Source: a virus. From it: a stretch of DNA of 32,920 nt. A program made the position numbers and the translations under genes. Where the stretch lies: IMG/VR virus record IMGVR_UViG_3300009156_000064, positions 1 through 32,920 of that record. One strand, given 5' to 3'. The notes beneath the pieces were generated by a model. The model searched no databases. It was not told the DNA's origin and saw only the letters and a program-made list of their open reading frames with translations. Below, one piece after another: positions 1 through 32,920 of the stretch (its first letter is position 1; the number at the start of each line of letters is the position of its first letter).

Positions 1-1
1 T

Positions 2-148
2 CGAGTCTGTTTGTTCGGTGTGTTTGTCGTGGCCTGGTTGGCTTACGCTGTAGGGTTACTGTACATGCAACGCGCGCGTAGTATGAATCATTTTAGTATG
101 GTGTCAAGGTGGGTAGCCACGGTCATTGAGGCGGATCTATCAAAATAG
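2..148 (+). CDS. Partial small membrane protein, C-terminal end only
   Basis: An open frame enters at the left edge and stops at TAG (146-148), giving 48 codons with no start in the window. It reads as one strongly hydrophobic segment (CLFGVFVVAWLAYAVGLLYM) followed by a basic, polar tail ending ADLSK, the pattern of a single-pass membrane protein. It runs tail-to-tail with the minus-strand gene at 123-443 and overlaps it by 26 bases. If the genome is circular, this would be the last gene of the rightward early operon that leaves the right edge. The fragment is short and could be a chance open frame, so the call is weak. Confidence 0.3.
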   Translation, partial: RVCLFGVFVVAWLAYAVGLLYMQRARSMNHFSMVSRWVATVIEADLSK

Positions 149-443
149 GAATAGAGCTTGTGTTGCCCTGCCGAACGCTTCGAATCATCCATACCTGTCG
201 CCGTTCAAGGCGCTCAATGTGATCCTCAAGTTTATCAATCCGCTCTTTCAGCTCCTTCATGGTCTCAGCGTCTCGATGCGGATCGAGATGTCGGGTTGTG
301 TCATTCATGTGCTGGCGTACCTCTGTCTGCGCGGCGACAAGGCCAGCGAGTTGAAAGCGAGCGACAGCTACGGTTGAAATGCAAATAACAGCGGTCGCAG
401 CGAGTGAGACAAGGGCAGCGTTCTCGCGAATCCAAGCAATCAT
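123..443 (-). CDS. Small membrane protein with N-terminal TM and coiled coil (i-spanin/holin-like)
   Basis: The 106-residue product has a hydrophobic segment at about residues 6-28 (ALVSLAATAVICISTVAVA). A charged heptad-rich stretch follows (about residues 60-85, KELKERIDKLEDHIERLERR). An N-terminal anchor plus a coiled coil is typical of inner-membrane spanins and some phage holin accessory proteins. ATG at 443 is preferred over the GTG three codons upstream because GGAGGTGG lies seven bases before it and covers the GTG. The gene lies just past the late-operon terminator, where lysis genes are common, but no endolysin is next to it inside the window. The lysis role is inferred from position and topology only. 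Confidence 0.55.
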   Translation of the reverse strand: MIAWIRENAALVSLAATAVICISTVAVARFQLAGLVAAQTEVRQHMNDTTRHLDPHRDAETMKELKERIDKLEDHIERLERRQVWMIRSVRQGNTSSIPILIDPPQ

Positions 444-544
444 GGTTACCACCTCCGCTAAATAATTGGCATGCTAGCGTTTGGGGTATTCTTCGATGTG
501 AGTCTACTACCGGATGCGGAGAAATTTCATCTCAAAATAAAGAA

Positions 545-578
545 ACGCCATTCCCCAGTGTTTACTGGGGAATGGCGT
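545..578. terminator. Strong bidirectional hairpin terminator at end of late operon
   Basis: Perfect 15-bp inverted repeat ACGCCATTCCCCAGT / ACTGGGGAATGGCGT around a four-base loop (GTTT). On the minus strand it is followed by TTCTTTATTT and on the plus strand by TCTTTCCC, so it can work as an intrinsic terminator in both directions, best leftward. It lies 46 bases beyond the stop of the 1128-residue ejection protein gene, the last gene of the structural operon. The rest of 453-623 holds no gene that I can support. Confidence 0.85.
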
Positions 579-623
579 CTTTCCCAACCGGAACGATGAG
601 CACTAATTCGATGCGGGCGAAGT

Positions 624-3600
624 TTACAGCGGAGGCCTTCGGGAAATCAACCGCTCGCGGATCGTTTTCTGTTTCGCCGATTTGCGAATCGAGTTTATCA
701 GCGCCTCAAACCGGAACTGCCCAGTACTGCGGTCGCGCGTGTTGACCGCATCGAGAATCCGCGAGTGCAAAACATCGAAAACGTCTCGCTTTTCAGTGTC
801 CGGCAGCTTCGCGTACCGGCGATCCGACATCAGGCTAACTCCGAATCGGCTGTACAGATTGGCGATCGCTTGCTGTCGGCCTTTGTATGCGGCGTCCGTC
901 TCATCGGGCTTGCGGCGCGGATCGGCAAGCCTGACCTGAAGGCGGGTCAGTTCAGTCAGAAGGCCTGGTCGCGCTTCGATCGCCGCATCAATCGGTTTCG
1001 GCTCGAAGTACTGAACGCCGAATCCCACGGCGCCGGGCGAGAGCATTAAGGGTCCGCCGAGGCCTTCGCGCTGATACGCTTCGATAAAGTCCTGCCACAT
1101 GATAGGGGTTAGCCGTTCGACCGCCGCGTCGGTCAGGTCGAACGGCTTGCCCTCGAATGTCTTTCGGTCAAAGAAGTCCACGAAGAACGACGGAACCGGG
1201 GCCGCTTTCGAGCGTAGGAATCGCGCGCCAACATCAAGCGCGTCTCTCGCTCCGGTCTGCGGCTTCTCGCCCTGCGACGCCCTGACGGCATCCTTGCCGA
1301 CGTTCCAAATCAATCGCATTACAGGTTGAAGGCCTGCCAGGCCGTCATAGTGATAATTGCCGAGGCTGAGGCGCAGGAAATCGGGCTTCTCGGGATTCGT
1401 TCCGACCTTGAAGCCTGCCGCCTTTGCGAGCAAAAGCGTTCCCCCGACCATGCCCGTGAACTGCGCCATCTCGGACATTTGTTTCTTGAGAACAACGCGC
1501 CCCTCAGCCGTTGTGGCGTTCTTGAGGTACGTGCGCGGATTCAACACCTGAATCCTCGAAGCCAGCAAGCGTGGCGAGAAAACGAAGAAGTTCAAGGCGT
1601 CCATCGCCCTGTCGAGCTTCGGGCCAAAACTGCCGCGCCCCGTGGCGATGTTGATCCAGTCCGCCGCCGCCTTGTACGCGCGTTCCGTCTGAGTCGCCGT
1701 GAAGCCCTGGGCGTCTATCGCCTGCTTATACTGCTTAAAAGTATTGAGCCGAATGTTATCCAGATAGGCGGTGTAGGCCTGCTGGCTTTCCCTGACGATA
1801 GGGATTCGATCCGCCGTGCGCGATACGAACTCTTCTTCAGCCTTTCGGAGCGGTCCGCGTGACTGCGTTCCCAGATGGAGACCCGCGCCCTGTCCCGCCT
1901 GGGCGTCGGGATCGCTCGCGATGGCGTCAATCATCCGCTGAAAGCGCTCCGTCTTCGGCTGGAACTGAGCCTTGATTCCACCTTTGATAGATGTCGGCCT
2001 GTCGGGCACCAGCGCCCGGAACATTTCGACGGATGAGCGGAGCGCCTTACCCCACCGCGACGGCGGAAGGGTGAGAATCGCGCCCTGCCTGAACGGGGCC
2101 GAAATGTCGCTGCTGGACAGCAGCGCGCGCGGGATATTGTAAACGTCGGCGGCGATGCTGAAAGCCTTTTTGAGCCTGCTTTTCTGCGCCACGTCCAAGA
2201 GCGGGAGCTGTTCGGCGCGCGCCATTGATTCGACCTGCAGCGGGTCCATATTCCGCGCCACGCCGGAGGCTTCAGCCTGTCTCAGTTGACGGCCTATCTC
2301 GACCTCCATTGGCGCAACCTCGCCCGCTCGAGGCCCGACCGTGGCGCTGATCTCGGCGGTTTGCGTCGGCGTCTCGAACGATCTCACCGGAATGTCGTCC
2401 GTGACGCCCTGAAGTTTCAGAAGGGCGATTCGATGATTCCCGTCATCCTCCACGATGAATTTACCGGGCCGTTGCGGATCGGGAACAACGGTCATCGGCT
2501 CGACCTGTTGGCGCAAGGGAACCCCTTTAGTCTCAGGCTTTACACCGCCCTTGAGGGATTCTTGAGCCTGGAAAATCCTGCCCTTTGAAAGCGTCTCGCG
2601 GCCAAGCGAAATATCATCCACGGAAATGCGCCGAGTGACCGGAACGGCGTCCACGGGCCTGACCGGAACCGGAACCGTTTCAAGGCCCAGATCGGCGCTC
2701 GAGACTATCGCTGGATCGTCAGCGCTTTGGCCCACGGCAGCCGCGATCCTGCTCTCTTGCACTATGTCCCGTGAGCCAAAAAACGCCTTTAGTTGACGCA
2801 GGTTAGCGTCAAGCTGGGCGCTCGGCTCGTCAATCGGAATATCGGAGATGTTGCGCGCTGTCGGCTCGCCTTCGACCAGTATTTTATTGACAGGCGAGAA
2901 GGTTCGCTCCGGTAAGACTTCGGCCAGGGCCGCGTTTTCTTCCTTGGTTAGGGCGCTAACTCGTTGGTAATCCTCGCGCATTGATTGTCGCTCGACCGGC
3001 GTGATCGATCGCTTTGGCTGGCCCGGCGCTGAGACGGTTTTATTAAAGCGCCGGTTGGCATTGGCGATCATCTCCGCGATTTCGTCTACGCTGTCGGTCC
3101 CGAGTTTCCGGATGGCCGAATTCAGCGCAGCGGCCTCCTGTTGCGCAGGATTGAGCGGAACGTCCGGCGAGGTAGCAGGGAAGGGGGCGCGGGTTTGAGC
3201 CGCAGGAAGGGCCGTTTCCGGCGAAATGGCGGGTATCTCAGGAATAACTCCGGGCGCTACCGGCTCAATGGATACCGGCGCGGGCGGAATCGCTTCGACT
3301 GCGACCCTGCCGACCTTAATTCTGCGGACAATTGGCGCGATAGCTTTTCCAAGTGGAAGCGGCGTAGCGGCGAGCGCTACGTTCGGGACCAGCATTTCCG
3401 GCGCGTTCATCGATTGAATGCCCGCCATTGTTGCCATTGCCGGGACGCTTCCGCCTGTCGCCGCGCCAGCGACGATGGAGGGTATCGCCGTCACTACGCC
3501 TTCGGTCGTCCGGCGCGTGATCTTGCCGGCAAGGGATGGATCCCGCCCGGCCATCTCGTCAAGTCTAGCCCTTTCGGCTCTAGCTTCACGGGAAAAGAGC

Positions 3601-4010
3601 GTGGGATCGGCGTCCATTCTGGCCTCGCGCGCTGCGGTAATCTCGCCTACGCGCGGCGCCTGGGCGGTCTGTTCAGAGAGAAACGCCTGTCCGGCCATCT
3701 CGGGCCTTGCGCTGAGGCCTGAGATAAACGGAGCGGCGCCGCGTCCAGCCTGTTCGATCAATTGGCCGATAGGGGCGAAGTCTCCACGGGACGCCGCGCC
3801 CAAGGCCTCTTCCATTACCCGGCCAGCGTCCGCCGCGCTCAGCAAGGCCCGCTGTCCGCCGATCTTCAGGTTTTCAAGGAATCCAGGGGTAGGAGCGGGC
3901 ACGGCTGGTTCCGGCGCCGGAACTGGCGTTTTCAGGAATTCATCAACCGAGACGGACTTCGGCTTGGGGACCGGGCGTTTAAGGAATTTTGCGATTGCAT
4001 CATCGGCCAT
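624..4010 (-). CDS. Giant internal virion/ejection protein with embedded ParB-like domain
   Basis: This 1128-residue protein is the largest in the window and the last of the late operon. The N-terminus carries a repeated FLK(R/T)PVP motif (residues 9-15 and 25-31), then a long Ala/Pro-rich low-complexity region to about 290. Residues ~460-545 look like a ParB/sulfiredoxin-fold domain: PLRQQVEP, then a beta strand, then DGNHR (523-527) and a DDIPVR strand. Residues ~610-1010 resemble the C-terminal regions of phage large polyvalent/DNA-ejection proteins (a helix-rich, partly hydrophobic part with FTGMVGGTLLLAKAAGF at 851-867). Size, operon position and lack of a tape measure fit a protein packaged in the head and ejected with DNA. 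The family match is by eye; enzymatic activity of the ParB-like part is unproven. Confidence 0.6.
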   Translation of the reverse strand: MADDAIAKFLKRPVPKPKSVSVDEFLKTPVPAPEPAVPAPTPGFLENLKIGGQRALLSAADAGRVMEEALGAASRGDFAPIGQLIEQAGRGAAPFISGLSARPEMAGQAFLSEQTAQAPRVGEITAAREARMDADPTLFSREARAERARLDEMAGRDPSLAGKITRRTTEGVVTAIPSIVAGAATGGSVPAMATMAGIQSMNAPEMLVPNVALAATPLPLGKAIAPIVRRIKVGRVAVEAIPPAPVSIEPVAPGVIPEIPAISPETALPAAQTRAPFPATSPDVPLNPAQQEAAALNSAIRKLGTDSVDEIAEMIANANRRFNKTVSAPGQPKRSITPVERQSMREDYQRVSALTKEENAALAEVLPERTFSPVNKILVEGEPTARNISDIPIDEPSAQLDANLRQLKAFFGSRDIVQESRIAAAVGQSADDPAIVSSADLGLETVPVPVRPVDAVPVTRRISVDDISLGRETLSKGRIFQAQESLKGGVKPETKGVPLRQQVEPMTVVPDPQRPGKFIVEDDGNHRIALLKLQGVTDDIPVRSFETPTQTAEISATVGPRAGEVAPMEVEIGRQLRQAEASGVARNMDPLQVESMARAEQLPLLDVAQKSRLKKAFSIAADVYNIPRALLSSSDISAPFRQGAILTLPPSRWGKALRSSVEMFRALVPDRPTSIKGGIKAQFQPKTERFQRMIDAIASDPDAQAGQGAGLHLGTQSRGPLRKAEEEFVSRTADRIPIVRESQQAYTAYLDNIRLNTFKQYKQAIDAQGFTATQTERAYKAAADWINIATGRGSFGPKLDRAMDALNFFVFSPRLLASRIQVLNPRTYLKNATTAEGRVVLKKQMSEMAQFTGMVGGTLLLAKAAGFKVGTNPEKPDFLRLSLGNYHYDGLAGLQPVMRLIWNVGKDAVRASQGEKPQTGARDALDVGARFLRSKAAPVPSFFVDFFDRKTFEGKPFDLTDAAVERLTPIMWQDFIEAYQREGLGGPLMLSPGAVGFGVQYFEPKPIDAAIEARPGLLTELTRLQVRLADPRRKPDETDAAYKGRQQAIANLYSRFGVSLMSDRRYAKLPDTEKRDVFDVLHSRILDAVNTRDRSTGQFRFEALINSIRKSAKQKTIRERLISRRPPL

Positions 4011-4012
4011 AA

Positions 4013-5188
4013 CTATTGCACGACGCCGCCCCGCGCCCGTATGTCGGCTTCAACGGCGGCTGGATCGCGTTTCGTCTTCTTGGCGTGCGCCTCTACCTGG
4101 GCGCGCGTGAATACAGTCCCGGCTGGCGGCTGCGGGGCGGCGAGCGCTGAAGGTGGAACGAATGGGCCTTGTGGCCCGCCAGGCGCGCCGGGCATCGGTC
4201 GGGGCGTTACGCTTCCGCCATCAACGAAGACGCCGCGCGGCCCCTGATCTACATTCCCGGCGTTGATCGCTGCGCTTACCTGTTGATTGAAAGGAACCAC
4301 GGATGTCGAGCCGTCAGGGTTTACGATCTCGACCATTACCTTACCGCTTCCGCCGCCCGACCCGGTTCCGCCTGCGGCTGGCCTGTACTTCTCGATTCGG
4401 CCATAGCGCTTGGCGTCCGCCGCGCTGAGGGCCGTCCCTTCTATTTCGTGTTGGGCGAATCGCAGCGCTTCCTGTCGCGAGACTTTAAAATCGTCCGTAA
4501 AAGTATTCGCCAGCGTGGTAACTGCCGCTTTGCGGTCCTTGGCGTCCTTGCGCGCCTGTTCCTGCCGCTCGAATTCGGCCTTACGGGCGTCTCGCTCAAG
4601 GTCGAAAGCGGCGCGCATCTGGGCGATGGCTTCAGCGCTCTTGAGTCCCGCGCGCTTCAGCGACTCCTCGAAGTCCCGGTCAGCTTGCTTGTCCAATAGC
4701 TGTTGAGTTCGTTGCGCCCGGCGATCCTCGGCTGACAGTACAGCCTGTTCGCCGGCGAATTCGAGATCCTGCTTTCGCGCATCGAAGCGCTCCTTTCTCG
4801 CCCGGTACTCACGCTGTGGAGCTTCGCGCTGTTCGGCGAGCTGCGCGAGAAATTGCGGCCCTTGTCCTTGGACGCCCGCGCCGAATCCTTGGAGCGCGCG
4901 AGCGATCCGAATAATCAGGCTCGTCGGCTCGACTGTGGGCGCAGCCGGCTCAGGTCCGGCCATCCCGGCGAAGCGTGATCGGATCGCTTCAGCGTCTACA
5001 GGTCCGGGCAGTGGCGCTGGAACGGGCTGCGGTTGAAGCGCCGCGAGCGCCGCCGTGGTGTCCATTTCGAGCGGTCCGATTCCGCCCGTGGGCGCGAGCG
5101 GTACGGGCGCCACGGGGCTGGGGCTTCGCCCTTGGAGTAGCGCCAAAATCGCCTGTTGTACGCCCGTTGTAGCTGGTCCAAATTCCAT
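4013..5188 (-). CDS. Putative internal virion protein, coiled-coil
   Basis: I do not recognise a named family for this 391-residue protein. The N-terminal ~100 residues are Pro/Ala/Gly-rich. Residues ~115-240 form a long, highly charged helical stretch (REYRARKERFDARKQDLEF, later DLERDARKAEFERQEQARKDAKDRK) typical of coiled coils. A Gly/Ser linker follows near 275-285, and a short C-terminal helical motif ends FTRAQVEAHAKKTKRDP then VEADIRARGG. The ATG at 5188 has AGGGGTG four bases upstream. The gene sits between two other probable internal proteins, two bases before the 1128-residue gene, so a role in the ejected core is likely from context. It could also be a tail or assembly chaperone. 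Confidence 0.5.
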   Translation of the reverse strand: MEFGPATTGVQQAILALLQGRSPSPVAPVPLAPTGGIGPLEMDTTAALAALQPQPVPAPLPGPVDAEAIRSRFAGMAGPEPAAPTVEPTSLIIRIARALQGFGAGVQGQGPQFLAQLAEQREAPQREYRARKERFDARKQDLEFAGEQAVLSAEDRRAQRTQQLLDKQADRDFEESLKRAGLKSAEAIAQMRAAFDLERDARKAEFERQEQARKDAKDRKAAVTTLANTFTDDFKVSRQEALRFAQHEIEGTALSAADAKRYGRIEKYRPAAGGTGSGGGSGKVMVEIVNPDGSTSVVPFNQQVSAAINAGNVDQGPRGVFVDGGSVTPRPMPGAPGGPQGPFVPPSALAAPQPPAGTVFTRAQVEAHAKKTKRDPAAVEADIRARGGVVQ

Positions 5189-5191
5189 AGA

Positions 5192-6154
5192 TCACCCCTT
5201 AAAACCGGCAATGCCCGTGCCGATTCCTTGCGCAGCCTGTCCGAGAGTTTGAATCGTCGCGAGTATCTTCGGCAAGAGCGCGCGAGATTCGGCAAGTTTT
5301 CGATCCGTCTCTTGCTGGCCTAGCTCGAAGTCCAGTCCGGTCGCGCGTGATCGCTCGGCCAGGTCCGCGAAGCCTAAATTGAGATTCCCACCCGCGATAT
5401 CGCGCTGCGTTTGCTGGCCGGTCAGGTTTTGAATCAAGCCGCTCTGAACGTCCGCGCCAGCAAGTAGGCCTTGCAAGGCCGTTGCTAGATTTGCCCGCTG
5501 AGTGTCCGTGATGAACTGACGGGCGCCAAGCTCGCGCCCTGCGCCTTCGGCTAAGGCCTGCGATGTAACCCGGCCCTGATTCTCTAAAAGCTGGCCTACG
5601 GCGTTCGTGGCAATCGAGCTTTGCTGTACGCGATTGCCGAACAGTGCGGCGAGCTGGCGAGCCTGGTCCTGCTGGAATTGTTGAGTTAGTTGCGTGAGCG
5701 TATTTTGCGTGATCTGGTCAAGCGCGGCCTTTGTCTGCGGGTCCAGCTGCGCCAGTACGGCGGGTTCCTGCAATCTCGCGGCAAGGTTTCTGACGGCTTC
5801 GATGTCGGACTGTATGCCCTGCGCGCCGGTCAGTTGGCCTAAAAGGTCTTGCTGGCCCTGTCCGGCTGGGAGAATCGGCGGTCGGTCGGTTTGCTCGCGG
5901 ACGCGTCCGGCGTTCGGATCTCTACCATCGAGCGAGCGCGTGGCACTGTGGCGATAGCCCTCGGCGTCAATCCACTCGGCGCGGTCCGGCCCTTGGAAGA
6001 TGATTTGCGAACCGGGCGGAATCGGAAACGGGCCAAAAACGGAATCAGCCACGCGGCCGAGGATTTCAGGCGTTAGATTAGCGCCCGCTCCCTTGCCCGA
6101 TCCGACCACGGATTGAAGCGCCTGTTGAAACGGCGAGAGATTGGAAACGGCCAT
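5192..6154 (-). CDS. Putative internal virion protein, Gln-rich helical
   Basis: The 320-residue product has no family that I can name. The N-terminal third carries a short beta-like segment (GSQIIFQGPDRAEWIDAEGYRH). From residue ~105 onward it is almost all helical and rich in Gln, Ala and Leu (LTQLTQQFQQDQARQLAALF), ending in a Gly-rich weakly hydrophobic tail (AAQGIGTGIAGF). Such proteins are common as ejected core proteins of podoviruses. AAGGAG lies five bases before the ATG. It is the first of three consecutive genes (this, the 391- and the 1128-residue proteins) that I read as an ejection-protein set comparable in position to P22 gp7/gp20/gp16; that comparison is by order, not sequence. 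Confidence 0.5.
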   Translation of the reverse strand: MAVSNLSPFQQALQSVVGSGKGAGANLTPEILGRVADSVFGPFPIPPGSQIIFQGPDRAEWIDAEGYRHSATRSLDGRDPNAGRVREQTDRPPILPAGQGQQDLLGQLTGAQGIQSDIEAVRNLAARLQEPAVLAQLDPQTKAALDQITQNTLTQLTQQFQQDQARQLAALFGNRVQQSSIATNAVGQLLENQGRVTSQALAEGAGRELGARQFITDTQRANLATALQGLLAGADVQSGLIQNLTGQQTQRDIAGGNLNLGFADLAERSRATGLDFELGQQETDRKLAESRALLPKILATIQTLGQAAQGIGTGIAGFKG

Positions 6155-6164
6155 CTAGTCTCCT

Positions 6165-6800
6165 TTAGCGATCCTGAGTGATCGAGAGATAGTCAGCATA
6201 AAGCGTCGGCTGTGAATAGAGTCCGCCGCTGAGCGGCCTATTCCAGACCTGGAATTCGGCGCACAGTCCGTCCGGTATGAATTCGTGGCCGATAACGGCC
6301 CTCGGTTCGACCTCGCCGCTGATGAAGACCTTGGCGATGTCCGGATCGGCTTCGATCCTAACCGTAAAGTACGCGCCAGGATCATGTTTGAAGCCTATAG
6401 GGATAGTCAGGTTTGCGCCTTCGTTTATCCCCTGGAAAAACCACCCCTCTTGCGTATGGGGGTGGTCATAAACAAGGGCCAAAACGTTGTGGGGATCGTT
6501 CAGACCTGTCAGCCCGACCGTCGCCTGAATGTCCGTATTGCGATTCAGGAAGACGCGAGCTTGATAAACGAGATTCTTTCTCGCGCTGAAATTGAGGGCG
6601 TTGTGAAGACTATTCCCAGGTTCCTCGCCGAGCCTTACGCGCGCCGTCCCGGCCGCGGCGGATGTCGCGTAGAGCGCAAGGACCCCGTTCGGGCCGTCCG
6701 ATATTTTCACATCGCCGGTTCCAGCCAGCGAGATCGCATAGATCGGGTTGATCCGGATGCCTAGAAAGTCATCAAACCACGTTACTTTCGGTTCGCTCAT
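6165..6800 (-). CDS. Concanavalin-A-like (lectin/glucanase fold) tail protein
   Basis: The 211-residue product begins EPKVTWFDDFLG and continues as alternating short beta strands with Gly turns (FFQGINEGANLTIPIG, YFTVRIEADPDIAKVFISGE), ending QPTLYADYLSITQ. This is the pattern of phage beta-sandwich proteins of the concanavalin A-like superfamily, often carbohydrate-binding spikes or appendages. ATG 6800 is one base after the stop of the upstream fibre gene; the GTG nine bases upstream leaves no room for the AAGGG site, so ATG is preferred. It lies next to two fibre genes, which supports a surface, receptor-binding job. The fold is inferred from pattern only. Confidence 0.6.
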   Translation of the reverse strand: MSEPKVTWFDDFLGIRINPIYAISLAGTGDVKISDGPNGVLALYATSAAAGTARVRLGEEPGNSLHNALNFSARKNLVYQARVFLNRNTDIQATVGLTGLNDPHNVLALVYDHPHTQEGWFFQGINEGANLTIPIGFKHDPGAYFTVRIEADPDIAKVFISGEVEPRAVIGHEFIPDGLCAEFQVWNRPLSGGLYSQPTLYADYLSITQDR

Positions 6801-6801
6801 A

Positions 6802-7704
6802 TTAAACACTGCCCTTAACGACTATAAAGCCGCGTTGCTGTATATCGTTCGCGTTTGCCGTCCCGTTCAGCCCTGTACTTTTCAGTATGTTGCTATTTGA
6901 GAACGTCGGCGCGGTCGCGCTCGTCGCCGCCGCCGCGAGCAAGGCGCTCGTCGAGTTTACCATTATAAAAGTGAGCAAGGACGTGGCGCCGGTTCGCATC
7001 AGGAAGAATAAGACCATGTGATCGACGCCATTTAGGCCGAGGGCGGTCGTGTCGTAAATCACGTTCCCGCCGAAATAGAGCCTATAACGCTTCGTGTTCG
7101 CGTTTGCCGCATAGGCTATCTCAGCGAAGCCGATCATAAAATCGCCGTTCGCTGCGAACGTATTGGCCGCGACGGTCTTACTTGAAAGGTCCGTTTCAAG
7201 CGTATTCGCTATCGTGGCGCGCGTTGTCGGATCGACGAAGTATGTCCCGAAATTGCTTATCTGGTCAGTCGAGGGCGTTGCCCCGATTCCCGCAGGGAGA
7301 AGGAATCGGCCGAGAGCCGACAGCGAAGCCCTGTCGGCTCCGTTATTCTGCCAGCGTTCGATTAGTCCGGCCCCGATCTGGTTGACGTTGAGCGCGGGAT
7401 TTGTCCCGTCGTTGAAGCTGGTATTGATCTGTCCGGTAGACGTCATGCCGACCGAGGTTACAAGGCCGGCGTTCGTGATGTTCGCCTTTTCCGATCCGTT
7501 TTGTAGCCAGCTCTGAATCTTGCCCGCGCCAAGCTGGTCCACGCGCAAAACAGGGTCGGTCGCGTGACTATACTTAATCAAGGCGTCCTTATTCGTCGAA
7601 ACCCCGCTCAGTATATTCACAAGCTGGTTAAACTCATCGTCAACTTCCTGTGAGACGATGAGCGTATTCGGAATGAAATCGGTTATGCGCGTCAGTACAG
7701 CCAT
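6802..7704 (-). CDS. Tail fibre/appendage protein A (300 aa)
   Basis: The N-terminus (TDFIPNTLIVSQEVDDEFNQ) matches the start of the next gene's product and a common phage fibre anchor motif. Two internal repeats of about 38 residues follow, both with the scheme D-P-L-V-(D/N)-Q-(L/I)-G-A-G-(K/L)-I then QNG or NNG (about 50-85 and 100-137), a repeat typical of trimeric fibre shafts. The C-terminal half is a beta-rich, Ala/Thr/Asn-rich head (about 150-300) and probably binds the receptor. The gene is two to nine bases from its neighbours in the late operon. Its head domain is unlike that of its paralogue, as expected for host-range proteins. Confidence 0.7.
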   Translation of the reverse strand: MAVLTRITDFIPNTLIVSQEVDDEFNQLVNILSGVSTNKDALIKYSHATDPVLRVDQLGAGKIQSWLQNGSEKANITNAGLVTSVGMTSTGQINTSFNDGTNPALNVNQIGAGLIERWQNNGADRASLSALGRFLLPAGIGATPSTDQISNFGTYFVDPTTRATIANTLETDLSSKTVAANTFAANGDFMIGFAEIAYAANANTKRYRLYFGGNVIYDTTALGLNGVDHMVLFFLMRTGATSLLTFIMVNSTSALLAAAATSATAPTFSNSNILKSTGLNGTANANDIQQRGFIVVKGSV

Positions 7705-7712
7705 TTATTAGC

Positions 7713-8591
7713 CTATGGGGACTTGATGTTTTGATAGCCCTCGACGTTGATTGTGACGTTCCGCTCCGTGACGGTTCCGCTTCTCGCGCTGATTACGACG
7801 GTCATCGAGCTGCCGTCCGATATAGCCTGATCGGCAAAGTCCTCAGCGTAGAAAGTGAAGGCCGTGTTATTCGTGTCGGTGAAGGCCACGCCACTACCGA
7901 CGCCTGCGCCGTTTATAAAGACTCGGAAGGTCACGCTTCCGCCCGCCGTGTGCGAGCCTGACGCAAACAGGATATGGACGCGAGTAATAAATCCGCTTGC
8001 TATATTCGGAATCCTGACGAACGCGAGGGCACTCTGGTCAGTCAGCGGGAACGTCGAAGGGTCATCAATCTTGAAGGCCGCGACGAAATACGCCCGCTTG
8101 TTATCAACGTAGAGCTTATTCGCGGCGTCTTCGTTCGCGACCGGGAGCCCCGCTTGAATCTTGACGACGCCGGACCCCTTCGGAACAAGCGCGATCCCGA
8201 TATTCGTATCGCCGCCTGTCGCCTGTAACTGCGGCGCGTTGCCGAGGGCGGCATTTTTCATCGTGAACTCGTTAATCGCTGCGGCGGTCAGGCTGAATAG
8301 TAACTGCTCGTTATCGTTCGTGTCGTAGATTCCAGGGGTTCGGATCGAGCCGTCATTGCGAATGCGGAACTTTTCGACGCCGGCCTGAAAGCCTTTCAGG
8401 ATCGGCCCGGTTGAAAGCTGGTTCAGCTCAAGCGGCGGATCGCCCGTATCGCTGACCTTCATTACGCCCTTGACAGCCGTGCTGGTCCCGTTGAGCAGAT
8501 TGACGAGCTGATTAAACTCGGCGTCTACCTCGGCCGACAGGATCGGCGTTGCGGGAACGAAATCCGTCACTCTTGCTAAAGCGCTGGCCAT
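7713..8591 (-). CDS. Tail fibre/appendage protein B (292 aa)
   Basis: Paralogue of the preceding fibre in its first ~80 residues: TDFVPATPILSAEVDAEFNQ, then LVNLLNGTST, and one copy of the shaft repeat (DPPLELNQLSTGPILKGFQ, AGVEKFRIRNDG). A second shaft motif ends with PVANEDAANKLYVDNK (about 165-185), a sequence frequent just before the head domain of phage fibres. The C-terminal ~100 residues are a beta-rich head (VTFRVFINGAGVGSG, TMTVVISARSG type strands). The ATG directly follows the TAA of the nozzle gene, so the two are probably translationally coupled. Having two fibres with shared anchors suggests that both attach to the same tail component. Confidence 0.72.
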   Translation of the reverse strand: MASALARVTDFVPATPILSAEVDAEFNQLVNLLNGTSTAVKGVMKVSDTGDPPLELNQLSTGPILKGFQAGVEKFRIRNDGSIRTPGIYDTNDNEQLLFSLTAAAINEFTMKNAALGNAPQLQATGGDTNIGIALVPKGSGVVKIQAGLPVANEDAANKLYVDNKRAYFVAAFKIDDPSTFPLTDQSALAFVRIPNIASGFITRVHILFASGSHTAGGSVTFRVFINGAGVGSGVAFTDTNNTAFTFYAEDFADQAISDGSSMTVVISARSGTVTERNVTINVEGYQNIKSP

Positions 8592-10229
8592 TTAGAGCGT
8601 TGTGACTCCCTTTTCATTGAGCAGTGTATACATCAAGAGCATGTCCTTAATCACTATGGCCTCATCGGCCTGACCGTTCGAGATCCTGAACGTGATCGTC
8701 TCGCCGATCCGCCCTGAAGAATTCGAGAGCAATCGCCTTACTATCTGGACCGGCCCCTGTACGGCGCTGTCCCACAGGTCAACGTCCCATATTGCCTGAT
8801 CCCATAGCGCGCCGAGCGTGGACGCCGAAAGGCTGAACGATTGATTGCCTCCCTTGTTCAGATTGTCGTCGAGAAAATACTGAATCGCGACCTGTGCGCT
8901 GTTCGTTAAAAGGTCGAAGTTAAAGCCCCATTTGTGCCATTCCTTGCGGAGTAGAACGGATTCGTGCGGGAAGGCCTTCGTCTTCAGTTCCTTCGCGTAG
9001 CTCTCCCCGTTATCGTTGTAGACGCCGCCCGAATCTTTCGGCCGATACGTGAATAATTGATGCGTTCCGGCCTCATTCTCAGCCCCAACCACGTAGACGG
9101 TCCCGGTCGCGCTCGGAAATGACGTTGCGGCCGTGAAGCCGGCGAGGCCTGTAAAGCGCGTCCAGCGCGCCGCGTCTACGCCCGCCTGGATGTTCAAGTA
9201 GTCAAGGACGTAGCTCTCATTGATAGACCGTGTCGATATTGCCGCAGGGAAAGATAGCCAGTATTGGTTTGCGTTCGGGAGCAAGAGCGAGGGTATTTCC
9301 TCGGTCGTTTTGTTGATTTTGCCGATCTCGGCCACGTTCCGGCTGTACAGCGCGGTCCTGAAGTCCTCGGCCAACTCCGACAGTCGAAGGCTCGCCAGGC
9401 CTTGCGCGGACAGGTAAACCACATCGTCGAGTAGCGGCTGGATCGAATAGGGCGACACGCATCCGATAGTCTGCGAATGGATCGCGACTCTTAGATTGCT
9501 GGCCAGCGTGATCGCCTTCGCGGGGTCTATCCTGACGAGCTTGTAAATCTTCTTGGTTTTCCAGACGTATAGCGCGTCTTTTGTCGCGAAAAGCCCTGTA
9601 ATCAGGTCGTTATCGTCAATTTCTATATCTATGGAAACGCCCTGCGCGTCGGTCCCGGTCGCCCAGTTTTCAGGGTCGCCGAGGAATGATCCTCGAAGCT
9701 GGTTCGGTTCCGTAGCGGAAACGATCCACACTCGATTCTCCCACAGCGCGATGTACTTTCCCTTTGGCGGCGATCCGCCGAGAGCGGCCGCTACGGCGCC
9801 GGTTGAAACCTTCACCGGATTGTCGCCCGATGTCGCCTTATTCACGCCGATCGCCAGGTCTTTATAAGTGATCCATTGCCAAAAAGTATCGTTGGGAAGG
9901 GTCAGAGCGCCGGTCAGATTCGTGTCGCCCGTTCCATCCGTCTCGACGATTCGGAGCTGGCTTCCGGTCGTAAACAGGATTCCGATCTCGCCCGATCCGG
10001 ACGTGAAGTAGTAATCGGATGTTATGCGGCTGGCGTAGGTATTGGCGTTGAGCTGGACGAAGCCGTTGCGAGTCGAGAGATTGTCCGACTCGTCGAATTC
10101 CATATTGTGAATATCCTGCGCGGCGTCATCTGGAATTTCGGTTGATGGCTTGGACGTGATTATCCCTCGGCCCCATCCGGCGTAGGGAATCGTTTTTACT
10201 CCAGCATTGTCGGCATTTGTGGAGGCCAA
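8592..10229 (-). CDS. Tail nozzle / packaged-DNA stabilisation protein (P22 gp10-like)
   Basis: The 545-residue product is built from repeated beta segments in the style of podovirus nozzle proteins: N-terminal GRGIITSKPSTEIPDDAAQD with NMEFDESDNLSTRNGF, then propeller-like blades (ALWENRVWIVSATEPNQLRG, FATKDALYVWKTKKIYKL, DDVVYLSAQGLASLRLSELA). The IPxxxxxDxxNM and RNGF elements are typical of this family, which plugs the tail end in P22. The start is TTG: GGAGG lies seven bases before TTG 10229 and no ATG fits. It lies between the adaptor gene and the fibres, exactly where a nozzle gene is expected. The family call is by motif pattern. Confidence 0.75.
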   Translation of the reverse strand: MASTNADNAGVKTIPYAGWGRGIITSKPSTEIPDDAAQDIHNMEFDESDNLSTRNGFVQLNANTYASRITSDYYFTSGSGEIGILFTTGSQLRIVETDGTGDTNLTGALTLPNDTFWQWITYKDLAIGVNKATSGDNPVKVSTGAVAAALGGSPPKGKYIALWENRVWIVSATEPNQLRGSFLGDPENWATGTDAQGVSIDIEIDDNDLITGLFATKDALYVWKTKKIYKLVRIDPAKAITLASNLRVAIHSQTIGCVSPYSIQPLLDDVVYLSAQGLASLRLSELAEDFRTALYSRNVAEIGKINKTTEEIPSLLLPNANQYWLSFPAAISTRSINESYVLDYLNIQAGVDAARWTRFTGLAGFTAATSFPSATGTVYVVGAENEAGTHQLFTYRPKDSGGVYNDNGESYAKELKTKAFPHESVLLRKEWHKWGFNFDLLTNSAQVAIQYFLDDNLNKGGNQSFSLSASTLGALWDQAIWDVDLWDSAVQGPVQIVRRLLSNSSGRIGETITFRISNGQADEAIVIKDMLLMYTLLNEKGVTTL

Positions 10230-10241
10230 AGCTAAACCTCC

Positions 10242-10943
10242 TTACCATGTGTCGGGAAAGTTACCGGGAAGGCGCGGGCCTCTGCGCCTGCGGAGATTGG
10301 CGATATCGACCTCTTGGAGAACGGCTTTGTCGGCGGTCTTGTTGTTCTCCCTGTCGGCTATGCGCTTCAGACTCTTTTCGTAGCGGCGGATCGCGAGCGC
10401 CGAAGCGTCATACTTGCCCAGGTTTTCGAGCAGAAACGATCTCACGCGGTCGAGCGTGGGAACGATCCACGACAGCGGGATCGGAATGTTCGAAGCCGAA
10501 GCCGTGTCGGTCGGATCGAAGTAATGCTCCTCCTCGATGCTCTCAACAGCGACAGGCACGGGAACGAGCCGAATCTTCAGCAAGGTGTCAGAGCCGACCA
10601 CTACAACGCCGTCTTCAAGCCAGAATTGCGGCCTGCCGGGATCGGTGAGCTTCAGACGCCGGGCGACAAGTTCCTGAGTTGTGGCGTACGCGATCGGAGC
10701 GCCGTCCGTAACGAACCTCAGCTGAATCAATTCGCGCGCCGTGGCGGGCATATTGTACGTCGCCGTCCCGATCGCGGTACTGAACGGACTGCGGGCTTTG
10801 TAAGGGTTGAAATTCGCGGCAAGGGCGATCTCCTGAACGGCCTCGTTGACGCGCTTCTCGACGAGCAACACGAAGTCGGCGTCGTCCGTGGACTCGCCGA
10901 CTTCTTGAATTAGACCCAAAGCTATGGAGTTAGGAGTCGCCAT
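10242..10943 (-). CDS. Head-to-tail adaptor/connector protein
   Basis: The 233-residue product has an N-terminal helix-rich part (FVLLVEKRVNEAVQEIALAA, about 24-43), then TATYNMPATARELIQLRFV, a variable beta part (GRPQFWLEDGVVVVGSD, LLKIRLVPVP) and a C-terminal Arg/Lys-rich helical tail. The scheme Y-x-(M/L)-P-x-x-x-R-E-L-I-x-L followed by G-R-P-x-x-(W/Y) is shared by many phage adaptor proteins that bind under the portal. Its place between the capsid genes and the nozzle agrees. The Shine-Dalgarno is weak (AAAATAGACAGC), so the start at 10943 is less certain than most. Comparable to P22 gp4 or T7 gp11 in role; not shown by similarity. Confidence 0.6.
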   Translation of the reverse strand: MATPNSIALGLIQEVGESTDDADFVLLVEKRVNEAVQEIALAANFNPYKARSPFSTAIGTATYNMPATARELIQLRFVTDGAPIAYATTQELVARRLKLTDPGRPQFWLEDGVVVVGSDTLLKIRLVPVPVAVESIEEEHYFDPTDTASASNIPIPLSWIVPTLDRVRSFLLENLGKYDASALAIRRYEKSLKRIADRENNKTADKAVLQEVDIANLRRRRGPRLPGNFPDTW

Positions 10944-10949
10944 TGCTGT

Positions 10950-11552
10950 CTATTTTGCACCCGTCAAAAACTCGTTCTTGATGGACTGGCCCGGATTCCA
11001 CTGCCGGCTGTTTAACTCGCCAGCGGTAATAATGTGGCTCTCCACTTGTTGAGCCGTGTGAGCCGTCGCTTCGTGATAATCCCGAAGTTCGATAAGCCTA
11101 TCGCCGAAGGTCTTTCCGTCGTTCATCGGCTGCGCTATAGGAGCATCGCCCCATGCGGTTGCGCCCGCCTCCCGCGCCGCGTCGAACGGACAATTGCGAG
11201 ATCGACACATCGAGGGAGTAAGTTCGACGAATTGACGCTTCAGATTGAACACGTCGACCCTGATCTCCTGATGAACCATGAGCCGGGTATCTTCGGAAAT
11301 CGCCGCTTCCTTGATCTTGGTCTGAGCCGCCGCGAGTTGAAGCTCAAGGCGCATTTCCTCGGCGTCATCGGCGGTGATGCCGGTTTTAGCGTTGGGAACC
11401 TGCGGCGCTCGCTCGGCGTTCAAGCGCTCGCGCGCGGCCTTGTTCGAGGCGCGGATCTTTTCCTTTTGCTCCTCGGACATCGGACCGCGCGGCTTGCGCG
11501 GCTTCTTCTCGGGCTTCGGTTTGGTTTCGGCGGTCAAAAAATCTTCAGCCAT
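10950..11552 (-). CDS. Unknown virion-operon protein with NUMOD3-like basic motif
   Basis: I cannot assign a family to this 200-residue protein. The N-terminal 45 residues are very basic and Pro-rich (KPKPEKKPRKPRG) and contain PMSEEQKEKIRASN, which resembles the NUMOD3 DNA-binding motif of homing endonucleases. The middle is helical and charged (ELQLAAAQTKIKEAAI), followed by CRSRNCPFDAARE with two Cys six residues apart, and a C-terminal helical part. Its ATG shares a base with the stop of the 70-residue gene before it (TAATG). The basic tail may bind packaged DNA or a scaffold. Function is open. Confidence 0.5.
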   Translation of the reverse strand: MAEDFLTAETKPKPEKKPRKPRGPMSEEQKEKIRASNKAARERLNAERAPQVPNAKTGITADDAEEMRLELQLAAAQTKIKEAAISEDTRLMVHQEIRVDVFNLKRQFVELTPSMCRSRNCPFDAAREAGATAWGDAPIAQPMNDGKTFGDRLIELRDYHEATAHTAQQVESHIITAGELNSRQWNPGQSIKNEFLTGAK

Positions 11553-11764
11553 TAGTACGACCTCCCGCCGCCGCCCTTGCGGGTTCCCATCGCTTTGCCG
11601 TGCGCGCCAGCCTTCGCTCCCGCGCCCTGACTTACGGTTGAAGTGCTCGAAACAACAAAGCCCTTTGGTCCGCCGCCTCTGCCGGCGCTCGGATTCGTAG
11701 TATTCGTGTTGAATTGGCCCTTCTTGCCAATTGTCGTTTTCTTCATTTTCTTCATTGCAGGCAT
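11552..11764 (-). CDS. Small basic Gly/Lys-rich protein
   Basis: The 70-residue product is highly basic and low in complexity: MPAMKKMKKTTIGKKGQF, then Gly-, Ser- and Thr-rich repeats and a C-terminal RKGGGGRSY. It has no predicted fold and resembles disordered nucleic-acid-binding or neutralising virion tails. AGGGG lies eight bases before the ATG. It sits between the methyltransferase/glycosyltransferase gene and the 200-residue basic protein gene, and its stop overlaps the latter's start, so they are co-translated. It may be a minor head protein; this is inferred from position and charge. Confidence 0.5.
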   Translation of the reverse strand: MPAMKKMKKTTIGKKGQFNTNTTNPSAGRGGGPKGFVVSSTSTVSQGAGAKAGAHGKAMGTRKGGGGRSY

Positions 11765-11775
11765 AAAATTTCCCC

Positions 11776-13644
11776 TTAGAAGGGTCGGCCCTTCGAATAG
11801 TAATCGGTCAAGCCTTGCTTGATTAAATTAAAGTCGCTGTCCACCCATAGGACTTCTTCATGCAGATGGCCGACGCGTACATTGTTCGCCATGTACAGCT
11901 TGTTGCCGGCCTCCCTGAATTTCGACCAAAAATAACTATCGGCGTCATGTTTGCCGTGCTCCCATTCGCCCTCCGCGTTCGGGATGTTCACAAACCACGG
12001 CTTGGGTATTTTCTTTAGGGCCGCAGTCTTAATGATCGTCAGGGCGTAGACCGTGTTGTCAACTTCGGTCAGGTCGTAGCGCTTCATTTCTTCGATTGAG
12101 ACGGCGCCGTTCCAGCCTCTTTCTGTCTTGATTCCCGCGAGCGGGGGATGGTCCTTCCAGCGGGAGGCCTGCCAGGCCGCTATGGCGTCGGCTTCAGGGT
12201 ATCGAACGACGAGCCGTAGCAGTTCCTTTACATCCTCGCCGGTGAATATCGTGTCGTAGTCCGTCGTGATTATGTAGTCGGCGCCGGACTTGATTAACGA
12301 ATTGAAGCCGCCCTGCATGGTCATTTCCCAGAACACGCAGCCGCTCAGCCTTAGCATCGGTATTCGAGGATCTGCGAAAGCCCGCTCCGACGCGCCCATA
12401 TGGGCCTGAAAGCCCAGGCGCGGGACGCTCGCCATTGCCGCAACGCTCCAAATCGCCTTCGCCCCTGTCTGCTCATCGTGAATGTATATCGGCTTTATTT
12501 CGCGGGTCTTCTTTACCTCGGCCTTCTTCTGATACAGCGCCTCGTAGATCCGCTCGACTTCGGGCTGCGGGCTGCGCTTGTAGTGCCAGGTCATTACGCG
12601 CTCGAAGCCGCGCGGTATGAGGTAATCGTCGAGGTCCTTGAGAAGACAGCCGCCCTTGTACAGCTCGAAGTCGCAAGCCTCGGCGCGAATGAATTTAAAC
12701 CTGTCGAGCAGATCCCCCGCGCCCTTTAGTACGAGCAATTCCGATCCCTGCGTGTCGAGTATCAACGTGTCGTATTCGTCGAGGCTGATACTATGGCGCT
12801 GCAGGGCGGTCTTCAGGGTTGTTCCTTCGGACTTGAAGGAGTGAACATATTCGATGTCTGGCCAGATTTCCGTATGTTTGCCGAAGTCGAAGATGGACGA
12901 TGACTGTCCGTCATTGCTGGAGACGTGAAACGTGTGCTCCCCGCCGTCCTTGTCGGTTATCAGATAGTTCAGCGCCCGCTGGCCCGGGTAGTCCAGGATG
13001 TTCGCGCCCAGTTGGGCGAACGTCGAAGGTTCCGCCTCTATCCAGATGACCGGCAATCCAGCCTGCGCGTAAATATCTCGCGCCTGTCCCGTGTTCGCTC
13101 CGACGTGAATTACGCCCTTCGAGTCTTTGATGAATTCGTAGGTCGGAGTCGGAGCGTAGGTCAGTTTCGGTTCCGGCTTACGCGCTTCGAGATTCAGGGA
13201 GACTTGATAGCTCGAACAGTCCGGCGCGTCGGATTCCCATTTCTGGACGTCCACAAGTCCGGCGCCTTCGAGTAGCGCTTTTAACTCTTCTTCATTAAAG
13301 GATGTCTTGTGAAAGTCGTCCCCGTCGCGCTGTCCGCCAAAAAGGTAGTGTTTAAGCCTGACGTCGCCCCTGTGTCCGTTTGAGTATGCCTTAACTATCC
13401 AATCAAAATCAGGAACGGCGATTTTGAGCTTACCGCCCGGCTTGAGAACTCGCGCCCATTCCTTCACCACGGCCGCGACTTCGCCATGTGGGAAGTGTTC
13501 AAGGACGTGGCTGGCGCGAACTTCGTCTACCGTGCCATCGTCCACCGGCAGCGGATAGATTTCGTCATGGGTTTTGATGTCAAGGTTGTGGTAGCCCGCC
13601 ATAGGCGAGCCACCAGACCCTAGATTGAGCTTTGTTTGGATCAT
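11776..13644 (-). CDS. Three-domain protein: methyltransferase - FkbM methyltransferase - glycosyltransferase
   Basis: This 622-residue protein has three enzyme-like parts. Residues 1-150: class I SAM methyltransferase (type 11), with motif I LNLGSGGSP (6-14) and RASHVLEHF (43-51), then ARVLKPGGKLKIAVPD (64-79). Residues ~165-355: FkbM-type methyltransferase, with VIHVGANTGQ (178-187), WIEAEPS (201-207) and LDTQGSELLVLKGA (296-309). Residues ~385-622: GT-A-like glycosyltransferase, with ADYIITTDYDT holding a DYD metal motif (462-464) and a distal VGHLHEEV. It overlaps the decoration-protein gene by ATGA, so its expression is tied to capsid assembly. I infer modification of a virion surface protein by sugar and methyl groups; modifying host glycans is the alternative. 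Confidence 0.8.
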   Translation of the reverse strand: MIQTKLNLGSGGSPMAGYHNLDIKTHDEIYPLPVDDGTVDEVRASHVLEHFPHGEVAAVVKEWARVLKPGGKLKIAVPDFDWIVKAYSNGHRGDVRLKHYLFGGQRDGDDFHKTSFNEEELKALLEGAGLVDVQKWESDAPDCSSYQVSLNLEARKPEPKLTYAPTPTYEFIKDSKGVIHVGANTGQARDIYAQAGLPVIWIEAEPSTFAQLGANILDYPGQRALNYLITDKDGGEHTFHVSSNDGQSSSIFDFGKHTEIWPDIEYVHSFKSEGTTLKTALQRHSISLDEYDTLILDTQGSELLVLKGAGDLLDRFKFIRAEACDFELYKGGCLLKDLDDYLIPRGFERVMTWHYKRSPQPEVERIYEALYQKKAEVKKTREIKPIYIHDEQTGAKAIWSVAAMASVPRLGFQAHMGASERAFADPRIPMLRLSGCVFWEMTMQGGFNSLIKSGADYIITTDYDTIFTGEDVKELLRLVVRYPEADAIAAWQASRWKDHPPLAGIKTERGWNGAVSIEEMKRYDLTEVDNTVYALTIIKTAALKKIPKPWFVNIPNAEGEWEHGKHDADSYFWSKFREAGNKLYMANNVRVGHLHEEVLWVDSDFNLIKQGLTDYYSKGRPF

Positions 13645-14147
13645 CCTTGCCCTATGTAGACTTCGATGTTTGCGCCGTTCGAGTCGTTAGCGTCGAGCGC
13701 GACGATTGGCGACTGCGCGTAGGCCAGCAGTTCGAAGTAGTCATTGCTTGTGAAGTTGGAATCCGCCTGCGTGAGCGTGGTGAGTGTGCCCGCCGTGGCC
13801 GACGATCCCAATCGGGCGCCGGCCGCAGTGGAAGCCGCCGCTTTCGCCGACGCAACCCGGCCATGTCGAGTTATCCACCCAAAGGAGCCTGCGCCTATCG
13901 CAACGTGAGCAATTCCTACAATGGGTTCCTGTATTGCCGCCGTTGGAACCAGGGCGTTAGGCTCTAGCACTTCATCCGTTTTGAGCTTCAGCGAGTCTCC
14001 GAGGGCAAAGGCCGTCACCGCTTTGACGTAACGGAGTTTTGTCCCTGGAAAGTTTGCCGTATCGGGATGAGCGCTCTCGGTTCCGGGTGTGAACGCGGCG
14101 ACGGTATCCACGCGAGTGGGATCGCATCCTACAATCACATCTGACAT
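13641..14147 (-). CDS. Probable head decoration / minor capsid protein
   Basis: The 168-residue product starts MSDVIVGCDPTRVDTVAAF and reads as short beta strands: KLRYVKAVTAFALGDSLKLK, PIVGIAHVAIGAGSFGWI, RHGRVASAKAAAST, AGTLTTL. The pattern G-x-A-x-x-A-I-x-A-G-x-x-G-W-(I/V) with a following G-(R/K)-V is common in small proteins encoded right after the major capsid gene that decorate the shell. AAGGAG lies five bases before the ATG. It is co-translated with the downstream methyl/glycosyltransferase by a four-base overlap, which makes it a natural candidate for that enzyme's substrate. Confidence 0.6.
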   Translation of the reverse strand: MSDVIVGCDPTRVDTVAAFTPGTESAHPDTANFPGTKLRYVKAVTAFALGDSLKLKTDEVLEPNALVPTAAIQEPIVGIAHVAIGAGSFGWITRHGRVASAKAAASTAAGARLGSSATAGTLTTLTQADSNFTSNDYFELLAYAQSPIVALDANDSNGANIEVYIGQG

Positions 14148-14156
14148 ATTTTCTCC

Positions 14157-15188
14157 TTATGCGGTTCTGAAGTTGGTGCGGCCCTGACGCCGACGATTGC
14201 TCATCACAAGGTTTGAGTGAAGGATCATCTGGATAACATCGGCCATCTGGTCGAACGGGCGAATAGGATCGCTCATTACGAAGTCGAAGTTTTCCATCAT
14301 CACGAACTTGAGATATTTGAGATTGAGCGCGAGAAAGCCGTGGCCTGCCGTGGCGCTCGGGGAGGCTGAAAGTGTGTTCGGGAAAATATGATCGTCGAAG
14401 CACAGCACTCCACCCTTGAAGATGAAGTTCTGAAATCCCGACCGAACCATGTCGTCGTCGAAGCTCTCGCGCTGAAATCGCTCGTTTAAAACGACCGTGC
14501 TCTCCCATGCCTCGTGAATCTCCTTCGAGGTGATATACATCGTCGGCCATTCGTTTTGGCTGGAGCAGTCGTTTGCGAGCTGGCGCATGGTCCGAACCAT
14601 CGCGGTCTGATTCGCGGGAGTGGTCAAATCCAGCACGTTTAGCGCCGGGCTTGCCCTTGTCTGATTGCGCCAGTTGGTGAAAGTCGCGCTGTCAATATTG
14701 CCGTAGACGCTGTTGGTTCCGGCAAAATCCAGGCCGATGGCCAGGCCGGTCAGATCCGCGCCGCCGCCTCCGGTTCCGTCAAGGAACAGCTCCCGGTTGA
14801 CCTCAATGCGCATCGAGAGGGCCAGGCGATTGATGATCGCGTCCCAGAGGTCCACGGGCGCCGTAGCGCTATTGGAATTCTTGCCCTGTTCGAGCAGGCT
14901 CAAACCCTCGGTTCCGGCGATGATCTTCCAAAGATAGGAAGCGATATTCGGATCGGACTGGAGCGTTGTATCAAGGGTTTGGAATTCCGTATATGAGTGG
15001 ACGGTGGTATTCGCGGTCAAGATCGTCGGCTCGCCGATCTGTGTTCCACCTGGACGGGTTTCAACTCCGTCCATCATCGCCATTTTCCACAGCAAGGCGA
15101 TTCCGCCTACTATGGATTCCGTAACTCTCGGAGCGTAGAGCGGCAAGGTGGTTGCGACTACGCGATTGAAAGAGGTATCTAAGGCCAT
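14157..15188 (-). CDS. Major capsid protein (HK97 fold)
   Basis: The 343-residue product has the order and motifs of podovirus-type HK97-fold capsid proteins. It has an N-terminal arm, an extended loop region with FQTLDTTLQSDPNIASY, a spine-helix part (VDLWDAIINRLALSMRIEVN), then RELFLDGTGGGGADLTGLA (about 135-155) and a long P/A-domain section with WPTMYITSKEIHEAWEST. The C-terminal part holds FIFKGGVLCFDDHIFP and LKFVMMENFDFVM. It follows the scaffold gene and precedes the decoration protein gene, the usual order. TAGGAG lies six bases before the ATG. There is no protease gene nearby and no obvious propeptide. Confidence 0.85.
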   Translation of the reverse strand: MALDTSFNRVVATTLPLYAPRVTESIVGGIALLWKMAMMDGVETRPGGTQIGEPTILTANTTVHSYTEFQTLDTTLQSDPNIASYLWKIIAGTEGLSLLEQGKNSNSATAPVDLWDAIINRLALSMRIEVNRELFLDGTGGGGADLTGLAIGLDFAGTNSVYGNIDSATFTNWRNQTRASPALNVLDLTTPANQTAMVRTMRQLANDCSSQNEWPTMYITSKEIHEAWESTVVLNERFQRESFDDDMVRSGFQNFIFKGGVLCFDDHIFPNTLSASPSATAGHGFLALNLKYLKFVMMENFDFVMSDPIRPFDQMADVIQMILHSNLVMSNRRRQGRTNFRTA

Positions 15189-15221
15189 CAGGTTCTCCTA
15201 TTGCGGCAAGAAGCCGAGGGC

Positions 15222-16223
15222 TTATTGAAGATTGCCCAGAGCTTGCTGTTGAGCCACCCAATGCGCCAGTTTTTTGAAGTTCTTGGCGACTTCGGGCGGT
15301 GGTTCGGGCGGGCCAGTCGCCCGGCCTCCGTTCGTTGATTGATAGCGCGCGGCCTGTGCGGCTTTTTCCGCTTGCTGCGCGGGCGTAAGGATCGGGTTTG
15401 AAGGTTGCTTGACGGTCGGGGTCGGCGCGGGACTGACGCCTAGCCCGGCCTGAATCTGGTTAATCAGGTTGTAGGTTGCTTCAATTGAAACGTTCGGATT
15501 GTTGCCGGCCAGCTTTTGCGCGAGCGCAGACTTTTGCTCGAAATCCGGCTCCTTACCGTACTTGGCCTGAAGGGCGAAATGCTCGCCATGTTTGTTGGCG
15601 TTCTGAATCTGCGGGAGATGATTCCGCATCTCGGCCTGCAGCTCGGCCTTCGCGGCGGCAATTGCATCAGCCCTGACCGCTTGCGCATAAGCCGCGCGCC
15701 CTTCTTCGTCCTCCAGGTCAAAGCGACTGTAATCCGGCTCGGCGGGCTTTGCCGGGGCGCCGCTTAGCACTTCCATGAGCGGCCTGCCGCTCATCATTGC
15801 GGTAAGCATTGCGGTCTGCAATTTATCCCGCTCGGCAATCTCGGCCTTCAGTAACGCGATGGCGTCAGGCTCGGATGTGACCACGGGCGCCGGTGGGGTC
15901 GGCGCTGTAACCGGATCGGGCGGAACATCAGCCGGCGCCTCGATCGGCTTGAATCGAATCTTTCTGGTCTTATCGTCTAAGACCATTTCGACTTTTGAAG
16001 GGTCTACGCCTGGATAGAGTCGCGAGAAAGCTGTTGCTGGCGCTACTGGCGTAGGCGCGAGAGCGGGAGTTTCGGCGGGAACCTCTGGAGGTTCAGCGGC
16101 GCTCGCCGCCGCCTGCAACGGAGTCTGGGCGTTCCCGTCGAACTGAAGTCCGCCGCCCGGTGTCGTCTTCATCGAAAACTTTTGGACGCCTAAACCTTGT
16201 CCAGTTGGCGCTTGTATTTTCAT
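15222..16223 (-). CDS. Putative capsid scaffolding protein
   Basis: The 333-residue product sits immediately upstream of the major capsid gene. It has the usual composition of a scaffold: Pro/Ala-rich disordered N-terminal half, charged helices (LLKAEIAERDKLQTAMLTAM, about 123-142; RADAIAAAKAELQAEM, about 185-200), and a C-terminal helical end (AKNFKKLAHWVAQQQALG) that could bind capsid. GGAG lies seven bases before the ATG. A consensus-like promoter 36-64 bases upstream of the ATG would drive scaffold and capsid at a high level. No sequence family is recognised, so the call rests on position and composition. Confidence 0.65.
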   Translation of the reverse strand: MKIQAPTGQGLGVQKFSMKTTPGGGLQFDGNAQTPLQAAASAAEPPEVPAETPALAPTPVAPATAFSRLYPGVDPSKVEMVLDDKTRKIRFKPIEAPADVPPDPVTAPTPPAPVVTSEPDAIALLKAEIAERDKLQTAMLTAMMSGRPLMEVLSGAPAKPAEPDYSRFDLEDEEGRAAYAQAVRADAIAAAKAELQAEMRNHLPQIQNANKHGEHFALQAKYGKEPDFEQKSALAQKLAGNNPNVSIEATYNLINQIQAGLGVSPAPTPTVKQPSNPILTPAQQAEKAAQAARYQSTNGGRATGPPEPPPEVAKNFKKLAHWVAQQQALGNLQ

Positions 16224-16258
16224 ACATCTTCTCCAGTGCGCGCTAATCTGACGCGCGG

Positions 16259-16287
16259 ATTATTAGCCTGTTTCTCTTTCGTGTCAA
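16259..16287 (-). promoter_or_regulatory. Strong sigma70-type promoter for scaffold and capsid genes
   Basis: On the minus strand TTGACA (16287-16282) is followed after exactly 17 bases by AATAAT (16264-16259), a perfect -35 and five of six bases of the -10. Transcription would start about 16252, about 29 bases before the scaffold ATG. The leader contains GC-rich inverted segments (CGCGCGTCAGATTAGCGCGC). The 82-base gap between the upstream zinc-ribbon gene and the scaffold gene is unusual in this otherwise tightly packed operon, which supports a regulatory role. Confidence 0.65.
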
Positions 16288-16305
16288 ATAGATACGAGCG
16301 GTGAG

Positions 16306-16767
16306 CTAAGGTTTTACTTTAACTCTGGGGTCATTGCTGGATACGAGGGGGGTATCGGTTAGAGGTTTGGATGCTTCCGGTTTGAGATTGCCAAATGCGT
16401 CCAACAGCCCGCGCTCACCCGCCGCGTTTCGCATAAACTCGCTGGACTCTTCGGCAAATTTGGCGTCACGAGCCTTTGCCGCCGCGTCCGCCATCGCCTT
16501 CATTCCTTCTATGTCGCTCCGATCTCCAATGCGGGTATGTTTCTTTTTCTTCATGACTCTCCCTAACTGCGATTCCGACGTGAAGTAGCCTTGATTGGCG
16601 ATCACATGGCCAGCCCATAGGGTGTCAGGTTTCATCACCGTCAGGGGCCAGACGAAGGCCGAAGACTTGCCGCACTTCGGGCATTTATGGCGCTGATTCT
16701 TGGGCAGGCTGTTGCGGAGAACTTCAAATACTCCATCAGTTTTACAGTTGAATTGAAATAGCGGCAT
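16306..16767 (-). CDS. FmdB-like zinc-ribbon protein
   Basis: The 153-residue product starts MPLFQFNCKTDGVFEV and continues to HKCPKCGKS, the layout of FmdB-type zinc ribbons (MPxY/F...C...F...CPxCG). In the first knuckle the second Cys is replaced (C-K-T-D), leaving three Cys plus Asp or His as ligands. After the ribbon come a variable middle (TLWAGHVIANQGYFTSE) and a basic, helical region (MKKKKHTRIGD; DAAAKARDAKFAEESSEF). The start at 16767 is chosen because this family begins MPL; an in-frame ATG at 16830 would add 21 residues, and neither has a clear Shine-Dalgarno. It lies between portal and scaffold, so a head-assembly accessory is possible. Confidence 0.6.
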   Translation of the reverse strand: MPLFQFNCKTDGVFEVLRNSLPKNQRHKCPKCGKSSAFVWPLTVMKPDTLWAGHVIANQGYFTSESQLGRVMKKKKHTRIGDRSDIEGMKAMADAAAKARDAKFAEESSEFMRNAAGERGLLDAFGNLKPEASKPLTDTPLVSSNDPRVKVKP

Positions 16768-16852
16768 ATGTTTGCTTTCAGGACCGACAGGCGACGGTTG
16801 GCCGTGTCTCAATCCGCCAACCGGCCACATGCGCCTGACGGCCCTGAAACCT

Positions 16853-17011
16853 TTAGCTATTCGTGTAGTCCTGTAGACTCTTAATAGCGGCTTCGATCTG
16901 GTTTGCCGCTATATCGTCCACTCCGGTCGAATTGTCATCCTTCTCGCGGAGCGTCGTTACCGCCATGTTCATCAAGGGAAGGAGCATTGAGAGTATGAGT
17001 TTAAGTTTCAT
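16853..17011 (-). CDS. Small 52-aa protein with hydrophobic N-terminus
   Basis: A short gene reads MKLKLILSMLLPLMNM, then a charged part (TLREKDDNS) and a helical end (IAANQIEAAIKSLQDYTNS). The N-terminal 16 residues could be a signal-anchor or short membrane segment. It starts two bases after the stop of the 78-residue gene, so it fits the operon spacing; AAGGA lies about 13 bases upstream, which is far. It fills what would otherwise be a 180-base gap. No function is recognised. Confidence 0.5.
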   Translation of the reverse strand: MKLKLILSMLLPLMNMAVTTLREKDDNSTGVDDIAANQIEAAIKSLQDYTNS

Positions 17012-17013
17012 GG

Positions 17014-17250
17014 TTATCTGTTTTTCCTTTCAAACGTGACTAGAATTTCATCGCCAATTTTTAAATCGGCGTCGAGAAGGCTGACCGGAAACGAGAAGAA
17101 GAAATGGGTCTTGTCGTCTCCACCCTCAAGGTTTGCCTCCGTGTACTCTTCGACGTCGGCCCTGCGGCCCACTCCTACGGATTCGGCGTTGCCTTCCTTG
17201 TGGCGCTCGGCCAATCTGAGCGATTTACATCTGACGGTTGTTTGGAACAT
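17014..17250 (-). CDS. Small hypothetical protein (78 aa)
   Basis: The product begins MFQTTVRCKSLRLAERHKEG and ends with a beta-like segment FFFSFPVSLLDADLKIGDE then ILVTFERK. The start directly follows the TAA of the gene before it, with GAGGGG nine bases upstream of ATG. The composition (mixed beta strands, few Cys) suggests a small compact beta domain. It is encoded beside the putative cyclic-nucleotide sponge and upstream of the 52-residue gene. I do not recognise a family. Confidence 0.55.
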   Translation of the reverse strand: MFQTTVRCKSLRLAERHKEGNAESVGVGRRADVEEYTEANLEGGDDKTHFFFSFPVSLLDADLKIGDEILVTFERKNR

Positions 17251-17466
17251 TTAAAATATCCCCTCCAGCGCAACGCAGTGGTTAGCCTGCATGCGCGCTT
17301 CGGATAGTTTGCGGATCGCGACCGTCTTGCCCGGTCCTTCAGGAACAGCCGCATTAATTACGCGGGCGCACTCCAGAAACGCGGTATTGATCTGGTCGTG
17401 GGAAACGCGCTGCGCTTCGGTGGCTGCGTGATAACTGAAAATTACCTTTAGTTGATCGTCGGTCAT
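17251..17466 (-). CDS. Acb2/Tad1-hairpin-like protein, probable cyclic-nucleotide sponge (anti-CBASS/anti-Thoeris)
   Basis: The 71-residue product starts MTDDQLKVIFSYHAATEAQ. It has two helices around VPEGPGKTVAIRKLSEARMQ and ends ANHCVALEG. The scheme (D/E)QL-x-x-x-F-x-(Y/F)-H-x-x-(T/S)-x-x-Q-x-x-(R/H)-x-x-(I/V), then V-P-(E/D)-G, then A-(I/L)-x-x-L-x-E-A-x-M-x-AN is that of Acb2 proteins. Those bind cyclic di- and trinucleotides and so block CBASS and Thoeris signalling. ATG 17466 is chosen because GAGGAG lies four bases upstream; the longer GTG/ATG forms run into the portal gene. It lies directly behind the portal gene, an odd place for a defence inhibitor. The usual ANAAIA end is altered here (ANHCVALEG), which lowers certainty. 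Confidence 0.7.
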   Translation of the reverse strand: MTDDQLKVIFSYHAATEAQRVSHDQINTAFLECARVINAAVPEGPGKTVAIRKLSEARMQANHCVALEGIF

Positions 17467-17473
17467 AGTCTCC

Positions 17474-19426
17474 TCACTGCATCTGGCTCGATGAGCCAAG
17501 TATTTGCATTAGTAAGTCTTGCTCTGAAAGGCCCTCGCCTGGATTTTCTACGCCAGGCTGGCCGGGAATCTGTTGCGGCGCGAGCTGGCCGGCAAGAGCG
17601 GGAGGCATGCCCGCCCCTGCGCCAGCGGGCGCCAGGGTTTGCTGTAGCTCAGGTTGAACCGATAGCGCAGGCGTAAAGAATCGCCCCACGTCTTGATAGT
17701 CGGGGAAGGATTTCAAGAGCCAGGCAAATAGCTCGACGAAGTTGATACGCACGGGCGATCCCGATTGCGCCATGAGCGGGTCGAACTGCGCGGCAACTTG
17801 AACCACTTGCGTCTTTTGCTGCCGCTCGACATCGGGATTGCTTTTCGGCGCCGCAAAATAGCTGACCGTGACATCGGTTTCGGCCTGTATCTCAGCATGG
17901 CTGTATTCGCGCCACTGGGAGCCGAGAAGGCCGACGATCTCAATTACGTCGGATTGCACTCGGTTAGCCTTCAAATGCTGAAGGACTTGGCGGGCGATCT
18001 CGTTTACGCCCGCCTCGACGTTTGAGATTTTATCGTCGGCCTTCAGACGCATGACATTAACTTGCGTCGTGACGACCCCTGCGGGCGTCCGCGCCGATGG
18101 CGTTTCGCCCTGGAATATCGCATCGGCCCCTGTGGCCTTGTTTCCGTCCTGCGCGATGGCTTGCTCTAAAATCAGGTTGTCTCGATTGAGCTGCGGATTA
18201 TCGATTGCGAACAAGTCGCCGTTCCGCTCCATTCGAATAACGCTCAGATTCGGCAGATTGGCGAAATCGTCAAGGGCCTCCTTCGCTACGCCCGGGGTTG
18301 CTCCGTACATGTTCTTTTGCGCTCGAACGTTTTGAATTTGCTGAGTACGGATGCGATTTGTCTGAAGCTGCGTGTCTTTGAGCTGGCGCGCCACGCCGAT
18401 CGGGTAAAGCAGGCCTTCAGCCCGAAGAAACTGGATCATCACGAAGGGCAGCCCGTCGAGATAGGCATAGCGCCAGGGCTCAACGTCGAGAGGGTAGGGA
18501 AGACCCTCGGCCATCGTCATCACCTGTCTGTAGCCCTTGTCCCAGATTTCCCATATGGCGATTGATGATTCCTCGGGAATCCTAACGGCTAGGTCTTTCC
18601 CGAACATTCCGCCCGCGCTGAACCGGGCGTCGTTCCTGTAGGCTGAACGGGAAGTCAGATTGTGGGAGGCGGCGCCGGATTCGATTAGTCTTGTAACCTT
18701 CGGATCGTAGCGCTTGTTGGCGACAACGTTTGCGATTGGAATCCAGCTTCGCCTTGCCGCCCATCGGCCCGTCCTTGGCGTCCCGTCGCGTCCGGTCAGG
18801 TCGTGAAGGAAATCATGCGGGTCTACCCATTCGACAATGGCGGCGTCCCGCTTGACGTAATCGCGGTACTCGATATTGCCCGAAGATTTGCGGCGCGCTT
18901 CGTCTACCTCGACCACATAGGCCGTTTCGGCTATTCCGTGACCGATCACTACGACGTCATCGACTACCTTTTTGACCTGTTCGGTCATCTCCCGCTCGCC
19001 CCACTCGTAATTGAGCATCGAGGTGTGGATTTCCGCCGCGTTCACGTCGCCGGGGCGATTCGGCTTCGGCTTGACCTTGAATTCGATCTTGCCGTTGAGT
19101 AGAAACGGCATATAGGCCGACGCGATGGTTTGGACGATATTGTTCGTGTAGACGCTCGTGATCGTGTCACTGTACAGATCCCACGAGTTCTTCCCGGTGT
19201 CCTCAAACTGCCACTGGCGTCCATTGAACCAGTTGCGATACGCGGCCCAATGGCGGTCTCCATTGTCCGACTCCATTCGCATATGGAGCGTTTTCATCAG
19301 GCGCGACATCCATAAAGCGCCGTCTTTCTCGGCGTCTCCAGTCTCCTCAACGACGGCGGCTGATGCGCGATTAACGCGCATTCTGTCGCTCGTATTCGCG
19401 CTGGGCGGTCTGTATTTGCGTGGCAT
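17474..19426 (-). CDS. Portal protein (P22-like family)
   Basis: The 650-residue product has the hallmarks of large podovirus portal proteins. It has an N-terminal RNWFNGRQWQF segment (about 64-74), a clip/stem part with VVVIGHGIAETAYVVEVDE, then IPIANVVANKRYDPK and DGLPFVMIQFLRAEG, and a helical central stem (LKDTQLQTNRIRTQQIQNVR, about 345-365). A C-terminal Gln/Pro/Gly-rich tail (LAPAGAGAGMPPALAG) may form the barrel or be disordered. Its ATG overlaps the terminase stop (TAATG), and AGAGGA precedes it. The ring sits at one capsid vertex and is the motor dock for TerL. Confidence 0.85.
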   Translation of the reverse strand: MPRKYRPPSANTSDRMRVNRASAAVVEETGDAEKDGALWMSRLMKTLHMRMESDNGDRHWAAYRNWFNGRQWQFEDTGKNSWDLYSDTITSVYTNNIVQTIASAYMPFLLNGKIEFKVKPKPNRPGDVNAAEIHTSMLNYEWGEREMTEQVKKVVDDVVVIGHGIAETAYVVEVDEARRKSSGNIEYRDYVKRDAAIVEWVDPHDFLHDLTGRDGTPRTGRWAARRSWIPIANVVANKRYDPKVTRLIESGAASHNLTSRSAYRNDARFSAGGMFGKDLAVRIPEESSIAIWEIWDKGYRQVMTMAEGLPYPLDVEPWRYAYLDGLPFVMIQFLRAEGLLYPIGVARQLKDTQLQTNRIRTQQIQNVRAQKNMYGATPGVAKEALDDFANLPNLSVIRMERNGDLFAIDNPQLNRDNLILEQAIAQDGNKATGADAIFQGETPSARTPAGVVTTQVNVMRLKADDKISNVEAGVNEIARQVLQHLKANRVQSDVIEIVGLLGSQWREYSHAEIQAETDVTVSYFAAPKSNPDVERQQKTQVVQVAAQFDPLMAQSGSPVRINFVELFAWLLKSFPDYQDVGRFFTPALSVQPELQQTLAPAGAGAGMPPALAGQLAPQQIPGQPGVENPGEGLSEQDLLMQILGSSSQMQ

Positions 19427-21348
19427 TATCTATTCCTCTTGAAAACTCCGCGTTTCTTCAGATCGCCAATCGAGCCAGGCGGGGGAGACGGCTTTGGCAT
19501 CCAATAGTGAACCTTCAGCGAAATGTTGACGCCGATCATGGCGCACATCGCTAGATCGTCGTTGTATCCAGGCTCCGCTCCAAGTTCGCCGTTCTCCATT
19601 TCGACAAAATGCTCCAATTGCTCAAGCAACAATGGCGTTCGAAGGAGAATCTCCGCATCTCTAATGCGATAATCCAAGCCGGCCACAATCGTCGCTTTGT
19701 TTGAATCCTTAGTAACGAATCCGGGTTCCTCGGCTGGTTTCTTATCGTAAGCGTTGAATTCAAAATAAAGTCGCTCATATTTCAGGTCTTTATGCAGTTT
19801 CAGGCAGACCACATATCCGCCGCGCTCGTTTCTCTCGGGGCCGACAAGCGCGATGTTGTAAAGGATTCCCAGATAGTTAATCAGCTCCGCGAATACATCC
19901 GGCTTTGTGATTTTGCTATACGACGCAACTTCGCGTAGATACGGCGCTTCTTCCGACACTGCCAGCACGAGCAATGCGGAGGGGTCGGAATTGGGATTGC
20001 CGAGCGCCGGATCGGCAGCTAGAACGTATTGGACGCCGAATTCGGGCTTCTCGTAGATAGCGAGCGGGCCGTAATCGTCGGCCTTGAACTTCGTCGCAGG
20101 GTCCGTGTTTTCAGGGTCATGAAGATAGGTATAACGTCGCGGCTGAAGGCCTTCCTCTTCGACGAGCTTCCGCATCAGCGCCACGGAGCGGAGATCGAAG
20201 CAATTGCGGCCCGTGGCCTCGAAGCCTTGCTGCGGTGTTAATGGAAATTCCCTACGGAATACCGCCTTGTCTCCGTGGCACGGGCCGTCAATGTAGAGCC
20301 TGCGCCAGTTCAGGCGCGCCAGCAGTTCGCGTTCGAGCCATTTATCGCCCCATTTCTCGTAAAGGTGCGGCCACCATTCGATCAGTTGTTTTCTGATTAC
20401 CTTGGATTCGGCCAGCTCGTTGCCGTACCGGGTCGGAACGCCTGACATCTCCTCGGCCTCGCACAGATCAAGCGTTGCGCCTTCAGGGAGCGGCGCCCGG
20501 TACTCTTCGGACGCCACGGCAGGGAAGAAGACCGGGCGGAATTCATTCTGCCCTTTAACGGCCTTGTCCCACATTTCGGCCACTTCGTTCAGGCCGTTCG
20601 GGGTCGTCTCGATAATCAGTATGCTGCCAGGCAGGAGCGGTACGGCGTGAGCGAGCGAACTGAGCAGCGTTTTTACGCTGACCTTCGGCTTCTGGTCGAG
20701 AAAGAAAGCGGCCTCCGAGATGTGGACGTATTGGAAGGTGAAAGAGCGCCCAATACTCACCTTTTTACAGGTGAAAAACATTATCTTGGAATCCTGACCC
20801 TTGCCCTTGCGGTCCCTGCGGTTGCCGCCGCGCGCCGTGGGATTGGCGAAGTGAATCAGGTTATTCCGCTCGCTCTTGATGCTCGGGGTCAGAAGCGGGT
20901 CGGCTTCCTCGATGGCCGCGCGGAGGCGGCTCGAAAAGTTCGTGACGGACTCCAGGTCTTGAGTGATACAGAGCGTGTTGCGGTTCGGGCGAAGGGAAGT
21001 AAGCCAGTAATAAAAAATCAGGATTACGGTCGACACGCCGCCTTGCCGGATCTTGTCTATCAGGATTCTGACCGGGCGCCCTGAAGCTAATTCTTCGAGG
21101 ATTATCTCTAAAAGTCTGAGCTGGATTTTGTTCAGAAGGAAGGGAACCGCGCGGCCATCCTTTGTGGTGATCGTGACGTTGACCGCGCAGTAAACAGGGA
21201 AGTCCCAGTCGCGCAAATCTGTAAAGCGGCGGTCAATATATCTGTCGCCCTCTTTGACCCATGCCTGATGCTCTCGCTCGATCCTCTGTGGATCAACGAT
21301 CATTTTTATCCGGTCGAAGGGAATCAGTTGTGGGCTGGTAGCGTTCAT
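19426..21348 (-). CDS. terL: Terminase large subunit
   Basis: The 640-residue product shows both motor and nuclease signatures. The ATPase has a deviant Walker A IDKIRQGGVST (97-107), Walker B with catalytic Glu VHISEA (208-213) and a coupling motif ETTPNG (247-252). The RNase H-like nuclease has LAADPALG (443-450, Asp446), a middle acidic strand LVGPERNERGG (501-511) and GYNDDLAM (594-601, Asp597/598). This is the packaging enzyme that cuts concatemers and pumps DNA into the head. It shares one base with the stop of the small upstream gene and with the portal start, so translation is coupled. Length is normal for podovirus TerL. Confidence 0.92.
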   Translation of the reverse strand: MNATSPQLIPFDRIKMIVDPQRIEREHQAWVKEGDRYIDRRFTDLRDWDFPVYCAVNVTITTKDGRAVPFLLNKIQLRLLEIILEELASGRPVRILIDKIRQGGVSTVILIFYYWLTSLRPNRNTLCITQDLESVTNFSSRLRAAIEEADPLLTPSIKSERNNLIHFANPTARGGNRRDRKGKGQDSKIMFFTCKKVSIGRSFTFQYVHISEAAFFLDQKPKVSVKTLLSSLAHAVPLLPGSILIIETTPNGLNEVAEMWDKAVKGQNEFRPVFFPAVASEEYRAPLPEGATLDLCEAEEMSGVPTRYGNELAESKVIRKQLIEWWPHLYEKWGDKWLERELLARLNWRRLYIDGPCHGDKAVFRREFPLTPQQGFEATGRNCFDLRSVALMRKLVEEEGLQPRRYTYLHDPENTDPATKFKADDYGPLAIYEKPEFGVQYVLAADPALGNPNSDPSALLVLAVSEEAPYLREVASYSKITKPDVFAELINYLGILYNIALVGPERNERGGYVVCLKLHKDLKYERLYFEFNAYDKKPAEEPGFVTKDSNKATIVAGLDYRIRDAEILLRTPLLLEQLEHFVEMENGELGAEPGYNDDLAMCAMIGVNISLKVHYWMPKPSPPPGSIGDLKKRGVFKRNR

Positions 21349-21596
21349 TAATTCATATCCGGCGCCTTCGATTCCATTGAGACCGGCTGAAGCGGCCTAT
21401 TGAATGTCAATTGCCACAGGTACACATCGCCAGTAATTAGGATTCGCAACCGCTCGCGCCATGTGCAATGCCACCGACTCAATGTCGCCCCGTCGTCGTC
21501 TCGCCAGACAGGAAGCGGCTGGTATCCGGGCTGATCTTTCGCGTAGGTGGTTACAGGCAGAGTCTCTCCCGGAATGATTGGGACTGATGGTTTCAT
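21348..21596 (-). CDS. Conserved small phage protein (WRERLRxLxTG family), unknown function
   Basis: The 82-residue product has AKDQPGYQPLPVWRDDDG then SRWHCTWRERLRILITGDVY and LTFNRPLQPV. The scheme YxPLPVxxD...W.(L/C)(T/S)WRERLR(I/V)L(L/I)TG...LTFxxPLQP is widely seen in small proteins of phages and prophages, with no known role. ATG 21596 is one base after the TerS stop; TTG 21608 is possible but only three bases from AAGGAG. It lies between TerS and TerL and is coupled to TerL by a one-base overlap, suggesting a packaging or head-related job. That is inference. Confidence 0.65.
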   Translation of the reverse strand: MKPSVPIIPGETLPVTTYAKDQPGYQPLPVWRDDDGATLSRWHCTWRERLRILITGDVYLWQLTFNRPLQPVSMESKAPDMN

Positions 21597-21597
21597 A

Positions 21598-22035
21598 TTA
21601 ATCTTCAATTTCTCCTTCTATAACTCTTGATCGAATATCGAAAAGCCCCGCCAAATCGCCGTCTCCCTGACGCCTGCGCAGGTCTTCAAACGTAACCTTG
21701 ATGTCGTGTTGGTGTTTCTGTTTCAGATCGCCGGTGATCTGGGCGATCACGCGCCAAGCTGTGAGTCGTTCGCGGTCCTTGCCTGATGTGGCGATTTCTA
21801 CGAGGTCGGCCACGCCGGCGCCATGAAGAGCCGTCGAGGCCTGCGCGAACGTAACCTGTCGGACTTGAGCAATAAACGCCGGCTCGTTCATCAATTGAAC
21901 GGTATCCAGAATGCTAAGCCCCGCCTCGGCTGCTAGGTCTGAAATGCTGGCCTTTTTTGCCACTGGCGAAAAGACCGCGAGCAGCAGCCTTTCGCGGGAT
22001 TCTTTAGGGATCACGCGCTCAAGCGATTCGCTCAT
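21598..22035 (-). CDS. terS: Terminase small subunit (probable)
   Basis: The 145-residue product has an N-terminal helix-turn-helix type section (SPVAKKASISDLAAEAGL, then SILDTVQLMNEPAFIAQVRQ). A helical oligomerisation part follows (LVEIATSGKDRERLTAWRVI), then TGDLKQKHQHDIKVTFEDL, which resembles terminal portions of many TerS proteins. ATG 22035 is chosen for GAGGA eight bases upstream; the ORF stays open to an earlier ATG at 22065. It overlaps the HTH gene by 17 bases and lies one gene before TerL. TerS recognises the packaging site, so a pac or cos site should lie near. No end-site was located. Confidence 0.65.
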   Translation of the reverse strand: MSESLERVIPKESRERLLLAVFSPVAKKASISDLAAEAGLSILDTVQLMNEPAFIAQVRQVTFAQASTALHGAGVADLVEIATSGKDRERLTAWRVIAQITGDLKQKHQHDIKVTFEDLRRRQGDGDLAGLFDIRSRVIEGEIED

Positions 22036-22345
22036 CGCCAGAATCCTCCATGATGACTTCAACATCGAACATTCGATAAGTTCTCACCACTCCCAGGCCG
22101 CGCAGCAGCTTAGGACCGAAACCTTTGTCGCCATTGAGCACTTCGCCGAGGTACTGGGCGCTGACTCCCAGCTTGGCGGCAAGGTCCGCGATGTAACCCT
22201 CACTGCTTCTCAGTTTCAAAAGCATCTCTCGCAGGCCTTTTTCGTCCACGGAAATAATCTGGGCGGCGGGATCAGAGGGACGCTCTGTAGCGTAGTGATC
22301 CAGATCAGAGCCGTTTTCAGGTTTTGGTGTATTTTTTCGAGCCAT
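22019..22345 (-). CDS. HTH (Cro/CI-type) regulator at head of late operon
   Basis: The 108-residue product has a polar N-terminus and a helix-turn-helix of the Cro/XRE kind: YIADLAAKLGVSAQYLGEVLNG (about 51-72), followed by a basic-hydrophobic end RTYRMFDVEVIMED. ATG 22345 has no Shine-Dalgarno and lies about where transcription from the promoter at 22354-22383 would start, so the mRNA may be leaderless. A palindrome over the -35 box may be its own operator. It is the first gene of the packaging operon. It may regulate lysis/lysogeny or late timing; I see no CI-type protease domain. Confidence 0.6.
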   Translation of the reverse strand: MARKNTPKPENGSDLDHYATERPSDPAAQIISVDEKGLREMLLKLRSSEGYIADLAAKLGVSAQYLGEVLNGDKGFGPKLLRGLGVVRTYRMFDVEVIMEDSGDERIA

Positions 22346-22353
22346 CGGCGCGC

Positions 22354-22383
22354 ATAGTGGGGGAAACTGACACGCGCTGTCAA
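22354..22383 (-). promoter_or_regulatory. Late-operon promoter with overlapping operator-like palindrome
   Basis: On the minus strand TTGACA (22383-22378) is followed 18 bases later by CACTAT (22359-22354), three of six -10 bases. The -35 lies in a palindrome TGACA-CGCGC-TGTCA (22368-22382), a likely repressor site. Predicted transcription starts within a few bases of the HTH gene's ATG (22345). Confidence 0.5.
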
Positions 22384-22398
22384 GGCTAAGGTGAGGGT

Positions 22399-22431
22399 AA
22401 AAAAAAGAAGGCCGCTTCCCACGAGCGGCCT
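22399..22431 (-). terminator. Intrinsic terminator between replication and late operons
   Basis: On the minus strand an 8-bp GC-rich stem AGGCCGCT / AGCGGCCT with a seven-base loop is followed by TCTTTTTTTT. It ends the transcript of the replication operon just before the late-operon promoter. Confidence 0.85.
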
Positions 22432-22466
22432 GGAGAGTCCATTGCGCGATCAGCAGTGTGCGGATT

Positions 22467-22760
22467 TTATACAGAGCTTGAGCCGGAATCAATTCCTACT
22501 GCCCTCAAGCTGACTTCCTTTGACGCCCTGACGGCGCGCGATTTTAGGCTGATGAGCAGTTTCGCGGCGCTCTGAATCTGCTCGAAGTCTTCATTTTCCT
22601 GACTGGCGAGAACCTTGAGATAGGTTCTAAGCGCCGCGTAGCCCGTCAGTAGCTCGTCGGCGTTCAGGCCGATTGAGTAGAGCATGACGGGCGTTCGCTG
22701 TGGCTCGTCTTCGCCGTCTCGCCCGTCGTTGTAACCGATTGTGTTTTCTTCAATGTCCAT
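22467..22760 (-). CDS. Hypothetical acidic helical protein (97 aa)
   Basis: The product begins MDIEENTIGYNDGRDGEDEP, an acidic, probably flexible stretch, then a helical part with NADELLTGYAALRTYLKVLA and FEQIQSAAKLLISLKSR. ATG 22760 is chosen because GGAG lies seven bases upstream; the longer frame would run far into the previous gene. It overlaps the gene before it by 11 bases. It is the last gene before the terminator, so part of the replication transcript. No family recognised. Confidence 0.55.
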   Translation of the reverse strand: MDIEENTIGYNDGRDGEDEPQRTPVMLYSIGLNADELLTGYAALRTYLKVLASQENEDFEQIQSAAKLLISLKSRAVRASKEVSLRAVGIDSGSSSV

Positions 22761-23043
22761 TCCCGTTCTCCTTTGTTGTGATTTCCGATTGTTCCTGTTC
22801 GCTGAATAACTGGTAGAGATCCGATACAAGGTCGCTCAAGCATTTAACCTCCGCGAGCATCACGGCAGGGACCAGCTTTTTCGCCCGCTCAAGCAATTTA
22901 TCAACCTTGATCTCGACAGCCGAATAGCGCGGATCGCTTCCAGGCTGGAACGCCTGTTCGTGCGCGGCGGCTTTTAACTGCTTTAGCTTTACCATGAGAG
23001 ATAAAAGCGTTTCAGTTGTGAAAGTATCTTTGTTGAGACTCAT
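22750..23043 (-). CDS. Hypothetical helical protein (97 aa)
   Basis: The product is all-alpha in pattern: TETLLSLMVKLKQLKAAAHE, then RYSAVEIKVDKLLERAKKLV and a long C-terminal helix with LAEVKCLSDLVSDLYQLF. It carries one Cys and no known motif. ATG 23043 overlaps the stop of the zinc-finger gene before it (ATGA), with AAGGAG four bases upstream, so it is co-translated. Possibly a replication accessory by context only. Confidence 0.6.
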   Translation of the reverse strand: MSLNKDTFTTETLLSLMVKLKQLKAAAHEQAFQPGSDPRYSAVEIKVDKLLERAKKLVPAVMLAEVKCLSDLVSDLYQLFSEQEQSEITTKENGNGH

Positions 23044-23306
23044 AAGCTCCTTTCTCTTTCATCTATGCCGTTAATGTACGAACCGAAGATCAAATCCCAG
23101 CCGCACGTAGGACACCATTCAAGCCAGCCCTTACCGCCGCAGTGATCGCATCGCACGTTTGGTTCTGGATCAAGACAAGCGCAACAATCTTCTCCGCATT
23201 CGTGGTCGGAGAATCCCAAATCGTCACACTTGTCGCACTCGCGCTCGTAGCACTGACCCTTACATTTCGGGCAGTTCTTTTCGCTGTATGAAACATCTGA
23301 ATGCAT
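23040..23306 (-). CDS. Cys-rich DnaJ-type zinc-finger protein
   Basis: The 88-residue product has about fourteen cysteines in CxxC pairs: CPKCKGQC, CDKCDD, then HECGEDCCACLD, CDHCGGKGW and CPTCG. The CxxCxGxG-like CDHCGGKGW pattern is that of DnaJ central zinc fingers, so it probably folds on several zinc ions. AAAGG precedes the ATG. It lies between the small nuclease and the helical proteins in the replication module; a nucleic-acid or protein-binding adaptor is likely. No catalytic part is present. Confidence 0.65.
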   Translation of the reverse strand: MHSDVSYSEKNCPKCKGQCYERECDKCDDLGFSDHECGEDCCACLDPEPNVRCDHCGGKGWLEWCPTCGWDLIFGSYINGIDERERSL

Positions 23307-23337
23307 CGCTTTTTACCTTTGGATTGTTTGTTAAGAC

Positions 23338-23619
23338 CTAAGCCACGATTCTTACGTCCGGCGCCGGCTGTCGGTCTCGCCATCTGTGTACCGTCTTGAC
23401 GCAATTGGGCGGGGCGGGGAATTGGCGGATCGCGTCCATTTCCTCGGCCCCTGCCCACCTGTTCGACTTGCATTGGACAAGCTGGATGTCATCGGGTCCG
23501 ATTGCGATGATGTCGAAGACACCCAGGCTCGCCGCCGCTCGGGTGCATTTGTAGCCTTGCGATTCGAGCAGGGCGATGGATTTATATTCCGTTCTCGAAC
23601 CTTTAGCCTTGGCGTTCAT
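23338..23619 (-). CDS. Small PD-(D/E)XK nuclease (Holliday-junction-resolvase/VRR-like)
   Basis: The 93-residue product reads KGSRTEYKSIALLESQGYK, then CTRAAASLGVFDIIAIGPDD and IQLVQCKSNRW. The pattern G-S-x-x-E (Glu11), F-D-I-I-A-I (Asp36), Q-C-K (49-51) is that of archaeal-Hjc-like and restriction-type PD-(D/E)XK nucleases with Gln in the third position. The likely job is cutting branched DNA in recombination or packaging. The C-terminus carries HRWRDRQPAP. GGAGGA lies seven bases before the ATG. It sits one gene away from the replication ATPase, which fits a role in phage DNA metabolism. Confidence 0.75.
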   Translation of the reverse strand: MNAKAKGSRTEYKSIALLESQGYKCTRAAASLGVFDIIAIGPDDIQLVQCKSNRWAGAEEMDAIRQFPAPPNCVKTVHRWRDRQPAPDVRIVA

Positions 23620-23652
23620 TGAGAGTCCTCCGGGATTGTGTGATTCGATCGG

Positions 23653-23985
23653 TCATGCGGGTTCGCTTTCGAGTAATTCAGCCAAGTTGCGCTCCTCAAT
23701 CTCGGCGATAGCGTCATCTACGCTGTTTATTTCCGCCTCCAGGGTCGCAACCTTGCGCTCCAATTCCTCACGCTGGCGCAGGAGCCGCGTATGGTCAGCA
23801 TCCAAGCCTACGCGGACAGCTTTCGCGCCTTCTTCTATGTGCTTCTCAATTGATCGCCATTGATCCGAGTTCCATTTCGGCGTCTTATCAGCGGCGGCTC
23901 GTGCTTGATTCACAGTCGCGCCACGACTGACTAGAGCCTCAAACACCGCCTGTTGTCCAAAATCTTGAAATATTCTTTCAGACAT
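23653..23985 (-). CDS. Hypothetical coiled-coil protein (110 aa)
   Basis: The product starts MSERIFQDFGQQAVFEALVS, has a small helical N-terminal part with ARAAADKTPKWNSDQWRSIE, and ends in a long heptad stretch (HTRLLRQREELERKVATLE, then INSVDDAIAEIEERNL) that is clearly coiled-coil. ATG 23985 is chosen because AGGAGG lies nine bases upstream; the longer frame enters the ATPase gene. It follows the ATPase by 16 bases. It may be a loader or dimerising partner of the ATPase, but no family is recognised. Confidence 0.55.
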   Translation of the reverse strand: MSERIFQDFGQQAVFEALVSRGATVNQARAAADKTPKWNSDQWRSIEKHIEEGAKAVRVGLDADHTRLLRQREELERKVATLEAEINSVDDAIAEIEERNLAELLESEPA

Positions 23986-24001
23986 TACTCTTAGCCTCCT
24001 T

Positions 24002-25696
24002 TTATTGGTCGATCGCGTCGAGGTATTGGTCGTCTTCATAGGCTGCCAACTCTGAATTTTGGCAGCCTATGAATATCTCGTTGCCGTCAGACGGGTTATC
24101 GTCCTCGGTTGTCCATAGGCTGCCACTTGGCAGACTATGCAAGGAGTCCTCCCCGTCATAGGCTGCCACTTGGCAGTCTATGGAGGTTTCGTCCTCGTAA
24201 GTCTTGTGGTGGCCGTTAGTTGAGCATAGGCTGCCATTGTTGCCCTCTTGGCAGCCTATGAGAGACCAGGTCCAAGCGCCTTTTTTGCCGAATCCGTCCC
24301 GTTTGGCCTCGATTCCGAGGGCTGCTTTTGCCCTTCTTAGAGTCCTCTCGGAGATGCCCGAGCGTCGAGCTTCGGCGAGTAGATCGTTGGCCGACTGAGA
24401 CCCTGACTTGAGGATTTCTTGCAGAAACTCCTCAGCGTCCTTTTTCTCGGCTTTCTCCTCGTCGTTCTTAATAGTCGAGAGAATCCTCTCCGCGGTCAGT
24501 TCCGACCGACCAAGCCAGCTAAACCGGGCGCCGGATGGCGAGTCAGGGTCCAGTTCGATCACGTAGCCAATGCTCTCGGCCAGGGGGCCGTAATTGTTTT
24601 TGGTTTGAGTGATGGCTTTCGTCTGCGGACAGTCGGGGTCCGAACCGATAAGAAGGACCGACCGAGCCGCGGCCCGCCACTCAATCGAATACAAGCCCGC
24701 GGCGCGCGCCTCGCCCAGGCCCTTCGACTTGCCGACGTGGCGGACCATGATCAGGGCGCAGTTAAACTCCTCGGCTAGTTCCTTCAGCTTGTTGGTAGTT
24801 GCCCGCGCTTCGTGGCCGCGGCTCGGGTCGCCTTTCGTGTAGGCGAAGACCGGATCGATCACAATCATTGTCGGGCCGCGGCGCAGAATCATCCGGCGAA
24901 CCAGTTCGACGCCCTTCTCGTCGAAACTGAACGGCTCGCCGACTGCGAAGACTCTATCCTCGCAGGCCCCCGCGGCGAGGAGCCGCGGCTTGAGGACTCG
25001 GGCCAGGTCATCCTCCGCGGAGAACCAGAGGACATTCCCCGGCGCGTCGAGTTCCATGCTTTCCAGGCCCCTGCCGCAAGTGACCGCCGCGGCGATGGCG
25101 CAAAGGGCCGTTGACTTGCCCTCGCCCTCGATCCCTTCAAAGAGCGTCAAGGCTCCGCGGGCGATCCGGCCCCGCCATAGCCAATCAATCGGCAGCATCT
25201 CGACATCTCGAATGCAAACCTCGCGGATAGGGAGAGGGTCGGCCTTTTCTCCCGCGGTGTCGAATGCGCCAGCCGCGGCCTTGATTCGTTCAACGAGAGA
25301 CGAAACATCCACGTCTCGGGCCTGGGCCTCGTTGAACCAATGTTCAGCGTGCCTGAGAATCGCCCGCTTCGTGGCCAGCTCCCGAAGTTTCGCGATCTCC
25401 GAGGTCAGATCCGAGGCGATCGGCTTATTGATAAGCATCTCGGCCAAATGGGCCGGCTCGATCCTCGATCCGCGCTCTTTCAGCCTGTCGGCCAGCATGA
25501 CGGGGTTGATCGAGTCGCCGCGGTCGGCCAGGTCGCAAAGAGCGTCGTAGATTTCCCTCGACCCGGCGAAAAAGCAGTCAGGCGGCGCTATTGAGCGAAC
25601 TTCCTTGACCCTCTCCGGAGACTCGGAGAAGAGCAGGGAACCAAGGACGGCGACTTCGAGATCGCGGTCGCGCGGCAACGTGAGGTCGTTTGTCAT
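24002..25696 (-). CDS. Replication ATPase: DnaB N-terminal domain fused to RecA/RepA-like core and HTH
   Basis: The 564-residue product has a DnaB-like N-terminal domain (1-115: LPRDRDLEVAVLGSLLF, then RLKERG and AKLRELATKRAILRH). A RecA-type AAA_25/RepA-like ATPase follows (~165-400) with Walker A EGIEGEGKST (187-196) and Walker B MIVIDPVF (277-284). Next comes a winged-helix-like region (420-470, NDLLAEARRSGISERTLRR). The last ~86 residues are low-complexity and acidic and are encoded by four DNA palindromes (see the repeat entry). It is likely the phage replicative helicase or its loader, acting at the origin. It overlaps its upstream zinc-ribbon neighbour by ATGA. Confidence 0.8.
   Translation of the reverse strand: MTNDLTLPRDRDLEVAVLGSLLFSESPERVKEVRSIAPPDCFFAGSREIYDALCDLADRGDSINPVMLADRLKERGSRIEPAHLAEMLINKPIASDLTSEIAKLRELATKRAILRHAEHWFNEAQARDVDVSSLVERIKAAAGAFDTAGEKADPLPIREVCIRDVEMLPIDWLWRGRIARGALTLFEGIEGEGKSTALCAIAAAVTCGRGLESMELDAPGNVLWFSAEDDLARVLKPRLLAAGACEDRVFAVGEPFSFDEKGVELVRRMILRRGPTMIVIDPVFAYTKGDPSRGHEARATTNKLKELAEEFNCALIMVRHVGKSKGLGEARAAGLYSIEWRAAARSVLLIGSDPDCPQTKAITQTKNNYGPLAESIGYVIELDPDSPSGARFSWLGRSELTAERILSTIKNDEEKAEKKDAEEFLQEILKSGSQSANDLLAEARRSGISERTLRRAKAALGIEAKRDGFGKKGAWTWSLIGCQEGNNGSLCSTNGHHKTYEDETSIDCQVAAYDGEDSLHSLPSGSLWTTEDDNPSDGNEIFIGCQNSELAAYEDDQYLDAIDQ
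24035..24260. repeat. Four-copy palindromic array inside the replication gene (candidate origin iterons)
   Basis: Four inverted repeats built from the half-site CATAGGCTGCCA lie within 226 bases. Copy 1 (24035-24073) has perfect 15-bp arms and a nine-base spacer. Copy 2 (24114-24139) and copy 3 (24157-24182) have 12-bp arms with one mismatch each and a two-base spacer (CT). Copy 4 (24225-24260) has perfect 12-bp arms and a 12-base spacer. Distances between centres are about 72, 43 and 73 bases. The half-sites are translated in different frames (IGCQ, DCQVAAY, SLPSGSLW, LAAYE), so DNA, not protein, is conserved. In phage lambda the replication origin likewise consists of four repeats inside gene O. 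Confidence 0.85.
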
Positions 25697-25974
25697 GGCG
25701 TCTCCTTGAACAGGTTGGCGAAGGCCTGTCTTGCCCGCGCCCCCGGAGAATTCCCGATGGCCTCAGGATGACATCTGCGGCAGAGGTCGACGGGCAAACC
25801 GTTGTCATCGACGTAGATAATCGAGGATGGGCGTCCGCATCTCGTACAGACTGGACGATTTGTCGATTGAATCAGAACGCGGTCAGTGGTAATATTCGGC
25901 CAGTTCGTATTATCTGGGTGCAGTTCTAAAAGCCTGACGGTTCCGAGCCGTTGGGCTTTTCTCATATTTGACAT
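25693..25974 (-). CDS. Small zinc-ribbon protein upstream of replication ATPase
   Basis: The 93-residue product has a CTRCGR ... LCRRCHP ribbon (about residues 43-69) with the beta strand SIIYVDDNGLPVDL between the two CxxC pairs, and a basic helical end with GARARQAFANLF. The ribbon resembles those in phage DNA primase- or transcription-associated proteins. Its stop overlaps the ATPase start (ATGA), so the two are co-translated and may act together. AAAGG lies nine bases before the ATG. No catalytic domain is present. Confidence 0.6.
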   Translation of the reverse strand: MSNMRKAQRLGTVRLLELHPDNTNWPNITTDRVLIQSTNRPVCTRCGRPSSIIYVDDNGLPVDLCRRCHPEAIGNSPGARARQAFANLFKETP

Positions 25975-25988
25975 GGATTTTTGCCTTT

Positions 25989-26100
25989 AGCGGTTGCCGA
26001 GGGCTGTAAGGTAGGGTAGTATCCGCCCCAGCACTCGGTATATACCGGTTTAGAGCGGTTTGTAGCGGCTTAGGTTAGGACTCGGACGCTATGAACCGCT
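25989..26100. promoter_or_regulatory. Operator-like repeats and palindrome between replication module and excisionase-like gene
   Basis: This gap between genes (25975-26115) holds a perfect 12-bp palindrome CGGTATATACCG (26036-26047), whose TATATA could serve as a -10 on either strand. It also has AGCGGTT copies at 25989-25995 and 26054-26060, a variant AGCGGCT at 26064-26070 and an inverted copy AACCGCT at 26094-26100. Another copy lies at 26153-26159 inside the excisionase-like gene. The cluster fits binding sites for a small DNA-binding protein such as the excisionase-like product. Confidence 0.5.
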
Positions 26101-26115
26101 TTATTTTATTTAGGC

Positions 26116-26346
26116 TTACGCTTCGGCTTGCGGGTTAGCCGATACGCTGATGAGCGGTTGATTCTTTAGCCAGTCCTTGGCATCGTCGGCCAAGATAATG
26201 ACCATTCTGCCCATTTTCCGAGCCGGTAGTTTCCCGGTTCGTATCTGAGCCTGCACGAAATCAATGGAAAGACTACACGCCCTTGCGAGTTCTCCTAGCC
26301 TGTAGGCCAGCTTCACCTTGTCGAAGTTAGGATTCGATGGCGACAT
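26116..26346 (-). CDS. Excisionase/AlpA-like winged-HTH DNA-binding protein
   Basis: The 76-residue product reads KLAYRLGELARACSLSIDFV, then QAQIRTGKLPARKMGRMVII and LADDAKDWLKNQP. This is the layout of small MerR/excisionase-type winged helices (first helix, recognition helix with Q-A-Q-I-R-T-G, Arg/Lys-rich wing). GGAGG lies five bases before ATG. Its place next to the integrase argues for a directionality factor (Xis); a regulator of the neighbouring replication promoter is the alternative. Repeated AGCGGTT sites on its downstream side are candidate targets. Confidence 0.65.
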   Translation of the reverse strand: MSPSNPNFDKVKLAYRLGELARACSLSIDFVQAQIRTGKLPARKMGRMVIILADDAKDWLKNQPLISVSANPQAEA

Positions 26347-26615
26347 TTAAACCTCCAGTGTAGTTGTCGGTCGTCAATGAGGATGGCCCGCCTAGTGTGA
26401 AAAGGTGTGTGGGAAGCCTATTCGTAGCAGACCGCGAAGTATCTGGGAACCGATTGTCAATGTGAGGCCCGGAAGCATCGTCGCCCAACATTAAGCCCAT
26501 GTCAATATTTTGCTGGCGTGGCGCCAGTGTGGCGCCTATCTCGGTAAACCGCCTGAGTCCGCCTGATACTATCAAGCGGTATGTTGATACCATAAAAACC
26601 CCAGATTACCTAGCA

Positions 26616-26644
26616 AATATACTCTCTTGAGCGGACCCGAGCAA
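26616..26644 (-). promoter_or_regulatory. Possible minus-strand promoter upstream of excisionase-like gene
   Basis: TTGCTC (26644-26639), 17 bases, TATATT (26621-26616) on the minus strand. The -10 is five of six, the -35 three of six. It would transcribe the excisionase-like gene and the replication module. Confidence 0.35.
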
Positions 26645-26671
26645 TTCCCTGCGGTAATCAACTTTTTGCCC

Positions 26672-26696
26672 TGTTCTGTACAAGGAGTACAGAACA
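26672..26696. repeat. Perfect 10-bp-arm palindrome next to integrase stop
   Basis: TGTTCTGTAC and GTACAGAACA flank the five bases AAGGA. It lies eight bases past the integrase stop and lacks a T-run on the minus strand, so it is a poor terminator. A dimeric repressor operator or integrase/core-type site is more likely. Confidence 0.6.
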
Positions 26697-26704
26697 CAGA
26701 GATT

Positions 26705-27934
26705 CTAAATAGCTGATTCTAAAGGTTCGTCCTTAAAATCGGCCTCATCTTTGTTGCCTATACGATGCGTACCTCGTATAAGGCCCTCGATTTGGGCGCT
26801 CAGGTCGGCCTGATGACCGCCTGAAATGTGCGTGTAATTGTCGAGCGTCATGGCGATCCGGGCATGTCCGAGCCGATCGGAGACCGCTCTCGGATTCGCT
26901 CCGTCTTCCATCAAGAGGCTTGCGACCGTGTGACGCGCCGTGTAGGGCGAGAAGCGCCACGGCAACCCCGAGGCCTTCAAGACGCGTTTGAAGTCCGCGT
27001 ACAGGTTCCAGACCGCCCACGGCGCGCCGTTATCCTGAGTGAAAAGGAAACCGTGATCTTTCCACGCCGGCCCAGCCTTCAGCCTCGCTTCCAACTGCCG
27101 TTTGTACTGGGCCTGCAGAACATCGACCATCGCCTGAGTGACCGCGATAACTCGACGGCCGGCTTTCGTCTTCGGCGGCTTCAGATACCAGTCGCCCCGT
27201 TTGCGCCAGACGATGGTTTGATCTATTCGAACCGTCCGGGCTTTCGCGTCCAGGTCGTCCCATTTGACCGCGAGCAATTCGCCCGGGCGACATCCGATGT
27301 GAAAGGCCAGCTGGTAAAGGTTCAAAAGTTTGGAATCCTTCGCGGCCTCCAGAAACTTGCCTACCTCATCCTTGGTCATCGCCTTCGAGCCTTCGGCATC
27401 GGAGCCTGCGGAGCGCGGCGCCCGAACCCCGACCATCGGCGAGCCGACGAGTTTCCGGCGCCCGATGGCCAGCCGAAAGACCATGCCTAAAATCTTATGG
27501 CACTGGCCGACTGTCCTGGCCGCGAGGTTCCCTTCGAGGAGTTTATTGTAAACACGCTGGATGTCCGCCGCCGTGATCTGGGACAGCAACTGTCCGCCCA
27601 GATTCGGGCGGATATACAACCGAACATAATCCTCATAGGTTCTTCGGGTCTTCTCGGCAACCGAGTGCTTTTGGGCTTCGAGCCATTCGTCAAGAAAGCT
27701 CCCGAAGGAATCGGCTGAAATCTTCAGAGGCTCGCCTGTCCTATGACGCCTTAGAATCTCCCGAATGCGGTCCTCGGCCTGGTACGCCTTGCCGTGGAAG
27801 GTTTCGGTGTAGTACCGCCGCTTCCCTTCCGAGTCTTTCAGAAGAAACACGCGCAGCAAATACTTGTCAGGCCCGAGCCGCTTCCTGTGGCCGGTCCTTC
27901 TGGCTTTCTTCTCTTTTTTCGTCGGCTCGGTCAT
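26705..27934 (-). CDS. int: Tyrosine recombinase / phage integrase
   Basis: The 409-residue product has a basic N-terminus with an arm-binding-like part (RVFLLKDSEGKRRYYTETF), a core-binding SAM-like domain (about 75-165) and a catalytic domain (about 180-375). Catalytic residues are visible: Arg216 (CRPGELLAVKW), Lys255 or 257 (PPKTKAGRR), Arg334 (YTARHTVASLL), His357 (RLGHA) and nucleophile Tyr367 (TLDNYTH). The usual His of HxxR is Tyr331 (YTAR). It makes the phage temperate. Its ATG shares a base with the stop of the 115-residue gene (TAATG), with AAGGA close upstream. The length fits phage integrases with an arm domain. Confidence 0.92.
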   Translation of the reverse strand: MTEPTKKEKKARRTGHRKRLGPDKYLLRVFLLKDSEGKRRYYTETFHGKAYQAEDRIREILRRHRTGEPLKISADSFGSFLDEWLEAQKHSVAEKTRRTYEDYVRLYIRPNLGGQLLSQITAADIQRVYNKLLEGNLAARTVGQCHKILGMVFRLAIGRRKLVGSPMVGVRAPRSAGSDAEGSKAMTKDEVGKFLEAAKDSKLLNLYQLAFHIGCRPGELLAVKWDDLDAKARTVRIDQTIVWRKRGDWYLKPPKTKAGRRVIAVTQAMVDVLQAQYKRQLEARLKAGPAWKDHGFLFTQDNGAPWAVWNLYADFKRVLKASGLPWRFSPYTARHTVASLLMEDGANPRAVSDRLGHARIAMTLDNYTHISGGHQADLSAQIEGLIRGTHRIGNKDEADFKDEPLESAI

Positions 27935-28281
27935 TAGTCCTTGTTACCTCGGGCGCGGATAGCCTCGCCAATATCACCACCGATGCTCTCTATCCCTGAC
28001 ATATCGTCCGCGATCTTCGCGCGGGCTTCGCGCTCCTCAGCGCGAGCCAGAGTGTCTGTGTTGATAAGCGCCGCCTCCACGCAGTTAGTCCACATGGCGA
28101 CAACGCTATCCAGGTCTTTCATCGTAGCGCCGACCTCGTATGCGTAAAGCAGTTTATTTGCGACATCAACCGCTCTCATTCTGTGGCTTTTTGGCTCCAT
28201 GATCGGAATCTCCCTTAGTCCGAATTGACTGCCTATCTTCTCTCCAAATCCAGTGATCGGCATTTTGTCATCTTCGGTCAC
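27934..28281 (-). CDS. Hypothetical protein co-translated with integrase (115 aa)
   Basis: The product starts at GTG 28281, read as MTEDDKMPITGFGEKIGSQF. It continues with EPKSHRMRAVDVANKLLYAY, then KDLDSVVAMWTNCVEAALIN and a charged helical end (RAEEREARAKIADDM). GTG is chosen because GGAG lies seven bases upstream and it overlaps the previous stop as GTGA; an ATG at 28263 is the alternative. I recognise no family. The mostly helical pattern and position between the GIY-YIG gene and the integrase suggest a regulator or recombination accessory. Confidence 0.5.
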   Translation of the reverse strand: MTEDDKMPITGFGEKIGSQFGLREIPIMEPKSHRMRAVDVANKLLYAYEVGATMKDLDSVVAMWTNCVEAALINTDTLARAEEREARAKIADDMSGIESIGGDIGEAIRARGNKD

Positions 28282-28646
28282 TTGGTGGCTCCTTTCTTTG
28301 TAGCCTTGTCCACTTCGTAATGAAGCAGGTCGCCCGGCTGACAATCCAGAGCGCCGTTTAGCTTTGGGTTGAATCGGGTTATCAGCCCGTTCTCTAATTC
28401 GCCGAGATAGTCATATCCGCGCGTGCGAATTAAACCGAGATAGTCCTGCGCCACTTCAAGCCATGCAATTCTCACAAAAAGACGGTCCGCAAATCTTCTG
28501 TACGCCTTGTGCTGCACGCCGCGCCATCGATTTCGGATATTTGTGCTTTGGCCGATGTAGGCAATCTCGCCGTTTTCCTCGATCACGAAATATACTCCTA
28601 CAGACTGCGGCAGCCGACGTTTGTCGGCAAGCAGAACGTAAGGCAA
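28278..28646 (-). CDS. GIY-YIG nuclease-domain protein, start unclear
   Basis: The domain reads SVGVYFVIEENGEIAYIGQS (GVY...YIG), NIRNRWRGVQHKAYRR (Arg of the RxxxW element) and YLGELENGLITRFNPKLNG, with the catalytic Glu and distal Asn. All key GIY-YIG residues appear present. No ATG or GTG exists in this frame near the domain; TTG 28646 is given as a possible start. The frame stays open to 28883, but upstream of ~28660 it is an out-of-frame reading of the HTH gene. A -1 slip at CAAAAGAAATAG at the HTH gene's end would fuse the two. Roles could be homing, repair or restriction of competitors; unknown. Confidence 0.65.
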   Translation of the reverse strand: MPYVLLADKRRLPQSVGVYFVIEENGEIAYIGQSTNIRNRWRGVQHKAYRRFADRLFVRIAWLEVAQDYLGLIRTRGYDYLGELENGLITRFNPKLNGALDCQPGDLLHYEVDKATKKGATK

Positions 28647-28657
28647 GGTCGCCGGGT

Positions 28658-28858
28658 CTATTTCTTTTGCGTTGGCCTTCCTCGACGGGGCCGCTTCTCC
28701 GGCTTCTTGAACTCCGCGACTGCGGACGCTGGAATCCGCCAGAGTTCCAACCCTCCGAACTTCTCCGACTTCCCCGGAATGATCCCCGCTTCCAGCCACT
28801 TCAATACCACCGGGTACGAAATGTTTGTCGCTGCTGCAAATTCTTTTGCTGTTAACAT
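28658..28858 (-). CDS. Small helix-turn-helix (AlpA/HTH_17-like) protein
   Basis: The 66-residue product reads MLTAKEFAAATNISYPVVLK, then WLEAGIIPGKSEKFGG, LELWRIPASAVAEF and a basic tail KKPEKRPRRGRPTQKK. This is the standard excisionase/AlpA-type HTH that reads helix, turn, wing and a final hydrophobic strand. ATG 28858 is preferred; GGAGG lies 11 bases upstream, and a GTG at 28876 overlaps that site. It may regulate the divergent promoters just upstream. It may also be the N-terminal DNA-binding part of a frameshifted HTH-GIY-YIG fusion. Confidence 0.65.
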   Translation of the reverse strand: MLTAKEFAAATNISYPVVLKWLEAGIIPGKSEKFGGLELWRIPASAVAEFKKPEKRPRRGRPTQKK

Positions 28859-28916
28859 TGTTTCGTTGTCCTCCACCCATCAATCATAACCTCCGAATAA
28901 AGATTTGACGAGAGGA

Positions 28917-28945
28917 AAAATATCACGGCTAAACCGGATAAGCAA
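28917..28945 (-). promoter_or_regulatory. Minus-strand promoter of the HTH/GIY-YIG/integrase operon
   Basis: TTGCTT (28945-28940), 17 bases, TATTTT (28922-28917). It would start transcription near 28910, upstream of the HTH gene, and drive the integration module. It lies in the divergent AT-rich gap 28859-29042, which has no gene. Confidence 0.5.
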
Positions 28946-28977
28946 GTAAAGATTTCTTCTTGATAAATTTTTTCGTT

Positions 28978-29022
28978 TATAATCATTTTTTACTTGTAAA
29001 GTTTATCTGCGAGTAGTAATAT
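28978..29022 (+). promoter_or_regulatory. Rightward early promoter region
   Basis: TTGTAA (28994-28999), 17 bases, TAATAT (29017-29022) is a good sigma70-type site 20 bases before the first early gene. A perfect TATAAT (28978-28983) lies just upstream, but the TTGATA before it (28960-28965) is only 12 bases away. The gap is the most AT-rich part of the window, as expected for the lysis/lysogeny switch region. Confidence 0.55.
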
Positions 29023-29042
29023 CCAAACTGTGAGGTGAAGAT

Positions 29043-29408
29043 ATGGAAATCAACAAAGCCCAATTCGAGAAAGTAGTTGAGACCGCGAAGGCCAAGGCTG
29101 GCGGCAACAAACGCTGGATCGCGGCGATCGACAGGGCCGCTGATGCCTTGCTTAACGGCAAGTGGATCGTTACAGAGCTTCAGAACTGCTACGTGTTCAC
29201 GACGGAGAGCGGTAAGACCTACCGGGCCAACGGCGTGTGCCAGTGCGAGGCGTTCTTTCGGGATCAACCTTGTAAGCACAGGGCCGGGGCGCGACTGCTT
29301 AACTTGTACCGCGAAGCAGAGACCGCTCCTCGCGTCGTCCGAAGCGTTGAGACCGACCGGACAGGGGTTAAGTTTCAAGTGGTGCGTTGCGACAATTGGG
29401 TGATTTAA
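29043..29408 (+). CDS. SWIM zinc-finger protein, first early gene
   Basis: The 121-residue product has helical N-terminal residues (AQFEKVVETAKAKAG), a beta part with NCYVFTTESGKTYRANGV and the SWIM motif CQCEAFFRDQPCKH (about 66-79; CxC...CxH). The C-terminus reads VKFQVVRCDNWVI. SWIM fingers bind DNA or protein. GAGGTGAAG precedes ATG. As the first gene behind the rightward promoter it is likely an immediate-early host-takeover or regulatory protein. That role is inferred from position. Confidence 0.75.
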   Translation: MEINKAQFEKVVETAKAKAGGNKRWIAAIDRAADALLNGKWIVTELQNCYVFTTESGKTYRANGVCQCEAFFRDQPCKHRAGARLLNLYREAETAPRVVRSVETDRTGVKFQVVRCDNWVI

Positions 29409-29420
29409 ACGGAGGTAATC

Positions 29421-29630
29421 ATGGGAATTTTTGGTTGGGACTACCCACCGGGCTGTAGCGGCCCACCTGAACAAGAAGACGAATGGACGGAGAGCGCCGA
29501 GAACGAGCCGGACGAATACCGCGACCTAACTGACGGGATATACGACGGCAGGGACGGAGAGTTTGACGAAGCGGACAGGGAGTGGGCCGAGGCGCTGGCC
29601 ACTGAAATGGGAGGCGAAGACCTATGCTAG
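29421..29630 (+). CDS. Small acidic phage protein (MGIFGWDYPPG type)
   Basis: The 69-residue product begins MGIFGWDYPPGCSGPPEQED and is otherwise very acidic (YDGRDGEFDEADREWAEALA). The opening G-(I/W)-(F/G)-x-D-Y-P-P-G is a motif recurring at the start of small proteins of many phages, with no known function. GGAGG lies five bases upstream of the ATG. Such acidic proteins may mimic DNA. That last point is inference from composition. Confidence 0.6.
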   Translation: MGIFGWDYPPGCSGPPEQEDEWTESAENEPDEYRDLTDGIYDGRDGEFDEADREWAEALATEMGGEDLC

Positions 29631-29722
29631 AGATTGCGCGCTCGGTTGGGGGATCGTGCGCGCGATACGCGAGTGGTGGAACGCTAGCCGCCATTCGCAA
29701 ACCCGGAGACGTGGCGTCGTGA
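29624..29722 (+). CDS. Possible 32-aa ORF
   Basis: ATG 29624 overlaps the end of the previous gene, with GGAGG nine bases upstream, and gives MLEIARSVGGSCARYASGG then TLAAIRKPGDVAS. It is short and partly inside the inverted-repeat region, so it may be chance. Confidence 0.3.
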   Translation: MLEIARSVGGSCARYASGGTLAAIRKPGDVAS

Positions 29723-29800
29723 GCACATATGGGGAGCGCGGCGCTGCGTCTCAGGGTGGGAATTAAGTTTGCGCGTGAGGTATGAGGGCCGAGCGCGCAA
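29634..29800. repeat. Long-range 12-bp inverted repeat around a gene-poor GC-rich stretch
   Basis: TTGCGCGCTCGG (29634-29645) is perfectly complementary to CCGAGCGCGCAA (29789-29800), about 143 bases apart. The stretch in between is GC-rich and carries no good gene beyond the 32-codon ORF. A structured RNA or a relic of a small insertion could explain it. Confidence 0.45.
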
Positions 29801-29871
29801 CAAGGGGAGGCGCGCCGGTCACGGATAATCAAGGGGCGCGCTTCCCCGCTTCAAAACTAACGGAGGTAAAA

Positions 29872-30147
29872 ATGGATAACAACTTTGTAGAAGGCGAGCG
29901 CTACCCGATCACAGCGAGCGAAGCGAAAAGTCTAATCAGCTTGTCCGGTTCGCGTGTGACTGCAATTATCGTTGGGCCGATTGATTTGAGTCGTGGCCGA
30001 CGCTTCGTGAAAAGCCCAGGCGATTGGGAGCTATGGAACAAAGAAGGCCGCAAGGTAAAGGTGTCTATCAGTCGTGATGGCACGTTTATCTCGGTCGAAA
30101 AGGATATTGACACCGAAAGGCCGGAGCCTCTGGGGAGGAAATTATGA
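29872..30147 (+). CDS. Hypothetical early protein (91 aa)
   Basis: The product begins MDNNFVEGERYPITASEAKS and has a small mixed alpha/beta pattern: SRVTAIIVGPIDLSRGRRFV, then WELWNKEGRKVKVSISRDG and FISVEKDI. ATG 29872 is chosen for GGAGG five bases upstream; the longer ATG at 29782 would read through the repeat region and lacks a proper site. It overlaps the RecT-like gene by ATGA, so the two are co-translated. Function not recognised. Confidence 0.6.
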   Translation: MDNNFVEGERYPITASEAKSLISLSGSRVTAIIVGPIDLSRGRRFVKSPGDWELWNKEGRKVKVSISRDGTFISVEKDIDTERPEPLGRKL

Positions 30148-30950
30148 ACAATACAGCTTTACAACTTCGACAAACCGACGAGATGAGCCAGTGGGAGATG
30201 ATGCGCGAACAGGCGTCAGTACTCGTTAAGACCGGCTTCCTGCCGCAGTCCGTCAAGACGCCCGAACAGGCAATGGCCATCATTCTGACGGGCCGCGAAC
30301 TCGGCATTGGGACAATGGCCGCTCTGAATAACATCGCCGTCATTCAAGGCAAGCCGACCGTTCCGCCTCAATTGATGCTTGCCCTTATAAATCAGACAAA
30401 CGAGGTCGAGGATTTAAGTATTCAGGGCGGTCTCGACGGCGCGACCTGTACGATCAAGCGCAGAGGTCGGGCGCCTTACACCGCAACCTTCGGGCCGAAA
30501 GAGGCGCAAGCCATGGGGCTATCGGGTAAGGATAACTACAAGAAACAGCCAGCGACCATGTACAAGTGGCGCGCTGTCGCGGAGGCCTGCCGCTTCACGT
30601 TCTCCGATGTGACGCTTGGCTTATACACCCCCGACGAGATGGGGGCCGTCGTCGAGCCGGAGACAGGTGAGGTAATCGAGATGCCGCGTGACGACGAGCC
30701 GGTCGTTATCGTCAAACCCGAGCCGGAACCGGGACTTCAGCCGCCGATCAACACTGGCGCAGTCGTCTACCCGGCGCACGAACTGCCGCCCGCTTCCGAC
30801 ACTCCGAGCGTCACGGCGACTGAGTTTTGGAAATCGGTTCGGAAATGGAAGGTCCCCGAGAAGGAGTCGAGCGACTACGCGCAGGCGGCTATCGGGGGTG
30901 AAATCACTTGGGCCGAAGCTCTTAACACTCTCAGGGAGATGTACGGGTAA
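30144..30950 (+). CDS. RecT-like single-strand annealing protein
   Basis: The 268-residue product follows the phage RecT-like recombinase pattern. It has SQWEMMREQASVLVKTGFL, then TPEQAMAIILTGRELGIGTM (about 39-58), NNIAVIQGKPTVPPQLMLAL (62-81) and FGPKEAQAMGLSGKDNYKKQ. After these come PATMYKWRAVAEACRFTF and VTLGLYTPDEMG. The C-terminal ~90 residues are Pro/Glu-rich then end in a small helical domain. Such proteins anneal complementary single strands in recombination-dependent replication. A partner exonuclease of the RecE/YqaJ type is not seen in the window. It is co-translated with the gene before it. Confidence 0.75.
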   Translation: MNNTALQLRQTDEMSQWEMMREQASVLVKTGFLPQSVKTPEQAMAIILTGRELGIGTMAALNNIAVIQGKPTVPPQLMLALINQTNEVEDLSIQGGLDGATCTIKRRGRAPYTATFGPKEAQAMGLSGKDNYKKQPATMYKWRAVAEACRFTFSDVTLGLYTPDEMGAVVEPETGEVIEMPRDDEPVVIVKPEPEPGLQPPINTGAVVYPAHELPPASDTPSVTATEFWKSVRKWKVPEKESSDYAQAAIGGEITWAEALNTLREMYG

Positions 30951-30983
30951 GCGGACGCGACATAGAAGGGAGAGGATAAAACC

Positions 30984-31601
30984 ATGAAACTCACAATAAC
31001 CGAAGTATCACCTGAACAATTCAACGAACTCATAACCGAAGGGCGCGAGCCAGCCGTGGAGCCGGTGGCGGCGGAAGGCGGGGAGGCAAGAGAAGCCGAG
31101 ACATGGAACGACTTCTCGCAAATGTACAAACGTGCGAAAGAACGGGCCGACGAGATTGGACCCTGGATTGAGCGAATCACCGAACTTGAGGCGCAGTTGA
31201 AAGCATCAATGCAAAACGTTCAGCTCTCTATTGAGACCACCAACGAGGCTATGGAACGAGCGTTGAAAGCCGAAGCGCAGTTGACCTCCAAAGACGCCGC
31301 AATCGAGGAAGCGGTACGCCAGCGCGACGAGTGGGCGGGCTTGTGCAAGCAAGCCGAAGCGCGCGAGGCGGATTTGGCAGAGAGGCACAAAAAAGCGACT
31401 AGACTTGTAGCGAAATACAGGCCCATCCTTGAAGTCTACGCCAAAGAAGAGAACTGGTTTCGATGTGACAGCACGTCCGAGGGTGGCCCTAAAACAGATT
31501 TCTTGGTTTATAAAGACGGGCGCGATGTCAGCGGCTACGAATTCGCCCGCGCCGCCCTCAATCCCGACGCGCGGGAGGAGGGAGAAAAGCAAGATGGCTA
31601 A
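30984..31601 (+). CDS. Hypothetical coiled-coil early protein (205 aa)
   Basis: The product has an N-terminal part with TITEVSPEQFNELITEGRE, a long central coiled coil (~55-140, with ERITELEAQLKASMQ and AEAQLTSKDAAIEEAVRQRD), and a small C-terminal globular part (KYRPILEVYAKEENWFRCD, TDFLVYKDGRDVSGYEFAR). GAGAGG lies close upstream of ATG. The next gene overlaps its end by eight bases. It could tether or dimerise; no family seen. Confidence 0.6.
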   Translation: MKLTITEVSPEQFNELITEGREPAVEPVAAEGGEAREAETWNDFSQMYKRAKERADEIGPWIERITELEAQLKASMQNVQLSIETTNEAMERALKAEAQLTSKDAAIEEAVRQRDEWAGLCKQAEAREADLAERHKKATRLVAKYRPILEVYAKEENWFRCDSTSEGGPKTDFLVYKDGRDVSGYEFARAALNPDAREEGEKQDG

Positions 31602-31842
31602 TCTGAAATCGCCGGCAACTATCAAGCGCCACTTAAAACAATTGCGCAAGGAAGTTATCGAATCCAAAGACCCAATTGAGTCGCGAATTGCCTACGCGAT
31701 GGAATGCGCCGTCAGGTGGGCGACGGAAAGAACTGTCGGATGGCCGTCGCTGGCAGACATCGCGCGAATGGATGCTAAGACGCTACGCGATGCGCTCGCC
31801 CGCCAATCGGCGGTGCGCCAGGGCGAGGGAGGTGGGGAGTGA
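31594..31842 (+). CDS. Hypothetical helical protein (82 aa)
   Basis: The product reads ANLKSPATIKRHLKQLRKEV, then SRIAYAMECAVRWATERTVG and LADIARMDAKTLRDALARQS. ATG 31594 is chosen since GGGAG lies nine bases upstream; the longer frame overlaps the previous gene in a different frame. All-alpha, basic at the N-terminus, acidic Gly-rich at the end. Its stop overlaps the GTG start of the next gene. Function unknown. Confidence 0.55.
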   Translation: MANLKSPATIKRHLKQLRKEVIESKDPIESRIAYAMECAVRWATERTVGWPSLADIARMDAKTLRDALARQSAVRQGEGGGE

Positions 31843-31985
31843 GTGACAAGCAATGCGCCGAATGCAGTTACTACCGAGGCGACCATGCCTACTACTGTTC
31901 TCGTGTAACGATTGAGGAGTTGCGAAAACGGGTAATGTGGTCACTTGAACTCGAAAGACGGGAAACGAATTGTAACTACTGTTGA
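31839..31985 (+). CDS. Mini zinc-ribbon protein (48 aa)
   Basis: A short gene starting at GTG (overlap GTGA with the previous stop; GGAGG six bases upstream). The product reads CAECSYYRGDHAYYCSRVTI, then a charged helix (EELRKRVMWSLELERR), and ends NCNYC. Two CxxC pairs plus a single Cys fit one zinc site with the pairs at the two ends. It is too short to have a listed family here. Confidence 0.6.
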   Translation: MSDKQCAECSYYRGDHAYYCSRVTIEELRKRVMWSLELERRETNCNYC

Positions 31986-32002
31986 GTTAGAAATGGAGGA
32001 AT

Positions 32003-32269
32003 ATGACAGACAAAATAGAACCTGACACGCCAGGCCGCAAGGCTAGATTGATGGTTGAGCGCATGCAGTTGGCATTGGAGCGCCACCAGAGAAAAGAGGG
32101 CGAGTGTTACATTTTAGAATTTTGGTATTGTGGGAATTGTGGTGGGGATGACATTCGCGGAGAGTTGATACAACTCTACAAGGGCGCGCCTATAGGTGTC
32201 ACACCAGAATACGACCCAGACAATCCGCCAAAGGGGCCAGTTTCAACACCTGGAGCATTGAAAAATTAA
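32003..32269 (+). CDS. Hypothetical early protein with CxxC ribbon (88 aa)
   Basis: The product has an N-terminal basic helix (GRKARLMVERMQLALERHQR), then ECYILEFWYCGNCGGDDIRG with one CxxC and a lone Cys, and a Pro/Gly-rich end (PEYDPDNPPKGPVSTPG). GGAGG lies close to the ATG. No family recognised; may bind nucleic acid. Confidence 0.6.
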   Translation: MTDKIEPDTPGRKARLMVERMQLALERHQRKEGECYILEFWYCGNCGGDDIRGELIQLYKGAPIGVTPEYDPDNPPKGPVSTPGALKN

Positions 32270-32303
32270 CCACCCACGCATCCGGTCCGCCGAGGAGGGG
32301 ATA

Positions 32304-32648
32304 ATGACAAAGGCTCAGATGGAAAAGGAAATCGCCGACCTGAACGGGCGAATTTATGAACTGACGCATGAGCGTGATGGTCTTTCCGTTCGCGTCGCCA
32401 AACTGGTTGGGCAATCATGGGAGACGAAGCAGAGTAAGGAACAATCATACTGCGGCTGCTGTGGTAACGCGTGCGGCAAGGAAGGCATGGAATACCAAGC
32501 TGAAGCCCCGCATATCTGTGATATTTGCGGAAAGGAAGATTCTGTTAAGTGTCGAGTTATGCGCCGTTGTGAAAACTGTTTCGCGGCCACAGATGGCAGC
32601 AACAGCGGAACGAAGCCGGGCGAAAGGGCAAAAGAATGTAAGGAATAG
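32304..32648 (+). CDS. Coiled-coil plus zinc-ribbon early protein (114 aa)
   Basis: The product starts with a heptad-rich part (MEKEIADLNGRIYELTHERD) and then two Cys clusters: SYCGCCGNACG and ICDICGKEDSVKCRVMRRCENC. Eight to nine Cys would bind two zinc ions. GAGGAGGGG lies upstream of ATG. It could be a dimeric DNA- or protein-binding adaptor. Its stop is followed after five bases by the next gene. Confidence 0.6.
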   Translation: MTKAQMEKEIADLNGRIYELTHERDGLSVRVAKLVGQSWETKQSKEQSYCGCCGNACGKEGMEYQAEAPHICDICGKEDSVKCRVMRRCENCFAATDGSNSGTKPGERAKECKE

Positions 32649-32653
32649 CCGCC

Positions 32654-32767
32654 ATGACGCTACTTATCTATATCATCATTGCGCTGTTCTGCTTGTTGGT
32701 CATGGTTTGGGTTGGCTTTATTTTCGCCATATTCAAGACGTTGCGATTGTTGAATCGGAAGGAATAG
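32654..32767 (+). CDS. Small single-pass membrane protein (37 aa)
   Basis: A short gene reads MTLLIYIIIALFCLLVMVWV, then GFIFAIFKTLRLLNRKE. One membrane segment of about 25 residues with a basic end is obvious. AAGGA lies nine bases before ATG and overlaps the stop of the gene before. The same 14 bases (AAGGAATAGCCGCC) recur at its own end. Such miniproteins can disturb host membranes or block superinfection. Role inferred from topology. Confidence 0.55.
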   Translation: MTLLIYIIIALFCLLVMVWVGFIFAIFKTLRLLNRKE

Positions 32768-32775
32768 CCGCCGAA

Positions 32776-32822
32776 ATGAAAGAAGAAGTCACGCAAGATA
32801 TGATTGATTTTCACATCCTAGA
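32776..32822 (+). CDS. Start of an early gene, cut by poly-G
   Basis: ATG 32776, with AAGGA upstream, begins MKEEVTQDMIDFHILE and then runs into the poly-G tract. The frame stays open to the window end, but the sequence after 32822 is unreliable. Confidence 0.4.
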
Positions 32823-32841
32823 GGGGGGGGGGGGGGGGGGG
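32823..32841. other. Poly-G tract, likely sequencing artefact
   Basis: About 19 consecutive G, followed by G-rich low-complexity bases (AAGGAAAGGGCGGGG). Runs like this are the no-signal call of two-colour Illumina chemistry. The last ~100 bases should be treated as doubtful. Confidence 0.7.
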
Positions 32842-32920
32842 AAGGAAAGGGCGGGGTTTTTTGGGTGGGTGTTTCGATGTTTAATTTTGCGAAATGGCCA
32901 TTTTGAACGAGATTGTAGAA

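Follow-up and report, generated by a model that had tools for sequence, protein, structure and literature searches.

Why should the gene of a phage helicase end in four inverted repeats, and what, if anything, binds or reads them? The window analysed here (the whole stretch of DNA, 32,920 nucleotides, IMG/VR record IMGVR_UViG_3300009156_000064) carries such an array at the 3' end of a gene encoding a DnaB_N/AAA_25 helicase, built from eight half-sites of the type CATAGGCTGCCA (Table 1). The initial annotation had described eight half-sites in four inverted repeats at this end of a DnaB-N/ATPase gene, and motif scan, shuffles, and Pfam domain assignment all confirm it. Six of the eight half-sites are exact, the other two carrying one mismatch at position 6; they are located at 24037, 24060(-), 24114, 24128(-), 24157, 24171(-), 24225, and 24249(-). 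The palindrome centres fall at 24054, 24126.5, 24169.5, and 24242.5, with 24148 as their point of symmetry, and the centre-to-centre distances of 72.5, 43, and 73 agree with the symmetric spacing of about 72, 43, and 73 proposed earlier. With half-sites taken as 12 bp, the spacers measure 11, 2, 2, and 12 nt; the two short spacers and the 12 nt had been given correctly, whereas the remaining value of 9 requires arms of 15 bp in the first palindrome. The two spacer classes (2 versus 11-12 nt) differ by 9-10 bp and thus by approximately one helical turn. As had also been noted, the copies are read in different reading frames: the codon phases of the half-sites are 1, 2, 2, 0, 1, 2, 2, and 2, so that all three frames are in use.

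Table 1. Features of the helicase gene and its inverted-repeat array (positions in the window).
Feature	Position	Strand	Basis or remarks
Helicase gene holding the array, 564 aa	24002..25696	-	DnaB_N + AAA_25 ATPase + predicted winged helix + array-bearing linker + conserved tip
DnaB N-terminal domain, residues 7-103, common to relatives	25388..25678	-	Pfam, DNA homology
AAA_25 / RepA-like hexameric-helicase ATPase domain, residues 169-325	24722..25192	-	Pfam, profile comparison
Predicted winged-helix DNA-binding domain, residues 418-478, immediately preceding the array	24263..24445	-	phrog_25488 match, sequence pattern
Apparently exchanged cassette (ATPase + winged helix + array)	24038..25258	-	No DNA homology to relatives
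Array, four inverted repeats (eight CATAGGCTGCCA half-sites)	24035..24261		Motif scan + shuffles
Palindrome 1	24035..24073		Arms of 15 bp separated by 9 nt, or 12-bp half-sites with an 11-nt spacer
Palindrome 2	24114..24139		2-nt spacer, one half-site with one change
Palindrome 3	24157..24182		2-nt spacer, one half-site with one change
Palindrome 4	24225..24260		12-nt spacer, arms perfect
Conserved C-terminal tip (..DAID), stop, Shine-Dalgarno of next gene	23996..24037	-	DNA homology to relatives resumes at array edge
AT-rich segment, possible unwinding element	23960..24019		AT content; no clear match in relatives

Across the whole window, half-site matches with up to two mismatches number 9 against 1.95 expected, a count reached by none of 100 dinucleotide shuffles, and the good copies all lie within one cluster. 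Within a 261-nt segment, 4 hairpins were found where 0.04 would be expected (maximum of 1 over 500 shuffles). The array is furthermore not imposed by the protein sequence, because 1000 synonymous recodings of the tail never reproduced it (mean of 0.07 hairpins, maximum of 2, as compared to 4 in the real sequence). The palindrome centres, four positions in a single genome, are in phase with a helical repeat of 10.5 bp (R=0.97, p=0.004; the best among periods 8-14), and show no phasing with the codon period of 3. This helical phasing favours a protein on double-stranded DNA over RNA hairpins.

DnaB and AAA_25 are the only Pfam domains of the helicase. The widespread AAA_25 family, which has been described as having no known function (PMC8965321), has a profile that matches RSF1010 RepA as well as DnaB helicases. 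The winged helix is predicted from a PHROG match together with a sequence pattern; a profile search of this region against the PDB returned designed proteins only and no convincing solved structure. AlphaFold models were of low confidence (mean pLDDT of 42 and 48) and were left out of fold searches; in these, the array-bearing linker was modelled without structure, likewise at low confidence, and is probably disordered. It had been suggested that the last ~86 residues, that is, the tail behind the predicted winged helix, exist only to carry the array. This does not apply to its end, as the final residues YLDAIDQ are kept in relatives. More distant AAA_25 helicases are devoid of the tail, their proteins stopping right behind the winged-helix-like domain, and an alignment of diverse helicases contained no segment conserved enough to serve as a search query. 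The phage also encodes an integrase and is probably temperate. Directly after the integrase gene, at 26672-26696 of the window, lies a perfect inverted repeat, TGTTCTGTAC-AAGGA-GTACAGAACA, which could serve as an operator or belong to an attachment site.

Two independent relatives with the gene, L009 (record G004) and L022 (record G003), were found via the DnaB_N domain; their terminases are 91% and 84% identical, respectively, to that of the window. Scans with P0001/P0004 and with the second ATPase module, covering 84,980 genomes of bacteria and archaea, turned up no relative. In L009 and L022, the genes follow the order seen in the window, the DnaB_N domain is kept, and the protein ends in the conserved DAIDQ/DAIDD, but the ATPase and the predicted winged-helix module are different ones. 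The linker that holds the array in the window is occupied here by a perfect hairpin (19 and 20 bp, respectively) of TCCCTCAA units, accompanied by a solitary conserved copy. This element thus consists of direct units arranged as a single long inverted repeat, together with a lone site; its hairpin was not found elsewhere in IMG/VR. The core, TGAGGGA, has 7 copies in G003 and 8 in G004, five of them in each genome falling within 116 bp at the identical offsets 0, 9, 29, 38, and 109; the fifth of these is the solitary one, situated outside the hairpin arms in a stretch that is fully conserved between the two. Three stem pairs differ between L009 and L022, and all three have changed on both sides (compensatory), the changes in the 3' arm causing two V->I replacements in the protein. 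Judging from these substitutions, it is the pairing that is kept in this element rather than the protein. The initial annotation had proposed to see whether related phages keep the half-sites while the protein tail drifts: both relatives retain the tip and have palindromes of another sequence, the CATAGGCTGCCA half-sites themselves being replaced by the TCCCTCAA hairpin. A tail that is kept while palindromes are gone, the outcome named there as speaking against the proposal, was seen in neither of them. L009 additionally contains a perfect 14-bp inverted repeat between its HTH gene and its helicase gene (3700-3746).

The comparison with these relatives also bears on how the array travels. DNA homology to the window reaches 25259 in G004 (84% identity) and 25472 in G003 (73% identity), is lost across the ATPase, winged helix, and array, and reappears at the outermost base of the last half-site (24037), from where it extends to 23996 (79% and 86%). 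Between 25259 and 25472, a sharp domain exchange within one gene is thereby located: the DnaB_N domain is common, and the ATPase is replaced by one that is ~25% identical. Since homology stops after DnaB_N and restarts at the outer edge of the array, ATPase, winged helix, and array seem to have been exchanged jointly between phages as one cassette, whose boundaries, taken from BLAST, are approximate. Fast drift of the linker could be another cause of the lost homology; recombination is nevertheless the best explanation, because at the other end of the cassette 84% DNA identity falls to ~25% protein identity. It appears quite possible, if somewhat short of probable, that the unit constitutes a portable and self-contained replicon cassette, in which a DnaB/RepA-type helicase and its own origin-binding domain form one protein and the origin matching that domain lies in the disordered linker directly behind it, such that a single recombination between DnaB_N and the C-terminal tip would replace helicase, recognition domain, and origin together and still matched.

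Taken together, we consider it probable that the array provides clustered binding sites for the helicase-initiator whose gene contains it, and that it serves as the phage replication origin or as part of it. We infer that the cassette's own protein binds the array and that replication starts there. The protein is a hexameric helicase of the DnaB/RepA type with a predicted C-terminal winged-helix domain, which, as a dimer or through neighbouring subunits, may bind the palindromes and form four complexes on one face of the helix. The bound winged helices would then place helicase rings at the array, and unwinding could begin in the adjoining AT-rich stretch (63% AT, 98.8 percentile of the window). 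With the sites located in the linker between winged helix and tip, the amino-acid sequence would be free to follow the DNA. The origin reading is supported by the constant position of an element whose sequence is replaced, by the compensatory changes, by the joint exchange, and by the helical phasing. Counterpoints are that the independent relatives number two, that an AT-rich flank is not clearly present at the corresponding place in them, that the AlphaFold model is poor, and that GC skew has no turning point at the array; its sign changes only near 29 kb, where gene direction changes, and it is hence uninformative on the array. Compensatory stem changes would, moreover, also be expected if RNA pairing were what matters, or if repair templated by the hairpin acted in the absence of selection.

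The main rival, which we regard as unlikely though deserving attention, is a set of RNA hairpins in the middle of an operon, acting in processing, stability, antitermination (like the HK022 put hairpins), or in setting the ratio of helicase to downstream gene products. The array does sit in a long operon of co-directional genes, between the helicase gene and the remainder; RNA transcribed from the region folds far more stably than shuffles (z -9.1), the compensatory pairing in L009 and L022 fits RNA, and in kin phages lacking the helicase a different conserved hairpin lies near the start of the operon. Against this, no T-run follows the hairpins and no terminator was called, and the region has no Rfam match above the gathering score; those below it, of which the best is a coronavirus frameshift element antisense to the gene, represent chance matches to hairpins. 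The altered pairs of the middle palindromes are mismatches on the mRNA strand (A:C, T:C), the TGAGGGA copy conserved in the relatives is solitary, and helical phasing is not expected for RNA. A joint exchange with the ATPase and winged-helix module would also require a separate reason.

A DNA site of another function, for example, a repressor operator, a partition or centromere-like site, or a recombination site, appears decidedly improbable. Palindromic half-sites in helical phase would suit any dimeric DNA-binding protein, and the phage encodes several small HTH proteins. However, no promoter-like match was present in the region and no partition gene among the scanned proteins, and the array travels with the helicase module, whereas the nearby HTH gene (26116-26346) belongs to the region where homology to the relatives persists.

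There is very little to recommend a mobile hairpin repeat of the MITE or REP type that multiplied within the gene, an alternative raised by the initial annotation and disfavoured within viruses and plasmids by pattern scans: it would fit that the copies are nearly identical, vary in their spacers, and lie in a linker that tolerates them, but good copies are confined to the one cluster, and an unrelated hairpin occupies the same place in two relatives. Among 2.9 million viral contigs, the exact palindrome occurs in one other IMG/VR contig only, which matches the window over 15.1 kb at 99.99% identity and, being essentially the same virus, adds no independent evidence; it is absent from plasmids, and the phage set gave a single 24-bp match by chance. 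The palindrome is thus not a dispersed viral repeat. Equally far-fetched is a functionless mutational product, in which hairpin template switching perfects quasi-palindromes in an unconstrained linker: template-switch correction yields compensatory changes without selection and the linker is modelled without structure, but this fails to explain the position held constant across exchanged modules, the five sites (one of them solitary) at identical offsets, or the helical phasing.

Hairpins were also surveyed in the wider AAA_25 family. Their presence inside the 3' end of AAA_25 genes in general was not supported as a rule (one of 10 distant homologues versus two of 58 other genes). Within 100 nt past the stop codon, a hairpin was found for five of the 10 distant AAA_25 genes (L011, L014, L017, L027, and L029) as compared to eight of 58 neighbours (p=0.018); these may be terminators, and at least that of L014 looks like an ordinary one. 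Separately, a conserved inverted repeat, AACG[C/T]GGCGGC...GCCGCC[G/A]CGTT, immediately precedes the first gene of the common operon in three contigs of kin phages (L034 2407-2449, L061 1142-1185, L063 3295-3336) that have no helicase/integrase module near that operon, with one compensatory pair between L034 and L061. It is possibly a replacement element.

If the origin and cassette readings are true, a phage would be able to swap its replication specificity in one step with initiator and origin never separated, which would suggest a reason for origins to lie within initiator genes. In addition, the array gives short and concrete target sites along with a candidate recognition domain for AAA_25, making origin recognition by such helicases directly testable.

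Several known systems offer points of comparison. RSF1010 RepA resembles the present helicase in an ATPase domain detectable by profile, but relies on a separate initiator (RepC) and separate oriV iterons. In the phages TP901-1 and Tuc2009, the origin repeats likewise lie inside the gene of the replisome organizer (ORF13 and Rep2009, respectively; PMC8965321); they are, however, direct repeats acting with a separate initiator, as opposed to inverted repeats in a helicase gene. The stem-loop origin system of pRN1 (ORF904), with a similar element in phage BIP-1, lies just 3' of a gene for a helicase with a C-terminal winged helix, is divergent in sequence and conserved in structure, and is required for replication (PMC4234260). 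There, a prim/pol protein with an SF3 helicase takes the place of the RepA/DnaB-type helicase (DnaB_N + AAA_25), and instead of an array inside the coding sequence there is a single large stem-loop beyond the stop codon. The alpha protein of P4 carries a primase (Toprim) domain, and the P4 sites are located outside the gene, two features that set P4 apart from the window. It is similar in combining a helicase-type replication protein, a C-terminal winged-helix origin-binding domain (here predicted), and origin repeats, namely ori/crr iterons (in part, PMC4234260).

A further parallel is found in lambda and the lambdoid phages. In lambda and Stx phages, ori lies in the O gene, and a pair of additional iterons lengthens O by 13 residues (PMC7466680). 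Common to both cases are four palindromic repeats within the replication protein's own gene, in a stretch where the protein is tolerant; an AT-rich flank lies by the array in the window and is not clear in its relatives. In contrast to lambda, where the repeats are close-packed in the middle of the gene, the palindromes here are 43-73 bp apart with spacers of 2 and 11-12 nt and occupy its 3' end, and the gene encodes a DnaB_N + AAA_25 helicase with a predicted C-terminal winged helix instead of an O protein. Of the lambda-like origin that had been proposed, sites for an initiator within its own gene remain the best-supported reading, given position, joint exchange, compensatory changes, and phasing, while membership in the O family is not supported; by analogy, the array would work like a lambda-type origin without belonging to that family.
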